The translations under genes were made by a program, and so were the position numbers. Below, piece after piece: positions 1-64,000 of a stretch of 64,000 nt of DNA. The notes beneath the pieces are model-generated. The model made no database searches. It had not been told where the DNA came from and saw nothing but the letters and a program-made list of their open reading frames with translations. Origin of the DNA: Corynebacterium suedekumii (GTDB lineage: Bacteria; Actinomycetota; Actinomycetes; Mycobacteriales; Mycobacteriaceae); contig NZ_CP126970.1 of NCBI RefSeq assembly GCF_030252185.1, forward strand, positions 186,001 to 250,000, in the 5' to 3' direction. The stretch's first letter is position 1. Each line of letters opens with the position of its first letter.

Positions 1-1104
1 GACCTCTACGCGGGCACCGCCTCCGGCTACTGGCTGGAGCAGGAGTTCGCCCAGGTCTTCGGCATCGACCCGGAACGGCTGACCGCGGACAACGCCGACG
101 AGGTCTACGACGAGCTCGCCACCATCCTCGCCCAGCCCGACTTCCGCCCCCGCGCCCTGGCCGAGCGTTTCGGCCTCGAGGTGCTGGCCACCACCGACGA
201 CCCGCTCGACGACCTCGCCGCGCACCGCGCCCTGGCCGAGGACCCGTCGTTCACCTCCCGGGTACTGCCGACCTTCCGCCCCGACGCCTACACCAAGATG
301 TACAAGCCGGAGTTCGCCGACAACGTCACCCGGCTCATCGACTCCGCCGGCGACGGAAAGTCGGGGTACGAAGGCTATCTGCAGGCCATGCGCAACCGTC
401 GCCAGTACTTCATCGACCACGGCGCCACCAGCTCCGACCACGGCACCCACGACGCCGGCTCCACCCCGCTCTCCGACGCGGAGGCGCAGGCCCTGCTGGA
501 CAAGGGCCTGCGCGGCGACGCCACCCGCGCGGAGGCACTGGCCTTCGAGGCGAACATGACCTACCGCTTCGCCGAGATGGCGCAGGACGACGGCCTGGTG
601 ATGACCCTGCACCCGGGTGTGTACCGCAACCATTCGACGAGCACCTTCCAGAAGTACGGTGCCGACGTCGGCCACGACATCCCCTTCCGGATGGAGTACA
701 CCGAGGGCCTGCAGCCGCTGCTGAGCTCCTTCGGCGAGAACCCCGACTTCCACTTCGTGCTCTTCACCATCGACGAGACGACCTTCTCCCGCGAGATCGC
801 CCCGCTGGCCGGCTATTACCCGTCCGTCTACGCCGGCGCCCCGTGGTGGTTCATCGACGAGATCGACGCCATGAACCGCTTCCGCGCCGCCACCACCGGC
901 ACGACCGGGTTCTCCCGCTACTCCGGTTTCATCGACGACACCCGCGCCTACTGTTCCATACCGGCGCGCCACAACACCTCCCGCCGGGTGGAGGCCGGCT
1001 ACCTCGCCCGCCTGGTCGCGGAGCACCGGCTGTCCGAGGAACGGGCCGCCGACGTCATCGTCGACCTCATCGACGCCTCCCCGAGGCGGGTGTTCAAGCT
1101 GTGA
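1..1104 (+). CDS. uxaC: uronate (glucuronate) isomerase, 5' end outside window
   Basis: The frame is open from base 1, so the first part of the gene lies outside the window and 367 codons remain of a family usually about 470 residues long. The enzyme interconverts D-glucuronate and D-fructuronate in the cytoplasm, the first step after glucuronate is released from glucuronides. The remaining sequence carries family hallmarks such as LHPGVYRNHS, the PSVYAGAPWWF segment and the terminal SRYSGFIDDTRAYCSIPARH region followed by a C-terminal helix ending PRRVFKL. Its stop codon overlaps the GTG start of the fructuronate reductase gene (GTGA), which indicates translational coupling and an operon. 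Confidence 0.93.
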   Translation, partial: DLYAGTASGYWLEQEFAQVFGIDPERLTADNADEVYDELATILAQPDFRPRALAERFGLEVLATTDDPLDDLAAHRALAEDPSFTSRVLPTFRPDAYTKMYKPEFADNVTRLIDSAGDGKSGYEGYLQAMRNRRQYFIDHGATSSDHGTHDAGSTPLSDAEAQALLDKGLRGDATRAEALAFEANMTYRFAEMAQDDGLVMTLHPGVYRNHSTSTFQKYGADVGHDIPFRMEYTEGLQPLLSSFGENPDFHFVLFTIDETTFSREIAPLAGYYPSVYAGAPWWFIDEIDAMNRFRAATTGTTGFSRYSGFIDDTRAYCSIPARHNTSRRVEAGYLARLVAEHRLSEERAADVIVDLIDASPRRVFKL

Positions 1105-2489
1105 GCACTCCCCTGACCCGCACCACGGACACCCCCACCCCGCCGATCCGCCTCGTCCACCTGGGGCTCGGCGCGTTCCACCGGGCACATCAGGTCTGGT
1201 ACACCCAGCAGGCGGAGGCCGACCCGGCCGACCCGCAGTGGGGGTACGCCTCCTTCACGGGCCGTGGCCCGCTCATGGCGGACCAGCTCGACCGGCAGGA
1301 CGGCCTGTACACCCTGGTCACCCGCTCGGGCGACGGTGACAGCTGTGAGCTGATGACCTCGCTCGTCGAAGCGCGGCCGGCGGACGACATCGTCCGCCTG
1401 GTCGAGCTCCTCGCCGACCCGGCCACCGCCGTGGTCACCATGACGGTCACCGAGGCCGGCTACCACCTCGCCGCCGACGGCTCCCTCGACGAGACGGACG
1501 AGGAGGTCACCGCCGACACCCGCATCCTCCGCGAGGTGCTGGACACCTCGGGCAAGGTCCCGGACACCCTCGACACCGCGGCCGGCAAAATCGTGCTCGG
1601 CCTGGCGGCCCGGCGCGCCAACGGCGGCCCCGGCATCGCCGTGATGAGCTGCGACAACGTCGCCGACAACGGCGCACTGACCCGGGCCTCCGTCATCGGC
1701 CTGGCCCGTCAGCTGGACGAGGAGCTCGCCGGGTGGATCGAGGAGAACGTCACATTCCCGTCGACCTCCATCGACCGCATCACCCCGGCGGCCGACGACG
1801 AGCTGGCGGCGGATGTCGCCGAGCAGACCGGGCACGACGACCTCGCCCCCGTGGTCACCGAGCCCTTCGCCTCCTGGGTCATCGAGGGTGGGTTCCCCGC
1901 CGGCCGCCCCGACTGGGAGGACGCCGGCGTGGTGTTCGTGGATGACATCGAGCCCTTTGAGCGTCGCAAACTGTGGCTGCTCAACGGCTCCCACTCGCTC
2001 ATGGCCTACTACGGCCAGCTGCGCGGGCACACCACCGTCGCCGAGGCCATCGGCGACGAGCAGGTCGCCGCCCGCGTGGCGGCCCTGTGGGACGAGGCCG
2101 CCCGGCACCTGACCGCCGAGGGGCTGGAGGTGCCCGCCTACCGCGAGGACCTCATCGAGCGGTTCCGTAACCCGCGGATCCGCCACAACCTCGCCCAGAT
2201 CGCCGTCGACGGTGGCACGAAGCAGCGCATGCGGGCCGTGCCCATCATGAAGGCCGAGCGTGCGGAGGGCCGCGACGGTTCCGCCGCCGCATTCTCCATC
2301 GCCGCGTGGATCACCCACCTGCTGCGCCAGGATCTGATCACCGACACCCGCGCCGCGGAGCTGTCCGCCGCCGCCCACGACCCCGACCCGGTCGCCGCGC
2401 TCATCGCCGCCCTCGACGCCGAGCTGGCCGCCGACGCCGACGCGGTCGAGCTCATCCGCACCCACGTCACCACCATCAGGGAGGACTGA
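1101..2489 (+). CDS. uxuB: fructuronate reductase (mannitol dehydrogenase family)
   Basis: A 462-aa NAD-dependent polyol dehydrogenase that should reduce D-fructuronate to D-mannonate. The start is the GTG overlapping the uxaC stop; it gives the N-terminus MSTPLTRTTDTPTPPIRLVHLGLGAFHRAHQ-type order, with the Rossmann glycine motif LGLGAFHRAH near residues 26-35. The family's catalytic segment KLWLLNGSHS is present near residue 290. Mannitol or tagaturonate dehydrogenases have the same fold, so the substrate is inferred from the neighbours uxaC, uidA and manD. The ORF is open further upstream inside uxaC, but that part has no family similarity. uidA starts 2 nt after the stop. Confidence 0.88.
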   Translation: MSTPLTRTTDTPTPPIRLVHLGLGAFHRAHQVWYTQQAEADPADPQWGYASFTGRGPLMADQLDRQDGLYTLVTRSGDGDSCELMTSLVEARPADDIVRLVELLADPATAVVTMTVTEAGYHLAADGSLDETDEEVTADTRILREVLDTSGKVPDTLDTAAGKIVLGLAARRANGGPGIAVMSCDNVADNGALTRASVIGLARQLDEELAGWIEENVTFPSTSIDRITPAADDELAADVAEQTGHDDLAPVVTEPFASWVIEGGFPAGRPDWEDAGVVFVDDIEPFERRKLWLLNGSHSLMAYYGQLRGHTTVAEAIGDEQVAARVAALWDEAARHLTAEGLEVPAYREDLIERFRNPRIRHNLAQIAVDGGTKQRMRAVPIMKAERAEGRDGSAAAFSIAAWITHLLRQDLITDTRAAELSAAAHDPDPVAALIAALDAELAADADAVELIRTHVTTIRED

Positions 2490-2491
2490 CC

Positions 2492-4300
2492 ATGCTCACA
2501 GCCATCGACACCCCCACCCGCGAGGTCCGCAGCCTCGACGGCCTGTGGCGTTTCGCCGTGGACCACGACAACGACGGGGTGGAGCGGCGACTGTTCGCCG
2601 ACACCCTGCCCGGGACCCGCGAGGTCGCGGTACCGGCGTCGGTCAATGACCTCTTCGCCGACGAGAACGTGCGCAACCACGTCGGTTACTGGTTCTACCA
2701 GCGCACCGTCCGAGTGCCGCGCGGCTGGGACGGCGAGCAGATCCTCGTCCGTTTCGGTTCCGCCACCCACCACGCCATCGTGTGGGCGGGCGACGTCGAG
2801 GTGGGCCGCCATTCGGGCGGTTACCTGCCCTTCGAGGTCGACGTCACCGACCACGTCACCGCGGGTGAGGAGTTCCGTCTCACCGTCGCGGTGGACAACC
2901 GCCTGGACAAGACGTGCATCCCGCCGGGCTGGGTCACGCAGACCCCGGACGGTCGGCGCCAGCAGCACTACCTGCACGACTTCTACAACTACACCGGCCT
3001 GCACCGCTCGGTGGAGCTCGTCGCCCGCCCGCGGCGGCACGTGGAGGACGTCACCGTCACCACCGAGCTCGACGGCACGGTGACCTGGGATGTCACGGCG
3101 CCGGAGGGGCTGACGGTGAGCATCGCGGTCGTCGACAAGCAGACCGGGGAGACGGTCGCCCGCGGTGAGGGCGCGCGCGGGTCCGCCACCATCGACAACC
3201 CCACGCTGTGGACGCCGGGCGTCGGCGGCATGTACGACCTGGAGATCACGCTGCGTGACGACGCCGCCGTCGTCGACGTCTACCTCCAGCCCTTCGGCGT
3301 GCGCACCGTCCGCGTGGACGGCCACCGCCTGCTCATCAACGACAAGCCGTTCTACTTCACCGGCTTCGGCATGCACGAGGACCACGAGACCCTGGGCAAG
3401 GGCCACTCCGACGCCCACATGATCCAGGATTTCGAGCTGCTCAGCTGGATCGGCGCGAACTCGCTGCGCACCTCGCACTACCCCTACTCCGAGCAGATCA
3501 TGGACTACTGCGACGCGCACGGCATCGTCGTCATCGACGAGACCCCCGCCGTGGGACTCAACTGGATGATGTCCGGCGGCATCCTCGACTCCGACGGCGG
3601 CACCACCTACTCCGCCGAGAACGTCAACGACAAGACCCAGGCCAGCCACGCCCGCGAGATCCGCGAACTCATCGCCCGGGACAAGAACCGTCCCTCCGTG
3701 GTCATCTGGTCCATCGCCAACGAACCCGACAGCGTCGACCCCGAGGCCCGCACCTACTTTGAACCGCTCGTCGAGCTGGCCCGCGAGTGCGACCCGACGC
3801 GGCCGGTCGGCTTCGTCAACGTCATGATGGCGCCCCACGACAAGTGCGTCATCTCCGACCTCTTCGACGTGATCATGCTCAACCGCTACTACGGCTGGTA
3901 CTTCCAGTCCGGTGACCTCACCTCCGCCGAGGCGCTGTTCACCGAGGAGCTGCAGGGCTGGGTCGACCGGTACGGCAAGCCGATCATCATCACCGAGTAC
4001 GGTGCCGACACCGTCGCCGGCCTGCACAGCATCTACCACCAGCCGTTCACCGAGGACTACCAGGTGGAGTACCTGGCGATGAACTCCCGGGTCTTCGACT
4101 CCTTCGACGCCGTCATCGGCGAGCAGATGTGGAACTTCGCCGACTTCCAGACCAAGTACGGTTTCGCGCGTGTCGACGGCAACAAGAAGGGCGCCTTCAC
4201 CCGCGACCGTCGCCCCAAGGCCGCCGCCCGCTACCTGCGTGACCGCTGGCTGGGCATGGACTCCGCCGCCTACGGAAGGCGGGACCCGCTGGCCGACTGA
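2492..4300 (+). CDS. uidA: beta-glucuronidase (GH2)
   Basis: A 602-aa glycoside hydrolase family 2 protein that should cleave beta-D-glucuronides to free glucuronate. The layout is jelly-roll sugar-binding domain (about 1-180), immunoglobulin-like domain (about 181-275) and TIM barrel. The acid/base glutamate is in WSIANEPDS (E411) and the nucleophile in IIITEYGAD (E502), nearly the same numbering and spacing as E413/E504 in the E. coli enzyme. No signal peptide is present, so it is cytoplasmic and depends on uptake of intact glucuronides, fitting the symporter gene next to it. The ATG lies 2 nt after the uxuB stop, preceded by the AGGGAGG sequence inside the uxuB end. Confidence 0.93.
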   Translation: MLTAIDTPTREVRSLDGLWRFAVDHDNDGVERRLFADTLPGTREVAVPASVNDLFADENVRNHVGYWFYQRTVRVPRGWDGEQILVRFGSATHHAIVWAGDVEVGRHSGGYLPFEVDVTDHVTAGEEFRLTVAVDNRLDKTCIPPGWVTQTPDGRRQQHYLHDFYNYTGLHRSVELVARPRRHVEDVTVTTELDGTVTWDVTAPEGLTVSIAVVDKQTGETVARGEGARGSATIDNPTLWTPGVGGMYDLEITLRDDAAVVDVYLQPFGVRTVRVDGHRLLINDKPFYFTGFGMHEDHETLGKGHSDAHMIQDFELLSWIGANSLRTSHYPYSEQIMDYCDAHGIVVIDETPAVGLNWMMSGGILDSDGGTTYSAENVNDKTQASHAREIRELIARDKNRPSVVIWSIANEPDSVDPEARTYFEPLVELARECDPTRPVGFVNVMMAPHDKCVISDLFDVIMLNRYYGWYFQSGDLTSAEALFTEELQGWVDRYGKPIIITEYGADTVAGLHSIYHQPFTEDYQVEYLAMNSRVFDSFDAVIGEQMWNFADFQTKYGFARVDGNKKGAFTRDRRPKAAARYLRDRWLGMDSAAYGRRDPLAD

Positions 4301-4410
4301 CCCTGCTCCACCTCCCTCCCACAGCCGTGGACACTGCCCGTTGGTGTGTACGCAGTATCCCCGGTGCTGACCCCCACCAGGCCCCTACTAGGCCCCCACT
4401 AGGAGATATC

Positions 4411-6510
4411 GTGTCCACCCAAGCCACCGCCCCCGGTGCCTCCCCGGCTGCCCCGGCATCGGGGAAGATGCCCACCCGCCGGGTGCTGGCGTACTCACTC
4501 GGCGACGTCGCCAACAACCTGTCCTTCATGATGACCTCGATGTTCCTCATGGTCTACATGACGGAGATCGCCGGCCTGTCCGCCGGCGTGGCGGGCGCCA
4601 TCTACGGCATCACCAAGATCTGGGCCGGCGTCGCCGACCTCATCGCCGGCCAGACCGTCGACCGCTTCAACACCCGCTGGGGCCGCCTGCGCCCGTGGCT
4701 GCTGTTCGGCAGCACCCCGCTGGCCATCGTCTTCGTGCTGCTCTTCAGCACCCCGGCGGGACTCGGCACCACCGCCACCATCGCGTGGATCTTCCTTCTC
4801 GACGCCGCCTTCCAGCTCGCCTACTCCTTCGTCAACATCCCCTACGGCTCCCTGTCCGCCGCGATGACGCAGGACCCGGTCGACCGCTCCAAGCTCTCCG
4901 GCGCCCGTTCGATCGCCTCCGCCACCACCGGCGTCGCCCTCTCCGCGATCGTGTCCCCGCAGTTCCAGGACACCACCGCCGACGGCGTGCGCCTGAAGTT
5001 CACCATCACCTGCCTCGTCCTCGGTGTCATCGCGGTGATCCTCTACCTCATCTGCTTCGCCAACACCCGGGAGACCGTCCCGCGCAGCCAGGGTGAGATC
5101 TCCTTCAAGAACACCTTCCGGATGATCGGCAAGAACCGACCCCTGCTCATCCTCTGCGCCGGCGCCTTCTTCCTGCTGGCCGCCATGTTCACCATGAACG
5201 CGGTGGGCATCTACTTCGCCCGCTACGTCCTGGGCAACGCCGGCTGGTTCACCTATCTCATGCTGGCCAACACGGTGGGCACCGTCCTCGTCGCCACGAT
5301 GGTCCCGACGATCACGGTCCGCATGGGCAAGCGCAACGGCTACATCGCCACCGCCCTCGTCGCCGTCCTCGGCTACGCGCTCATCTTCCTCATGCCGGGA
5401 GGCAGCCTCCTCATCGCCATCGTGGCCTGGTTCCTCCTGGGCGTGGGCACCGGAGGTACCAACGCCCTGATGTTCTCCATGCAGGCCGACACCGTCGACT
5501 ACGGCGAGTGGGCAACCGGCATCCGCGCCGAGGGCGGTTCCTACTCCATCCTCTCCTTCATCCGTAAGTGCGGTCAGGGTGTCGGCGGCTGGGCCGGCGG
5601 CGCCATCATCGGCGCCTTCGGTTACGTCCCCATGGCCGCCACTCAGGCCGACGACGCCCTCACCGGCATCCGCACCGCCTCCGGCCTCGTCCCCGCGGTT
5701 CTCGCGGTCGTCGCCCTCCTCGTCCTCATCGCCTACCCGCTGACCGCGGAGCTGCATGCCAGGGTGGTCAGCGACCTCAATGAACGCCGCACCCAGTCGG
5801 CCGTCGCTGAACGTAAGGGTGTCCCGGCCGAGCGCGTCCTCGCCACCTCCCTGGGTGACGGCCGCAGCACCCTCATGCGGCGTGCCGACAGTGTCCACCC
5901 GCCGATCGTCACCGTCTTCGGACAGCGCGGCTCCGGCGCCTCCGACATCGCGCCGATGCTGGCGAAGGAACTCGGCGTGCCCTACATCGGCCAGAAGTTC
6001 ACCTCCGAGGAACTGGCCACCGTCGACCGCAGCGCGTTGATCTCCGACAACGCCTTCTCCCGGTGGATGCGCTCGGTCTCCCTCAACGGCTCCCAGGACA
6101 TGGACCTCGCCGCCGCCAGCGACATCTCCGCCAACAACAGGATCGCGTCCGAGAACACCGACTACGTGCTCGGCGCAGTGGAGGACGGCGGCGTCATCCT
6201 CGGGCGCAACGGTGCCCTCGTGCTCGGCCGGGTCGTCGGCGTCATGCACGTCCGCCTCATCGCCCCGATGAGCAAGCGTGTCGAACGGGTCATGCAGAAG
6301 ACCGGCCTGTCCGTCTCGGATGCCGAGGAACAGTGCGAGGCAGAGGACCGGCTGCGCGCCGAGATGTCCCGGGCCCTGTACCAGTGGAATCCGAACAGTG
6401 ACGAGTACTACGACGTCGTGCTCAACACCGGGTCCATGACCTACGAGCAGATCGTCCAGATCATCGCGGACGCCTACCGTGGCAAGTACCAGAACCCGCC
6501 CGTGAAATAA
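4411..6510 (+). CDS. uidB: GPH-family glucuronide symporter fused to a cytidylate-kinase-like domain
   Basis: A 699-aa two-part protein. Residues about 20-475 form a 12-helix glycoside-pentoside-hexuronide:cation symporter (start VLAYSLGDVANNLSFMM; GPH motif region DRFNTRWGRLRPW), the size of a whole UidB/GusB. Residues about 495-695 are a separate domain resembling the cytidylate-kinase-like family: IVTVFGQRGSGASDIA is a P-loop-like turn without the Walker lysine, followed by GGVILGRNG and a C-terminal arginine-rich helix. GTG 4411 is chosen because AGGAG sits 6 nt upstream and the frame before it has no family similarity. Function is inferred: uptake of glucuronides, with a possible nucleotide-sensing tail. 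The 110-nt leader holds short AGGCCCC(T/C)ACT repeats just before the ribosome site. Confidence 0.85.
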   Translation: MSTQATAPGASPAAPASGKMPTRRVLAYSLGDVANNLSFMMTSMFLMVYMTEIAGLSAGVAGAIYGITKIWAGVADLIAGQTVDRFNTRWGRLRPWLLFGSTPLAIVFVLLFSTPAGLGTTATIAWIFLLDAAFQLAYSFVNIPYGSLSAAMTQDPVDRSKLSGARSIASATTGVALSAIVSPQFQDTTADGVRLKFTITCLVLGVIAVILYLICFANTRETVPRSQGEISFKNTFRMIGKNRPLLILCAGAFFLLAAMFTMNAVGIYFARYVLGNAGWFTYLMLANTVGTVLVATMVPTITVRMGKRNGYIATALVAVLGYALIFLMPGGSLLIAIVAWFLLGVGTGGTNALMFSMQADTVDYGEWATGIRAEGGSYSILSFIRKCGQGVGGWAGGAIIGAFGYVPMAATQADDALTGIRTASGLVPAVLAVVALLVLIAYPLTAELHARVVSDLNERRTQSAVAERKGVPAERVLATSLGDGRSTLMRRADSVHPPIVTVFGQRGSGASDIAPMLAKELGVPYIGQKFTSEELATVDRSALISDNAFSRWMRSVSLNGSQDMDLAAASDISANNRIASENTDYVLGAVEDGGVILGRNGALVLGRVVGVMHVRLIAPMSKRVERVMQKTGLSVSDAEEQCEAEDRLRAEMSRALYQWNPNSDEYYDVVLNTGSMTYEQIVQIIADAYRGKYQNPPVK

Positions 6511-6558
6511 CGTGCAATAAGATATGACCAACCGGATTGTCGTGAAAGGATCCAAGGT

Positions 6559-7794
6559 ATGTCCTCCAAAATCGTGAAGGCCGAGGTCTTCGTCACCTCC
6601 CCGTCCCGCAACTTCGTCACCCTCCAGATCACCACCGACGACGGCGTCGTCGGCGTCGGTGACGCCACCCTCAACGGCCGCGAACTCGCCGTCGCCTCCT
6701 ACCTCAAGGACCACGTCGCCCAGCTGCTCATCGGCCGCGACGCCCGCATGATCGAGGACACCTGGCAGTTCCTCTACCGCGCCTGCTACTGGCGCCGCGG
6801 CCCCGTCACCATGGCCGCCATCGCCGCCGTCGACATGGCCCTGTGGGACATCAAGGGCAAGATGGCCAACATGCCGGTCTACGACCTGCTCGGCGGCGCC
6901 TCCCGCACCGGCGCCCGCGCCTACGGCCACGCCTCCGGCACCGACCTCGAGTCACTGTTCGACTCCATCCGCTACGAGATGGACCTCGGCTACACCATGA
7001 TCCGCGTGCAGACCTCCGTGCCCGGCATCGAGAAGCTCTACGGCGTCGCCGCCCAGGAACAGGCCTCCGGCGCCCGCTACGACTTCGAGCCCGCCAACCG
7101 CGGCGGCTGGCCCGTCGAGGAGGACTGGGACACCGCCGCCTACATGCGCCACCTGCCCACCGTCTTCGAGGCCGTGCGCAACGAGTTCGGCCCCGAACTG
7201 CCCCTGCTGCACGACGGCCACAACCGCATGACCCCGCGCGAGGCCGCCCAGCTGGCCAAGTCGCTTGAGCCCTACAACCTCTTCTGGCTCGAGGACGTCA
7301 CCCTCGGCGAGAACCAGGAGAACCTGCGCTACGTCCGCCAGCAGTCCACCACCCCGCTGGCCATCGGAGAGGTCTTCAACACCGTCTACGACATCAAGGA
7401 CCTCATCAACGAGCAGCTCATCGACTACGTCCGCTGCGCCACCACCCACTTCGGCGGCATCTCGCCCCTGAAGAAGGTCATGGCCCAGGCCGAGCCGTAC
7501 CAGATCAAGTCCGGCTTCCACGGCCCCACCGACGTCTCCCCCATCGGCTTCGCCGCCGAGCTGCACCTGGACATCAACATCCACAACTACGGCGCCCAGG
7601 AGTACATGACCCACACCCCGGAGACCCTGTCCGTCTTCGAGACCACCATGACCTTCGAGAACGGCATGCTCCACCCCTCCGATACCCCGGGCCTGGGCGT
7701 CACCTTCCACCCCGAGGAAGCCGAGAAGTTCCCCTACGAGCAGGCCTACCTCCCCTACAACCGTCTCGCCGACGGCACCGTCCACAACTGGTGA
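6559..7794 (+). CDS. manD: D-mannonate dehydratase, enolase superfamily (ManD/RspA type)
   Basis: A 411-aa enolase-superfamily protein. The three metal-binding acids of the mannonate dehydratase subgroup are visible as D219 (LLHDGHNR), E245 (FWLEDV) and E271 (AIGEVFN), with the exact 26/26 spacing of characterised ManD enzymes, and the partner H221 is kept. In this operon it should convert D-mannonate to 2-keto-3-deoxygluconate, the job done by the unrelated UxuA in E. coli. Some close relatives are low-efficiency gluconate/mannonate dehydratases, so specificity is inferred from context. It lies 48 nt after the symporter gene with GAAAGGA upstream of the ATG, and its stop overlaps the gluconokinase start. 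Confidence 0.87.
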   Translation: MSSKIVKAEVFVTSPSRNFVTLQITTDDGVVGVGDATLNGRELAVASYLKDHVAQLLIGRDARMIEDTWQFLYRACYWRRGPVTMAAIAAVDMALWDIKGKMANMPVYDLLGGASRTGARAYGHASGTDLESLFDSIRYEMDLGYTMIRVQTSVPGIEKLYGVAAQEQASGARYDFEPANRGGWPVEEDWDTAAYMRHLPTVFEAVRNEFGPELPLLHDGHNRMTPREAAQLAKSLEPYNLFWLEDVTLGENQENLRYVRQQSTTPLAIGEVFNTVYDIKDLINEQLIDYVRCATTHFGGISPLKKVMAQAEPYQIKSGFHGPTDVSPIGFAAELHLDINIHNYGAQEYMTHTPETLSVFETTMTFENGMLHPSDTPGLGVTFHPEEAEKFPYEQAYLPYNRLADGTVHNW

Positions 7795-8294
7795 CCGACA
7801 TGCGCAGACACATTGTGGTGATGGGGGTCTCCGGCTCCGGCAAGACCACCGTCGGCCAGCTGCTGGGCACGAAACTCGGCCTGCCCTACCGCGACGGCGA
7901 CGACCTGCACCCGCAGGTCAACATCGACAAGATGGCCCGCGGCGAGGCCCTGACCGACGAGGACCGCTGGCCCTGGCTCGAGCTCGTCGGCGCGTGGCTG
8001 GTGGACCACCCGGAGGGCGGCATCATCGGCTGCTCCGCCCTCAAGCGTTCCTACCGCGACCTCATCCGCCAGGCCGTCCCGGACGTCGCCTTCGTGCACG
8101 TCCACGGCACGCGTGAGCTGCTGTCGCGCCGGATGGAGTACCGTCCCGGCCACTTCATGCCGCCGTCCCTGCTGGACTCCCAGCTGGACACGCTCGAGGA
8201 ACTGGAATCCGATGAGCACGGTCGAGTCTTCGACGTCTCCGCGCCCGCCGCCCGGATCGTCGACGACGCCGCAGAGTGGATCGCCACCGCCTGA
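7791..8294 (+). CDS. gntK: gluconokinase, thermoresistant GntK family
   Basis: A 167-aa P-loop kinase with Walker A GVSGSGKTT at residues 12-20, DGDDLHP substrate motif, and the family's GCSALKRSYRD and MPPSLLDSQLDTLE segments. The family phosphorylates D-gluconate to 6-phosphogluconate. The GTG start overlaps the manD stop; an ATG at 7800 is the alternative. The operon should yield 2-keto-3-deoxygluconate, for which a KdgK-type kinase would be expected, and none is in the window. Either gluconate is co-metabolised, or this kinase covers another step. A hairpin terminator follows directly. Confidence 0.9.
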   Translation: MTDMRRHIVVMGVSGSGKTTVGQLLGTKLGLPYRDGDDLHPQVNIDKMARGEALTDEDRWPWLELVGAWLVDHPEGGIIGCSALKRSYRDLIRQAVPDVAFVHVHGTRELLSRRMEYRPGHFMPPSLLDSQLDTLEELESDEHGRVFDVSAPAARIVDDAAEWIATA

Positions 8295-8313
8295 CCGCTG
8301 GCGAAGGTACGTT

Positions 8314-8335
8314 GCCGGGCCCGAGGAGGCCCGGC
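8314..8335 (+). terminator. hairpin terminator after the glucuronate operon
   Basis: GCCGGGCC and GGCCCGGC form an 8-bp perfect stem around a 6-nt loop, 20 nt after the gntK stop, followed by the T-rich TTCGTCGATT. It probably ends the uxaC-gntK transcript. Confidence 0.65.
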
Positions 8336-8356
8336 TTCGTCGATTCCGGAGGCGCG

Positions 8357-8376
8357 TTGTGCGCAGCTGCGCACAA
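8357..8376. repeat. palindromic element, copy 1
   Basis: TTGTGCGCAGCTGCGCACAA is a perfect 20-bp palindrome centred on CAGCTG. It is followed 8 nt later by a degenerate TCCTGAACAGGGA dyad. The same two-part arrangement occurs again at 8535-8579, so this is a repeated unit rather than a chance palindrome. Confidence 0.75.
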
Positions 8377-8534
8377 AACATGCTCCTGAACAGGGATGTT
8401 GCACTGTGCCCCGCGCGGCAGCCTTACCTGCCCCGGCGCTTGACACCCACCCCGCGGGCGCTCCCATCCCACCCCAGGCAGCCCCTCGTTCGATCGTCCG
8501 CACGTGCCCCTTCAGCACCCACAGATAGTGCAGC

Positions 8535-8579
8535 ATTCTGTGCGCAGCTGCGCACAGAATACGCCCCTGAACAGGGGCG
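8535..8579. repeat. palindromic element, copy 2 with second dyad
   Basis: 8535-8560 is a perfect 26-bp palindrome with the same 18-bp core as copy 1 (TGTGCGCAGCTGCGCACA) and arms ATTC/GAAT. 8562-8579 is a second dyad, CGCCCCTG-AA-CAGGGGCG. It lies about 50 nt upstream of the HNH gene's SOS-like box. It could be a transcription-factor site, a bidirectional terminator or a small mobile repeat. Confidence 0.75.
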
Positions 8580-8627
8580 CTACACGAGACAGTCCCGTGT
8601 CTGGGCCCCGTGTTAGCCTGCAGTCAA

Positions 8628-8643
8628 TCGAACGTTAATTCGA
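8628..8643. promoter_or_regulatory. SOS-box-like (LexA) site before DUF222/HNH gene 1
   Basis: TCGAACGTTAATTCGA matches the actinobacterial LexA palindrome TCGAAC-N4-GTTCGA at 11 of 12 defined positions. It sits 13 nt upstream of the ATG at 8657 and just after a -10-like TAGCCT, a position suited to repression. A related site precedes the second DUF222 gene in the window. Confidence 0.65.
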
Positions 8644-8656
8644 CTCAGGGGACACG

Positions 8657-9991
8657 ATGAAGGCCACCGACTTCACCGGATTGAACGACCAGACACTCAC
8701 CGACACGATCGCCAGCACCCACCGCTCACTGACCATCCACAAGGCACGGTTCATCCTCATGATCGCGGAGTTCCATCTCCGCAACCTCGCCCGCAAACGC
8801 GGCGCACCCAGCACGCAGGTCTGGCTCATGCGGGCCCATGACCTCTCGCGGCGCACCGCCTATGAATACCTGCACGTCGGGGAGAAGCTCGCCGAATTTC
8901 CCCTGGTGGCAGAGGCATTCGTGGCCGGAGACCTGACGTACTCCAAGGTGAGGCTGCTCCTGCGTTACCTCACCCACGACAACGAACCCGAGCTCGTGGA
9001 CCTCGCACTGGCCATGTGCCTGAGCGAACTGGAACAGCAGCTGGCCGGGCGGGACCGCCCCGGCCGAAAGAAGCCCCGAAACTCTTTCCGGGTGGTGGAG
9101 GACGAGGACACCGGCGGTATCCGCTTCTGGGGCACCCTCGGGCCCGAGCACGCGGCGGAGTTCCAGGCGGCACTCAAGGTCGCGGAACTCGCGTCGCTGC
9201 GGGACACCGCGGAGCTGGACGCGGACGCACTGGCGGGCCCGGAAGGCTCCAAGGAACTGGACAAGCTCATTGAGCAGGCGCAGAAGCCGGCGGAGGACAC
9301 CTCCCTCACCCGTTTCGGGTCCCCGATGTTCGGCGGGATGCTGTCGGCGTTCCTCGGGATGATCAACGTCGTGCGCAGCCACCCGACGAGCCGGTTGCGG
9401 GCGCCGGGAGCGCAGGTCAATGTACTCATGACGCTGGATCAGCGCGCCTACATTCCGGAGCGACATGGCGGGCAGACGGGGGATCTGCTGAGGTCGGTGC
9501 TCAACGGCGATGTCCGCTACCACCTGCTGGACAAGAAGGGCCTGCACCTCAAACTGACCCGCGCCGCCCGGACGATCTCCCCGTCGCAGGAGAAGGCACT
9601 GCTCGCCCTGTGGAGCCACCGGTGTGCCACGCCCGGTTGCCCGCACACCCGCTTCCTGCAGTTCCATCACATCCTCGAATGGGTCAACGGTGGCGAGACC
9701 AATCTGGACAACCTCATTCCGCTGTGTTCCGCCTGCCACGCCCTGGTGACCTCGGGCGACATCACGATCTTCATCGACGAGATCGATGCCACCTTCCTCC
9801 GCTTCCGGATGCCCGACGGGGAGGCCTACACCTCTCATCGTCGGCAGTTGCCGGTGAAGAACGCGGCCATGGGGCAGCACGCCGACGCCTACCTGTCCGG
9901 CCCCGTACCCCGTGGCGATGAGGACCTGCTGCAGGTGTGGGACAGCCCCGACAGTTTCACTGACCCCGATGACGACTTCGGCACCGGTTAG
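8657..9991 (+). CDS. DUF222 / HNH endonuclease domain protein (13E12-repeat family)
   Basis: A 444-aa protein with an N-terminal DUF222-type helical region (residues about 1-290) and a C-terminal HNH nuclease domain: CATPGCPHTRFLQFHHI, then HILEWVNGGETNLDNLIPLC and CSACH. The paired cysteines form the usual zinc knuckle around the catalytic histidines. Such proteins are abundant in actinobacteria (the 13E12 family of mycobacteria) and their role is unknown. The ATG follows CAGGGGAC. The gene is preceded by an SOS-box-like site, suggesting DNA-damage induction. A paralogue lies at 37223-38728 on the other strand. Confidence 0.88.
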   Translation: MKATDFTGLNDQTLTDTIASTHRSLTIHKARFILMIAEFHLRNLARKRGAPSTQVWLMRAHDLSRRTAYEYLHVGEKLAEFPLVAEAFVAGDLTYSKVRLLLRYLTHDNEPELVDLALAMCLSELEQQLAGRDRPGRKKPRNSFRVVEDEDTGGIRFWGTLGPEHAAEFQAALKVAELASLRDTAELDADALAGPEGSKELDKLIEQAQKPAEDTSLTRFGSPMFGGMLSAFLGMINVVRSHPTSRLRAPGAQVNVLMTLDQRAYIPERHGGQTGDLLRSVLNGDVRYHLLDKKGLHLKLTRAARTISPSQEKALLALWSHRCATPGCPHTRFLQFHHILEWVNGGETNLDNLIPLCSACHALVTSGDITIFIDEIDATFLRFRMPDGEAYTSHRRQLPVKNAAMGQHADAYLSGPVPRGDEDLLQVWDSPDSFTDPDDDFGTG

Positions 9992-10028
9992 GCTGGTGCC
10001 ACCATCCCAGCCACCGCAGGAGGACCCC

Positions 10029-10592
10029 ATGGCCAGCCCGAAGACCGCCCTCGTCATCGTCGACGTCCAGAATGACTTCTGCCCCGGCGGCAGCCTCGCC
10101 ACGGAACGCGGCACCGAGGTTGCCGGTCTCATCGGCAGCTACCAGGACAACCACGCCGATGACTACGCCCACGTCGTGGCCACCCAGGACTGGCACATCG
10201 ACCCGGGTGAGCATTTCTCGGACACCCCCGACTTCGTCGACTCCTGGCCGGTCCATTGCGTGGCGGACTCCACCGGCGCCGCGCTTCACGACGCCGTCCG
10301 TTCCCACACCATCGACGCCTTCTTCCGTAAGGGCGAGTACAGCGCCGCATACTCCGGTTTCGAGGGCGAGGCGGAGGGCGTGGGGATGGCGCAGTGGCTG
10401 CGGGATCGGGGCGTCGAGAAGCTCGACGTCGTCGGCATCGCCACCGATCACTGCGTGCGCGCCACCGTGCTCGACGCCCTCGAGGAGGGATTCGAGGTGC
10501 GCGTGCTCACCGAGATGTGCGCGGCGGTAGACACAGAACGTGGTGACGCCGCCTTCGCCGAGATGGTCGGCTCCGGGGCGCAGCTGAGCTAA
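10029..10592 (+). CDS. pncA: nicotinamidase
   Basis: A 187-aa isochorismatase-fold amidase that deamidates nicotinamide to nicotinate for NAD salvage. The catalytic triad is visible as D12 (VDVQNDF), K101 (FRKGEYSAAYSGF) and C142 (TDHCVRATV); the metal site is formed by D54, H56 and H62 (TQDWHIDPGEHF). ATG 10029 is chosen because GGAGG lies 6-8 nt upstream and the N-terminus then begins right at the first beta strand. Two other genes of the same pathway, pncB (34.8 kb) and nadE (62.9 kb), are also in the window. The stop overlaps by 4 nt with the convergent DUF305 gene. Confidence 0.94.
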   Translation: MASPKTALVIVDVQNDFCPGGSLATERGTEVAGLIGSYQDNHADDYAHVVATQDWHIDPGEHFSDTPDFVDSWPVHCVADSTGAALHDAVRSHTIDAFFRKGEYSAAYSGFEGEAEGVGMAQWLRDRGVEKLDVVGIATDHCVRATVLDALEEGFEVRVLTEMCAAVDTERGDAAFAEMVGSGAQLS

Positions 10593-11122
10593 CGGGCCAG
10601 CTCCTCCATCTCCCGCATCTCAGCGGTCTGGACCTCGATCATCTGGCCGGCCATGTCACGCAGCGGTTCGTAGCCGCCGTTGTCCACCTGGTCCTGGGTC
10701 ATGGCGATGACCTCGGCGTGGTGGCGGTGCATGAGTTCGAGGAAGCGGGCGCGCAGTTCCTCGCCCTCGAGCTGGGCGTAGGTGTTGAAGACGCCGGGCG
10801 AGATCATGCCGTTGGCGATGTGGTGGGAGTGGCGCTCCATGTCCTCGTCGATCTCCCACTCCTGCGCCCACTGATTCATCTGGGCGTTCTCGCGTTCCTG
10901 GCCGTCGCGGATGCGCTCGGCGAGGTCGCGGACGTCCGGGTCGGCGACGTCGGAATCAAGAAGGACCTCGGACATGTCGATCGCCTGCTGGTGATGCGGG
11001 ACCATCATGCCGAGGAAATGCACGTCAGTGTCGTTAGCCGATGCGGGCATCGGCCCGGTGCTGCACGCGCTCAACAGAAGGCCGGCCGCCGAGGCGGCCA
11101 GGGCCCTCCGGAATCTGGACAC
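10589..11122 (-). CDS. DUF305 lipoprotein
   Basis: A 177-aa exported protein with a short basic N-terminus, a hydrophobic stretch and the lipobox LLLSAC (Cys20), so it is probably a lipoprotein on the outer face of the membrane. The mature part has the ferritin-like helical DUF305 motifs FLGMMVPHHQQAIDMSE and LMHRHHAEVIAMTQ, rich in His and Met, as in periplasmic or surface proteins linked to metal handling. The function is unknown. It starts with GTG. The DUF3618 gene upstream on the same strand ends 6 nt before it, so the two are probably cotranscribed. Confidence 0.88.
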   Translation of the reverse strand: MSRFRRALAASAAGLLLSACSTGPMPASANDTDVHFLGMMVPHHQQAIDMSEVLLDSDVADPDVRDLAERIRDGQERENAQMNQWAQEWEIDEDMERHSHHIANGMISPGVFNTYAQLEGEELRARFLELMHRHHAEVIAMTQDQVDNGGYEPLRDMAGQMIEVQTAEMREMEELAR

Positions 11123-11128
11123 GGGACG

Positions 11129-11407
11129 CTAGACGCGGCCGGCGAGGAGACGCCGCAGCTCCTTGATGTCGTTGCTGCGCTTGCGGTTGCGGGCAACCAC
11201 CAGGGCGACAACGCCGACGACGGCGACGGCAACACCGGCGAGAACCTTCTGCACCTGGGGATCCTGCAGCTTCACGTTGGCCTCGCGCTTGGCGTCGTTG
11301 ACCAGGTTCTGCGGCTTGCCGCGGGTGGCGAGCTCATCCAGGGTGCTGGCGAGCTGGCGACGGGTGCGCTCGATGTCCCGCTGGATGTCATCAATGTCTC
11401 GTGCCAC
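11129..11407 (-). CDS. DUF3618 domain membrane protein
   Basis: A 92-aa protein. Its first half is the DUF3618 signature DIQRDIERTRRQLASTLDELA, an amphipathic helix; one membrane span follows (about residues 56-75, VLAGVAVAVVGVVALVVA) and a basic tail. A related DUF3618 N-terminus occurs in the gene at 23945-24577. The function is unknown; these proteins are common near the actinobacterial envelope and stress genes. It lies 6 nt upstream of the DUF305 lipoprotein gene and is divergent from bcp, with a 117-nt shared promoter region. Confidence 0.88.
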   Translation of the reverse strand: MARDIDDIQRDIERTRRQLASTLDELATRGKPQNLVNDAKREANVKLQDPQVQKVLAGVAVAVVGVVALVVARNRKRSNDIKELRRLLAGRV

Positions 11408-11524
11408 TTGGTTCTCCCGAATTCACGTGTAGTCGGACTGTTGTCTCGTTCTCAGCGTAGTGTAGCGCGGCCTCCGGCCGCACGGCGGCATGTCATTGTC
11501 GCCGGTGAAGGTATGGTGTAGGAC

Positions 11525-11995
11525 ATGACAGATTCCTCACGTCTTGCCGTCGGCGACACCGCCCCCGCCTTTTCCCTCCCCGACGATTCCGGGACCACGG
11601 TGTCGCTGGGAGATTTCGCCGGCCAGCGGGTCCTCGTCTACTTCTACCCGAAGGCGAACACCCCCGGCTGCACGACGCAGGCCTGCGATTTCCGTGACTC
11701 CCTGGCTCAGCTCAACGACCAGGACATCCAGGTCATCGGCATCTCCCCCGACAAGCCGGAGAAGCTGGCGAAGTTCCGCGCGGACCATGAACTCACCTTC
11801 ACCCTGCTGTCCGACGAGGACAAGTCGGTCATGAAGGAGTGGGGCGCGTTCGGCGAGAAGAAGAACTACGGCAAGGTCGTCCAGGGCGTCATCCGTTCCA
11901 CCTTCCTCGTGGAGCCGGACGGCACCATCGGCCTGGCCCAGTACAACGTCCGGGCCGCCGGGCACGTTGGTCGCATCCTGCGCGACCTCGCCTAA
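11525..11995 (+). CDS. bcp: thioredoxin-dependent thiol peroxidase (Bcp/PrxQ)
   Basis: A 156-aa atypical 2-Cys peroxiredoxin that reduces hydrogen peroxide and organic peroxides in the cytoplasm. The peroxidatic cysteine is C49 in PKANTPGCTTQAC and the resolving cysteine C54, five residues on, as in PrxQ/Bcp. The length matches the family. The TetR gene begins 9 nt after its stop on the same strand, so the two probably form an operon. Confidence 0.94.
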   Translation: MTDSSRLAVGDTAPAFSLPDDSGTTVSLGDFAGQRVLVYFYPKANTPGCTTQACDFRDSLAQLNDQDIQVIGISPDKPEKLAKFRADHELTFTLLSDEDKSVMKEWGAFGEKKNYGKVVQGVIRSTFLVEPDGTIGLAQYNVRAAGHVGRILRDLA

Positions 11996-12004
11996 GCACC
12001 ACCG

Positions 12005-12688
12005 ATGGCCAAGGAGAACACCACCGCCGTCAGCGCGGACGCCGCTGCCGCCGACGCCACGGACGAGGGAATCCTCGTTCCCCGTCGTCGGCCCGCGCAG
12101 GCGCGCAGCCGGGAGCGGTTCAACCGCATCCTCACTGCGGCACGCAGCGTGCTTGTCGACGTCGGCTTCGAGTCCTTCACCTTCGACGAGGTCGCCCGCC
12201 GCGCGGAGGTGCCCATCGGCACGCTGTACCAGTTCTTCGCCAACAAATACGTCCTCATCTGCGAGCTCGACCGGGTGGACACCGCGGAGAACGTCGCCGA
12301 ACTGAAGAAGTTCTCCGAACGTGTCCCCGCCCTGCAGTGGCCGGACATCCTCGACGAGTTCATCGACCACCTGTCCACCCTGTGGCGCGAGGACCCCTCC
12401 CGGCGCGCGGTGTGGCACGCGGTGCAGTCCACGCCCACCACGCGTGCGACGGCCGCGGCGACGGAGAAGCAGATGCTCGACATCATCGCCGACGTCGTCG
12501 CCCCGCTGTCCCCGGAGTCCACCCCGGAGGAGCGTCAGCAGCTCGCGGGCCTGCTGCTGCACACGGTGTCCTCGTTGCTCAACTACGCGGTGCGCGACCT
12601 CGGGCGCGATGACCGGACCTTCGAATCGATCGTCGCCGAGATCAAACGGATGCTCGTGGCTTACCTGTTCGCGGTGGCCACCGGCTGA
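12005..12688 (+). CDS. TetR-family transcriptional regulator
   Basis: A 227-aa protein with an N-terminal extension of about 35 residues, a TetR helix-turn-helix (ARSRERFNRILTAARSVLVDVGFESFTFDEVARRAEVPIGTLYQFF in outline; HTH about residues 40-85) and a helical ligand-binding domain. Its target cannot be read from sequence; it may control bcp or the envelope gene downstream. It lies 9 nt downstream of bcp. The ATG follows only a weak ribosome site, consistent with coupling to bcp. Confidence 0.9.
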   Translation: MAKENTTAVSADAAAADATDEGILVPRRRPAQARSRERFNRILTAARSVLVDVGFESFTFDEVARRAEVPIGTLYQFFANKYVLICELDRVDTAENVAELKKFSERVPALQWPDILDEFIDHLSTLWREDPSRRAVWHAVQSTPTTRATAAATEKQMLDIIADVVAPLSPESTPEERQQLAGLLLHTVSSLLNYAVRDLGRDDRTFESIVAEIKRMLVAYLFAVATG

Positions 12689-12724
12689 TGACCAGCCGTT
12701 CCGGACATTCTTTCCGGAAAGCAC

Positions 12725-12753
12725 TTGCCAAAGTGGAAAGTAGTTTCCAGGCT
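12725..12753 (+). promoter_or_regulatory. promoter with embedded operator for the membrane protein / winged-helix operon
   Basis: TTGCCA (12725-12730), 17 nt, CAGGCT (12748-12753) form a reasonable core promoter. The spacer contains GGAAAGTAGTTTCC (12735-12748), a dyad GGAAA-N4-TTTCC, in the right place for a repressor. A second TTTCCGGAAA palindrome lies at 12711-12720. The winged-helix protein encoded second in the operon is the obvious candidate to bind here. Confidence 0.5.
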
Positions 12754-12784
12754 CGTGGGTACACCGCAACCCAAGGAGCCCACC

Positions 12785-13252
12785 ATGAACACGTCGAACA
12801 CACGCAACACCACCAGCACCCCGTCCGCCGCCGACGCCCGCGCCCTGCTCGACCGCGCCGACGGCGTCTCCCGCCAGGCCGCGAGCTTCTCCCTCGCCTG
12901 GCTCAGTTACATCGCCCTGTGCGCCGGCGGTGCCGTCACCGCCGTCGGCCTCGCCTACGCGAACGTCACCGACGCCGACGCGTTCCCCGCGTGGATCGCC
13001 GGCCTGACGTGGATCATCGTCAGCGCCGTCTTCACCGCCAGTGCCACCGTCTCCTCCCCGCCGGCCCGCCGCGGACTCAACGCCCGCTGGGGCGTCATGC
13101 TGGCCCTGTGGGTCATCCTCTGGGCTGTCGTCGCCTTCCCCAACACCCAGTTCACCCTCGGTCTCGGCATCGCCATCTCCTCCGGCTTCATGGCCCTGGC
13201 CATCCTCGGGCCGCTCTGGGAGATCGTCGCCGTCCGCACGGGAGTGAAGTAG
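12785..13252 (+). CDS. four-span membrane protein of unknown function
   Basis: A 155-aa protein with a Ser/Thr-rich N-terminus of about 40 residues and four hydrophobic segments (about 42-62, 70-88, 101-119, 124-146). I do not recognise a functional motif. ATG 12785 is chosen because AAGGAG lies 9 nt upstream. A winged-helix regulator gene starts 2 nt after its stop, an arrangement typical of small membrane-protein/regulator pairs in which the regulator controls the operon. Confidence 0.78.
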   Translation: MNTSNTRNTTSTPSAADARALLDRADGVSRQAASFSLAWLSYIALCAGGAVTAVGLAYANVTDADAFPAWIAGLTWIIVSAVFTASATVSSPPARRGLNARWGVMLALWVILWAVVAFPNTQFTLGLGIAISSGFMALAILGPLWEIVAVRTGVK

Positions 13253-13254
13253 AC

Positions 13255-13581
13255 GTGGCCATCCAGTCCCACCCCCGCTCCCAGCTCAACCCCGCCTTCA
13301 ACAACCCCCTGCGTTTCTCCCTCATGGCCACCCTCGCCGGCGTCCACGACATCACCTTCCGGCAGGCCCGTGAGTACCTGGAGACCACCGACCCCACCCT
13401 GTCCAAGCACTCCTCCGCCCTGGAGGAGCTGGGCCTGGTCAACGTGAAGAAGTCCTTCGTGGGCAAGAAACCCCAGACCAGCCTCTCCCTGACCAGGGAG
13501 GGACGCCAGGCCTGGAACGCCCACCTCACCGCCCTGCGCACCATCGCCGAAGGCCCCGATTCGCTTCCCGACGACGCATAG
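13255..13581 (+). CDS. winged-helix DNA-binding regulator
   Basis: A 108-aa protein resembling the MarR/PadR-like single-domain winged-helix group: FNNPLRFSLMATLAGVHDITFRQAREYLETTDPTLSKHSSALEELGLV is helix-turn-helix followed by the wing region VKKSFVGKKPQTSLSLTREGRQAW. GTG 13255 lies 2 nt after the stop of the membrane protein gene, so it is coupled to it. The likely target is the dyad in the operon's own promoter at 12735-12748. Confidence 0.85.
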   Translation: MAIQSHPRSQLNPAFNNPLRFSLMATLAGVHDITFRQAREYLETTDPTLSKHSSALEELGLVNVKKSFVGKKPQTSLSLTREGRQAWNAHLTALRTIAEGPDSLPDDA

Positions 13582-13645
13582 CACCGCACACGATTAGAGT
13601 GGCGGGCACCACAACGTCACCACCAATCAGGCAAGGAGCATCACC

Positions 13646-13807
13646 ATGACGAACCCGAACGCCACCCCGATCTCCGATTCCGAGGGCCAGGGCCAGAACC
13701 AGCCCGCCGGCTCCCCGCGCCCGGAGGACGTCGAGCACATCAACGACGACCAGCGCGACGGCCACGACGACGACCACAAGGTGGCCAAGAACGAGCCCGA
13801 GGACTAA
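13646..13807 (+). CDS. small acidic disordered protein (53 aa)
   Basis: A 53-codon frame with ATG 13646 preceded by AAGGAGCATCACC, a very good ribosome site. The product is Asp/Glu/Asn-rich (MTNPNATPISDSEGQGQNQ, later INDDQRDGHDDDHKVAKNEPED), has no hydrophobic segment and is probably unfolded. Its stop overlaps the convergent acpS stop by 3 nt. I recognise no function. The clear Shine-Dalgarno sequence is the main reason to believe it. Confidence 0.62.
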   Translation: MTNPNATPISDSEGQGQNQPAGSPRPEDVEHINDDQRDGHDDDHKVAKNEPED

Positions 13808-14205
13808 CTCACCTCGAGCAGGCAGGTCGCCATCGCGTAGTCACCGTCGTGGCTGATCGACAGGCTCGTCCGGATCTCCCCGACGCTCGCCCGCACCGCC
13901 TGCTCCACCTCACCGTACAGCTCCACCGCGACCCGACCCCACCGGTCGGGTCGTATCTCTATCTCCGTGAAGTCAACCCCGTCGGGATCAATGAGCGGCG
14001 GCCGCCCGTAGATCGCCTGCGACCACGCCTTGATGAACGCCTCCTTCGCCGCCCAGCGCCCCGCCAGATGCAGCGCCCGGTCCTGCCGCCGCGCCGCCGT
14101 CCGCAACTCCCCCACCGCGAACACCGCCTCAAACCGCGACCCCGGCCGCTCGAGCTGCTCGCGGAAACCAGGGACGTGCACGAGGTCAACTCCCACATGA
14201 TGCAT
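13804..14205 (-). CDS. acpS: holo-[acyl-carrier-protein] synthase
   Basis: A 133-aa phosphopantetheinyl transferase that activates the carrier domain of the type I fatty-acid synthase encoded upstream. Family motifs are GVDLVHVPGF near the N-terminus, WAAKEAFIKAW in the middle and LSISHDGDYAMA near the end. ATG 14205 is chosen because it places the GVDLV motif four residues in; a TTG at 14223 is also open. Corynebacterial FAS lacks the built-in transferase domain of fungal FAS, and an acpS next to fas is the known arrangement. A hairpin lies between the two genes, so acpS may also have its own promoter. Confidence 0.92.
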   Translation of the reverse strand: MHHVGVDLVHVPGFREQLERPGSRFEAVFAVGELRTAARRQDRALHLAGRWAAKEAFIKAWSQAIYGRPPLIDPDGVDFTEIEIRPDRWGRVAVELYGEVEQAVRASVGEIRTSLSISHDGDYAMATCLLEVS

Positions 14206-14281
14206 GGACTCATCGTCCCACAATTCTCACCCCCGCTTATCGACGCCCACCCGTCCCCCACCACCTACTCCCCCACGACAA

Positions 14282-14318
14282 AGCCCCGGCACCGACCGAG
14301 AAGGTCAGTGCCGGGGCT
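14282..14318 (-). terminator. strong hairpin between fas and acpS
   Basis: AGCCCCGGCAC and GTGCCGGGGCT pair as an 11-bp perfect stem with an inner GACC/GGTC pairing. On the minus strand it is followed by TTTGTC. It begins about 20 nt after the fas stop. Confidence 0.75.
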
Positions 14319-14336
14319 GCGCTGCGGCGTCAGCGA

Positions 14337-17300
14337 CTACTCGCTGATCTCCTCACCGGTGCGGAGGATGCCGTCGACGAGGCGGGCGTCGTGGTCGAGG
14401 AGGACCGCGGCCTCGCGCTCCTTGAAGGCGTCGCCGGTGCCGCCGAGGTTGCGGTCGGCAGGGCGCTCGAAGAGCGGGTCGCCGCCGTACATGCCGTCGA
14501 CGATACGGCGCAGGCCGGCCTCCTCGCGGGCCACGGCGCTGCGGGCCCACTCGGCGGCGGCGTCCTGGCCACGCTCGTTACGCAGGGCGGTCAGGAAGGC
14601 GCCCGGGTGGACGATGGCGACCAGCGCGGAGACGTGACCGAAGCCGAGCGAGGTGACGAGTCCGGCCTTGGGGGCCCGGGCGGACAGGTCGAGCGGCTTG
14701 CGCAGCCACACGAGGTGCTGGTGCTTGGCCAGGACCGGGTCAACGGTGTCGAGGGACATGTTGGCCGGAACGAGGCCGGAGCGCAGGACCTGGGTCAGTC
14801 CGATCATCTGGAAGGCTGCGGCGCCGCCCTTGGCGTGGCCGGTCAGGGACTTCTGGGAGATGACGTACATCGGGTTGCCGTCGGCACGTCCCATGGAGGC
14901 GGCGATGCGTTCGTGCAGGTCCGACTCGTTGGGGTCGTTGGCGTTGGTGGAGGTGTCGTGCTTGGAGATGATGGACACCTCGTCCACGCCGACGCCCACG
15001 GCCGCGAGCTGGTTGGCCAGGCGGGAGTCGGCACCACCGCGGGCGGCACCGAGGGCGCCCAGGCCGGGGGCCGGGATGGAGGTGTGCGCGCCGTCGGCGA
15101 AGGACTCGGCGAAGGCGACGACACCGAGGACCGGCAGGCCCAGGTCGGCGGCGACGGAGCCGCGGGCGAGCAGCAGGGTGCCGCCGCCCTCGGACTCGAT
15201 GAAGCCGCCGCGTCGACGGTCGTTGGCGCGGGAGAAGTAGCGGTGCTCGATGCCCTTGTTCTCCATCTCGGTGGAGTCGGCGGTGGCCGCCATGTCACCG
15301 AAGCCGGTGATGCCCTCGATGGAGAGGTCGTCGAGGCCGCCGGCGACGACGAAGTCGGCCTTGCCCAGGGCGATCTTGTCGTAGCCCTCCTCGACGGAGA
15401 CGGCGGCGGTGGCGCAGGCGGCGACCGGGTGGATCATCTGGCCGTAGCCACCGACGTAGGACTGCATGACGTGCGCGGCGACGACGTTGGGCAGGGCCTC
15501 CTGCAGGATGTCGTTCGCGCGCGGCTCGGCGAGCAGGCCGTCGATGTAGAGGGAGCGCATGGATTCGACGCCGCCCATGCCGGTGCCCTGGGTGGAGGAG
15601 ACGCGGGCGGGGTGGACGTCGCGAAGCAGTTCCGCCGGGGTGAAGCCGGAGGAGAGGAACGCGTCGACGGTGCACACGAGGTTCCACAGGGCGAGGCGGT
15701 CGAGGTTGTCCACCATGTCGGCGGGGATGCCATAGACGGACGGGTCGAAGCCCTCGGGGATCTGGCCGCCGACGAAGCGCGACATGGTGATGCGGCGCGG
15801 GACGCGGACGGCGGAGCCGGCGTGGCGGACGACGGTCCACTCCCCTGCCTCCTCGTCGAAGTACGCGGAGGTGTGGTCCGGTTCGGAGTCGACGAAGGTC
15901 TTCGCCTCGTCCTTGTTGGCCACGGTGAAGGAGAGGTCCTTGTCCAGGTAGACGGTGGTCATCTCCGGGGCGAGGTTGTCCACCATGAAGAAGTCGTCGT
16001 GGTAGCGGCGGATGCCGACGCGACCCAGGACCTCGTCGTGGAAGCGGTCGTAGATCTCGGACTCGTCGAGCTCGTTGTCGTCCGCGTCGTACCAGGCGCC
16101 GTCCCAGTGGATCAGGCCCATGGTCCAGGCGAGTTCGGCGACGCCGGCGGCGGTGAGGTCGCCGGTGAGCTCGGCGTCGAAACGCGTGCGGGCGGAGCCG
16201 TAGGGGCCCACCTCGCCGGCGCCGACGATGACCACCATGTCCTCGAGCGTCTGCGTGACGCCGGAGAACTCGGGGGCGGTCCACTGGAAGCGTCGGTACG
16301 GGGTCGGCAGGGCCGACAGGGTGCGCGGTTCCTCCGCCTCCTGCTTCTCGACGCCCTCCTGCTCCGCCGCCGCGGCGGCCTCGCGCGCGAGCTCCGCGAT
16401 GTTGACGTCGGACTCTCCGAGTCCGCCGGTGTAGTCCACGGTGACCGGGGCCTTCGCGGCCTCGGCGCGGACGTCCGGGGTGATCTGGGAGACCAGGCGC
16501 TGGGCCATCTCCTCGGTGGAGAAGGTCTGCACGCCCTTGGCCTCGATGGCGTCGACGAGCGGGTCGTTGCCGCCCATGAGGCCGGTGCCGCGGACCCAGC
16601 CGATGAAGGCGTGGACGAGGCTGGTGCGGTCGCCCCACACCGGCTCCGCCTTCCAGCGGGTGACCAGTGCGTCGAGGGCGGCCTTGGACTCGCCGTAGGC
16701 GCCGTCGCCGCCGAAGCGGCCACGGTTCGGGGAGCCCGGCAGGACGACGTGGAGGCGCTTGCCCACGTGGGTGTCGGCGCCGATCTCGGACAGGCCGGCG
16801 ACGAGTCGCTCGACGGCCCACAGCAGCAGGCGCATCTGGGACTCGGCGGCGGGGCCGGCGTCGGCGAGCGAACCCATGACGCGCGGGGCGGCGAACGGGA
16901 ACAGCAGCGTCGGGGTCAGGGCCTTCTTGAGCACCTTCTTCTGACCGTTGACGGTGGCGGTCTGCTCGGTGCCGATCCACTCGATGACGTCGTCGAGGTC
17001 ACCGAAGGAGCTCAAGTTCGCCGGGATGACCCAGAGCGCGGCGGTGCCGCGGGCGGAGCCGGCGTAGAGGGCCTTGTAGTACTCGAGACGCGAGTGGGAG
17101 AGGTTGGAGGTGGTGACCACGACGGTCGCCCCCTCGGCAAGCAGCTCCTCGACCACGGCGGCGGCGATGGAGTTCGGGGAGGCGCCGGTGACCACGGCGA
17201 CATCCGCGCTGTAGGCCAGGGCGTTGTCATCGCGGGCCTGGGCGGCCAGCTCGGTCAGGCCGAGGTACTCGGCCTGCTTGGCCACGTTCTCGCCGGCGCC

Positions 17301-20300
17301 GGTGACGTCGACGTCCGCCGCGTCGAGCTCGCCGAGGGCGACGCGGGTGAGGTCCTCGCGGGCGGAGGCCCAGCGGTCGTCGAGAAGCACGGCCTCGTCG
17401 GCGTTGAAGCGCGGCGCGACCTGGCGGGGCCAGTCGGAGCCGAGCTCGCGGGAGACGAGGTCGAACAGGGCCGAGTGGTCCTCGGTGTCCTCGAAGCTGT
17501 CGCTCGGGACCTCGCTGATGCCCAGCTGGGTGAGGATGGTGCGGGCGGTCTCGGCGAGCACGCCCTCCTTGCCCGTGACCTGCTCGGCGAACTCGCCGAG
17601 GGCGGCGGAGTCGACGACTCCACCGGCTCCGCCACCGGCGGACGGCAGGCCCACGGCGACGCCGCGGCGGGCGGCGACGGCCTGGACGGCGGCGTCGACA
17701 AGCGCGTCGAGGTCGGCGGCGGACGACGGGGACGCCGGGGTGAGGGTGGCCAGGTCACCACCGCGGAGGGAGGCACCCTCGCGGGCGCCGATGACGACCT
17801 CGGCGACGACGTGGTCGGCCCAACCCTGGCCGAGCTGCCAGGTGCCGGTGACACGCTCGGCGACGTAGCCGGGCTTCTTGCCGGTCGGGCCGGTGATGCG
17901 GCGCAGGGCGTCGGCGCTGGAGTCACCCAGGACCGGGCCGAACGCCTGGTAGTTCTTGGCCATCTTGGTGACGGTGGCCTTGAGGGCCTCGAGCTCCGCG
18001 TCGGCGGCGCCGTCGATGGCGCCGAGACCGAACTCCACGCCGAGGTCCAGCAGCAGCTGGTTACGGCGGGAGGACACGCCCTCGACGAGGGTCTCGATGG
18101 AGTCGGTGGAACCCATCTGGTCCGGGCGGACCTTCGTCCAGATGGCGATGAGCATCTCGGTGGCGTCACCCGGGGTGAAGGTGATGTCGTCCGGGGTGCC
18201 CGCGCCCGCCGCGGCGACCGGGGCCGGGTTGGCGGCCGGGACGGTGTCGCCGGTCGGGGCATTGGCGGTGACCGGGCCGGACTTGACCTCGTGGGAGGTC
18301 TCCTCGGCGGGGGCGTCCGCTTCGGGAGCCTCCGGGACCTCACGGACGAGCTCATCGGTGGCGAAGACGACCGGGCGGTCGCGCTCGACGTTGAGGACCT
18401 CGATGTCGGAGCCGGCGTACTGCGGCAGACGCAGGGTCTGGCCCATCATGTTGGCCAGGGTCGGGGCGGAACCGACGCCGACCTCGACGAAGCGGTCGAT
18501 GCCCAGGCCACCGTGGTCGGCGTCGCGCAGGATGAGGTCCTGCGTCTCGATCCACCGGACCGGGGACGCGAACTGCCAGGCCAGCAGCTCGATGAGCAGC
18601 GTGCGGGCGAGCTTCTGCTCGTCGGCCAGGGCGGTGTCCCAGTCGGCGAGGATGTCGGTGATGTACGGGGAGTCGACGACGTCGGTGATGGACTCGACGA
18701 ACTCGCGGGTCAGCTCGAACGGGCGGGCCACGAGGTTCGGGATGTAGCGGTCGACGAGGATGTCCAGGTCGATGGCGTCCGGGATGAGCGAGTCGAGGTG
18801 CTCGCGGAAGTCGCCCACACCGTCGCGCAGGTGGCTGGAGTGGAAGGGCACGTCGATGCCCGGGATCATGATGAACGCGCGCTGGCCCGGTGCCTTCTCC
18901 TCGGCGTCCGCCTTGAGGGCGTTGAGGCCGGCGCGGGTGCCGGCGACGGCGTACTGGACGCCGGCGATGTTGTAGTTGACGATCTCCAGGAACTCGCCGG
19001 TGCGCTCGGACACGCCCGCGACGTAGTCGAAGACGTTGTCGGCGGTCAGGCGCATCTTGTTCGGACGCAGGGCGGCGAGGCCGTAGTTGGAGTTGCCGTC
19101 CTCGTCACGCTCGACGAGGCGGTGCATGGTCAGGCCGCGGCGGTAGACGATCTCCACGACGGACTCGAGGGAGAGCACACCGGAGTAGGCGGCCAGGGCG
19201 TTGTACTCACCGACGGAGTGGCCGGCGAAGTAGGCGCGCTGGTTGAGGGCGTCGGCCTCGGCCATCTCGGCGATCTGGGCGCAACCGAGGGTGGCCATGG
19301 CGACCTGGGTGAACTGGGTGAGGAAGAGGACGCCGTCCGGGTGGTGGAAACGCTCACCGGCGACGGTGACCTCGGTCGGGTTGTTCTTGACGATCTCCAG
19401 CACCGAGAAGCCCAGCTTCGAGCGGGTGTGGCGGTCGGCCCGGTCCCAGATCTCGCGCGCGGCGGCGGAGGAGGCGCGGGACTCCATGCCCATGCCCTGG
19501 GACTGGATGCCCTGGCCGGGGAAGCCGTAGAAGGTGGTCGGGGCGGCCAGGACCGCGGTGGCGGTCATGACGAGGTTGCCGTCGACCATGGCGGTGACCG
19601 CCCGGACCTCGCCGTGGCCCGGGCGGTTGTCCACGCCGGAGCGCTCGACGGTGAACTCGACGACCGCACCCGGCAGGACCGGGGCGAGCATGGTGGCGGT
19701 GTACTCGACGACCTTGGCGGGGGTCGTGGTGGTGGAGTCCTCGGAGAAGCCGGCGCCGGCGACGAGCTCGCCGATGGCGGAGGTCCACATGCCGTGGACG
19801 ATGACGCCCGGCAGGCCGGCGAGGCCGGCGGCCACGTCGGAGACGTGGATGGGGTTGCGGTCGCCGGAGACGACGGCGAAGGGGTGCATGGACTCCGGGG
19901 CGACGACGCGGGCGAAGGAGCGGAAGGAACGCGGGGTGTCCACGACGGACGGCAGGATCGAGGTGTTGGTGCGAGCCGTGGTGTTGCCGTTGCGGCCGCG
20001 GATGGCGAAGCGCTCGGACAGTTTGGCCAGGGGCTCACCGTCGGCGGCCAGCTGGGCGCGGACCACGACGAGGCGGCCCATGTCGGTGTCGGCGACCTCG
20101 TCGGCGGTGGCGGTGACGGTCAGGGTGACCGCACCGTCGGTGACCTGGGGCAGCTCGTCGAGCATGGTGAGGTGGTGCTCGAGGTGGACCAGGGAGAGCA
20201 TGCCCTCGACGACGGAGGCGGAGTCGGTGCCCGGGATGACGGCGGAGCGCACGGCGGCGAAGATCGCGGGCCAGGCGCGGCCGACGAGCACGTCGGGGGC

Positions 20301-23300
20301 GGTGCCGGAGGCGGCCAGCTCGCTCGGCAGGTAGCCGGCGGTGACGTTGTCGTAGTCGGCGAGGACACCGGCGTCGATGGTGGTGGTCCACTCGGCGGTG
20401 CCGTCGGCGGTGACCTCGGCGAGGGTGCCACCCGCGGCGACACGGGTGAGCTCGGCCATGGCGGCCTCGGCGTCGGCCTGGGTGACCTGCGGGGAGGCGG
20501 ACAGCGGGGCGCTCGCGGGCACGGTGAAGCGGACGGTGAGGTCCGTGGTGGTGCCGAAGGCGGTGGATCCGGCCAGCGGGACGGTGAGCACGGCGTGCTC
20601 GGCGTCCTCCGCGACGAGGCGGGCACCGGTGGTGGCGTGGATGGCGGAGGCGCGGTCGTCGGCCAGCGCCCACTGGTCGGTGTCGCCGAGGCGCTCGACG
20701 AAGGAGGCCTGGTGGCGGCCGGCCCAGTAGGTGCCGTGGGCGGTGAGGACGCGCTCGACGACGGCAGGTTCGACCTCGACCGGTTCTTCGCCGGCGGCGA
20801 TGAGGGCGTCGATGGAGGCCTGGTTGAAGCGGCCCAGCAGCTCGGCGACGGGCTCGTTGGCGCGGGTGATGCCGGTGACGGCGGCGGTGCCCGGGATGAT
20901 GCACACCTCGTCGGCGGTGTAGCGCGGGTGGTGCGCCTGCCACAGTGAGTCGGAGCGCCACCAGCGGCGGACGTCACCGTCGATGACGGGCACGAAGTTG
21001 GCGGGCTTGCCCGGCTTGGTCAGCAGCTTCATGAACCACGCGCGGTCCGCCGGGTGCAGCAGGTCGTTGTCGGCGGCGGGGTAGAGCTCGGCGAGCTTCT
21101 CGACGGCCGCGCCCGGGGCGTCCGCGTCCACCTCGACGCGGGCGGTGAACTCACCGTGGTCGATGTCGGTGAGGCGCGACTCGGCGCGCTCGACCATCTC
21201 GACGAAGCGGTTGTACCAGGAGACGTCGATCCACTCCCCTCCCAGGGGCCGGAGATCTCCAGGTAGCGGTTGAGCCACTGCACGTAGGTCAGGGACTCGA
21301 GGTCGCCGAAGTAGGGCTTACAGGTCTTGTCGATCGCGGCGATGATCTCGTCGCGGCGGGCGATCGCGGCCTCGTCGTCGCCGGCGACCTCGTCGAGGAG
21401 GCGGCCGGCCCTGGCGAAGGAGTTGTCGATCTCGTGCAGGTCCGCACCCAGCTGGGAGCGGCCGGAGGCGATGCCACCGGACACGCGGCCGGCGCCGGCC
21501 CACTCGTCGGAGCCGGGGGCGTCGACAAGCGCCTGCTTGACGGCCTCGGACGCGGTGGACTCCAGCGTGGCCATGGCGGCGGTGCCGACGAGGATGCCGT
21601 CGACCGGCATGACGGGCAGCTCGTGGGCCTGCGCCCAGGTACCGGTGATGTACTCGGCGGCGCGCTCGGGGGTGCCGATGCCGCCACCGACGATGAGGAT
21701 GGTGTTCGGGCGCTGACGGATCTCGGCGTAGGTGGCGATGAGCAGCTCGTCGAGGTCCTCCCACGAGTGGTGGCCACCCGCCTTGCCGCCCTCGACCTGG
21801 ATGATGACGGGGATCTCGGGGATCTCGTCGGCGACCGCGAGGACGTTCTTCACGTGCTTGACCGCACCCGGCTTGAACACGACCCACGGGATGTTCGCCT
21901 CGCGCAGCTCGTGGACGAGGGCGACAGCCTCGTCCTTCGGCGGCATGCCGGCGGTGACGACGATGCCGTCGATGGGGGCGCCGTTGGCGCGGGCGCGCGG
22001 CACCATGCGCTTGCCCTCGACCTGCATGCGCCACAGGTAGGGGTTGAGGAACATGGAGTTGAACTGGGCGTTGACACCCGGCTCGAGCAGCTCGGTGAGC
22101 CTGGCGATGTTCTCGTCGAGCATGGACTCGATGACCTGGCCACCACCGGCGAGCTCGGCCCAGTGGCCGGCGTTCGCGGCGGCGGCGACGATGAGCGGGT
22201 CGACGGTGGACGGGGTCATGCCCGGCAGGGTCATCGGGCTGTAGCCGGTGACCTCGGTGAACTTGGTCACCAGGCGGGTGACGCCGTTGATCTTCTCCAG
22301 GCGGGGGGCGAACTCGGCGAAGTCGACGGGCAGCTCCGGGGCGAGGCCGGCGTCGAAGAGCTCGGCCTGGCCCTCGGTGCCGGACACATCCAGCGTGCCC
22401 ACGCCGCGACCGGCGACGATCTTGCGGGTCAGGGCGTTCATGCCGCCGTCGGGGCCGACCTCGAGGATCCACGCCGCGCCGGCGTTGACGGCCTTGTCGA
22501 TCTCGGCGGGCCAGTCCACGGGACGCACGAGCACGAACTCGGCGGCGACGCGGGTGACGGCGGTGTCCAGCCCGGCCTTCCCCGCCCAGGTGACGGTCTG
22601 CTCGACGGCGGCGTTCATCGCCGGGTGGTGGAACGCGGCCTGCACGGCCAGCGGGTTGAACTTCGGGGCGAACGGGGTGCCGCCGCGCTCCTTGCGCTCG
22701 ATGGCCTTGGCGTCACGGGCGGCGAACTTCTCCAGCAGATCCATGACGGACTGGTTGTCCTGGGGGCGGCCGACGAGGACGTAGGAGTCGCGGGAGTTGC
22801 GCAGGCCGATGACCGGGCGGATCTCCTCAGGCACGTCCTGGCAGGCGTGGTCGATGGCCTGCTGCAGCTGCTCGCGGGTGATGCCGTTGACGGCGATCAT
22901 CGGCATGTTCTCACCCTGCTGGATGAGGCCGGTCATACGCGCGGTGCGGGTCATGGCGGCACCGATGAGCTGGGCGATGGCGAGCAGGTCGTCGGACTCG
23001 GCCTCCCCGTCCATGAGCAGCTGGCCGAGCACGCCCTGGGAGTGGCCGATGCTGGCCACGGCCTGGTTGAGGTCCAGGCCCTGACGGTCGAGTGCCTCGA
23101 GCACCGCGAGCTGCGCGGTGAAGATGCCGGCGACGCTGACGGCGGCCTGCGCGGAGTCGAAGGCCGGGGCGTCGTCGTCCTTCGCCCAGGCGACGGGGTC
23201 GAAGCCGAAGGGGCGGGTGCCTGCCAGTTCGTCGGCCACCGGGGCCAGGCGCTGGGCGGCGCTGTCCACCAGCGAGGTGATGGAGGTGCCCACGCCGGCG

Positions 23301-23425
23301 GCGACCGCCGAGCGCAGGGTCTTCAACCAGTCGAATCCCTGGCCGGAGAAGGCCAGGGCAAACGGCTCGCGGTCGAAGCGGTTGATCAGTCGGTCCGTCC
23401 CGAAGGAGGTGCTGTATTCGGTCAC
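14337..23425 (-). CDS. fas: type I fatty-acid synthase (frameshifted near 21238)
   Basis: A giant multifunctional cytoplasmic enzyme of about 3,029 aa once one frameshift is bridged, the size of corynebacterial FasA/FasB. Domains in order, with rough positions: acetyltransferase (GHSQG, about 128), enoyl reductase (GGGIGTPERA, about 582), dehydratase, malonyl/palmitoyl transferase (GFPGQGIQSQGMGM and AGHSVGEYNA, about 1,400), carrier domain (EGVSSRRNQLL, about 1,783), ketoreductase (VVTGASPNSIA, about 2,078), ketosynthase (VAACATAAVS, about 2,671; LTGHAKGGAAAF near the end). GTG 23425 is chosen: AGGAG lies 11 nt upstream and the product starts MTEYSTSFGTDR. A missing G in the run at 21236-21239 breaks the frame; one more G restores GPWEGEWIDVSWYNRF. 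Confidence 0.93.
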
Positions 23426-23648
23426 GTGAGAACTCGCTCCTGTGTTTCCTGCTGGTGCATCTGGTGCATGACGAAAAACGCGGGCACGAATGCCCACAAG
23501 TTTTGATAGCCAAATATGCCACAAAAACTTGAGGAAAGCGTCATCTTTCGGGCGAGTGTCTTGACCTTCGGCGCGTGCGGGCCCGTCGGCCGGACGTGAG
23601 GGATTCGCCGGTTCCCCCAGCGCAGGAACCGCGGAAAAATGCGTTTGT

Positions 23649-23864
23649 CTAGGAACGAAGCAGCTTTTCGACGACCCCCCGCGCCGCGTCCAGCTCCCCC
23701 TCCGGATCCGCCGTTCTGTGACCATCACCACTGACATCGGAGTCGGGGACATCGGTCACAGGGGCGGGCCCGAACACCTGACAGGCGTGATCCGGCACCA
23801 CGTCCGCCTGCGGGACGATGCCGCGACGTTCGTAGAAGTCGTCCAGAATCCGGTCGATGCTCAT
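23649..23864 (-). CDS. small protein of unknown function upstream of fas
   Basis: A 71-aa frame starting MSIDRILDDFYERRGIVPQ, acidic, without membrane segments. ATG 23864 is chosen; GGGG lies close upstream but spacing is short. Codon use is like its neighbours, with G/C in most third positions. No family is recognised. It is separated from fas by 223 bp that should contain the fas promoter, including a direct repeat CTGGTGCAT (23452-23469) and an AT-rich stretch around 23500-23530. Confidence 0.5.
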   Translation of the reverse strand: MSIDRILDDFYERRGIVPQADVVPDHACQVFGPAPVTDVPDSDVSGDGHRTADPEGELDAARGVVEKLLRS

Positions 23865-23944
23865 CACCCCGACACTAGCGGCCCGCAACCGTCTCGACGG
23901 CGGTTGCGGACCGCTGCAGCCCAGTGCGTTACGCGCGACGCAGG

Positions 23945-24577
23945 TCAGTTGTCACGGGCGGTGTCGCGGACGTTCTCCGCAGCGTGCCGGGACTCCTGCC
24001 GGATATCCGCAGTCCGCTGCTGGCCTTCTTCCTTCACGCGGGCGACGCTCTCCTGCGCACTGTGCTGGACGTCGGAGACTGCCTGTTGCACCTGCGGCTG
24101 CAGGCTGTCCCCCATATCTCGCGCCACGGACTTCGCTTCGTCGACCAAGGGCTCCGCCTTATCCTTGAACATCGCCGCGGCGTTCTGCTCCTGCCGACTG
24201 GACGGGAGGAGCGAACCGATCAGCCAACCGGCACCCAGGGCGATCGCGCCGGCCGCCAGGGGATTACCGCGGGTCTTGCGCTTGATGGTGTCCGGAGCGT
24301 TGCCCGCGGCGTCACGGGCATCCTCGGTCCACTGGGAGGCGCGACCCTGGCCGCTACCCCCGGTGCCGTAGTAGCGCTGATCGCCGGCGACGCCGGCGTC
24401 ATCATCACTGCCGAACACCGACTCCCGCAGGTCGGTCCAGCGGGACTTCAGCTTGTCCGCCTGCCGGTTGACGGCCTTGCCGGGATCGACCTTCTCGGCG
24501 AGGGCGTCAACGTCCCGGCCGAGGTTGCCTCGGGTCCGCTCGATGTCTGCACGGATCTCATCAGGGTTGTTGCTCAT
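23945..24577 (-). CDS. DUF3618 protein with membrane segment and C-terminal coiled coil
   Basis: A 210-aa protein. Residues 1-40 are the DUF3618 signature (EIRADIERTRGNLGRDVDALAEKV), residues about 108-125 are a short hydrophobic segment (LAAGAIALGAGWLIGSLL), and the rest is a polar, helical, Ala/Gln/Glu-rich coil. The function is unknown; such proteins are common actinobacterial envelope-associated products. Its ATG overlaps the stop of the holin-X-like gene by 4 nt, so it is the third gene of a coupled operon. Confidence 0.83.
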   Translation of the reverse strand: MSNNPDEIRADIERTRGNLGRDVDALAEKVDPGKAVNRQADKLKSRWTDLRESVFGSDDDAGVAGDQRYYGTGGSGQGRASQWTEDARDAAGNAPDTIKRKTRGNPLAAGAIALGAGWLIGSLLPSSRQEQNAAAMFKDKAEPLVDEAKSVARDMGDSLQPQVQQAVSDVQHSAQESVARVKEEGQQRTADIRQESRHAAENVRDTARDN

Positions 24578-25074
24578 GGGGTCTCCTTGGTGGGATTGAG
24601 AGTCGGCGGGATTTCCGCGACAGTTTCCTGGGTCTGAGGCAGACCCTTCATCTTCTCGAAGTGCTTCTTACCCATAGCCGCGAGCACCGCTGCGACGACA
24701 GCCCAGATCACCGCGACAATGACTGCGGCGAAGCCGAGATGCATCACAGAACCGAGCGCCCACATCAGTGCCAGGGACAGGAACAGGAGGGTAAAGACGC
24801 CACCGAGCGCTGCACCGGCGACCATGCCCGCACCCGTTCCACCCTGCTTCGCCGTCTGGGTGGCCTCCGCCTTGGCCAGCTGGACCTCCTGCCGGAGGAG
24901 CGTCGAGATGTTCCGCGAGAAGCTCGAGAACATCTCGCCGAGCGACTCGTTCCGGGCACGCACCTCCGCCTCAGAATCCGGGGCCGGGTGCGAACGTCCG
25001 TAGGCGGGGGTCTCCCCTGCGGGGGTCTCCCCTGCGGGGGTCGAGCCACCGGCTCGATACTGACCTGATGTCAT
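24574..25074 (-). CDS. holin-X-like (DUF1469-type) membrane protein
   Basis: A 166-aa protein with an N-terminal disordered part carrying the tandem PAGETPAGETPA, an amphipathic helix (SSFSRNISTLLRQEVQLAKAEATQ) and two membrane spans (about 85-110 and 115-137) typical of the actinobacterial 'holin-X' family. In spite of the name there is no phage gene nearby. It overlaps the genes on both sides by 4 nt (ATGA), so three genes are translationally coupled. A role in the envelope is inferred. Confidence 0.83.
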   Translation of the reverse strand: MTSGQYRAGGSTPAGETPAGETPAYGRSHPAPDSEAEVRARNESLGEMFSSFSRNISTLLRQEVQLAKAEATQTAKQGGTGAGMVAGAALGGVFTLLFLSLALMWALGSVMHLGFAAVIVAVIWAVVAAVLAAMGKKHFEKMKGLPQTQETVAEIPPTLNPTKETP

Positions 25075-25764
25075 CGTCGATCCTCCGGGTGGTCGAAGCC
25101 GGTGAAGGGGTCACGCGCGGGATCGACGTCCGGCACATCCTCCCCCGGAAGACGCCCGAAGTGCTGCCCCGTGGCAGTGAACTCGGGGGTCTCGTCATAA
25201 CCGGGCTCACCGTCGGCCACTGCCGGGGCGCCCGGGTTGGTCGACGGCGGGCCGTAGGCGCCCGGCGCCGACGGAATGCGGTATTGGCCGGCTGCCGTGT
25301 GCTCGTCATCCCCGTCAGACAGGCCGCGGGTCAGCCGGCCGGCCACGAGCCCGATTCCGGCGGCGGGCGGCAAATCGGCGCACGTCCCGGACGAGCTCCG
25401 CCGGCTCCTTGCTCTCGAGTTGGGTGGTGAACTCCTCCACCCTCTGCGAGACGACGGACAGGCCTTGGTTAACCAGGTCGGACTGCGGGCGTTCGCCCCG
25501 GGAGAGTCGCTGCAGGTCGTCGGAGACGATTCGGGACTGGCCCGCCAGCTTCTCCTGTTGGCCGGCCGCCTGGACGTAAGCCTCATCGCGGGCCGAGGAG
25601 ACCAGGGAACGGATCTGGTCGGTGGCCTCTCCGGCGACCTGACGTGCCTCTCGGGTTGCGGAGCCGGCGACATCCTGCGCGGCCCCCTTGGCGTGGTCGG
25701 CGACGCGGGCTGCTTCGTCCTTCGCCGCATCCTGGGGGCGGTTGCCCTCGTAATTCGTAGCCAT
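25071..25764 (-). CDS. helical envelope protein, frameshifted near 25365
   Basis: First gene of the DUF3618/holin-X operon. The 5' frame (ATG 25764, MATNYEGNRPQDAAKDEAA) encodes about 130 residues of Ala/Gln/Arg-rich helix ending VRDVRRFA, then runs into an Arg-rich out-of-frame tail. The next frame carries the sensible continuation (GIGLVAGRLTRGLSDG, then a Pro/Gly/Asp-rich tail ending FDHPEDRR), and its TGA overlaps the next gene's ATG. The switch needs a 1-nt insertion or 2-nt deletion in the GCC/CGC repeats around 25361-25385. The full product would be about 230 aa. The function is unknown. Confidence 0.72.
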
Positions 25765-26031
25765 TGACGATCCCTTCGGAAGGTGATGAGGGCCCGACCA
25801 CCGGTGTGGTGGACCCTGGAACGTATGCGGAAATTACTACCCCTACAGTGTTCCACAACACATCTCCGAAAGCTTATACTTTGGCCGTCGCCATTCGCCG
25901 TGAAAACTGCCGTTCCCGCAGGTCACCATTCCGAGACGGCCGACCCGCCCGCGCGGCTCGCCGATGAACAAAATACAGCACCGGGCGTCCCCCCTGCCGC
26001 CGAACATCCTCTCCCCCGAGAAGAAAAATTG

Positions 26032-26116
26032 TGGTGCGCCCGGGGAGACTTGAACTCCCACGTCCGAAGACACTGGAACCTAAATCCAGCGCGTCTGCCA
26101 GTTCCGCCACGGGCGC
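26032..26116 (-). tRNA. tRNA-Leu (anticodon UAG)
   Basis: Read on the minus strand, the acceptor stem GCGCCCG/CGGGCGC, discriminator A and an encoded CCA are visible. The anticodon arm is CTGGA-TTTAGGT-TCCAG, giving anticodon UAG, which reads CUA/CUN leucine codons. A long variable arm, as in class II leucine tRNAs, precedes the GTTCAAG T-loop. The 85-nt length includes CCA. Confidence 0.95.
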
Positions 26117-26206
26117 GTGACTCTCGGAATCATACAACGGAGCTGGTGCGGCACCGTCACAACCCGGACTCCACCTTTCGATGGATAGGAGGTAGGGTAT
26201 GGGTTC

Positions 26207-26647
26207 GTGAGCGACAACAAGGGACCGAAACGGGAACGGAAGAAGGTGCGGGCCTCGCACCTGGTCTTCCTCACCCTCGCCGTCATCGGCACCCTCGCTC
26301 TCGCCTGGTGGCAGTGGAGCCGCTTCCAGGAGGGGTCGGGCACGTTCCAGAACCTCGGCTACGCCCTGCAGTGGCCGCTGTTCGGCGCCTTCTTCATCTT
26401 CGCGTACCGCAAGTACCTCGAGTACGAGAACGACATGATCGACGCGAGGAACAACGCCGAGGACCCCGACTTCCTCTACCAGGCCGACGAGAAGCAGTTC
26501 GGCGAACGCGTCACCGAGATCGACGAGGGCTTCCTTCCCGAACGTCCCACCATCGACGTCGACACCTTCAACGAGCTCAACACCCCGCGCCGCCGCGCAT
26601 CCCGAGACCCCCGAGCACCCCGAAACCCCGGAGACAGCACCCCATGA
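26207..26647 (+). CDS. LprD-like membrane protein
   Basis: A 146-aa protein with a basic N-terminus, two membrane spans (about 18-36 and 52-67) and a polar acidic tail. The core ALAWWQWSRFQEGSGTFQNLGYALQWPLFGAF closely follows the pattern I remember for mycobacterial LprD (Rv1343c), but without a lipobox. As in mycobacteria it sits next to a DUF3817 gene; the ATGA overlap of 4 nt shows coupling. GTG 26207 follows GATAGGAGGT, a strong ribosome site. Confidence 0.82.
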   Translation: MSDNKGPKRERKKVRASHLVFLTLAVIGTLALAWWQWSRFQEGSGTFQNLGYALQWPLFGAFFIFAYRKYLEYENDMIDARNNAEDPDFLYQADEKQFGERVTEIDEGFLPERPTIDVDTFNELNTPRRRASRDPRAPRNPGDSTP

Positions 26648-27003
26648 GCACCCAGACCGCCCCGAAGATCCACCCCGAGCGCCAGAAGCGCGTGCGCACC
26701 GCGCTGAGCATCTTCTCCGTCGCCGCCTGGGTGACCGGCGTCTTCCTGCTGCTGCTGGTCGTCCGCATGGTCATGGAGTACGTCCTCGACATGGAGATGC
26801 CCACCTGGGCCACCTGGGTGGCCATCCTCCACGGCTGGGCCTACATGATCTACCTGCTGGCCACCCTCAACCTCGGGCTCAAGGCCCGCTGGACCCCGGT
26901 CGTCTGGTTCACCACCGCCATCTCGGGCGTGGTCCCCTTCCTCTCCTTCATCGTCGAGGCCAACCGCCGCCGCGAGGTCAAGGAGAAGTTCCAGCTCGCC
27001 TGA
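26644..27003 (+). CDS. DUF3817 membrane protein
   Basis: A 119-aa protein with three hydrophobic segments (about 22-45, 57-78, 86-105) and the DUF3817 pattern HGWAYMIYLLATLNLGLK and a conserved FIVEANRRREV end. Homologues (Rv1342c in mycobacteria) have no assigned function. It overlaps the LprD-like gene by 4 nt and converges on purU with 5 nt between stops. Confidence 0.88.
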   Translation: MSTQTAPKIHPERQKRVRTALSIFSVAAWVTGVFLLLLVVRMVMEYVLDMEMPTWATWVAILHGWAYMIYLLATLNLGLKARWTPVVWFTTAISGVVPFLSFIVEANRRREVKEKFQLA

Positions 27004-27008
27004 ACCGG

Positions 27009-27926
27009 TCAGTCGAAGACGACGGTGCGGTTGCCGTAGACGAGGACGCGGTCCTCGAGGTGGTACCGCAGGCCGCGGGCGAGGACGCGCTTCTCGGCGT
27101 CGCGGCCCAGGCGCTGCATCTCCTCCGGGGTGTCCTTGTGGGTCACCCGGATGACGTCCTGCTCGATGATGGGCCCGTCGTCGAGATCCGGGGTGGCGTA
27201 GTGGCAGGTCGCGCCGATGAGCTTCACGCCGCGTTTGTGGGCCTGGTGGTACGGCCGGGCACCCATGAACGAGGGCAGGAAGCTGTGGTGGATGTTGAGG
27301 ACCCGCCCGGCCCACATCTCGCAGAAGTCGGGCGGGAGGATCTGCATGAAGCGGGCGAGGACGATGGCGTCGGGCTCGTAGCCGTTGACGATCTCCGCGA
27401 CCTCCTCGAACGCGCGCCGTTTGCCCACGGCGTCCTTGGGGAAGGGCACGTGGTAGAACGGCACGCCGTGGTTCTCGGCGATGTAGGCGAGGTTCTCGTG
27501 GTTGCCCACGACGGCGACGACCTCCATGGGGTAGTCATTCTCCGCCACGCGGCCGAGCAGATCATGCAGGCAGTGGCCCTCGCGGGAGACGAGGAGGACG
27601 GCCTTCTTCAGTTCGGCGGTGTCCCACAGCCGCCACTGGGCGCGGGGACCGAACTCGGCGGCGATGGGCTCGAAGGCCTCGCGCAGCTCCTCGATGGATT
27701 CGGAGACGGACTCCGCCCGGATGGCCTGGCGGGTGAAGAACCAGTTGTTCTCCGGGTCGGTGAAGTAGGCGGCCTCGGTGATCCAGCCACCCTTCTCGGC
27801 GAGGAAGGTGGCGAGCTTGGCCACGATTCCGGTGTCGTCCGGGCAGCCCAGGGTGAGCACGTACTGGCGCTCACCGGAGGGGTGGGCCGGTCGGTTACGC
27901 GGGTCGTCGGTGTGCAGCGGGGTCAT
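27009..27926 (-). CDS. purU: formyltetrahydrofolate deformylase
   Basis: A 305-aa enzyme that hydrolyses 10-formyl-tetrahydrofolate to formate and tetrahydrofolate. It has an N-terminal ACT domain (YVLTLGCPDDTGIVAKLATF, about residues 22-100) and a formyl-transferase domain with the catalytic set N-H-D in LNIHHSFLPSF and DLDDGPIIEQD. ATG 27926 is chosen; ATG 27935, one nucleotide after the rdgB stop, is equally possible and would add three residues. It is the last gene of a murI-MBL-rph-rdgB-purU run on this strand. Confidence 0.93.
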   Translation of the reverse strand: MTPLHTDDPRNRPAHPSGERQYVLTLGCPDDTGIVAKLATFLAEKGGWITEAAYFTDPENNWFFTRQAIRAESVSESIEELREAFEPIAAEFGPRAQWRLWDTAELKKAVLLVSREGHCLHDLLGRVAENDYPMEVVAVVGNHENLAYIAENHGVPFYHVPFPKDAVGKRRAFEEVAEIVNGYEPDAIVLARFMQILPPDFCEMWAGRVLNIHHSFLPSFMGARPYHQAHKRGVKLIGATCHYATPDLDDGPIIEQDVIRVTHKDTPEEMQRLGRDAEKRVLARGLRYHLEDRVLVYGNRTVVFD

Positions 27927-27936
27927 TCCTGGCATC

Positions 27937-28548
27937 CTAGCCCGCAAGGTCGGCGATGACCTCCACCAGCTGGGCCAGTGCCCGGCCGCGGTGCGACAGG
28001 GCGTTCTTCTCCCCGGGAGTCAGCTGCGCGGAGGAGCGGCCCGCGGCGACATCGTCGGCGGGGCGGAACAGCGGGTCGTAGCCGAAACCGTTGTCCCCCA
28101 CCGGCTCACGCAGGAGGGTCCCCTCCCAGCGCCCCTCGGCGACGTGCTCCCTGCCGTCCGGGGTGACCAGGGCGCACACGGAGACGAAGGCGGCGTGACG
28201 GCGCTCGTCAGGCACATCCGCCATCTGCGCCAGCAGCAGGGCGTTGTTGGCGGCGTCGTCGCCGTGGCGGCCGGCCCAGCGGGCGGAGAGCACACCGGGT
28301 ATGCCGTTGAGTTCCTCGACGGCCAGGCCCGAATCATCCGCGATGGTGGGCAGGCCGGTCGCGGCGACGCCGGCACGGGCCTTGATCAGCGCGTTGTCGG
28401 CGAAGGTGCGGCCGTTCTCCACGGGTTCGTCGTAGGCGGCCACCGCGGACAGCGGGAGGAGCTCGATGTCGGGCACGGCGGCGTCGTGAAGAATCTTCTG
28501 CAGTTCGCCGAGCTTCTTCGCGTTGTTGGAGGCGACGAGCAGCTGCAT
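27937..28548 (-). CDS. rdgB: XTP/dITP pyrophosphatase
   Basis: A 203-aa HAM1/RdgB-family house-cleaning enzyme that removes non-canonical purine triphosphates (XTP, dITP). The N-terminus LLVASNNAKKLGELQKIL is the family's phosphate-binding motif; ADDSGLAVEELNG and SHRGRALAQL near the end are conserved. The ATG overlaps the rph stop by 1 nt (TGATG). The rph-rdgB pairing is widely conserved in actinobacteria. Confidence 0.95.
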   Translation of the reverse strand: MQLLVASNNAKKLGELQKILHDAAVPDIELLPLSAVAAYDEPVENGRTFADNALIKARAGVAATGLPTIADDSGLAVEELNGIPGVLSARWAGRHGDDAANNALLLAQMADVPDERRHAAFVSVCALVTPDGREHVAEGRWEGTLLREPVGDNGFGYDPLFRPADDVAAGRSSAQLTPGEKNALSHRGRALAQLVEVIADLAG

Positions 28549-29279
28549 CAGACCCCCAGGGCGGCCTTCTGGGCGGCGACGAGCTCGCGGCAGCCCTTCT
28601 CAGCGACGTCGAGCATCTCGGTGAGTTGCTCACGGCCGAAGTCACCGTGCTCGCCGGTGCCCTGGATCTCGACGAACTTCCCGGCCTCGGTCATGACGAC
28701 GTTGAGGTCCACCTCCGCGCGGGAGTCCTCCTCGTAGGGCAGGTCGAGGCACACGTGGCCGTCGACGAGACCGACGGAGACGGCGACCACCGGCGGGAGC
28801 AGCGGCTGGCCGGGGACCACACCGGCGTCCTGGAGCACGGCGATCGCGTCGGCTAGGGCGACGTAGGCACCGGTGATGGAGGCCGTGCGGGTGCCACCGT
28901 CGGCCTGGAGGACGTCACAGTCGATGTTGATGGTGTTCTCGCCGAGCTTGGACAGGTCGACGGCGGCGCGCAGAGCCCGGCCGACGAGGCGGGAGATCTC
29001 GTGGGTGCGGCCCTTGACCTTGCCGCGCATGGACTCACGCGGCATGCGGTCGTGGGTGGCGGCGGGGAGCATGGAGTACTCGGCGGTGAGCCAGCCCTCG
29101 CCGGAGCCCTTCTTGAATCGCGGCACGCCCTCCTCCACGCTGGCGGTGCACATGACGCGGGTGTTGCCGTACTCGATGAGCACGGATCCGGCGGGGTTGG
29201 AGGTGAAGCCGCGGGTGATGCGCACGGAACGCATCTGGTCGAGGTCGCGGCCGTCGGCACGGGTGAAGTCGGAAGTCAT
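28548..29279 (-). CDS. rph: ribonuclease PH
   Basis: A 243-aa phosphorolytic 3'-5' exoribonuclease that trims tRNA 3' ends. Family motifs include [18 protein letters not shown], the phosphate/RNA-binding arginines in [14 protein letters not shown] and [19 protein letters not shown]. Its length fits the family. It is coupled to rdgB and follows the MBL-fold hydrolase with 32 nt between. Confidence 0.96.
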
Positions 29280-29311
29280 GCGCCCCAGGCTACCCGGCCC
29301 CGGTCATCCGG

Positions 29312-30079
29312 CTAGAACTCGATCTCCATGCCCGGGGAACCGACCTCGACCGGCCCGTCGAACTCGGCTCGGGCGGCGGCGAGGGTGGCGTCGACGTCGC
29401 CCCACGGCGGGATGTGGACGAGGACGAGACGCTTCGCCCCGGCCAGGCGGGCGGCGCGGCCGGCCTCCGCCCCGGACAGGTGCATGTCCGGCGGGAAGTC
29501 ACCGTCGCCGGCGCCCCACGTGGCCTCACAGAGGAAGAGGTCGGCGTCGCGGGCGGCGTCGACGAGGTTGTCGGTCCAGCCGGTGTCACCCGAGTAGGCG
29601 ATGACCTTGCCGGTGGTGTGCTCGGTGATGCGCAGGCTGTACGCCGGCACCGGATGGACGGCGTCGAAGGGGACGATGCTCACCCGGTCGACGATGTGCT
29701 CCTGCCCCACCCGCCACGGGGCGAAGGCGAAGGTGTCCGACATGTCGTCGACGACGACGTCCCCGTCCGCCGACAACCGGCCCAGATGCTCCGGGGTGGA
29801 TTCGGGGCCGAAGCAGAGGTTGCGTCCCTTCGCCGGGGCGGTCGGGTGGAACCGGCGCCACACCATGAGCGAGGGGAAGTCGAGGCAGTGGTCGGCGTGC
29901 AGGTGGCTGAACACCACGTGCGCGTCACAGGGATCCTGGCGCTCCTGCAGGCGGGCGAGGACACCGGGGCCCATGTCCACGAGGACCGACGGGGAGTTCT
30001 CCACGGTCACGAGGTATCCGGACGCGGGATTGACCGGCCCGCTCACGCTTCCGGAGCTGCCGAGGATGGTCAACTTCAT
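29312..30079 (-). CDS. MBL-fold hydrolase, Rv1339-like (class II cyclic-nucleotide phosphodiesterase type)
   Basis: A 255-aa metallo-beta-lactamase-fold protein with the metal motif FSHLHADHCLDF, a second-site SGDTGWTDN aspartate, and a late histidine in LVLVHIPPW. The gene order murI - this gene - rph - rdgB is that of Mycobacterium Rv1338-Rv1341, and Rv1339 has been described as an atypical class II cAMP phosphodiesterase. I therefore infer cyclic-nucleotide hydrolysis, though RNase Z-like or other phosphoesterase activity cannot be excluded. Confidence 0.82.
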   Translation of the reverse strand: MKLTILGSSGSVSGPVNPASGYLVTVENSPSVLVDMGPGVLARLQERQDPCDAHVVFSHLHADHCLDFPSLMVWRRFHPTAPAKGRNLCFGPESTPEHLGRLSADGDVVVDDMSDTFAFAPWRVGQEHIVDRVSIVPFDAVHPVPAYSLRITEHTTGKVIAYSGDTGWTDNLVDAARDADLFLCEATWGAGDGDFPPDMHLSGAEAGRAARLAGAKRLVLVHIPPWGDVDATLAAARAEFDGPVEVGSPGMEIEF

Positions 30080-30131
30080 GTAGCCACTGTGCCATGCCCA
30101 GCAGGTTTTCTCTAACGCAACGCGGAAAAAC

Positions 30132-30989
30132 CTAGCGTTCGGACGTCGCCGCCGTGCGTGTCACCTGGGACAGACCGGGGCCGAGGAAGCGTTCGGACAG
30201 CTGGGCGAACTTCTCCGGGTCGCCGGTCGACTCGAACACGCGGGTCGGTTCCGGGTGGCGTGCCGGGTCGGCGAGCAGGTCGGCGCGGGTGAGCACCCGC
30301 AGCACGTCCTTCGCGGTCTCCTCCGCGGAGGAGACGAGGGTGACGTGGTCGCCGATGGCCAGCTGCACCACGCCGGAGAGCAGCGGATAGTGGGTGCATC
30401 CAAGGACGAGCGTATCGACGCCCGCCGCCTGCAGCGGCTCCACGTACGCCTCCGCCACCCCGAGAATCTGCCGCCCCGACGTGATGCCCCGCTCCACGAA
30501 GTCGACGAAGCTCGGGCACGCCTGCGCGTACACGTCCACCCCGGGGTTGATGGAGAACAGGTCCTGGTACGCCCCGGAGTTGATGGTGCCCACCGTGCCG
30601 ATGACGCCGACCTTCCCGTTGCGGGTGGTGGCCAGGGCGCGGCGTACGGCGGGCTGGATGACCTCGACCACGGAGATGTCGTAACGCTCGCGGGCATCGT
30701 GGAGGAACGCGGCGGAGGCGGTGTTGCAGGCGATGACGAGCATCTTGCAGCCCCGCTCCACCAGCTCATCCGCGATCCGGGTCGCGTGCTCGCGGACCTG
30801 CGCAATCGGCAGCGGGCCGTAGGGGCCGTTCGCCGTGTCGCCGATGTAGATGATCGACTCATGCGGCAGCTGGTCGATGATGGTACGCGCCACCGTCAAC
30901 CCGCCGACACCGGAATCGAAGATGCCGATGGGGGCATCCGGGCCGGGGCGGTCGGGGGTCACGCGGGAAGGCTTGGTCACGGCCCCCAT
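30132..30989 (-). CDS. murI: glutamate racemase
   Basis: A 285-aa cytoplasmic enzyme that supplies D-glutamate for peptidoglycan. Both catalytic cysteines are seen: [10 protein letters not shown] and LGCTHYPLL. The N-terminus carries [13 protein letters not shown], preceded by about 20 family-variable residues from ATG 30989. The 5' leader contains four tandem 10-bp repeats. Confidence 0.96.
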
Positions 30990-30990
30990 G

Positions 30991-31030
30991 CTAGCCCGGA
31001 CTAGCCCGGACTGGCCCGGACTGGCCCGGA
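30991..31030. repeat. four tandem 10-bp repeats
   Basis: CTAGCCCGGA twice followed by CTGGCCCGGA twice, head to tail with no spacer, filling the 45-bp gap between murI and the MarR gene. Copy number is likely to vary between strains; they lie within the untranslated leader of murI. Confidence 0.85.
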
Positions 31031-31034
31031 CGCC

Positions 31035-31499
31035 TCACTCCTCCCGCAGGGTGCCCGCGAGCCGGCCCATGAGGTGGCAGAACTGCTCCTGTTCCTGCTC
31101 GTCGAGGGCGTCGAAGACCAGTCGGCGCAGTTCCGCCGCGTAGGCCCCCGTGCTCCGGCCCACCATGGCGTGGCCGATGTCCGCCAGCTCCACGAGGGTG
31201 GCACGACCGTCCGCGATGTCCGGCACCCGGCGGACATGCCCCCTGTCCTCCAGGCGGTTGATCACCCGGGACAGGTGCGACAGGGTCGAGCCGGTGTCCA
31301 CCGCCAGTTCCGACATGCGCTTGCGGTACCCGTCGGTGACGCTGAGCTTGGCCAGCACCGCGAACTCGATGTGACTGAGACCCGACTCGCGCTTGAGTTG
31401 CGCGTCCAGTCGGGTGGGCAGGACGTGATGGAGGGTCCAGAAATCCAGCCACGCCGCCAGCTCCCGGTCGGAGAGGGGCTCACTGCGATCAGGTTTCAT
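31035..31499 (-). CDS. MarR-family transcriptional regulator
   Basis: A 154-aa winged-helix protein: LSHIEFAVLAKLSVTDGYRKRMSELAVDTGSTLSHLSRVINRLEDRGHVRR-type order spans the DNA-binding domain (about 40-105), with the wing D-ADGRA, flanked by dimerisation helices. ATG 31499. The ligand is unknown. It lies 57 nt downstream of the rhomboid gene and 45 nt upstream of murI on the same strand; it is not part of the mycobacterial version of this block. Confidence 0.9.
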   Translation of the reverse strand: MKPDRSEPLSDRELAAWLDFWTLHHVLPTRLDAQLKRESGLSHIEFAVLAKLSVTDGYRKRMSELAVDTGSTLSHLSRVINRLEDRGHVRRVPDIADGRATLVELADIGHAMVGRSTGAYAAELRRLVFDALDEQEQEQFCHLMGRLAGTLREE

Positions 31500-31556
31500 G
31501 GCTGAAAATATTACGACAAGTGAACCACTGGACCGAATTCCCCGCCTGCGGACAGG

Positions 31557-32261
31557 TCAGGAACGCCGCCCACGCTCGAGCGCCTTCCGCTCCCGCCGGG
31601 CCTTCAGCGCTGGCGGATCATCCGAGGTGATCAACATACCCGCGAGGATGCCGCCGAGCGCGCCGAACAGGTGCGCCTGCCACGACACCCCGGGCGTGCC
31701 GGGCAGCACGCCCCACACCAGGCCGGAGTAGAACACGCCGAGGACGACACCGACGAGGATCTGGGGGAGGCTGCGGTTGAAGATTCCCCTGACCAGCAGG
31801 TATCCCAGCCAGCCGTAGACCAGGCCGGAGGCGCCGATGTGGTTGGTGCCCACCCCGCCGAGCAGCCACGTACCCAGCCCGCCGACGATGACCACGAAGG
31901 CCAGGACCTCCCACCACACCCGTTTGCCGGACATGCCGATGAGGAAACTGAACACCGCGCCGGGCACCGTGTTGGAGATGAGGTGCCCGAAGTCGGCGTG
32001 CAGCAGCGGAGATGTAAATATATGCCAGATCGAGGAGAGGTCCAGGGGGTGGATACCGAAGAAGATGAGGACCCCGCCGAACAGCAGTCCGTTGATCAGG
32101 TGCACCGCCCAGATGACGATGACGTACAGCGCCGCGAACGACAGCCCGGAGCGGAAGCGGCGGCGGGCGGTCTCCCGCAGCGACGGTGCCGGTGCGGTCG
32201 GCGACGGCTGCAGCGGCTGGTACGGCTGCTGATACGGGTTGGGCATCGGGTACTGGCTCAT
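31557..32261 (-). CDS. rhomboid-family intramembrane serine protease
   Basis: A 234-aa membrane protein with a Pro/Gln-rich cytoplasmic N-terminus (MSQYPMPNPYQQPYQPLQP), six or seven spans, and the rhomboid catalytic dyad: serine in NHIGASGLVYGWLGYLL (GASG) and histidine in SWQAHLFGALGG. The LLHADFGHLISN segment is the conserved loop with the second histidine and Asn. It corresponds in position to Rv1337 of the mycobacterial block. Its substrate is unknown. Confidence 0.92.
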   Translation of the reverse strand: MSQYPMPNPYQQPYQPLQPSPTAPAPSLRETARRRFRSGLSFAALYVIVIWAVHLINGLLFGGVLIFFGIHPLDLSSIWHIFTSPLLHADFGHLISNTVPGAVFSFLIGMSGKRVWWEVLAFVVIVGGLGTWLLGGVGTNHIGASGLVYGWLGYLLVRGIFNRSLPQILVGVVLGVFYSGLVWGVLPGTPGVSWQAHLFGALGGILAGMLITSDDPPALKARRERKALERGRRS

Positions 32262-32273
32262 GATGCTCCCAGA

Positions 32274-33233
32274 CTAATGGGTATCGGCCAGCAGTTCCCG
32301 GTATGTCCCCAGATCATGCCCCGGGGCGGCGTGGACGACGGCGTCGACGATCGCCGCCGCGACGGCCTCGGCGGCGGCGCGGCACAGCTCGGCCAGGGTG
32401 GGAATGTCGACGCCGCCGGCCTCCGGGTGGGTGGACACGGCGAACAGGGTGTCGCCGTCGAGTGGGGAATGGGCGGGGCGGACGGCGCGGGCAATGCCGT
32501 CGTGGCCGACCATCGCCAGGCGGGTGGCCTGCGCGGACGTCACCGGCGCGTCGGTGGCCACCACCCCGATCGTCGTGTTGAGGGATGATTCAGGGCGGGC
32601 GAGACCACGGAGCCGCCCGGGATCCACCGGCGGCAGGGTGGGATCACCGTGGAACCGCCCCGTCACCGGATCAATGACCTCCCCGACGGGATTGGCCACC
32701 ACCCCGGCCGCCACCACGTACTCCCCCACGCGTATCGACGCCTGCCCGTACCCCCCGCGCAGCACCCCGGCCGTCGCCGCGGTCCCCGCACCGACGCTTC
32801 CCGACGCCCGCATCCCCTCCACATCCGTTCCGGCCAGCGCCGCGCGCGTCGCCGCCGCCCCGTCCTCCGCGGTGGGCCGGTGACCGGGATCCCCGACGAG
32901 GAGATCGAAGATGACCGCGCCCGGGACGATGGGCACCCGGGGACCGGGCACCCCCTCGCCGAGGACGGGGAACCCGTACCCGGCACGCTCCAGCTCCCCC
33001 ATCACCCCGTCGGCGGCGGCCAAGCCGAAGGCCGAACCGCCCGCCAGGACGATCCCGTGGACCCGGTCGACGGTGTTGTGCGGGGCCAGCAGGTCCGTCT
33101 CCCGGGTACCGGGTCCCCCACCGCGGACATCGACGCCTGCGGTCATGCCGTGGCGGGGCCCCACGACGACGGTGACCCCCGTGTCACCGAGAGAGGTGTG
33201 GCCGAGGGTGAGCCCGGGGACGTCGACAAGCAT
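32274..33233 (-). CDS. P1-family peptidase (DmpA/S58-like)
   Basis: A 319-aa self-processing aminopeptidase-fold protein. Conserved segments are the VPGLTLGHTSLGDTGVTVVV start, GIVLAGGSAFGLAAADGVM, GASGSVGAGTAATAG (nucleophile region) and NTTIGVVATDAPVTSAQATRLA. ATG 33233 is chosen, since the codons upstream belong to the overlapping DUF2017 gene in another frame. Its order after clpS-DUF2017 matches Rv1331-Rv1333. Its substrate is not known. Confidence 0.9.
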   Translation of the reverse strand: MLVDVPGLTLGHTSLGDTGVTVVVGPRHGMTAGVDVRGGGPGTRETDLLAPHNTVDRVHGIVLAGGSAFGLAAADGVMGELERAGYGFPVLGEGVPGPRVPIVPGAVIFDLLVGDPGHRPTAEDGAAATRAALAGTDVEGMRASGSVGAGTAATAGVLRGGYGQASIRVGEYVVAAGVVANPVGEVIDPVTGRFHGDPTLPPVDPGRLRGLARPESSLNTTIGVVATDAPVTSAQATRLAMVGHDGIARAVRPAHSPLDGDTLFAVSTHPEAGGVDIPTLAELCRAAAEAVAAAIVDAVVHAAPGHDLGTYRELLADTH

Positions 33234-33237
33234 GGGG

Positions 33238-33774
33238 TCAGCCGACGAGCGCGGTGAGCAGGCTGTCCTGGTTGTAACCCAGCCACTCCACGAGGCTGTC
33301 GCGGTCCAGGTCCGCGACATCCTGATTCGTCGCCGACGCCGAGAGATAGAGGCGCAGATCGTTGAGACCCGCGATGAAGGCACGGGCCTCCTCCTCGGTC
33401 AGCGTGAGCTCCACACCGCCGTCCGGGCCCACCGCCTCCGCGATGACCTGCAGATTCGCCAGTTTCGCCCGGCAGATGTCATTCTCGTGCAGACTCCGGA
33501 GCAGGGAATTGTCCCCGTCATACTCCTCATCGCCCTCCCGCTCGAAGTCCGGCAGCAGCCGGGCCAGGGCCGGATCCTTCGGCGCGTCCTTGTGCCCCGA
33601 GGCGATACCCGTCATCTCCGCCAACGGGTCCTCCGGCACCGACTGCGCCCGCTTGATGATCGCCTCACTCACCGTCGCCGTCAGGTTCCCCAGCACCTCC
33701 CGCTCCATCGGCTCCAGCACGGTGGTGAACTTCGGGGCCCGCATGAGCCCCTTCCTCCGCTTCCATGCCTGCAT
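33238..33774 (-). CDS. DUF2017 protein
   Basis: A 178-aa cytoplasmic, acidic helical protein with the DUF2017 pattern (LEPMEREVLGNLTATVSEAII, then DPALARLLPDFEREGD and SLVEWLGYNQDSLLTALVG). It is always found beside clpS in actinobacteria; its function is unknown. It starts 4 nt after the clpS stop and ends 4 nt before the peptidase ATG. Confidence 0.9.
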   Translation of the reverse strand: MQAWKRRKGLMRAPKFTTVLEPMEREVLGNLTATVSEAIIKRAQSVPEDPLAEMTGIASGHKDAPKDPALARLLPDFEREGDEEYDGDNSLLRSLHENDICRAKLANLQVIAEAVGPDGGVELTLTEEEARAFIAGLNDLRLYLSASATNQDVADLDRDSLVEWLGYNQDSLLTALVG

Positions 33775-33778
33775 CTGT

Positions 33779-34096
33779 CTATCCCGCCTGCTGCATCGTC
33801 GCCCACAGGCCCGCGGTGTGCAGCTTCTTCACGTCACCCTCGACCTTGTCCTTCTCCCCCGTCGACACAACCGCCTTCCCCTCGGTGTGCACCTGCATCA
33901 TCAGCTCCGTCGCCCGCTTCCGGTCATACCCGAGCACGGTCTGGAACACGTAGGTCACGTAACTCATCAGATTGACGGGATCGTCCCACACGATGCACAT
34001 CCACGGCAGATTCTCCGCCGTCGCGACATTGACCTCGACAGCCTCATCGAGTTCCGGGGACGCCATCGGCGAACTCATGTGGAGTGGACGGTTCAT
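33779..34096 (-). CDS. clpS: ATP-dependent Clp protease adaptor ClpS
   Basis: A 105-aa adaptor that brings N-degron substrates to the Clp ATPase. The core [37 protein letters not shown] and [12 protein letters not shown] are all present. ATG 34096 is chosen; ATG 34078 and 34066 are also in frame, and none has a good ribosome site. It heads the clpS-DUF2017-peptidase operon and is divergent from the CAP-domain gene and pncB. Confidence 0.92.
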
Positions 34097-34237
34097 GGCA
34101 CACAGCCTAGTCACGGTCCCCCGCTTCTGACAGTTCGGCTGGTACCCGCCACGGGGGCAGGGTACGTTCATTGACACACGCGATCTATCAGCCTCACAGC
34201 ACGTACCTAACGATCACGCATCTCGGAGGAGTGACCC

Positions 34238-34783
34238 ATGCCCCTGACCTGGCCCCGCGACTGGACCGCCCCGCTGCGTGATCCCGCCGCCTTCCGCGAC
34301 CTCCTCGGCAGCCTCAGCATCGGCGCCGGCATCATCGGGCTGATCATGTCCGTCCTCTTCGGCGCCGGTTTCACCACCCCGCCGGACCCGGACGAGGGGC
34401 CCGACTGCGCCTACATTGACCCCGCCCCCTCCGACCAGGTCAGGCTCGAGAAGATGCGCTCGGAGGTCTACAAGGCGATCCAAGAGCTGCGCGCCGAGGA
34501 ATTCGTTCCCCCGGTCGCCCTCGGCCTCGCTGAACGACAGTTCCAGGCCCAGCGCTGGGCCGAGCGCTCCGCCTGCCTCGGCGTCGAGGAACCCACGCCC
34601 GAGAACGTCTCCATGATCCAGGTCAACCTGCCCGTCGAGGGCGCCAGCGGCCACGCCATCGTCGACGCCTGGCTCCACTCCGAGGCCCACACCGCCGTCA
34701 TTCTCGACCCCGATCACGTCTACGCCGGCATCGGCATCGCCCAGGCCGACGACCGCGTCTGGGTCGCCGTCCAGTTCTTCTGA
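34238..34783 (+). CDS. membrane-anchored CAP-like domain protein
   Basis: A 181-aa protein with an N-terminal uncleaved anchor (SIGAGIIGLIMSVLFGAGF, about residues 27-46) and an exported domain. The end (AWLHSEAHTAVILDPDHVYAGIGIAQADDRVWVAVQFF in outline) matches the CAP/SCP signature of W-S-H, hydrophobic, then a late beta strand, and C57 and C112 could form a disulphide. The function is unknown. ATG 34238 follows CTCGGAGGAGTG. It lies 25 nt upstream of pncB and may be cotranscribed. Confidence 0.75.
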   Translation: MPLTWPRDWTAPLRDPAAFRDLLGSLSIGAGIIGLIMSVLFGAGFTTPPDPDEGPDCAYIDPAPSDQVRLEKMRSEVYKAIQELRAEEFVPPVALGLAERQFQAQRWAERSACLGVEEPTPENVSMIQVNLPVEGASGHAIVDAWLHSEAHTAVILDPDHVYAGIGIAQADDRVWVAVQFF

Positions 34784-34808
34784 CCGGCTCCTGATCTAAG
34801 CTGGCGGT

Positions 34809-36161
34809 GTGAACCAGATGACACATGACACCCAGCCAGCATCCCTGCCGTCGAACAGGTCGACGTCACTGTTGACGGACATGTACGAGCTGACCATGCT
34901 CCAGGCGGCTCTCCGCGACGGCACCGCCCACCGCGAATGTGCCTTCGAGGTGTTCGCCCGCCGCCTACCCAACGAACGCCGCTACGGCGTCGTCGCCGGC
35001 ACCGCCCGCGTCCTGCGCGCCGTGCAGGACTTCGTCTTCACCGAGGACCAGCTCGAACACCTCAGCTTCCTCGACGAGCAGACCCTCGAGTACCTGCGCA
35101 ACTACCGCTTCACCGGGCAGATCGACGGCTACCGGGAAGGTGAGCTCTACTTCCCCTACTCACCGCTGCTCACCGTCCGCGGCACCTTCGCCGAGTGCGT
35201 CATCCTGGAGACCGTCATCCTCTCCATCATGAACGCCGACTCCGCCGTCGCCTCCGCCGCCGCCCGCATGGTCACCGCCGCCGACGGCCGCATGATCATC
35301 GAGATGGGCTCGCGGCGCACCCACGAATACTCCGCCGTCACCGCCTCCCGCGCCGCCTACCTCGCCGGCTTCCAGGCCACCTCCAACCTCGAGGCGTCCT
35401 ACCGCTACGGTATCCCCGCCTCCGGCACCTCCGCCCACGCCTGGACCCTGCTCCACATCAACGACGACGGCACCCCCAACGAGGCCGCCGCATTCCAGGC
35501 CCAGATCGATTCCCTCGGCGTGGACACCACCCTGCTGGTGGACACCTACGACATCACCAAGGGCGTGGAGACCGCCATCGAGGTCGCCGGCACCGAGCTC
35601 GGTGGCGTCCGCATCGATTCCGGTGACCTCGGTGCCCTCACCCGCCGGGTGCGACGACAACTCGATGAACTGGGCGCGCACAACACCAGGATCGTCGTCT
35701 CCTCCGACCTCGACGAGTTCGCCATCGCCGGTCTCCGTGGTGACCCCGTCGACGCCTTCGGCGTCGGTACCTCCGTGGTCACTGGCTCCGGCGCCCCCAC
35801 CGCCTCCATGGTGTACAAACTCGTCGAGGTCGACGGTCACCCCGTGGCCAAGCGCTCCAGCGGCAAGGCCATGACAGGCGGAGCCAAGAAGGCCCTGCGC
35901 GCCTACCGGGCCACCGGAGTCGCCGTCGACGAGATCGTCTACCCCTTCGACGCCTCCACTCCCGATGTGGGGCACCTCAAGTCCGCCGAGCTCACCGTCC
36001 CCCTGGTCCGTGACGGACAGGTCGTCGACGGGCAGCCCACGCTCAACGAATCCCGCGACCACCTCGCCGCCCAGCTACTCACCCTCCCCTGGGAGGGTCT
36101 GGCACTGTCCCGCGACGAACCGGCCATCAGCACCCGATTCGTCGGCTTCCCGTCCCAGTAG
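34809..36161 (+). CDS. pncB: nicotinate phosphoribosyltransferase
   Basis: A 450-aa NAD-salvage enzyme joining nicotinate to PRPP. Diagnostic segments are STSLLTDMYELTML, EMGSRRTHEYSAV (catalytic histidine region), GTSAHAWTLLH and the phosphate-binding VRIDSGDLGAL. It starts at GTG 34809. The divergent pncB/clpS arrangement is conserved in actinobacteria. With pncA and nadE in the same window, three steps of the nicotinamide-to-NAD route are present. Confidence 0.95.
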   Translation: MNQMTHDTQPASLPSNRSTSLLTDMYELTMLQAALRDGTAHRECAFEVFARRLPNERRYGVVAGTARVLRAVQDFVFTEDQLEHLSFLDEQTLEYLRNYRFTGQIDGYREGELYFPYSPLLTVRGTFAECVILETVILSIMNADSAVASAAARMVTAADGRMIIEMGSRRTHEYSAVTASRAAYLAGFQATSNLEASYRYGIPASGTSAHAWTLLHINDDGTPNEAAAFQAQIDSLGVDTTLLVDTYDITKGVETAIEVAGTELGGVRIDSGDLGALTRRVRRQLDELGAHNTRIVVSSDLDEFAIAGLRGDPVDAFGVGTSVVTGSGAPTASMVYKLVEVDGHPVAKRSSGKAMTGGAKKALRAYRATGVAVDEIVYPFDASTPDVGHLKSAELTVPLVRDGQVVDGQPTLNESRDHLAAQLLTLPWEGLALSRDEPAISTRFVGFPSQ

Positions 36162-36167
36162 CATCAC

Positions 36168-36238
36168 CCACCACTTCCCACCGCCGGGGAACAAAACGCC
36201 GTTGGCGTGCATTTCACCGGCAACCAAGGAAGTGGTGG
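36168..36238. repeat. 11-bp inverted repeat flanking the sigma-operon promoter
   Basis: CCACCACTTCC (36168-36178) and GGAAGTGGTGG (36228-36238) are perfect inverted copies 49 nt apart, bracketing the GGAAC-N16-GCATT promoter. The right arm lies just before the GGAGGTG ribosome site. It may be an operator pair or a structure in the mRNA of pncB read-through. Confidence 0.6.
36188..36213 (+). promoter_or_regulatory. ECF-type promoter of the acidic-protein/sigma operon
   Basis: GGAAC (36188-36192), 16 nt, GCATT (36209-36213), followed by TCACC. The ATG of the acidic-protein gene is 39 nt downstream. The same -35/-10 pair with identical spacing occurs before both Asp-repeat genes, pointing to an autoregulated ECF sigma factor. 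Confidence 0.65.
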
Positions 36239-36252
36239 ACGGAGGTGAACAC

Positions 36253-36639
36253 ATGAATGACCCGGACGACCAGGCGGTCCTGCCGCCGCTGGACCAGCTG
36301 CACGGCACCGATGCAGGGCTCGATCCCACGGCCCTGGACAGCATGCTCGCCGTGGCGACCGACCCGTCGACCCCCGACCCCGGGGTCGATCCGGGCCTGG
36401 ACGGCCTGAGCAGCGAGGAAGACGTCGACCTCGCGGACCTCGGCGACCCCGCCGATCCTGCCGACCAGGGTGACATCGACGAGACCGATGAGGGCGACCT
36501 CGATCTGCCGCCCCTCCACGACGAGTTGGCACCCCTGGATGACGACTACTCCGGAGACCCCGGCAGCCACGTCGACACGGGTGACTATGCCGAGCACATG
36601 GATCCCGGCGATCTCGACGACCCGTTGGCCGACCTGTGA
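36253..36639 (+). CDS. very acidic protein cotranscribed with the ECF sigma factor
   Basis: A 128-aa protein with roughly a quarter aspartate, many prolines and almost no basic residues (for example DLADLGDPADPADQGDID). There is no signal peptide or membrane span, and it is probably disordered. ATG 36253 follows GGAGGTG by 5 nt. The stop overlaps a possible GTG start of the sigma gene (GTGA), so the two are coupled. Position suggests a partner of the sigma factor, perhaps an unusual anti-sigma or a Ca-responsive acidic peptide; this is inference only. I know no family for it. Confidence 0.75.
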   Translation: MNDPDDQAVLPPLDQLHGTDAGLDPTALDSMLAVATDPSTPDPGVDPGLDGLSSEEDVDLADLGDPADPADQGDIDETDEGDLDLPPLHDELAPLDDDYSGDPGSHVDTGDYAEHMDPGDLDDPLADL

Positions 36640-36656
36640 GCGGAAGTGGACACACG

Positions 36657-37226
36657 ATGAATCGTTCTGACCGGGCCGACACCTCCGCCATCGAGGCGGA
36701 GCGTGATCTCATCCGACGCGCCCAGGGAGGCGACCAGAAGGCCTTCGCCGATCTTGCCTCGGGAGCACAGTCCCGCATGTGGGCGGTCTGCCTGTCCATC
36801 ACCGGAAACCGCCACGATGCCGAGGACGCCATGCAGAACGCCCTCACCGCACTCTGGAAGAACCTCCCCCGCTTCGTACCCAAGGCCCGATTCTCCACAT
36901 GGGCGTACCGGGTCGCCTCCAATGCCGCTCTCCAGATCGTCCGCGCCCGTCGGGACACCCCTGATGCCGAGGCCGGATTCGATGAGCCGTCGACCGATTC
37001 CCCCGTCGACTCGCAGGTCACCTCCGCGGTGGTGATGCGGCGTGCGCTCGATGAGTTACCGCCGGAATTCCGGGAGGTCATCGTCCTCCGGGAGTACGCC
37101 GGTTTGAGCTACCAGGAGATCGCCGATCATCAGAAGGTGGGCGTGCAGACGTTGAAGAGTCGCATTAACCGGGGACGGACAAAGCTACGCCAGGCCCTGG
37201 AATCGGCGGGCGTCACTCACGCCTAA
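36657..37226 (+). CDS. ECF-type RNA polymerase sigma factor
   Basis: An 189-aa sigma-70 family factor with region 2 (AFADLASGAQSRMWAVCLSITGNRHDAEDAMQNALTALWK in outline, then FSTWAYRVASNAALQIVRARR) and region 4 (LDELPPEFREVIVLREYAGLSYQEIAD, VGVQTLKSRINRGRTKLRQAL). ATG 36657 is chosen because GGAAGTGG lies 8 nt upstream; GTG 36636 would add seven residues and overlap the upstream stop. No anti-sigma gene follows. The promoter of its operon shares a motif with three other transcription units, so it probably directs its own synthesis and a local regulon. Confidence 0.92.
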   Translation: MNRSDRADTSAIEAERDLIRRAQGGDQKAFADLASGAQSRMWAVCLSITGNRHDAEDAMQNALTALWKNLPRFVPKARFSTWAYRVASNAALQIVRARRDTPDAEAGFDEPSTDSPVDSQVTSAVVMRRALDELPPEFREVIVLREYAGLSYQEIADHQKVGVQTLKSRINRGRTKLRQALESAGVTHA

Positions 37227-38728
37227 GCAGGTGGGGACAGGTCGAACAGGCTGGGATCATCGAAGTCCGGTGGATCAGGTGGCTTGTTCCTGGCCCTGAT
37301 CTTCGCCCCGGCAGAATACTCCTGTAGTTCGGTGTCGTTGAACTGGATCGGCCCACCATCCGGTGGCTGCCACCCCGCCCGACCACTCTCCGGGTCCCGC
37401 ACCATATGCCCCATCCCACCGGCCCCATCCTGGTTGTCATTGTTATCCGCATGATGGGGTGGACACTCCAGGGTCAGGTACTCCAGATCCGTCACCCCAC
37501 CCCGGGCCCACGCCTTAATGTGGTGCACATGGGCATGAATCATCGCCCCGTCACAGGTACCGCAGGCACACAACCCCTCATAAGCGAACAACGCCAGTCG
37601 CTGATACAGGGTTGCCGTGCGTTTCGTCCGACCCAGGGCCAACGGCTGACCCTGCACGTCATGCAGCACACCCAGGTCATAGGCAGCAGCACCGAGGGTG
37701 AGGATGTCCAACGCCGACAACAGATGCCCGGTATTCGACAGGAACCGACTGTCTGCGGTCATCTCCTCCACATCCTTGGTGGTCATGCTGACCACCACCG
37801 AACCAACCCCCTGACGGGACTTCGGTGACTCGTCCGACAGCAGACGTGACAGCACCACACCGAGCTGATCGACGCCGCGTTGGGCCCGGCTGCGCCTGTC
37901 CTTGTCGTCTGGCACTTCTGTATTCGCTCCGGGGCGTAGTCCCGGTGCCAGGGCAGCGGTGAGCATCGCAGCCACATCCGCCGGCAGGGACCCGGAGATA
38001 CTCACGTTGCCGTCGGTGTCCTGCTTACCCAGACGCAGGGCGCGTTTCTTGTGCCCGGCCAACCGGTCCTTTCTCCCGTCGGGTTGGCGTCCGGCAGCAT
38101 TGGCGTTGGTCACCCGACGGCGCAGCCAGACCCGCAGATCCTCCGGGCAGCGGTGGCCTGCCTCCTTCAACGCTTCTGCCTGCAGCACAGCACGACTGGG
38201 GGAGGAATGCTCATTGAGGGTGCGGAGTTCCTGCCGGATGATCTTCTGCTTCTCGGCGGCGACCTTCCGGGCCTGGTCCCGGGCTTCGCGTTGTGCTTTC
38301 TCGTCCTGTTCCCGACGACGGGCCTCTTCCTGACGTAAGAGTCGTTCCCGTGCTGCCGCATCTTCCGCACTCTCACCTGCCTCAGGCTCCGGGGTGGGCA
38401 TCGGTGGCACGACTGGTGTGGTGAACAGTCCCTCACCACGTCCGACCCGGTCGACGGCTTCCTGCCAGGACAACCCGAGTGCTGTGATGAGGAAGTCGAT
38501 GGGTCGACTGGACCCGACGAGGCGGCCGGCGTCGGAGCGTTCCACCAGCCAGGCAAACGAGGCGTCGACATAGGCTTTGGCGTTCATGGTCTTTTCCAGG
38601 CGGATGAAGTCAGCCCGGACGGTGTGGAAGTCAACGCCGTCGGGTTCGGCCATGAGGTCAGCCAGGGTGGTCATGGCCGCATCGATCTGGTCGACCAGTT
38701 GTGTGATCTGCTGTGACACCGTTGTCAC
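37223..38728 (-). CDS. DUF222 / HNH endonuclease domain protein, second copy
   Basis: A 501-aa relative of the protein at 8657-9991 with a longer charged middle region (Glu/Arg/Gln-rich coiled coil about residues 115-170). The C-terminal HNH domain has CACGTCDGAMIHAHVHHIKAW, GGVTDLEYLTLECPPHH. GTG start at 38728. Its stop overlaps the convergent sigma gene by 4 nt. A partial SOS-box-like site lies upstream, as for the first copy. It is a long way diverged from the first copy, so this is not a recent duplication. Confidence 0.87.
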   Translation of the reverse strand: MTTVSQQITQLVDQIDAAMTTLADLMAEPDGVDFHTVRADFIRLEKTMNAKAYVDASFAWLVERSDAGRLVGSSRPIDFLITALGLSWQEAVDRVGRGEGLFTTPVVPPMPTPEPEAGESAEDAAARERLLRQEEARRREQDEKAQREARDQARKVAAEKQKIIRQELRTLNEHSSPSRAVLQAEALKEAGHRCPEDLRVWLRRRVTNANAAGRQPDGRKDRLAGHKKRALRLGKQDTDGNVSISGSLPADVAAMLTAALAPGLRPGANTEVPDDKDRRSRAQRGVDQLGVVLSRLLSDESPKSRQGVGSVVVSMTTKDVEEMTADSRFLSNTGHLLSALDILTLGAAAYDLGVLHDVQGQPLALGRTKRTATLYQRLALFAYEGLCACGTCDGAMIHAHVHHIKAWARGGVTDLEYLTLECPPHHADNNDNQDGAGGMGHMVRDPESGRAGWQPPDGGPIQFNDTELQEYSAGAKIRARNKPPDPPDFDDPSLFDLSPPA

Positions 38729-38805
38729 CCCGATTCTTCAACGATTCCCCTGTCGCTTACATGTTCGAGTTTACCGCCACGAACGGCACCGTCAACCCCT
38801 ATTGC

Positions 38806-38821
38806 TAGAATAGACGTTCGA
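38806..38821. promoter_or_regulatory. SOS-box-like site before DUF222/HNH gene 2
   Basis: TAGAATAGACGTTCGA matches TCGAAC-N4-GTTCGA at 10 of 12 positions. On the minus strand the surrounding AATCGAACGT(C/T).ATTC is shared with the site in front of the first DUF222/HNH gene. It lies 78 nt upstream of the GTG, in a plausible promoter. Confidence 0.5.
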
Positions 38822-38858
38822 TTACCCCCGTTTATAGTGAGACACCGGCAAAGGCGAA

Positions 38859-38882
38859 CGCCCGGCACCGTGGTGCCGGGCG
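38859..38882 (-). terminator. hairpin after the Hsp70-like gene
   Basis: CGCCCGGCAC and GTGCCGGGCG form a perfect 10-bp stem with a CGTG loop, 13 nt after the Hsp70-like stop on the minus strand. The T-tract behind it is poor (TTCGCCTTTG). Confidence 0.6.
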
Positions 38883-38895
38883 GATCACTCATTCA

Positions 38896-41058
38896 TCAGG
38901 CCAGGAAGCCCCAGTAACGCAGGGTGTCGTCGACAGCGTTCTCTGGATCACCCATGTAGCCCGCACCATAGATGAGGATCTGCTGGTCCGGGTAGTACAC
39001 GGAGTAACCGGTGCCACCGTTGCCGTCGGCCGGCGTGTAGGTGCGGATCTCCGGGTTACCGTCGCCGGCTTCCTGGATGGTCTCCTCGTTGTAGCCGGCA
39101 TTGTTGGACAGGAAGTCCTGGACCGTCTGCACCTGGTCGCCGGTGGAGACGAAGCGGAAGCCACGGGACATGCCGTTGTCCGGGGTGCCTTCGGCGGCCT
39201 CACCGCTGGGGCCGTTGCACTGGATGACCTCTTCACCCAGGCCCTCGATGAAGCTGGAGATCGGCTCGGTGACGGTGCAGCCACGTTCGACGGTGGCGAG
39301 GAACGGCGCGGGAAGGGCGCCCTGCGCCTCCGGCACGCGCTCGACGAGGGAGGAGTACTCCGGGATCCCCCCGTTGGCAGCCGCCGTCGGCGCTGCGGCG
39401 GAGGTCGGGGCAGCGGCCGCGCTCGTCTCCTGGGCGTCGGTGGTGGGCTCCGTGGCCTCCTGCGTGGTGGTCTCTTCGGTGGCCGTGTTCTCGCCCTCAT
39501 CGTCACCACCGAGGAAGAACCACAGGAGGCCGCCGACCACGACGACGGCTCCGATGGCGCCGCCGATGCCCAGCAGCTTTCCGGAGCTACCGCCGGAGCT
39601 GGTGGTGTGGGAACTGGGGACGGATCCACCGGTGGAACCACCGGCACCACCCGGAGTGCCGTAACCGGCTCCTGCGCCTGCGGTGGGCATGGCGGCGGTG
39701 TGCGGGGTCGGCTGGCCAACCGGAGCGCCCTGTGTATCCGTGGGCCCTGCGCCCGGCGCACCGTCACCCGGCGCGCCAGCGGCGAAGGGATTACCCGAGG
39801 TAGATGCCTCACCGGCAGCGGCGCCTGCGGTGGCGGCACCGGCACCGGCGGCACCCGCAGCTGCACCAGCACCTGCGCCGGCGGCGGCCGGGCCACCGGA
39901 GGCGAAGGGGTTGCCGCCGGCGGGGCCGGTACCGGCGGTGCGGGTGGGGCCGGCCTTGCCGTCCGCGGTCGTCGTGAAGCCGAGGAGGGTGGCGGCGAGC
40001 GCGCCACGGGAGACGACGGTCTTGGGGTCGTCGAGGGTCATGACGGTGCCGATCTCACCGAGACGGTTCTGCATGTAGGGGATGCGGGAGGAGCCGCCGG
40101 TCATGTAGATCGGGGTGGTGGACTGGTTGACACCGGCCTGCTCGAGGGCGGCGAGGGTGAGTTCGCAGGCGCGGTCGACACTGCGCGCGATGACCTCGTT
40201 GAACTCGTCACGCGTGATCAGCAGGTCGTGCTCCCCGTTGGGGGTGGACACGGTGATGGTGGCGGAGGAGGTGTCGGAGAGGATCTCCTTGGCGTCACGG
40301 ATGTTGACGTCGAGGGAGTGCATGACCGAGACGGGGGCGTTGCGCAGGTAGTCGGCCAGATCGGGGTCGTCGTGCTCGACCTGGGAGATGACCCAGCGGT
40401 AGAGCAGGTTGTCCACGGTGCGACCGCCGAGCGAGTTGTCGCCCTTGGCGGCGACGACGCGGAAGTTACCGCCCTGTTCGGCCTCGAGGACGGCGATGTC
40501 GAGGGTGCCGCCGCCGAAGTCGAAGACGGCGACGTGCTCACCCGGGGTGACGGTCTGCTGGGCGGCGTAGTGGATGGCGGCGGCCCTTGGCTCGGAGATC
40601 AGGCGAATGTGGTCGCGGGGCACCCCGGCGTGCTCGACGGCGGCGACGAGCTGGTCGACGGAGTGGACGGACCAGCCCTCCGGGTGGGTGAGGGTGACGG
40701 ACTCCGGGTCCTGCCCGGCGTGCTGGGCACGGGCCCGCTCGAGGATGCCGGTGAACACGCTGCCGACGACCTCGACGAGGCTGACGGCACGGCCGGCGAG
40801 CTGCACGTCATCATGGTCGATGTAGCGCTTCGGGCTGGGCAGCAGGTTGGAGGGGTCACGACGGCCACGGCTCAGGGCGGTGTCACCGGTGAGGATGGTG
40901 CGGGCGTCGCCGTCACCGTCGACGAAGACCGCCGAGGGCATGAGGTTGCTGCGGTGGCTCAGGGCGACCGCCTCCACGGTTCCGGACATCGGCGCGGTGT
41001 GGGCCGCAGACGAGTTACTCGTGCCGAAGTCGACGGCGAGGTGCCAGGTGTCAGCCAT
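38896..41058 (-). CDS. membrane-anchored Hsp70-like protein
   Basis: A 720-aa protein. Residues 1-365 are an Hsp70/actin-fold ATPase domain: phosphate-1 LAVDFGTSNSSAA, phosphate-2 VFDFGGGTLDIAVLE, LISEPRAAAIHYA, and adenosine motif YMTGGSSRIPYMQNRL. There is no standard substrate-binding domain. Instead there is an Ala/Gly/Pro-rich linker (about 380-480), one membrane span (about 496-518, AIGAVVVVGGLLWFFLG), a Glu/Thr-rich stalk and an outside domain (about 560-720) with a cysteine pair. It is therefore an ATPase inside the cell linked to an outer sensor or effector domain. It lies 108 nt after the smaller dynamin-like gene, with a GGAAAGC/GCTTTCC hairpin (41123-41142) between. Confidence 0.88.
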   Translation of the reverse strand: MADTWHLAVDFGTSNSSAAHTAPMSGTVEAVALSHRSNLMPSAVFVDGDGDARTILTGDTALSRGRRDPSNLLPSPKRYIDHDDVQLAGRAVSLVEVVGSVFTGILERARAQHAGQDPESVTLTHPEGWSVHSVDQLVAAVEHAGVPRDHIRLISEPRAAAIHYAAQQTVTPGEHVAVFDFGGGTLDIAVLEAEQGGNFRVVAAKGDNSLGGRTVDNLLYRWVISQVEHDDPDLADYLRNAPVSVMHSLDVNIRDAKEILSDTSSATITVSTPNGEHDLLITRDEFNEVIARSVDRACELTLAALEQAGVNQSTTPIYMTGGSSRIPYMQNRLGEIGTVMTLDDPKTVVSRGALAATLLGFTTTADGKAGPTRTAGTGPAGGNPFASGGPAAAGAGAGAAAGAAGAGAATAGAAAGEASTSGNPFAAGAPGDGAPGAGPTDTQGAPVGQPTPHTAAMPTAGAGAGYGTPGGAGGSTGGSVPSSHTTSSGGSSGKLLGIGGAIGAVVVVGGLLWFFLGGDDEGENTATEETTTQEATEPTTDAQETSAAAAPTSAAAPTAAANGGIPEYSSLVERVPEAQGALPAPFLATVERGCTVTEPISSFIEGLGEEVIQCNGPSGEAAEGTPDNGMSRGFRFVSTGDQVQTVQDFLSNNAGYNEETIQEAGDGNPEIRTYTPADGNGGTGYSVYYPDQQILIYGAGYMGDPENAVDDTLRYWGFLA

Positions 41059-41166
41059 GGTGTCGTGATCTCCTGAATGTTTCGGGGCAAGGGGAAATTA
41101 ATGTTTGTACACGAATCCTAGGGGAAAGCCGGAGCGCTTTCCGGTCGGATCGCTCAACCGACGGGT

Positions 41167-42615
41167 TCACCGCATGGCCTGCAGGGCCGCCTGGTGGGCG
41201 CCGAGGAGTCGTTCGCGGGCCTCGTCCTCGGCGGCCGAGAGCGGGGTCATCGCCATCTCCTGCAGTTCACCGAGGGCCTGTTCGTGCGCGGACCGGACCT
41301 GGTCGGCGGGGGTGCCGTGCGGCAGGCCGACCACCCCGGCGGGGTCGACGGCGGTGATGGCGCGGCGCAGCGGTTCGAGCAGGTGGGAGTCCGGGGTGGC
41401 GGCGATGGTGTTGCGGTAGCTGCGGTACAGGGCGACGAAGTGCATGCCGGGCTGGGCCAGGGTCACTGAGCGCACCCAGCGGACGTGGTCGCGGTTGGGG
41501 TGGCTGGCGGAGAGCTCGTCGAGTTCGTCGAGGACGCGGACCGCGCGCTGGAGCACGGCGAAGTAGGCGAAGTCGCCGGTGAGCAGGTCGGTGAGTTCCT
41601 CGACGCCGGAGGCGCGGGTCATCCACTCGACCAGGCCGACGGCGCCGCGGTCGCGAGCGACCGCCCGGCCGTGGACCAGACCGTACTCGCCGAGCCGGTC
41701 CAGCAGGTCGTCGCGCATGGCGGCGGTGAAGCCGGGGACGATGACAGCGGGGTCGTCGAGCTCGACGACGTCGAGAAGCGTGTCCCGGTCGAGATCGGCG
41801 AGCTGGGCTAGGTTGCGGGCGATCTCGCCGGTGACCTGGCCGGTACCGGCGGTCTCGGCGAGCAGGCCGGACAGCGGCAGCACGGTGCTCACGCTGGTGC
41901 CCAGCTGGGCGGCGATGCGCTGCGCGTGTTCCCGGGCGTGCTCGAGCGGGTCGCGGGGCCCGAAGGCGCCGGCGCCGAAGGAGTCCGCCCGGGAGAGGAC
42001 GCCGATCGTGGACAACGGTGTCATGCCCAGGTCGGCGAGGAAGGCGCGTTCGTCGTCACGCGGGGCGGAGTCGGAGAGGAACACCACGCAGTCGGCCCAG
42101 GAGCTGGCCCGCCGGGTGTCCTGGCGGCCATCGATGAGGGCGCGGCGGGTGCGCTGCTCGTTCTCCACGGTGAGGGTGGCGGTGCCGGGGGTGTCGATGA
42201 GCGAGAGTTCCCGCAGCCGCGCATTCGGCAGGTACTGGCGGATGTGGTCGATCTCTTCGAGCGGGCGGGGCAGGTCCGTGAGGGGGCCGGCGCCGAGGGT
42301 GACCCGGTCGACGCGGCCGTCGAGGCCGAGGACCTCCGCCCGGGCGGGCTGACCGTCGAGATAGAGGCTGACGGCCATCGTGCACTCGAGGGTGCCGGTG
42401 GCGGCGGTGTGGTGCTCGGTCAGCGCGTTGACCAGGGTGGACTTGCCGGCCTTGAGGCGGCCGACCACCGCCACCCGGGGCGCGCGGGTGACCATGTCCT
42501 TCAGTTCGACGGCACGTTCGGCCAGGTCAGGACCGCCCTGGGCCAGGGCGTCCATCGCCTGGACGAGGAGGGTGGACAGGGCGGTGAGGGAACCGCTGCG
42601 GTCGACGGTGGTCAT
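41167..42615 (-). CDS. dynamin-like GTPase, smaller partner (IniC-like)
   Basis: A 482-aa dynamin-superfamily GTPase. G1 is GRLKAGKST (52-60), the switch threonine follows in the AATGTLECT region, G3 is DTPG (141-144), and the G4-like SRAD follows. It is close in length to mycobacterial IniC (about 490 aa) and, like it, overlaps the gene of a larger dynamin-like partner, here by 4 nt (ATGA). The C-terminal half is helical with no clear membrane span. It probably works as a heteromer with the larger protein on the inner face of the membrane. Confidence 0.87.
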   Translation of the reverse strand: MTTVDRSGSLTALSTLLVQAMDALAQGGPDLAERAVELKDMVTRAPRVAVVGRLKAGKSTLVNALTEHHTAATGTLECTMAVSLYLDGQPARAEVLGLDGRVDRVTLGAGPLTDLPRPLEEIDHIRQYLPNARLRELSLIDTPGTATLTVENEQRTRRALIDGRQDTRRASSWADCVVFLSDSAPRDDERAFLADLGMTPLSTIGVLSRADSFGAGAFGPRDPLEHAREHAQRIAAQLGTSVSTVLPLSGLLAETAGTGQVTGEIARNLAQLADLDRDTLLDVVELDDPAVIVPGFTAAMRDDLLDRLGEYGLVHGRAVARDRGAVGLVEWMTRASGVEELTDLLTGDFAYFAVLQRAVRVLDELDELSASHPNRDHVRWVRSVTLAQPGMHFVALYRSYRNTIAATPDSHLLEPLRRAITAVDPAGVVGLPHGTPADQVRSAHEQALGELQEMAMTPLSAAEDEARERLLGAHQAALQAMR

Positions 42616-44429
42616 CGGGCACCTCCGGCCGCCAGGTGGCGGTCAATCTCCTGCATGGTGGAGCGGATGATCTCGGCGTTCTTCTGCAGCCGCACCACCT
42701 TCTCCTTGCGTCCCGCCTCGGAGTCGCGGGCGAGCTGCCGCGCCTCCTCGATCCGGGTCTGCAGCTCCTTCTGCCGGCGCCGCAGGTCCGAGCGGTACTT
42801 GAGCATGATCTCCGTGCGGGCGGAGGCGATGACGGTGTCGAAGATGCGGGTCGTCGACTGGCGTGCCTTGCCGCTGGTCTCACGCAGCCAGGTGACCAGG
42901 TGCTGTTTGCCGTTGCGCATGGCGCGGTAGGCCATGTTCACACCGATCCACACACCACCGGCGAGCGGGGCGACGGGGATGAGCGGGGCGAGCAGACCGG
43001 CGCCGAGCATGCCCATCATCACTACGGAGGGGTCGAGCAGATTCTTGGTCTTCTTGTCCACCTCCCGCCCGCTGACGTCCCCGGTGGTCAGGGTCTCCAG
43101 CACGGAGGCGGTGATCTCCGCGGCGGTCTCCGGGTTGTCCGGGAACAGGTTGCGGGCATGGGAGGTGATGGCGTCGAGCAGCTGGCCGATGGTGCGTTCC
43201 ATGATGTCGGCGAGCTCCGCCTCGATCTGGCTGGTGAACACCTGCGGTTTCGACCGCAGCACCCGCAGCGACTCCTTTTCAATCCGCTGCGTCCACGCCA
43301 CCCGCATCGCCTCGAGGTCCTGATCCAGCTGGTCGGTGATCCGGTTGCGGGTCACCTGGATGTCCCGCTGGAACAGCTGCTCCCATTCCGAGGACTGCTC
43401 GCGGAACTGTTCCAGTTCCGCCTTCTCCGCCTCCAGTTCCTCGACGGCCTTGGACGGTTCGGTGTGCAGGCGCAGATCCTTGTCGACGCCCGCGTGAATC
43501 CCGTGGAGCGTCGCCCGCACCGACTCCAGGGCGGCACGTTCCCCCAGCTCCTGCGGGGTACGCAGGAAATCGGTGATCACCCGACGCAGCTCGGCGATGC
43601 CGCTGCGCTCGTCGATGGCGGCGGCCCGTTCCGGATCCGGGTGCTCGGCGGCGTCCGCCGCCCGCAGGCTGGACACCCCGATCACCGGCACGCTCACCCC
43701 GAGATGCTGCTCGATGAGACGACGGTCATCCTCGACGATGCTGCGCCAGCGGCGGACGTTCTTGTCGGTCTTGGTCACCGCGACGACCACCCCACCCGTC
43801 GACTCCCGCGCGGTACGCAGGATCTCCATCTCCGGGGCCGTGATCGGGGTCGACGCGTCGCACACCATGAGCAGCAGGCCCGCGCCACGGGCCTCGTGCA
43901 ACGCGGCGGTCACCGCGTGCTCGTCCAGGCCACCGACGCCCGGGGTGTCGATGACGGTCACCTTCGGCAGTCGCCTGTCCCCCAGGCTGATCTCCGCGGC
44001 GGAGGGAATCTGGTCGACGTCCCCGTCCGGCGTGACGACGCCGCGTCCGTCCTCCCCCACCGTCACCCACCGGGGCAGCTCATCCGCTCCGATCTCATCG
44101 CGCCGCTCACCCCGCACCAGCCGGATCCGCGGCTCCGCCTGCGGGTCCGCCTCCGGATCCACCGTCACCCGGATCGGTGCCGCGGTGCACGTGAGCACAT
44201 CCACCGGCAGCAGTCCGCGGCGCCCGAACAGGGCATTGACCAGAGACGACTTACCCCGCTTGACCTCACCGACAACCACGACGGTGCCGCGGCGGAACTT
44301 CGCGTCCAACAGATTCCCCGCATGATCAGCCGCCCCCTCCAGCCCGTAGCGGCGGGCGATGTCAGCCGCCCGTTGCACGGTCTGGCGAGGGCTGCGGGTG
44401 GTGGGCGCGCTCTTCGTCGGCGACGTCAT
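42612..44429 (-). CDS. dynamin-like GTPase, larger partner (IniA-like)
   Basis: A 605-aa dynamin-superfamily GTPase. G1 GEVKRGKSS (54-62), switch threonines in DVLTCTAAPI, G3 DTPGVGG (about 161), G4 TKTD (about 215). A long coiled coil follows (VEELEAEKAELEQFREQ, about 320-345), then a hydrophobic hairpin about 470-500 (MGMLGAGLLAPLIPVAPLAGG), which would be the membrane paddle as in mycobacterial IniA. First gene of the dynamin-dynamin(-Hsp70) run. The 284-bp divergent region to the Asp-repeat gene carries a GGAAC-N16-GCTTT site facing it. Confidence 0.88.
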   Translation of the reverse strand: MTSPTKSAPTTRSPRQTVQRAADIARRYGLEGAADHAGNLLDAKFRRGTVVVVGEVKRGKSSLVNALFGRRGLLPVDVLTCTAAPIRVTVDPEADPQAEPRIRLVRGERRDEIGADELPRWVTVGEDGRGVVTPDGDVDQIPSAAEISLGDRRLPKVTVIDTPGVGGLDEHAVTAALHEARGAGLLLMVCDASTPITAPEMEILRTARESTGGVVVAVTKTDKNVRRWRSIVEDDRRLIEQHLGVSVPVIGVSSLRAADAAEHPDPERAAAIDERSGIAELRRVITDFLRTPQELGERAALESVRATLHGIHAGVDKDLRLHTEPSKAVEELEAEKAELEQFREQSSEWEQLFQRDIQVTRNRITDQLDQDLEAMRVAWTQRIEKESLRVLRSKPQVFTSQIEAELADIMERTIGQLLDAITSHARNLFPDNPETAAEITASVLETLTTGDVSGREVDKKTKNLLDPSVVMMGMLGAGLLAPLIPVAPLAGGVWIGVNMAYRAMRNGKQHLVTWLRETSGKARQSTTRIFDTVIASARTEIMLKYRSDLRRRQKELQTRIEEARQLARDSEAGRKEKVVRLQKNAEIIRSTMQEIDRHLAAGGAR

Positions 44430-44561
44430 GAAAGTACCTCGAGTCCTTGTTGCGGTGTCATCCGGAAGGTGCCGAAAATTTTCTTCATACTTTTCCGGAC
44501 CTACCGAAGCATCCCTCCCATTGTGAACCAGAAGTGCCGTGACCGCACACTTTGCCTGCCC

Positions 44562-44587
44562 AAAGCAGATCTTTCCGGAAAAGTTCC
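44562..44587 (-). promoter_or_regulatory. ECF-type promoter variant facing the dynamin operon
   Basis: On the minus strand GGAAC (44587-44583), 16 nt, GCTTT (44566-44562). It differs by one base in the -10 from the motif of the three plus-strand promoters, and continues ACTTTTCC after the -35 as at 46534. The -10 lies 132 nt before the dynamin ATG. Confidence 0.45.
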
Positions 44588-44595
44588 GGGTGCCG

Positions 44596-44621
44596 GGAAC
44601 ATTTGCCGACGCCCCCGCATT
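44596..44621 (+). promoter_or_regulatory. ECF-type promoter of Asp-repeat gene 1
   Basis: GGAAC (44596-44600), 16 nt, GCATT (44617-44621). The -35 elements of this and the minus-strand site are back to back as GTTCC-N8-GGAAC, so one sigma factor could fire both ways. A CCGGAA-AAG-TTCCGG dyad (44575-44589) overlaps. The ATG is 92 nt downstream. Confidence 0.62.
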
Positions 44622-44713
44622 CCATCAACGACAGGACAGCAGCACGGTTCCTGACACATACTGACACCAACCGCTCCGCCCCGTGAGACGGGCCACCCGA
44701 AAGGAATGATGAC

Positions 44714-46426
44714 ATGTCCGGCGAGAACACCAACCCGAACACCAACCCCGCCAACAATGACGTCACCGGGGCAGCCGCTGACCCCAAGACCGACAGCACC
44801 TTCACCATCCAGAACGCCGACGGCACCGTCAAGGTGGAGGCCGACATCGTCGGCGCCCAGGACTCCGACAACGACGGCACCTTCGACACCTTCGAGTTCG
44901 ACGCCGACGGCGACGGCACCGCCGACGGCCGCTTCATCGACCGCGACGGCGACGGCAAGGCCGAGAAGATCGAGCTCGACACCGACGGCGACCGGGTCAC
45001 CAACACCATCCTCGAGGACCGCAACGGCGACGGCATCATCGACGCCGAGCACCACGACATCAACAACGACGGCCTCATGGACACCACCGTCCTGGACACC
45101 GACCACGACGGCGTGATCAACAGCGTGAGCATCGACACCGACGGTGACGGCACCCACGACACCGTCATCCGCGACTTCGACGGCGACGGCGTGGCCGACG
45201 CGGTCACCTTCGACACCGACGGTGACGGCAAGGCCGACACCCGCCACTACGACCACGACGGTGACGGCTCCCTCGACTCCACCGACGGCGCCGGCCAGCT
45301 CAACGCCACCCAGCAGCAGATCTCCGACGAGGTCTTCGGCGGTGGCGCCGGTGCTGGTGCCGGTGCGGCCGGTGCAGCTGGTGCGGGCGCGGCAGCTGCC
45401 GGGGCTGGTGCCGCCGCCGCTCCGGCCCCTGAGGCCGAGGCTGCTCCGGCTGAAGCTGCTGCTCCGGCCCCCGAGGCTCCCGAGGCTGAGGCCCCGGACG
45501 CTGCCCCTGAAGCAGCTCCCGCGCCTGAAGCAGCTCCCGCGCCTGAGGCAACGCCGGGTGCCGCCGCCGGTGGCGAGCCGAACCTGGACCTCGACCCGGG
45601 CAAGTACCGCGAAATCGACACCGACGGCGACGGCGTCAACGACGCCATGATCCGCGACAACGACGGCGACGGCGACATCGACGCCGCCGTCTTCGACACC
45701 GACGGCGACGGCACCTACGACACCCGCCACCTCGACCTGGACAAGGACGGCGCCCGCGACACCGTCGACGGCGACGGCCAGCTCACCGCAGAGCAGCAGA
45801 ACCTCTCCGACCGCGCCTTCGGTGGCCAGGAATCCGCCTCCACCCCGGACCCGGCACCGACCGAGGACGCCCCCGCCGAGGCTCCGGCCGCTGAGCCGGC
45901 CGCCGCCCCTGCCGCAACTGCCGCTCCGGCCGCTGACGCCGGCGAGGGTACCCCGGCTTCCGCACCGTCGAGCGTCACCCTCGACGGTTCCCAAGGCACC
46001 GAGGTCGATCTCGACGGCGACGGGTTCGGTGACGCGATCGTCTTCGATCAGGATGGCGACGGAGAGACCGACGCGATGCTCGTCGACACCGACGGCGACA
46101 ACGTCACCGACACCCTCATCGTCGACACCGACGGTGACGGCATTGCCGAGGAGGTCCACGTGGACACCGACGGTGACGGTATCGTCGACCAGATCTTCCT
46201 GGACACCAACGAGGACGGCCAGGTCGACCAGGAGCACCGCGACACCGACGGTGACGGCTTCACGGACGAGGCGATCATCGACACCGACTTCGACGGCATC
46301 GGTGACACCCGCATCACCGACACCGACGGCGATCACACCTACGACGCCCAGGAGGACATCTACACCGAGAACGAGGCACCGATGATGCCGGGCGCCGACG
46401 ACGTGGACGGCGGCGAGCTGGTCTAA
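44714..46426 (+). CDS. Asp-rich repeat protein 1 (24 DxDGDG-type 13-residue repeats)
   Basis: A 570-aa acidic protein built from 13-residue repeats of the form DxDGDGxxDxxxx. I count 11 contiguous repeats (50-192), 4 more (about 302-353) and 9 (about 432-548), separated by Ala/Pro/Glu/Gly linkers. The repeats resemble thrombospondin type 3 or EF-hand-like calcium loops. There is no signal peptide or membrane span, so it is probably cytoplasmic. The N-terminal segment (VEADIVGAQ), the nine-repeat C-terminal array (starting TEVDLDGDGFGDAI) and the tail (ENEAPMMPGADD) are shared with the second protein. ATG 44714 follows AAGGAATG. A hairpin terminator follows. Confidence 0.88.
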   Translation: MSGENTNPNTNPANNDVTGAAADPKTDSTFTIQNADGTVKVEADIVGAQDSDNDGTFDTFEFDADGDGTADGRFIDRDGDGKAEKIELDTDGDRVTNTILEDRNGDGIIDAEHHDINNDGLMDTTVLDTDHDGVINSVSIDTDGDGTHDTVIRDFDGDGVADAVTFDTDGDGKADTRHYDHDGDGSLDSTDGAGQLNATQQQISDEVFGGGAGAGAGAAGAAGAGAAAAGAGAAAAPAPEAEAAPAEAAAPAPEAPEAEAPDAAPEAAPAPEAAPAPEATPGAAAGGEPNLDLDPGKYREIDTDGDGVNDAMIRDNDGDGDIDAAVFDTDGDGTYDTRHLDLDKDGARDTVDGDGQLTAEQQNLSDRAFGGQESASTPDPAPTEDAPAEAPAAEPAAAPAATAAPAADAGEGTPASAPSSVTLDGSQGTEVDLDGDGFGDAIVFDQDGDGETDAMLVDTDGDNVTDTLIVDTDGDGIAEEVHVDTDGDGIVDQIFLDTNEDGQVDQEHRDTDGDGFTDEAIIDTDFDGIGDTRITDTDGDHTYDAQEDIYTENEAPMMPGADDVDGGELV

Positions 46427-46453
46427 CAGACCCGGACACCACCCCACACCACG

Positions 46454-46484
46454 ACAGCACCACCGCGACCTGCGGTGGTGCTGT
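46454..46484 (+). terminator. hairpin terminator after Asp-repeat gene 1
   Basis: ACAGCACCACCGC pairs with GCGGTGGTGCTGT (13 bp, perfect) around GACCT, followed by TGTCGTC. It starts 27 nt after the stop, so the second Asp-repeat gene depends on its own promoter. Confidence 0.75.
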
Positions 46485-46533
46485 TGTCGTCGGCGCAGTC
46501 GAACACACCCGTACCGTGATGTGGAACACCCCG

Positions 46534-46559
46534 GGAACTTTTCACCCGCCACCCGCATT
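46534..46559 (+). promoter_or_regulatory. ECF-type promoter of Asp-repeat gene 2
   Basis: GGAAC (46534-46538), 16 nt, GCATT (46555-46559), then TCACC exactly as in the sigma-operon promoter. It lies between the terminator of gene 1 and the ATG of gene 2, 43 nt upstream of the latter. Confidence 0.65.
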
Positions 46560-46602
46560 TCACCGTCGACCGAGCACACACCGACCAGACAGGAACCCCA
46601 TC

Positions 46603-47418
46603 ATGACGAACCCGCAGAACTACCAGGACGTCGACGGCCGGCTGACCGTCACGGACAACCAGGGCAACACCGCCTCCGCCGACATCGTCGACGGCCGCGA
46701 CCTCGACGGCGACGGGACCCTCGACGAGTTCCGCATCGACACCGACGGTGACGGCCGCGCCGACGGCTCCTTCATCGACCAGGACAATGACGGCCGCATG
46801 GAGTCGATCAGCCTGGACACCGACGGTGACGGCGTCGCTGACCGGACCTTCCAGGGTGATGACACGTTTGACAGCTCGACCGGCTCCACCGCCCCGGTGG
46901 CGGACACTCCGCCCACCCCGCCGGCTGGGTCCCCCACCGACGGGCCGCACGCGGCCCCGGAGATTCCCACGGACGGCACCGAGGTGGATCTCGACGGAGA
47001 CGGTTTCGGTGACGCCATCATCCACGACACCGACGGTGACGGCCAGCTGGACATCATGCAGGCGGACACCGACGGGGACGGGGTGACGGATCTGGCGATG
47101 TTCGACACGGATGGGGACGGCGTCGTCAATGACATCCACTACGACTCCGACGGGGACGGAATCGCGGACCAGATCCTGCTCGACACCGACGGTGACGGGC
47201 AGCTCGACCAGGAGCACTTCGACACCGACGGCGACGGTATCTCCAACGAGGCACTCATCGACACCGACCTCGACGGCATCGGCGACACGTACGCCACCGA
47301 CACGGACGGCGACGGCGTCTACGACCAGTTCGAGGATGTCACCACCGAGTCCGAGGCGCCGATGATGCCCGGCGCGGAGGACTCCGACTTCGACGCCGGC
47401 GGCACCGAGCTGGCCTGA
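46603..47418 (+). CDS. Asp-rich repeat protein 2 (13 DxDGDG-type repeats)
   Basis: A 271-aa paralogue of the previous protein. It has 4 repeats at 33-84 and 9 at 129-245, joined by a Pro/Thr linker, and ends SEAPMMPGAEDSDFDAGG. The two proteins share the start (ADIVDGR), the nine-repeat array between TEVDLDGDGFGDAI and YDQFED, and the EAPMMPGA tail, but the larger has 11 extra repeats and a second linker. ATG 46603 follows AGGAACCCCATC. No export signal. Binding of calcium or another divalent ion is inferred from the repeats. Confidence 0.88.
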   Translation: MTNPQNYQDVDGRLTVTDNQGNTASADIVDGRDLDGDGTLDEFRIDTDGDGRADGSFIDQDNDGRMESISLDTDGDGVADRTFQGDDTFDSSTGSTAPVADTPPTPPAGSPTDGPHAAPEIPTDGTEVDLDGDGFGDAIIHDTDGDGQLDIMQADTDGDGVTDLAMFDTDGDGVVNDIHYDSDGDGIADQILLDTDGDGQLDQEHFDTDGDGISNEALIDTDLDGIGDTYATDTDGDGVYDQFEDVTTESEAPMMPGAEDSDFDAGGTELA

Positions 47419-47448
47419 TCCTGCTCACCGGTGTCAGCGCCCGCGCGC

Positions 47449-48381
47449 TCAGCACGGATCGTGGAAATCCCCGACCGTGTTGAGGGTGCGGGCGTTTCCG
47501 CCGTAGCGCGCCTTCCCGGCGCACAGGGCCTGGCGGTCCGACCCGTAGTCGATGTACACGGGGTAAACCGCAGCGCCCTCGAGGCTGGCGCGCAGGGAGG
47601 AGCACTGGCCCGGCAGCGTGTACTCCGTGCCCGGGACGGCGTTGAGGGCGTCCGTGAGCTGCTGTTCGGTGCTCACTCCGGGCTGCTCGACAACGGAGCT
47701 GACGATGAGGATGCCGCGCCCGTCGCACGCCGGGCTCGACGCCTGGATCGGGCCGCGGGCGGAGGGGACGGAGTGGCCGCCGCTGGACCGGGAGGGGCCC
47801 ACCGGGCCAGTTCCACGGGTGTCGCAGGTGTGCAGGAACCGTTGCAGCGCTTCAGGAACAATGTCTCTGCCGTCCGCGCAGTGGTCATAGCCTGCCCACC
47901 GGCCGTTGGTATAACGGACGACACCCAGATCATCTGAGTTCTTCGCTCCGGCCATCGCCCACTCACCGTCACAACCGTCCACCACGTCCCATTGCGCCAC
48001 CCCGAGATCCGCGAGCACGACGTCCGGATCACAGACATCCGCGGCAGGTTCGGCAACCCGCGCTGCGGCACCGGTGGTCCCCGTCGCACCAGCCGGGGAA
48101 TCCTCTTCCGCTGTGACCACCTCCGTGGAGTACACCACGACCGGTTCAGCGGAATCAGTGCCGCTGCCACCGTCGAGGACGCCCTGCAGGATCATTGCCC
48201 CGGCCACGCCGGCACCGGCGACGAGGGCGATCGCGCCGACGATGATGCCGGCCTTCCGCCCCTTCCCGCGCCGTTCCTGCGCCGGGGCCGCCGCGGAGGT
48301 CTCCCACTGCGAGTCCCACTGGCCGGTCTGCCCCCAGCCGGCGGTCGGACGATCCCACTCGTCATGGTGCTCGTTGTTCAT
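47449..48381 (-). CDS. one-span membrane protein with Cys-rich outside domain
   Basis: A 310-aa protein with a polar Trp/Gln/Glu-rich cytoplasmic N-terminus (residues 1-42), one membrane span (about 44-67, AGIIVGAIALVAGAGVAGAMIL) and an outside domain of about 240 residues with eight or so cysteines, likely disulphide-bonded (CDPDVVLADLGVAQWDVVDGCDGEWAMAG; TLPGQCSSLRAS). I do not recognise the domain. ATG 48381 is chosen as the start nearest the conserved charged N-terminus. It converges on Asp-repeat gene 2 with 30 nt between stops. Confidence 0.75.
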   Translation of the reverse strand: MNNEHHDEWDRPTAGWGQTGQWDSQWETSAAAPAQERRGKGRKAGIIVGAIALVAGAGVAGAMILQGVLDGGSGTDSAEPVVVYSTEVVTAEEDSPAGATGTTGAAARVAEPAADVCDPDVVLADLGVAQWDVVDGCDGEWAMAGAKNSDDLGVVRYTNGRWAGYDHCADGRDIVPEALQRFLHTCDTRGTGPVGPSRSSGGHSVPSARGPIQASSPACDGRGILIVSSVVEQPGVSTEQQLTDALNAVPGTEYTLPGQCSSLRASLEGAAVYPVYIDYGSDRQALCAGKARYGGNARTLNTVGDFHDPC

Positions 48382-48420
48382 GTCCAGCAGAATAACCTGC
48401 GGTTTCACCCCCTGCCCGGC

Positions 48421-48446
48421 AAACCTTCACCGGTGGGGAGTGTTCC
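48421..48446 (-). promoter_or_regulatory. weak ECF-type promoter candidate for the one-span membrane protein
   Basis: On the minus strand GGAAC (48446-48442), 16 nt, GGTTT (48425-48421), 40 nt upstream of ATG 48381. The -35 and spacing agree with the other sites; the -10 differs at two of five bases and could equally be a SigH-like GTT element. Confidence 0.3.
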
Positions 48447-48486
48447 CTGCCCCCGGGGGACGGGGCCGGGTGGTGGAGTAGGATTC

Positions 48487-48500
48487 CGGGGACGTCCCCG
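48487..48500. promoter_or_regulatory. 14-bp palindrome before dinG
   Basis: CGGGGACGTCCCCG is a perfect palindrome 17 nt upstream of the dinG GTG. It may be an operator or a leader hairpin; it does not match the SOS box. Confidence 0.4.
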
Positions 48501-48516
48501 ACCCAGGAAGGCCCCC

Positions 48517-50484
48517 GTGTCTGATCAGCCCCTGTCATCATCCACCGAGGAGCTTCTCGACACCGCCGTGGCCGCCCTGGGCGGCACCCGCCGGCAGGGG
48601 CAGGTGCAGATGGCGCAGGCCGTTACCCGGGCACTGGAATCCGAGCGGCATCTCGCGGTGCAGGCCGGCACGGGTACCGGCAAGTCCCTGGCGTATCTGG
48701 TGCCCGCGATCCGGCACGCGCAGGCGACGGACACCTCCATCATCGTCTCCACGGCGACGATCGCCCTGCAGCGCCAGCTCGTCGACCGGGATCTGCCGCG
48801 CCTGGCCGACGCCCTGGAGAAGGTGATGGAACGTCGCCCGACGTTCGCCATCATGAAGGGCCGATCCAACTACGTATGTCTCAACCGGGTGGGTACGGTG
48901 GAGGAGCCGGAGGACGCGCTTCTCGACGAAGCCGACGTCTCCTGGCTGGGCCGCCACATCGCCCGGGTTCACGAGTGGTCGCAGGAGACGGAGACCGGCG
49001 ACCGTGACAATCTCGAGCCCGGTGTCCCCGACCGCGCCTGGCGGCAGGTGTCGGTGACCGCCCGCGAGTGTCTCGGTGCGACCCGCTGCCCGCACGGCGA
49101 GGAGTGCTTCGCCGAGATCGCACGTCGCAAGGCGCATGATGTCGACATCGTGGTGACCAATCATGCATTGCTGGCCATCGACGCTCTCTCCGACATCGAC
49201 ATTCTCCCCGAGCATGACGTGGTCATCATTGACGAGGCCCACGAACTCGACGGCCGCATCACCTCGGTGGCCACCAACGAACTGTCCGCCGCCACCCTCA
49301 AGCTGGCGGCCAAGCGCGCTGGCAAGCTCGACGCGGAGGGACGCGACACCAAACTCGAGGACCTCACCGACGACTGGATCTCCGTCGCCGAGCTGCTCGA
49401 ACCGGGGCGGTGGACCACCATCGACGACGTCGCCCGCGGCCCCCTCAACGGTCTGCGCGACGGACTGTGGTCCTTGAGGGAGGCCATCCACCGCTCGCCG
49501 GAGGGTGAGGCCTCGAACGATCCGGAGAAGTTCGCCGAGCGGCAGAACCTCTCCAATCACCTCATGGAACTCCACGACGCGATCGTGCGCATCCTCGAGG
49601 TCTTCGACGAGGATGACCCGGCGGCCCAGCGCGACGTCGTGTGGCTGGACCGCGATGAGCGCCGCGGTAACGTCCTCACCGTCGCGCCCCTGTCAGTGGC
49701 CGGCCTGCTGCACGAGCGTCTCTTCGGCGAACAGACGGTCGTGCTCACCTCCGCGACGCTGACCATCGGTGGGCGTTTCGACGCCATGGCTGCCGCCTGG
49801 GGCCTGCCCAAGGGGACGTGGGACTCCCTCGACGCCGGCACCCCCTTCGATCCGGCGAAGTCCGGCATCCTCTACACCGCCCGCCACCTGCCCGACCCGG
49901 GCCGGGACGGGCTGTCCCCGGAGACCCTCGGCGAGATCCATGACCTCATCATGGCCGCCGGGGGTCGCACTCTCGGGCTGTTCTCCTCCCGCCGGGCCGC
50001 GGAACAGGCCGCAGAGGAGATGAAGAAGCGTCTCCCCTTCGACGTGCTGGTCCAGGGGGAGGACACCACGGGCGCGCTGGTGGACAGGTTCGCCAGGAAC
50101 GAGAATGCCTGCCTCTTCGGCACCCTCACGCTGTGGCAGGGCGTCGACGTGCCCGGTCCCGCATGTTCGCTCGTGCTCATTGACCGGGTCCCGTTCCCGC
50201 GCCCGGATGATCCGCTGTTGCAGGCCCGCAAGGAGGCGGCGACCGCCGAGGGGCGTAACGGTTTCATGGAGGTCGCCGCCACCCACGCCGCACTGCTGCT
50301 GGCGCAGGGGGCCGGCCGACTCCTGCGGTCGGTCACCGACCGGGGCGTGGTCGCCGTCCTGGACAACCGACTGGTGACCAAGCGCTACGGCTCGTTCCTC
50401 CGTGCCTCGATGCCGGGGTTCTGGGAGACCACTGACCCCACGGTGGTCCGTGGGGCGTTGAAAAGACTCGTCCAGAGCAGCTAG
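48517..50484 (+). CDS. dinG: DinG-like ATP-dependent DNA helicase
   Basis: A 655-aa superfamily 2 Fe-S helicase. Walker A is AGTGTGKS (50-57), the Walker B box is DEAH in VVIIDEAHEL (about 239), and four cysteines between them (YVCLNR, ECLGATRCPHGEECF) would hold a 4Fe-4S cluster, followed by VDIVVTNHALL. Motif VI is in QGAGRLLRS. It should unwind 5' overhangs, R-loops or D-loops. GTG 48517 is chosen: AGGAAGG lies upstream and the longer open frame before it has no similarity. Confidence 0.93.
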   Translation: MSDQPLSSSTEELLDTAVAALGGTRRQGQVQMAQAVTRALESERHLAVQAGTGTGKSLAYLVPAIRHAQATDTSIIVSTATIALQRQLVDRDLPRLADALEKVMERRPTFAIMKGRSNYVCLNRVGTVEEPEDALLDEADVSWLGRHIARVHEWSQETETGDRDNLEPGVPDRAWRQVSVTARECLGATRCPHGEECFAEIARRKAHDVDIVVTNHALLAIDALSDIDILPEHDVVIIDEAHELDGRITSVATNELSAATLKLAAKRAGKLDAEGRDTKLEDLTDDWISVAELLEPGRWTTIDDVARGPLNGLRDGLWSLREAIHRSPEGEASNDPEKFAERQNLSNHLMELHDAIVRILEVFDEDDPAAQRDVVWLDRDERRGNVLTVAPLSVAGLLHERLFGEQTVVLTSATLTIGGRFDAMAAAWGLPKGTWDSLDAGTPFDPAKSGILYTARHLPDPGRDGLSPETLGEIHDLIMAAGGRTLGLFSSRRAAEQAAEEMKKRLPFDVLVQGEDTTGALVDRFARNENACLFGTLTLWQGVDVPGPACSLVLIDRVPFPRPDDPLLQARKEAATAEGRNGFMEVAATHAALLLAQGAGRLLRSVTDRGVVAVLDNRLVTKRYGSFLRASMPGFWETTDPTVVRGALKRLVQSS

Positions 50485-50485
50485 G

Positions 50486-51391
50486 TCAGGCCCAGCGGCG
50501 CACCTGCTCGCCGGAACCCTTGAGAGCGGCGTGTGCCATCATGCAGGCCGCGAGCGGCGTCGTGACGAGCACGCCGATGACCACCAGGCTTCCCGCCGCA
50601 TTGAGCAGGAAAGCGAAGATGATGAGCAGGATGGTCGGGCCGGGGTTCCGCTTGGCGATCTCCACCGACTCCTTGAACGCCCCCATCACCCCGAGCTCCG
50701 GGCGGGCGAAGATGAGGAAAAGCGCGTAGGAGAGGAAGAACGCCGCGACCAGGCCGGGGATGACCAGCAGGATCAGGCCGATGCCGATGATGATGGACAT
50801 GAGGATGTACATGCCCAGCGCCGGCAGCAGTCCCCTGAACCGGAAGAAGTCCATGAAGGTCACCGTCTCGCCGCGGACCTGCCGTACCGCGTTGCGGTAC
50901 ATGTTCAACGCCCACAGGAAGCTGCCGATGATCATGACACCGTAGGCGAGGATCATGACCAGCACCGTCACCGTGTTCACGGCCGGTGATCCGTCCGGGT
51001 TGGCGCTCGCGGTCACCGCCACCGGGACGACCATCAGAACCATGAGGACAACGATGACCGCGATAAAGACCAGCAGCGACAGCACCCACGGCAGGAAGTT
51101 GCTGAACAGTGCCTTCGCTCCCTGCGAGAAGCTGTCCACGGCGTCGATCTGGTCACCGGGCAGCGGCTGGTTCTGCTGGCCGGCGTACCCGGCGTAACCG
51201 CCCTGCTGCGCGAAACCCTGCTGGCCGTACTGGTCGCCGTAGGGCTGGCCCGGCTGCTGCGGCTGGCCGTACTGGTCGCCGTAGGGCTGGCCCGGCTGGA
51301 CCGACTGCTGCGGCTGGCCGTACTGGTCGCCGTTGCCGGGGTTGGTTCCCTGTCCCGATTCGGGATCGTAAGGATTGTATGGCTGGGACAT
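50486..51391 (-). CDS. multi-span membrane protein with Gln/Tyr/Pro-rich tail
   Basis: A 301-aa protein. Residues 1-90 are disordered and contain near-exact copies of GQPYGDQYGQPQQ; then come about six hydrophobic segments with a glycerophosphoryl-diester-phosphodiesterase-membrane-domain-like pattern (QGAKALFSNFLPWVLSLLV; GLVAAFFLSYALFLIFARP). ATG 51391 follows AAGGGAGGG. Its stop abuts the dinG stop (convergent). The function is unknown. Confidence 0.8.
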   Translation of the reverse strand: MSQPYNPYDPESGQGTNPGNGDQYGQPQQSVQPGQPYGDQYGQPQQPGQPYGDQYGQQGFAQQGGYAGYAGQQNQPLPGDQIDAVDSFSQGAKALFSNFLPWVLSLLVFIAVIVVLMVLMVVPVAVTASANPDGSPAVNTVTVLVMILAYGVMIIGSFLWALNMYRNAVRQVRGETVTFMDFFRFRGLLPALGMYILMSIIIGIGLILLVIPGLVAAFFLSYALFLIFARPELGVMGAFKESVEIAKRNPGPTILLIIFAFLLNAAGSLVVIGVLVTTPLAACMMAHAALKGSGEQVRRWA

Positions 51392-51473
51392 GGTCCCTCC
51401 CTTGTTCCGGTCGTTATTTGGACCGCAATAGTATTTCACGGATCCGGGTGTGCCGCCGGTTGAGGCACGCGCG

Positions 51474-52217
51474 TCAGTGGAGGTCGCGGCCCGGGATCGC
51501 GAAGACGGTGAGGGAATCGGGGGTCACCTCGGTGTAGCCGGCGTCGCGGACGTGGACGGCTGTCGGGTGGGCGGCGTGCCGGGCGAAGGTGTCGGCGTCG
51601 ACCTCACGGACGGTGAGGGCGAAGTCCCGGGCCGCCCAGTCGCGGACCCAGTCCAGGGGTTGGCGGGCGGCGAGCAGCATGCTGGCGTGGCCGACCTGGG
51701 CGGCGGCCTTGCCGGTGGACATGTCCAGGCCGCGGTCGATGAGGATCGCGGGTAGGTCGGGGTCGACGGCTCCCGGTTCGTCCTGGGGAAGTTCGGTGCC
51801 GGAGATCTGGAGTTTGCGCACCAGGGGCGGGACGTCGGAGACGGGGCCGGGGATGAAGGCGCGGGCGCGGGCGCCGCGGACCTCGACGGTGACACCGGGA
51901 ACGGTCTGGACGTCGTCCCACGCCTTGTTGCGGGCACGGCGGGCGACTTTCCGGATGAGGTGGTCGTACCAGCCTTCGAGCCCGGCCCGCCAGGCGTCGT
52001 CGGTGACGGCCCGACCGTCGAGGCACACGGCCACGACGGCCCGGGCGGATGCCTCGAGCAGGTCGGTCCGGCGGGGCGGGGACGCCTTGGGGACCTCCAG
52101 CGCGATTTGCATCGCCTGGACGGTCTCGGGTCGGTCGGGGTCCTCGGTCCGGGAGTGCCGGTCGGAGCTGACGCGCTCAGCCAGGAGGGCGTGGGCGGCG
52201 GCGAGGATGTCCGTCAC
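51474..52217 (-). CDS. PTH2-family peptidyl-tRNA hydrolase-like protein
   Basis: A 247-aa protein whose C-terminal half matches the PTH2 fold: ILIDRGLDMSTGKAAAQVGHASMLLA followed by a late TPDSLTVFAIPG. The N-terminal half (residues 1-130) is an actinobacterial extension with a helical region KVARRARNKAWDDV. PTH2 proteins recycle stalled peptidyl-tRNA, but the activity of this long actinobacterial form is unproven. It overlaps serB by 4 nt, so it is its downstream partner in an operon. Confidence 0.83.
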   Translation of the reverse strand: MTDILAAAHALLAERVSSDRHSRTEDPDRPETVQAMQIALEVPKASPPRRTDLLEASARAVVAVCLDGRAVTDDAWRAGLEGWYDHLIRKVARRARNKAWDDVQTVPGVTVEVRGARARAFIPGPVSDVPPLVRKLQISGTELPQDEPGAVDPDLPAILIDRGLDMSTGKAAAQVGHASMLLAARQPLDWVRDWAARDFALTVREVDADTFARHAAHPTAVHVRDAGYTEVTPDSLTVFAIPGRDLH

Positions 52218-53539
52218 AGGCTGACGGCGCCGGTGGTCGCGGCCGGAGTGAGGGGGACGCGGTGGAAGGTGCCGTCCTCGAGGTCCGAATCGTCGATCTC
52301 GCTGCGCGGGATGCCAAGGATGTGAAGCACCTCGTCGAGGAAGGGATGGTTGACGGAGGTGTCGGCGACTTCGCGGAGTGCCGGCTTGGCGTTGAAGGCG
52401 ATGCCGAGTCCGGCGGCGGAGAGCATGTCGATGTCGTTGGCACCGTCACCGACAGCGACGGTCTGGTACATCTGCAGGCCGGAGTCCTCGGCGAATTCAC
52501 GGAGGAACTCGGCCTTGGCGGCACGGTCGACGACCTGCCCGATGACCCGGCCGGTGAGCTTGCCGTCGACGATCTCGAGGGTGTTGGCGCGGACGTAGTC
52601 GAGTTCCAGGTCGTCGGCGAGGTCCTCGAGGACCTGGATGAAGCCGCCGGAGACGACGGCGGTGCGGTAGCCCATCTTGCGCAGGGTGCGGATGGTGGTC
52701 CGGGCGCCGGGGGTGAGCTCGATGTCGGCGGCGACGGCGTCGATGACGGAGGCGTCGAGACCGGCGAGCGCGGCCACCCGCTCTCGCAGGGACTCCTCGA
52801 AGTCGAGTTCGCCGCGCATGGCCCGTTCGGTGACCTCGGCGACCTCTGCCTCCTTACCGGCGTGGGCGGCGAGCATCTCGATGACCTCGCCGGTGATGAG
52901 GGTGGAGTCGCAGTCGAAGCACACCAGACGCTTGGAACGACGCAGCAGGCCGGCACGTTCGATGGCGATGTCCACGCCGAGCTCGGTGGTCAGTGCCGCC
53001 AGTGCCTTCCGCAGCGGCTTGCCGCCGCCCGGTTCAGCGTCGGCGACGGTGACGGCCAGTTCGAGGCCGGTGATGGGGTAGTCGGCGATGCCGCGGATGC
53101 GGTCGATGTTGGCCCCGTAGTTGGCCAGGGTCTGGCCGATGGCGGAGACGTCGTTGGCGTTGACGGGGGCGCCGAGCACCACGATGACGTGGGTGGAACG
53201 CGAGCGGGATTGCGGGACCCCCTCGACGCGTTCGACGGTGACGGTCTGGCCGTGGCCCTTGAGGGTGTCGGTCAGGCCCTCCCGCATGCGCTCGAGGCGG
53301 TCGGCCTCGACGCCGACGTAGGCGGCGAGCGAGAGGTAGCCGCGGAACTGGGACTGCTCGACGTCGAGAAGCTGGACGCCGTGGGCGGAGAGCACGCGGA
53401 AGAATGCGGCGGTCACGCCCGGCCGGTCGCGCCCGGTGAGGGTGACCACGACGGGCTGCAGGCCCGGTTGAAGGGCGACCTGGAGGTGCTCGGGGTTCGT
53501 CGGGGAGGAGGTTGCATCATGTACGGCCACGGGAGTCAT
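52214..53539 (-). CDS. serB: phosphoserine phosphatase with N-terminal ACT region
   Basis: A 441-aa enzyme for the last step of serine synthesis. Residues about 25-190 hold two ACT-like domains (VVTLTGRDRPGVTAAFFRVL; VIVVLGAPVNANDVSAIG), which often bind serine for feedback. The HAD domain follows with FDCDSTLITGEVIEMLA (catalytic Asp about 208), VVSGGF and VGDGANDIDML. ATG 53539. The long N-terminus is usual in actinobacteria. Confidence 0.94.
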   Translation of the reverse strand: MTPVAVHDATSSPTNPEHLQVALQPGLQPVVVTLTGRDRPGVTAAFFRVLSAHGVQLLDVEQSQFRGYLSLAAYVGVEADRLERMREGLTDTLKGHGQTVTVERVEGVPQSRSRSTHVIVVLGAPVNANDVSAIGQTLANYGANIDRIRGIADYPITGLELAVTVADAEPGGGKPLRKALAALTTELGVDIAIERAGLLRRSKRLVCFDCDSTLITGEVIEMLAAHAGKEAEVAEVTERAMRGELDFEESLRERVAALAGLDASVIDAVAADIELTPGARTTIRTLRKMGYRTAVVSGGFIQVLEDLADDLELDYVRANTLEIVDGKLTGRVIGQVVDRAAKAEFLREFAEDSGLQMYQTVAVGDGANDIDMLSAAGLGIAFNAKPALREVADTSVNHPFLDEVLHILGIPRSEIDDSDLEDGTFHRVPLTPAATTGAVSL

Positions 53540-53569
53540 TCTTTCATGGGGAGGGGGCTGGTACGCGCC

Positions 53570-53603
53570 AACCCCCGGTAGGCGCTGGGCGCTACCGGGG
53601 GTT
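53570..53603 (-). terminator. hairpin terminator after ctaD
   Basis: AACCCCCGGTAG and CTACCGGGGGTT form a perfect 12-bp stem, 42 nt after the ctaD stop on the minus strand and just before serB. It should isolate the two transcription units. Confidence 0.8.
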
Positions 53604-53644
53604 GGGGTCAGACGGAGGATCTGTGCACGTGTGTCAGTGTGCTG

Positions 53645-55390
53645 TTAGCCGCGGACGTCGACCGGGTCCGGGGACTGGGTCTTCTCCGCCCGCTCGTCAT
53701 GGTGGCCGGTGTGGGCCTCACGGCGCATGCGCTCGACCATGTGCGGGTAGTGCAGCTCGAACGCGGGGCGCTCGGAGCGGATACGCGGCAGGGACACGAA
53801 GTTGTGGCGCGGCGGCGGGCAGGAGGTCGCCCACTCGAGGGAGTTGCCGTAGCCCCACGGATCGTCGACGGTGACGACCTCGCCGTAGCGCCAGGAGCGG
53901 AAGACGTTCCAGACGAACGGGATGACGGAGGCACCGAGCAGGAAGGAGAACACGGTGGACACCTGGTTGAGAGTGGTGAAGCCGTCGGAGTCGAGGTAGT
54001 CGGCGTAGCGGCGCGGCATACCCATGTTGCCCAGCCAGTGCTGGACCAGGAAGGTGCCGTGGAAGCCGATGAAGGTGAGCCAGAAGTGGATCTTGCCCAG
54101 GCGCTCGTCGAGCATGCGGCCGGTCATCTTCGGGAACCAGAAGTACACGCCGGCGAAGGAGGCGAACACCACGGTGCCGAAGAGCGTGTAGTGGAAGTGC
54201 GCGACCAGGAAGTAGGAGTCGGCCAGCTGGAAGTCCAGCGGAGGCGCGGCCAGCATGATGCCCGTCAGACCACCGAAGAGGAAGGTGGCCATGAAGCCGA
54301 CGGCCCAGATCATCGGGGTCTCCCAGGTGATGTGGCCCTTCCACATGGTGCCCACCCAGTTGAAGAACTTCACGCCGGTCGGAACCGAGATGAGGAACGT
54401 CATGAAGGAGAAGAACGGCAGCAGGACGGCACCGGTGACAAACATGTGGTGTGCCCACACGGCCATGGACAGCGCACCGATGGAGAGGGTGGCGAAGACC
54501 AGGCCGATGTAGCCGAACATCGGCTTCCGGGAGAACACCGGGATGACCTCGGAGATGACGCCGAAGAACGGCAGCGCGAGGACGTAGACCTCGGGGTGGC
54601 CGAAGAACCAGAACAGGTGCTGCCACAGGATGGCGCCACCGTTGCCGGTGTCGTAGATGTGGGCGCCGAGCTTGCGGTCGTAGAGGACGCCGAGGGCGGC
54701 GGCCAGCAGCAGCGGGAAGATCATCAGGGCGATGACGGAGGTGACGAAGATGTTCCAGGTGAAGATCGGGAGACGGAACATGGTCATGCCCGGGGCACGC
54801 ATCGTGAGGATGGTGGTGAGCATGTTGATGGCGGACGCGACGGTACCGACACCGGTTGCGCCGACGCCGACGATCCACAGGTCAGCACCGACACCCGGGG
54901 TGTGGACGGAGTCCGACAGCGGGGAGTACATGGTCCAGCCGAAGTCGGCGGCACCACCCGGGGTGAGGAAACCGGCGAGCATGGCCACGCCACCGACGGT
55001 GGTGATCCAGAAGCCGAAGGCGTTGAGGCGCGGGAAGGCCACGTCCGGGGCGCCGATCTGCAGCGGCAGGACGTAGTTGGCGAAGCCCCAGACGATCGGG
55101 GTGCCGAAGAGCAGCAGCATCACGGTGCCGTGCATGGTGAACAGCTGGTTGAACTGCTCGTTGGACAGGAACTGCATGCCCGGCGTGAACAGCTCGGCGC
55201 GGATCAGCAGTGCCATCAGGCCACCAAGGAAGAAGAAGCCGAAGCACATGATGATGTACATGATGCCCAGCTGCTTGTGGTCGGTGGTGGTGAGCATGTC
55301 CCAGGCCTTCGAGCCCTTGCGGGCGTGGCCATAGGGCTCGGGACGTTCGGGCTGGACGTAGTCGTCCACCCGAGGTGCCACAGCGGTCAT
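53645..55390 (-). CDS. ctaD: cytochrome c oxidase (aa3) subunit I
   Basis: A 581-aa, 12-span heme-copper oxidase subunit of the respiratory chain. Characteristic parts are [29 protein letters not shown], the active-site [16 protein letters not shown] and HHMFVTG, and [14 protein letters not shown] 55390 is chosen because AGGAGGAAC lies 4-12 nt upstream. The terminal part PVDVRG is polar. In corynebacteria ctaD is apart from ctaC/E and beside nrdF, as here. Confidence 0.96.
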
Positions 55391-55793
55391 AGTTCCTCCT
55401 GGTAACGAGGCAGACCGCGACACACGGCCTGCCCAGTGTTTACTTCGACCTCACTATAGAGGAGTCGTAATAAATTATTCCAGCCCGTCGAGACTGGAGA
55501 CGTGGTTCATTCTAACCCCGTCGCTCACACAAAACACATGGTTACCGGCGAATCTTCACGGGTTTGCGGGGATTCCCCCCGAATTGCCGCTCGCAGGTGA
55601 CGGGCACCACAGTTGCGAACTGGGACATTTACATTCTTCACCCACCCCGGGAACTGTCACCCACCCCCGGTAGATGTCAACCTTTCGGATGATGCGCCGT
55701 GGCATCCCCGGAATCACCTCCGCCGCCTCCCGGAACGGCACCCCGGGGGACGTCGATAGGCGGGAAGGCGGCGGGTGTGGGACCGGAAGCGGA
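55391..55793. other. 403-bp gene-free region between ctaD and nrdF
   Basis: No gene is supported. On the minus strand, TATAGT (55458-55453) is a good ctaD -10 element, about 60 nt before the start. At 55638-55678 two imperfect tandem copies of CACCCACCCC(C)GG-(GAAC/TAG)-TGTCA-type sequence occur, and the rest is unremarkable GC-rich sequence downstream of nrdF. Confidence 0.5.
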
Positions 55794-56945
<1,152 letters not shown>

Positions 56946-56992
56946 TTAGTATTGATGAAGCACAACTTCGACACCTAAGGACGCGACTCGCG

Positions 56993-57703
56993 ATGTCAGA
57001 CACCCCCCGCTCCCCCGCGGCCCCCCTGCTCGACCGGGTCCTCAACGAACTCGGCCGGGACATCATCACCGGTAAGCTCCCGGAGGGCAAGACCTTTACC
57101 CTCCACGACCTCAGCGACCGGTTCGAGATCTCCCGCACCGTCGCCCGCGAGGCCATGCGGGCACTGGAGCAGCTGGGGCTGGTCTCCTCCTCCCGTCGCG
57201 TGGGCATCACGGTCCGCCCGCGGTCGGCGTGGGCGGTGTTCGACCAGGCGGTGATCAACTGGCGGCTGGAGTCTGAGCCGGAGCGCAGCGCCCAGCTACG
57301 CACCCTCAATGAACTGCGCATCGGGATCGAGCCGCAGGCCGCCCGCAGCGCCGCGCGCGCCGCGAACCCGCAGCAGCGCGAGGACCTCGTCGCCCTGGCG
57401 CGCACGCTCACCGAACTGGGCACGTCCGGCCAGGGCGCGTCCCAGGAGTTCCTCGACGCGGACACCCGTTTCCACACCCTGCTCATGGAGGCGTCGGGCA
57501 ATGAGATGTTCGCGGCCCTGACCCCGACGATGCTCAGCGTCCTCCACGGTCGCACCCGCTACGGGATGCAGCCGGAGGAGCCGGCCGCCGAGGCCCTGGC
57601 CGCCCACACGAATCTGGCCCGGGCCATCGCCGACGGTGACGAGGACGCTGCCGAGGCCCAGTCCCGGGCCCTGCTCACCGAGGTGAAGCTCTCCCTCATC
57701 TGA
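56993..57703 (+). CDS. gntR1: GntR/FadR-family regulator (GntR1-like)
   Basis: A 236-aa FadR-type regulator with an N-terminal winged helix (TLHDLSDRFEISRTVAREAMRALEQLGLV, about residues 35-75) and an FCD ligand domain (metal-binding FLDADTRFHTLL, late AAHTNLARAIADGD). Its location between nrdF and nrdE is that of C. glutamicum gntR1, which controls gluconate uptake and kinase genes. It is therefore the likely regulator of gntK and perhaps of the whole glucuronate operon at 1-8.3 kb, although I cannot identify its operator there. Confidence 0.88.
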   Translation: MSDTPRSPAAPLLDRVLNELGRDIITGKLPEGKTFTLHDLSDRFEISRTVAREAMRALEQLGLVSSSRRVGITVRPRSAWAVFDQAVINWRLESEPERSAQLRTLNELRIGIEPQAARSAARAANPQQREDLVALARTLTELGTSGQGASQEFLDADTRFHTLLMEASGNEMFAALTPTMLSVLHGRTRYGMQPEEPAAEALAAHTNLARAIADGDEDAAEAQSRALLTEVKLSLI

Positions 57704-57721
57704 CACCTTCCACGCACGACA

Positions 57722-57753
57722 GAAGACCTCCGGTACCGGTACCGGAGGTCTTC
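57722..57753. terminator. perfect 32-bp palindrome, bidirectional terminator
   Basis: Arms GAAGACCTCCGGTACC and its complement meet without spacer, 18 nt after the gntR1 stop and 12 nt after the nrdE stop on the other strand. Position and symmetry fit a shared terminator for the two convergent genes. Confidence 0.85.
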
Positions 57754-57764
57754 GTCATATCCGC

Positions 57765-59933
57765 CTAGAGCATGCAGCTGACGCAGCCCTCGACCTCGGT
57801 GCCCTCGAGGGCGACCTGGCGCAGGCGGATGTAGTACAGGGTCTTGATGCCCTTGCGCCACGCGTAGATCTGGGCGCGGTTGATGTCGCGGGTGGTGGCG
57901 GTGTCCTTGAAGAACAGCGTGAGGGACAGGCCCTGGTCGACGTACTTCGTGGCGGCCGCGTAGGTGTCGATGATCTTCTCGTGGCCGATCTCGTACGCGT
58001 CCTGGAAGTACTCCAGGTTCTCGTTGTCCATGTGCGGCGCCGGGTAGTAGACGCGGCCGATCTTGCCCTCCTTGCGGATCTCGATCTTGGAGGCGATCGG
58101 GTGGATCGACGAGGTGGAGTTGTTGATGTAGGAGATCGACCCGGTCGGCGGGACGGCCTGCAGGTTGCGGTTGTACAGGCCGTGCTCCATGACGTCGGCC
58201 TTGAGCTGTGCCCAGTGCTCGGCGGTGGGGACGGTGACCGTCGAGGCGTCGAAAAGCGCCTTGACCTTGTCGGTGACCGGTGCGAACTCCGCCGGGTCGA
58301 AGCCGTCGAAGTAGGTGCCGTCGGCGTAGGCAGAGGTCTCGAAACCGGAGAACTTCTCGCCGCGCTCACGGGCGATCCGGTTCGACGCGCGCAGCGCCTG
58401 GTAGAGCACCGCCGCGAAGTAGGCGTTGGTGAAGTCCAGGCCCTCCTCCGAGCCGTAGTAGATGTGCTCGCGGCCGAGGTAGCCGTGCAGGTTCATCTGG
58501 CCCAGGCCGATGGCGTGGGCGGCGTCGTTGCCCTCCCGGATGGACGGGACCGAGTCGATGGAGGTGGACTCGGCCACGGCGGTGAGGCCGCGGATGGCGG
58601 TCTCGACGGTGGAGGCGAAGTCCGGGGAATCCATCGCCATGGCGATGTTGAGGGAACCGAGGTTGCAGGAGATGTCCTCACCGATGTGCTCGTAGGTGAG
58701 GTCCTCGTTGTACACCGACGGGGTGTTGACCTGCAGGATCTCGGAGCACAGATTGGACATGTTGATCCGGCCCTCGATGGGGTTCGCGGCGTTGACCGTG
58801 TCCTCGAACATGATGTACGGGTATCCGGACTCGAACTGGATCTCCGCCAGCGTCTGGAAGAAGTGGCGGGCGGACATCTTGGTCTTGCGGATCCGCGGAT
58901 CCTCCACCATCTCGTGGTAGTGCTCGGACACGGAGATGTCGCCGAAGGGCTTGCCGTAGACGCGCTCGACGTCGTACGGGGAGAACATGTACATGTCGTC
59001 GTTGCGCTTGGCCAGCTCGAAGGTGATGTCCGGGATGACCACACCGAGGGAGAGAGTCTTGATGCGGATCTTCTCGTCCGCGTTCTCCCGCTTGGTGTCC
59101 AGGAAGGACATGATGTCCGGGTGGTGGGCGTTGAGGTACACCGCACCGGCACCCTGGCGGGCACCGAGCTGGTTGGCGTAGGAGAACGAGTCCTCGAGCA
59201 GCTTCATCACGGGGATGACACCGGAGGACTGGTTCTCGATGTGCTTGATCGGCGCGCCCGACTCACGCAGGTTGCTCAGCAGCAGGGCGACGCCGCCGCC
59301 GCGCTTGGACAGCTGCAGGGCGGAGTTGATGGCGCGGCCGATGGACTCCATGTTGTCCTCGATACGCAGCAGGAAGCAGGACACCAGCTCGCCGCGCTGG
59401 GCCTTGCCGGCGTTGAGGAAGGTCGGGGTGGCCGGCTGGAAACGCCCGGACATGATCTCGTCGACGAGGTTCTCCGCCAGGGAGCGGTCCCCGTTGGCGA
59501 GGAAGAGGGCGGTCATGGACACCCGGTCCTCGAAACGCTCGAGGTAGCGGCGACCGTCGAAGGTCTTCAGCGTGTAGGAGGTGTAGTACTTGTAGGCGCC
59601 CAGGAAGGTCTGGAACCGGAACTTGAAGGCGTAGGCGCGCTTGAACAGCGTCTTCACGAACTCGAAGTCGTAGAGTGCCAGCACCTCAGGCTCGTAGTAG
59701 TTGTTGTCGATGAGGTACTTGAGCTTCTCCTCCAGGTCGTGGAAGTACACGGTGTTCTGGTTGACGTGCTGGAGGAAGAACTGGTTGGCCGCCTCACGGT
59801 CCTTGTCGAACTGGATCCGGCCCGCATCGTCATACAGGTTGAGCAGGGCGTTGAGGGCGTGGTAATCCAGCTGGTCAGCGGCCTTGACCGGCTCGGCAAC
59901 GGACTTACCCAGGGGGGTGATCGAGGTGGTCAA
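57765..59933 (-). CDS. nrdE: class Ib ribonucleotide reductase, alpha subunit
   Basis: A 722-aa catalytic subunit. Redox cysteine LVSCFLLR, active-site radical region NLCSEILQ, second redox cysteine in [10 protein letters not shown], and the C-terminal CVSCML pair that is reduced by NrdH are all present. TTG 59933 is chosen because GAAAGG lies 10 nt upstream and the start MTTSITPLG then fits family length; a TTG at 59960 has no ribosome site. nrdI lies 60 nt upstream on the same strand. Confidence 0.95.
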
Positions 59934-59993
59934 CGTGAGAGGACCTTTCAGTAGTGACAACGTGTCATCGGTTTTTTTAAGGAGAATGCTGTT

Positions 59994-60445
59994 CTAGTGC
60001 GCGGTGCCGGCGGTGGCCGGAAGTGGCCGCAGGCCGAGCTGCTCGGCGTTGGTGAGCAGCCCCTCCCGCAGGATACCCACGTCCTCCGGCGTGCCCATGA
60101 GTTCGAAGCGGTAGACGTAGGGGACCTTGCACTTCTTCGAGATCACCTCGCCGGCCAGACCGTAGTCCGTGCCGAAGTTGGTGTTGCCCCCGGCCACCAC
60201 CGCGCGAATGAGACCGCGGTTGTGTTCGTTGTTGAGGAAGCGGATGACCTGGACGGGCACCGGGCGGGAGTTCTCACCGCTGATCGACGCCCCTCCCCGT
60301 ATGTCGGGCACACCAGCACGTAGGGCTCGTCGACGATGAGCGGTTCGTCAGCCTTGTGCAGCGGGATCCGCACGTTCGGCAGGTCCAGCTTCTCGACGAA
60401 ACGGCGCGTGTTCTCCGTGACGGAGGAGAAATACACGACGAGCAC
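59994..60445 (-). CDS. nrdI: NrdI flavodoxin-like protein (frameshifted near 60297)
   Basis: A flavodoxin-like activator that supplies oxidant for the NrdF metal cofactor; about 150 aa once bridged. The 5' frame from GTG 60445 reads [20 protein letters not shown] (FMN-binding loop) up to VLVCPTYG; the 3' frame continues [20 protein letters not shown] to the end. Adding one G in the run at 60295-60298 restores [13 protein letters not shown], which is the conserved family sequence. A hairpin lies between nrdH and nrdI. Confidence 0.93.
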
Positions 60446-60517
60446 GACGACTCACGTCCAATCTCAGGTGGTCTCTGGTGGGGCAGCTACGGGGGACTGT
60501 CCGGGGATAAAGCAAAA

Positions 60518-60537
60518 CCGCCCAGATTCGTGGGCGG
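60518..60537 (-). terminator. hairpin between nrdH and nrdI
   Basis: On the minus strand CCGCCCA-CGAATC-TGGGCGG followed by TTTTGC, shaped as an intrinsic terminator. It could lower nrdIE expression relative to nrdH, or be a processing point in the operon mRNA. Confidence 0.65.
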
Positions 60538-60593
60538 CGGTGGGTCGGCCCCGACACTCCCGGTCGGGCCGGCCGGCAGGTGCCGGAGGTGGA

Positions 60594-60827
60594 CTAGGCC
60601 ACCACGGCGGTGAGGTTGTTGATGCGCTCCGGGCGGAAACCCGACCAGTGCTCACCGTTGGCCTCGACGACCGGGGCCTGGAGGTAGCCCAGGGCGAGGA
60701 CGTAGTCGCGGGCCTCATCGTCGAGGCTGATGTCGACGGTGTCGTAATCCAGGCCGGCTCGGTCCAGGGCCTTCTTGGTGGCCTTGCACTGGACGCAGGC
60801 GGGCTTGGTGTAGAGGGTGATAGCCAT
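60594..60827 (-). CDS. nrdH: NrdH glutaredoxin-like electron donor
   Basis: A 77-aa thioredoxin-fold protein with CVQC (residues 11-14) in YTKPACVQCKATK, and the family end WSGFRPERINNL. It reduces NrdE. It is the first gene of the nrdHIE run; the 438-bp region before it holds a pair of NrdR-box-like sites. Confidence 0.95.
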   Translation of the reverse strand: MAITLYTKPACVQCKATKKALDRAGLDYDTVDISLDDEARDYVLALGYLQAPVVEANGEHWSGFRPERINNLTAVVA

Positions 60828-60934
60828 GGGGAGTGGTCCTCTTTCTCAACGAATGACGTCTAAAAGTCGGGTGATCCGCGTTCTTCTCTGGGTTCTTCTC
60901 CGGATCCGCTGCCATTCGGCGGCGACATGAAACG

Positions 60935-60984
60935 ACACTATACTTTGTGGTGGAAACCCGCAACTAGCACCACATATAGTAGTT
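60935..60984. promoter_or_regulatory. pair of NrdR-box-like sites upstream of nrdH
   Basis: ACACTATACTTTGTGG (60935-60950) and ACCACATATAGTAGTT (60969-60984) resemble the 16-bp NrdR box (ACAC-N/TATA-rich/GTGT). Their starts are 34 bp apart, about three helical turns, as is usual for NrdR repression of class Ib reductase genes. AT-rich sequence here also makes this the likely promoter. Confidence 0.6.
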
Positions 60985-61210
60985 ACATCGATGAAACTCC
61001 CAGGACACACCACCCCGGAGGCCCACATGTTGACCCGGCTCGGGGGCGGGACCACAACCGTGAAACAACAACCGTGGGATTTGTGCAGTTCGCAGCCCGG
61101 CGCGTTATGCAATTGTTATCTTCGGCCGGAATGCTGGGCACGGTACCACCCCGGCCCCTCCCCCACGTTCACGCGTCTCGCCCGCCCGGGGCAGTGCCCG
61201 CCAACGACGA

Positions 61211-61243
61211 CAGCCGCCCACCCCACGAGGGAGTGGACGGCTG
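61211..61243 (-). terminator. hairpin after rpmJ
   Basis: CAGCCGCCCAC and GTGGACGGCTG pair over 11 positions with one mismatch and an 11-nt loop, 23 nt after the rpmJ stop on the minus strand. No clear T-tract. Confidence 0.45.
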
Positions 61244-61265
61244 CCACCTGAAGCTCACACGCGAC

Positions 61266-61388
61266 TTAACCCTGGCGGGCCTTGAAGCGCGGCTCCTTCT
61301 TGTTGATCACATAGACCTTGCCACGACGACGCACAACCTGGGCGCCCGGCTTATTCTTCAGCGACCGAAGCGACTTGCGGACCTTCAT
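61266..61388 (-). CDS. rpmJ: 50S ribosomal protein L36, cysteine-free form
   Basis: A 40-aa ribosomal protein ([20 protein letters not shown], then [20 protein letters not shown]). The four zinc-binding Cys/His residues of the standard L36 (C-x2-C ... C ... H) are absent, so this is the zinc-independent paralogue. ATG 61388 follows AAAGGAGCG. Such copies are often repressed by Zur and made under zinc shortage; I could not identify a Zur site by eye. Confidence 0.95.
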
Positions 61389-61540
61389 CGGGCGCTCCTT
61401 TCTGTATGCGCGATATCGGAATGCGACTAATTTTCCTGCAGTGACCGGGGATCCCCCGCCGATTGACTCGGCGAGTCCACCAGCCATGACACGAGGGGAT
61501 ATGTTACCCGACGATCCGGCGATCCACCAAAACCCGGGTG

Positions 61541-62899
61541 TCAGCGGTCGAATCGTTCCTTGAGTTCCCGGCCGACCTCCTCGAGACTGCGGCCGGTGGT
61601 CTCCGGGATGAAGGTGCGGACGAAGCCGAGCGCGACGATGCCGAGGACGGCGAACATGACGAACGTCCCGGACCCGGACAGCAGCGCGACGAGCGGGAGG
61701 AAGAACTGTGCGACGGCCCAGTTGGCCACCCACAGCGCCAGGCCGGCGATGCCCATGCCCAGGCCGCGGATCTTCACCGGCACGAGCTCGGAGATGAGCA
61801 GCCACGTCGTCGGCGACACGGCGGCCTGCTGGAAGGCGATGAACAGGGCCATGAGGGCGAGGGAGAGCATGGCCACCGCGGTGTTGCCGTCAGCGAAGCG
61901 GTAGGCGACGGCCAGGGCGATCAGGGAGATGACGTTGCCGGTCAGGCCGATGAGCAGGAGGCGACGGCGGCCGACGCGGTCGACGATCTGCAGCCCCACC
62001 CAGCAGGCGATGACGCTGACCACGCCGATGACAATGGCGGTGTACACCGAGTTCTCGGTGGAGATGCCCACCTGGTTCATCATCGTGGGCGCGAAGTACA
62101 CGATGGCGTTGACGCCGGTGATCTGCTGCGTGATGCCGATGCACATCGCCACCAGCACGGTGATCCGCAGCCAACGGTGCGCCTTCAGCGCCTGCCACTC
62201 ACTGCGCCTGCTTATCGACGCCCCGTCCCCCACCCGGTCCTCGATGTCCAGCTCCGCGAGCGTCATCCCCGCCCGCGCCGCGGTCTCCCGGGCCTTGTCC
62301 AGCCGCCCGCGGCGGGCGTACCAGACGGGGGTGTCGGCGAGGAACCACATGCCCACGACGAGGATGGCGCCCGGAACGGCCGCCATGCCGAGCATGAGGT
62401 GCCAGTTGCCGGTCGGCGCGAGTGCGGAGTTGACCAGGTAGGCGAGGAGCTGGCCGACGACGATCATGAAGGTGTTGAGCGAGACCATCTTGCCCCGCAC
62501 GTCCCCGGGCACCTTCTCGGAGATGTACATGGGCACGACGATGCTCACCGCGCCGACGGCGACGCCGAGGAAGGTGCGGGCCGCGCCGAGCATGAGGACG
62601 GTCAGGGCCACGGCGCACCACAGGGAACCGAGGACGAAGATGAGGCCACCGATGATGAGTGTCATGCGCCGCCCGAGCCGGTCGGCGATCTGGCCACCGG
62701 TGAGGGCGCCGACGGCGGCGCCGACGAGCAGCATGGAGGTCACCCACCCCTCCTCCGTCGGGCCCATGTCGAACTCGGGGCTGATGAAGAGGAGGGCGCC
62801 GGACATCACTCCGGTGTCATAACCGAAGAGGAGTCCGCCGAGCGCGGCGACGGCCGCGACGATCCGCACGTACCGGCGGGTGGTGTCAGTCTGTTTCAC
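61541..62899 (-). CDS. MFS sugar transporter (sugar porter family)
   Basis: A 452-aa, 12-span transporter with all sugar-porter signatures: [16 protein letters not shown] in span 1, DRLGRR between spans 2 and 3, [22 protein letters not shown] and the end [16 protein letters not shown] 62899 gives the right N-terminus; the longer open frame runs antisense to nadE. It resembles inositol or galactose/xylose:proton symporters; the substrate is not clear. Its start is only 36 nt from the divergent nadE start. Confidence 0.88.
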
Positions 62900-62935
62900 A
62901 AACCAGGATTGTTCCACCGCACTACGATGACTGTC

Positions 62936-63832
62936 ATGTCTGCGAACCCGGATGCCCTGCAGCGCGAGATCATCTCCGCCCTGCATGTGAAGCCCTTGAT
63001 CGATCCAGCAGAAGAGGTCCACAATCGTGTCACCTTTCTGGCCGACTACCTCCGGAACAGCGGTGCCCGCGGATTCGTCCTCGGCATCTCCGGCGGCCAG
63101 GACTCCACCCTCGGCGGCCGCCTCGCCCAGCTGGCGGTCGAGCAGGTCCGCTCCCGTGGCGGCGACGCCGAGTTCTGGGCGGTGCGCCTGCCCCACGGCG
63201 TCCAGTCGGACGAGGACGACGCCCAGATCGCCCTCGACTTCATCAACCCCGACCACCGCCTGACGGTCGACATCGCCCCCGCCACCGCCGGGATATCGGA
63301 CGCGGTGGCCGACGCCCTCGGCCAGCCCGAGCTCGGCGACTTCAACGAGGGCAACGTCAAGGCCCGCCAGCGCATGATCGCCCAGTACGCCATCGCCGGG
63401 GAGAAGGGGGCCCTGGTGATCGGTACGGACCACGCGGCGGAGAACGTCACCGCCTTCTTCACCAAGTTCGGCGACGGCGCCGCGGACCTCCTGCCGCTGG
63501 CCGGCCTGAACAAACGGCAGGGCGCGTTGATCCTCGAGTACCTCGAGGCTCCGGAATCCACGTGGACCAAGGTGCCCACGGCCGACCTGGAGGACGACCG
63601 CCCGGCACTGCCCGACGAGGAGGCCCTCGGCGTGACCTACCGGCACATCGACGACTACCTCGAGGGCCGCGACGTCCCGGACGCCGCACGCGAGCGCATC
63701 GAGCACCTGTGGCGGGTGGGCCAGCACAAGCGCCACCTCCCGCCGGGCCCGGCCGAGACCTGGTGGCGCAGTTGGGTCACACCCAGCCGCTCACAGGAGG
63801 CCAGCGCCGCGGTGACCAGCGGGCGGGCGTAG
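62936..63832 (+). CDS. nadE: NH3-dependent NAD+ synthetase
   Basis: A 298-aa enzyme that amidates deamido-NAD+ to NAD+. The PP-loop [12 protein letters not shown] (residues about 48-59), [36 protein letters not shown] and [21 protein letters not shown] are standard. ATG 62936 is taken; ATG 62927 in frame would add three residues. The family normally ends near HKRH...WWR (about residue 278), but here 20 further residues follow and overlap the next gene. With pncA and pncB the window covers nicotinamide salvage to NAD. Confidence 0.94.
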
Positions 63833-64000
63833 CCCGGGCCGTGCGTGAGCGTGTGCACGGCCAACGGGTGGAGCTGGTGCATCGGGATCCATTCCCGGAA
63901 GTCCCGCGCCAGGTGCCGGATCTCCCCGTAGCCGGCGAAGATGTCGTCGAGGTACGGGGCACCGAACAGGGCGAGCATGCCCAGATCGGTCTCCGGGTGC
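63655..64000 (-). CDS. fructosamine kinase family protein, 3' part only
   Basis: The open frame continues out of the window. [21 protein letters not shown], then [21 protein letters not shown] match the C-terminal part of the fructosamine kinase/aminoglycoside phosphotransferase-like family, which phosphorylates glycated amines for repair. The family usually ends about 15 residues after the GPGY segment, but this frame runs about 60 residues more, across nadE. The true end may be near 63780 with a frame error, so the listed end is uncertain. Confidence 0.7.

What the first reader, a model, noticed from the sequence alone, without database searches (positions are those of the whole stretch)
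36168..48446. A possible new ECF-sigma regulon: dynamin pair, anchored Hsp70 and calcium-type repeat proteins
Within 12 kb lie an acidic protein plus ECF sigma factor, an Hsp70-like ATPase with a membrane span and outside domain, two dynamin-like GTPases, two DxDGDG-repeat proteins and a one-span membrane protein. The sigma operon and both repeat genes share one promoter motif, with a near match facing the dynamin genes and a weaker one at the membrane-protein gene. The dynamin pair looks like mycobacterial IniA/IniC, which answers envelope stress. I infer a stress-induced membrane-remodelling system in which cytoplasmic Asp-repeat proteins sense or buffer divalent ions. The combination is not one I know as described.
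Basis: partly seen in the sequence, partly recalled or inferred. Interest (0 to 1): 0.88.

Follow-up and report, generated by a model that had tools for sequence, protein, structure and literature searches.

The report
Actinobacterial sigma-controlled dynamin–Hsp70–aspartate-repeat gene module
A set of genes (its own transcription switch with an acidic partner protein, two membrane-shaping GTPases, a membrane-anchored Hsp70-like ATPase and calcium-type repeat proteins) recurs as a unit in many actinobacteria and shares a private promoter signal; it looks like an undescribed stress-type system, though what triggers it and what it does are not yet known.

Summary
In 242 Corynebacterium genomes an ECF sigma of this family occurs in 43, DynA in 40, both in 39; 43 of 49 sigma matches have DynA within 12 kb. 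Variants occur in four other actinobacterial orders; stretches around 57 more distant ECF sigmas hold none of it. The shared promoter (GGGAAC-N16-GCATTYCA) occurs three times in the 2.86-Mb genome: before the acidic–sigma operon and both repeat genes. A matrix trained on other species finds the same three and, in other genera, some sites before hsp70, dynA, DUF7373 lipoprotein and C39-like genes. A paralogous sigma clade goes with an altered -35, TGTAAC. New: the acidic protein is a conserved family, usually beside the sigma (candidate anti-sigma). Not supported in this genome: a convincing sigma promoter for dynamins, Hsp70 or the one-span protein, which is not conserved. Trigger, calcium binding and membrane function remain inference. 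I found no description in the open-licence papers searched; the main ECF classification paper was not held.

The parts
36187..36216 (+). ECF-type promoter of the acidic/sigma operon, GGGAAC-N16-GCATTTCA
   Evidence: one of 3 exact matches in the genome; matrix score 26.7
36253..36639 (+). acidic protein, 128 aa, about 31% Asp/Glu, with a conserved N-terminal motif; candidate anti-sigma or sigma partner
   Evidence: no match in Pfam, NCBIfam or PADLOC at the cut-offs used
36657..37226 (+). ECF sigma factor, 189 aa, regions 2 and 4
38896..41058 (-). Hsp70-like ATPase: nucleotide-binding domain (about 1-365), no substrate-binding domain detected, low-confidence linker, one predicted membrane span (498-516), folded outside domain (about 570-720)
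41167..42615 (-). DynC, dynamin-like GTPase without a predicted hydrophobic segment
42612..44429 (-). DynA, dynamin-like GTPase with one hydrophobic segment (469-487); best solved relative IniA
44595..44624 (+). ECF-type promoter of repeat gene 1, GGGAAC-N16-GCATTCCA
44714..46426 (+). repeat protein 1, 570 aa, 21 DxDxDG-type motifs, mostly 13 residues apart, net charge -127, no span or signal-like segment
46533..46562 (+). ECF-type promoter of repeat gene 2, GGGAAC-N16-GCATTTCA
46603..47418 (+). repeat protein 2, 271 aa, 13 DxDxDG-type motifs mostly 13 residues apart, net charge -70, no span or signal-like segment

Best explanation
This is a conserved, self-contained module run by its own ECF sigma factor. 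Supported by sequence comparison: sigma and the acidic protein form an operon that carries the sigma's own promoter type (autoregulation), and the same promoter stands before the aspartate-repeat genes; the dynamin pair and the membrane-anchored Hsp70-like ATPase are the usual neighbours and in some loci of other genera carry that promoter too. Inferred: in the resting cell the acidic protein holds the sigma inactive through its conserved N-terminal motif and acidic tail; an envelope or membrane disturbance, perhaps sensed by the outside domain of the Hsp70-like protein, frees the sigma. The main product of the switch in this genome is the pair of cytoplasmic Asp-repeat proteins, which fold around divalent cations (most likely calcium entering through a damaged membrane) and buffer them, or recruit and tune DynA/DynC and the Hsp70-like protein, made independently of this sigma here, which reshape or reseal the membrane.
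For: Co-occurrence: genus survey, sigma at E<=1e-40 in 43/242, DynA at E<=1e-30 in 40/242, both in 39, Fisher p 2.7e-39 without correction for kinship; 43 of 49 sigma matches have DynA within 12 kb (median 5.4 kb, start to start) and 42 of 46 DynA matches have sigma. In the 40 fetched Corynebacterium stretches tblastn (1e-8) finds dynA in 36, dynC in 37, hsp70 in 36, a repeat gene in 30. Family survey of 151 genomes: sigma (cut at 6.3e-49, my choice at the gap in the list) 46, DynA (1e-50) 43, both 41. Among 80 named loci, 18 of the 23 closest sigmas have a dynamin in the stretch held, against 0 of 57 more distant ECFs. Joint decay: G220 keeps acidic and sigma ORFs, but its stretch has no dynamin or Hsp70 match and its repeat gene is in pieces; G371 keeps a short acidic ORF and sigma pieces. 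Promoter: 3 sites in the genome, all here; a matrix trained elsewhere recovers them; 53 sites in 36 other-genera loci against 0 in reversed sequence, 39 of 53 before a recognised module gene. Sigma and promoter diverge together: TGTAAC-type sequences in 8 of 10 loci of one sigma clade (support 100/99) and 0 of 58 of the rest. Acidic family: a profile from 24 Corynebacterium sequences ranks acidic ORFs of other loci first among 1009 proteins. Hsp70-like: 29 of 29 aligned have a hydrophobic span after residue 350. Repeat proteins: 47 of 48 rows (46 distinct proteins) without a strongly hydrophobic segment.
Against: No expression, binding or phenotype data. In this genome dynamins, Hsp70 and the one-span protein lack a convincing sigma promoter, so sigma-driven membrane remodelling is not shown here. 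199 of 242 Corynebacterium genomes lack the sigma at the cut-off, so it is no core function. Among Corynebacterium loci (mostly training loci) 22 of 25 regions before sigma and 18 of 24 before repeat gene 1 reach a clear site, not all; in the main sigma clade 18 of 58 loci lack the strict pattern in the stretch held; 14 of 53 other-genera sites are not before a recognised module gene. The TGTAAC pattern is weaker: 21 hits against 10 in reversed sequence, 14 of the 21 close before a lipoprotein, hsp70 or repeat gene. Parts are missing in some loci: of 40 fetched, no dynamin in 3, no hsp70 in 4, no repeat gene by tblastn in 10, though repeats show by motif in L120. Calcium binding rests on motif likeness; Pfam and PDB sequences gave no match for the repeats. 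The anti-sigma role rests on position, co-conservation and charge. In other genera several acidic ORFs match the profile only insignificantly, for example L034 at 0.42.
Confidence: 0.55

Rival explanations
1. It is simply the corynebacterial iniBAC: an envelope-stress dynamin operon of the mycobacterial kind.
For: DynA matches IniA (8.6e-16); paired dynamin genes. The DynC profile matches IniA too (5e-11), but about as well as it matches Der GTPases (8.1e-11).
Against: iniBAC is activated by IniR, which is reported to induce only iniBAC (PMC5760070, passages), not by an ECF sigma; no IniB_NTERM match in this genome, though that search rang in no control genome either; Hsp70, acidic protein and repeat proteins are not in the iniBAC operon as described (PMC6715688, passages). 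DynA to IniA similarity covers only part of the protein.
Confidence: 0.12
2. It is an anti-phage defence locus built on LeoBC-like dynamins, with a sigma switch.
For: PADLOC LeoBC profile matches DynA along most of its length (7e-16) and DynC weakly; patchy distribution and two decayed copies fit a costly accessory system.
Against: The other 7 of 9 proteins scanned have no PADLOC match; the module or its remnant sits in the pncB-dinG region in 14 of 41 Corynebacterium loci, window included; a private promoter kept across genera is unusual for defence genes (inference).
Confidence: 0.1
3. The acidic protein is not an anti-sigma but a coactivator or an effector like the repeat proteins; the sigma is regulated otherwise (for example through Hsp70 or transcription only).
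For: Acidic gene is upstream of sigma, with no known anti-sigma domain; autoregulation alone could give control; in some genera it stands apart from sigma or on the other strand.
Against: Immediately upstream on the same strand in 39 of 39 fetched Corynebacterium loci with a called sigma, and in the window; the family tracks sigma in several other genera.
Confidence: 0.3
4. Repeat proteins are exported surface or adhesion proteins by a non-classical route; the module is about the cell surface rather than cytoplasmic ions.
For: DxDxDG repeats are typical of extracellular calcium-binding proteins (recalled); DUF7373 lipoprotein genes carry the promoter in other genera.
Against: 47 of 48 rows lack a signal-like or membrane segment by hydropathy.
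Confidence: 0.2
5. Chance neighbours and a common promoter type: no real module.
For: Patchy presence.
Confidence: 0.02

Closest known systems
Mycobacterial iniBAC (IniA/IniC dynamin-like proteins)
   Same: paired dynamin-like GTPases; DynA resembles IniA in sequence; an envelope-stress setting is plausible
   Different: regulated by IniR (PMC5760070, passages); no ECF sigma, acidic partner, Hsp70-like or Asp-repeat genes in the operon as described (PMC6715688, passages)
Campylobacter CjDLP1/2 and other paired bacterial dynamins
   Same: two-gene dynamin pair; DynC profile matches chain 5owv (2.3e-9), which I recall as a Campylobacter dynamin-like protein
   Different: no shared regulon or partners known to me
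Canonical ECF sigma/anti-sigma operons
   Same: two-domain sigma, AAC in the -35, promoter of its own type before its operon (features as listed in PMC8103513, passages)
   Different: partner is a very acidic protein encoded upstream with no known anti-sigma domain; -10 is GCAT[TC], not CGT
Hsp70/DnaK
   Same: nucleotide-binding domain by sequence and predicted fold
   Different: no substrate-binding domain detected; linker, membrane span and outside domain instead
Bacillus subtilis DynA membrane surveillance
   Same: dynamin linked to membrane repair and antibiotic protection (PMC8144471, passages)
   Different: described as constitutive (same passages); a single fused dynamin without a sigma module (recalled)

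Membership tests
ECF sigma factor | only sigma regions 2 and 4 | tested here: met
   Pfam r2 and r4_2, 189 aa
ECF sigma factor | positive autoregulation through its own promoter type | tested here: met
   by sequence only: same site before sigma operon and targets
ECF sigma factor | AAC in -35 | tested here: met
   GGGAAC, or TGTAAC in the sister clade
ECF sigma factor | co-transcribed cognate anti-sigma | tested here: inconclusive
   acidic gene adjacent and co-conserved; activity unknown
ECF sigma factor | assignment to a published ECF group | not testable with these tools
   classification paper not held
Bacterial dynamin-like proteins | dynamin GTPase domain | tested here: met
   Dynamin_N above cut-off in both
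Bacterial dynamin-like proteins | membrane remodelling | not testable with these tools
   no assay
iniBAC | IniA-like dynamin | tested here: met
   8.6e-16 over residues 49-416
iniBAC | IniB gene in the operon | tested here: inconclusive
   no IniB match among 8 window proteins in NCBIfam and none to IniB_NTERM in the genome, but that search rang in no control genome either
iniBAC | IniR as activator | not tested
   IniR not searched in these genomes
Hsp70 chaperone | nucleotide-binding domain | tested here: met
Hsp70 chaperone | substrate-binding domain | tested here: not met
   matches end near residue 350 (one of the 60 shown reaches 390); then low-confidence linker, span, outside domain
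Anti-phage defence (LeoBC) | profile match | tested here: inconclusive
   DynA 7e-16, DynC 3.9e-7; partners of that system not examined
Calcium-binding DxDxDG repeats | D1-D3-D5-G6-D9 loop in tandem | tested here: met
   13-residue repeats in the window; positions 1, 3, 5, 6 were set by the pattern used, position 9 was not and is Asp in 28 of 34, Glu or Asn in 6
Calcium-binding DxDxDG repeats | metal binding | not testable with these tools
   no assay; no Pfam or PDB sequence match

The most novel reading that the evidence does not exclude
A previously undescribed actinobacterial membrane-repair response: calcium entering through a damaged membrane is read by cytoplasmic Asp-repeat proteins that steer a dynamin pair and a membrane-anchored, substrate-domain-less Hsp70, under an ECF sigma held by a new class of small acidic anti-sigma protein, with two orthogonal copies of the circuit (GGGAAC and TGTAAC promoters) in some genomes.
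Probability: 0.2. Interest if true: 0.93.

Novelty: new variant of a known kind. Interest (0 to 1): 0.76.

Why it matters
If the regulon is real, bacterial dynamins, whose cellular roles are poorly understood, get a dedicated stress switch, chaperone-like and cation-binding partners, and a genetic handle in actinobacteria that are not known pathogens. The acidic family would be a new type of sigma partner, and the GGGAAC/TGTAAC pair a natural case of sigma-promoter divergence. The promoter, the targets and the prediction (sigma on means repeat proteins up) can be tested with one reporter and one deletion.

Tried and rejected
Rejected: a clear sigma promoter for dynamins, Hsp70 and the one-span protein in this genome; the DUF222 ORF and the one-span protein as parts of the conserved unit; a chance motif. 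Known families tried without a match at the cut-offs used: for the acidic protein Pfam, NCBIfam and PADLOC; for the repeats Pfam and PDB sequences, with only far-below-cut-off NCBIfam hits.

Led nowhere: the genus-wide Hsp70 search gave no answer twice, so Hsp70 co-occurrence was read from the fetched stretches; NCBIfam on partner proteins gave no useful names; a whole-genome pattern in six relatives was too strict (3 hits, each within about 5 kb of a module gene); the IniB_NTERM search rang in no control genome; structure jobs for DynC and for the outside domain of Hsp70 could not be queued.

Limits: genes in fetched stretches come from a simple caller I wrote. It called no sigma in L016, L025, L027, L029, L032 and L094 or in L137, L145 and L147, and missed the dynamins of L115; tblastn was used as a cross-check. 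L137 and L143 duplicate L016 and L022, and one of each pair was dropped from counts. L012, L013 and L015 are the same stretches as in L099, L103 and L113: they were left out of the other-genera promoter counts, as were L031 and L033, but L015 is in the 48 rows and L012, L013, L015 are among the profile hits (not independent). The matrix was trained on 38 sites (identical ones counted once) from 21 of the 26 loci scanned; the other 5 gave none. Fisher values ignore kinship.
Full report
What is there. The window lies in a 2.86-Mb single-contig genome; the closest listed relative of its Hsp70-like protein is annotated in Corynebacterium suedekumii (92% identity over 87% of the query). Between pncB and a dinG-like helicase gene stand, in order, an acidic ORF and an ECF sigma gene (+), a DUF222 ORF, an Hsp70-like gene, dynC and dynA (all -), two Asp-repeat genes (+) and a one-span membrane protein gene (-). 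The genome has 8 sigma-70 region 2 matches, this being one.

Promoter. GGGAAC-N16-GCATTYCA occurs three times in the genome; a looser form finds the same three. Within the window, allowing 3 mismatches gives 8 matches against 7.6 expected, so only the perfect ones mean anything. The pattern was read off these sites, so I trained a matrix on 38 GGAAC-N16-GCATY sites found without regard to position in 26 Corynebacterium loci of other species (21 gave sites): it gives 35.0, 29.9 and 26.7 to the three window sites and at most 8.5 elsewhere in the window. At a score of 19 it finds 55 sites in those 26 loci (1 in reversed sequence), 53 in 36 loci of other genera (0 reversed) and 1 in the 13 loci L118-L130 (0 reversed). 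With the window, Corynebacterium sites (58) lie before repeat genes (28), acidic/sigma operons (22), hsp70 (2) and other or none (6, one of which, in L104, is before the acidic ORF); in other genera (53) before repeat (16), acidic (9), DUF7373 lipoprotein (8), hsp70 (3), dynA (2), C39-like (1) and other or none (14). By region, 22 of 25 stretches before sigma and 18 of 24 before repeat gene 1 reach 19, against 0 of 25 before dynA, 1 of 25 before hsp70 and 0 of 25 before dynC.

Co-occurrence. See the For line. The exceptions are informative. Of four sigma-only Corynebacterium genomes, two (G271, G346) have more divergent dynamin and Hsp70 matches in the sigma's stretch, and two (G220, G371) are decayed copies in the pncB-dinG region. 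Sigma and dynA lie on different contigs in G311 and G334. The one dynA-only genome, G312, is 87% complete in about 480 contigs. G159 has a second dynA without a sigma nearby. In the family survey, 5 of 46 sigma genomes lack DynA at the cut-off and 2 of 43 DynA genomes lack sigma.

Two circuits. The sigma tree splits 68 rows into a clade of 10 and one of 58 (support 100/99; root at midpoint, for drawing only). Counted over the whole stretch held, TGTAAC-type sites occur in 8 of the 10 and 0 of the 58 loci; GGAAC-type in 3 of 10 and 40 of 58. L118, L128 and L129, which I had grouped with the second kind by match score, fall in the clade of 58. Four Corynebacterium genomes (G188, G206, G218, G287) carry a sigma of each kind; G217 also has two matches but its stretches were not fetched. 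In L118-L130 the TGTAAC pattern stands close before lipoprotein, hsp70 and repeat genes in 14 of 21 hits (reversed control: 10 hits). That sigma and -35 change together argues that this sigma reads this promoter.

The acidic protein. In 39 of 39 fetched Corynebacterium loci with a called sigma (40 fetched; none called in L094), and in the window, the ORF just upstream on the same strand is acidic, 21-39% Asp/Glu. A profile from 24 of them, searched against 1009 proteins of all mapped loci, puts acidic ORFs of other loci first. Leaving out three duplicates of training loci, the best are L131 (2.1e-19), L021 Aldersonia (2.2e-10), L014 Dietzia (2.7e-9), L094, L022 Hoyosella, L116, L019 Aldersonia and L127, most next to sigma; several further acidic ORFs match only insignificantly. 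The shared part reads roughly P-D-D-x-[WF]-x3-[LM]-x3-A-x-D-P-x-T-P-x2-D-x2-L-V-P. A database search with 17 of them returned 28 proteins at E<=1e-6, those bearing a name all 'hypothetical protein', none with a Pfam domain. It is the best candidate for the sigma's regulator, by position only.

The Hsp70-like protein has a nucleotide-binding domain (AlphaFold pLDDT 83-98 per ten residues for 1-370; Foldseek TM by target length up to 0.86, about 0.8 for most Hsp70 nucleotide-binding domains) and no detected substrate-binding domain; residues 386-563 are nearly all under pLDDT 50; 571-720 are at 65-92 (mean pLDDT 75.8, pTM 0.56). The outside domain varies fast: 13-26% identity to the window's, one invariant Cys and one Pro among 9 sequences. 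The repeat proteins are 13-residue tandem repeats D-T-D-G-D-G-x-x-D-x4; 47 of 48 rows have no strongly hydrophobic segment, the exception L026 looking like a mis-set start. The dynamins form a pair; DynA matches IniA, DynC matches IniA, BDLP and Der GTPases alike.

Other genera add a C39-like cysteine peptidase and DUF7373 lipoproteins; in L028 one ORF matches both repeat motif and C39-like sequence. Named carriers with a dynamin match in the sigma's stretch include Dietzia, Williamsia, Rhodococcus, Gordonia, Hoyosella, Pseudonocardia, Gulosibacter, Zimmermannella, Aeromicrobium, Actinoplanes and Spirilliplanes. Gulosibacter, Actinoplanes, Aeromicrobium and Pseudonocardia belong to four orders (Micrococcales, Micromonosporales, Propionibacteriales, Pseudonocardiales); Corynebacterium is in a fifth (recalled).

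Literature. Corynebacterium + ECF sigma factor + dynamin: 0 papers. ECF + sigma factor + dynamin + actinobacteria: 1, off topic by title and start of abstract. ECF sigma + dynamin-like: 3, listings seen and passages of one. Three of dynamin family protein/Hsp70 family protein/sigma factor/calcium-binding: 0. Broader searches held 1788, 25, 48, 247 and 29 papers, of which only the 20, 12, 15, 15 and 12 listed were seen, as listings; none of those looked like a description of this module. Absence from an open-licence library is not proof; the ECF classification paper was not held. Read as passages only: PMC6715688, PMC5760070, PMC8144471, PMC8103513.

Judgement. The unit and its private promoter are well supported (I would put 0.9 on a sigma-autoregulated module with the repeat genes as targets). 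The functional reading is inference; I put about 0.4 on a membrane or envelope stress role and 0.2 on the calcium-repair version.

Noticed in passing
P0012 and P0241 (87,028-bp contig): Proteins labelled Staphylococcus chromogenes, both from a contig of 87,028 bp, are the sigma and Hsp70-like protein of this module: probable contamination by a Corynebacterium.
   Followed up: no
37223-38728 (-): DUF222-type ORF between sigma and hsp70; not seen at this place in the other Corynebacterium loci mapped.
   Followed up: partly
47449-48408 (-): One-span protein with a Cys-containing outside part; no relative recognised in the other loci mapped.
   Followed up: partly
L028:6853-8088: One ORF matching both DxDxDG repeats and the C39-like peptidase region, hinting at a functional link.
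   Followed up: no
L034:6868-7284 (-): CD225-family small membrane protein gene with the module's promoter in front.
   Followed up: no
L128 and L129: Variant module: acidic-sigma-DynA-DynC in a row, no repeat gene or Hsp70 match found, with a 679-aa ORF that looks coiled-coil-like and others nearby.
   Followed up: no
L116 (G349): Two sigma genes about 8 kb apart and two acidic ORFs in one locus.
   Followed up: no
42615-44429 (-): PADLOC LeoBC profile matches DynA over most of its length (7e-16).
   Followed up: no
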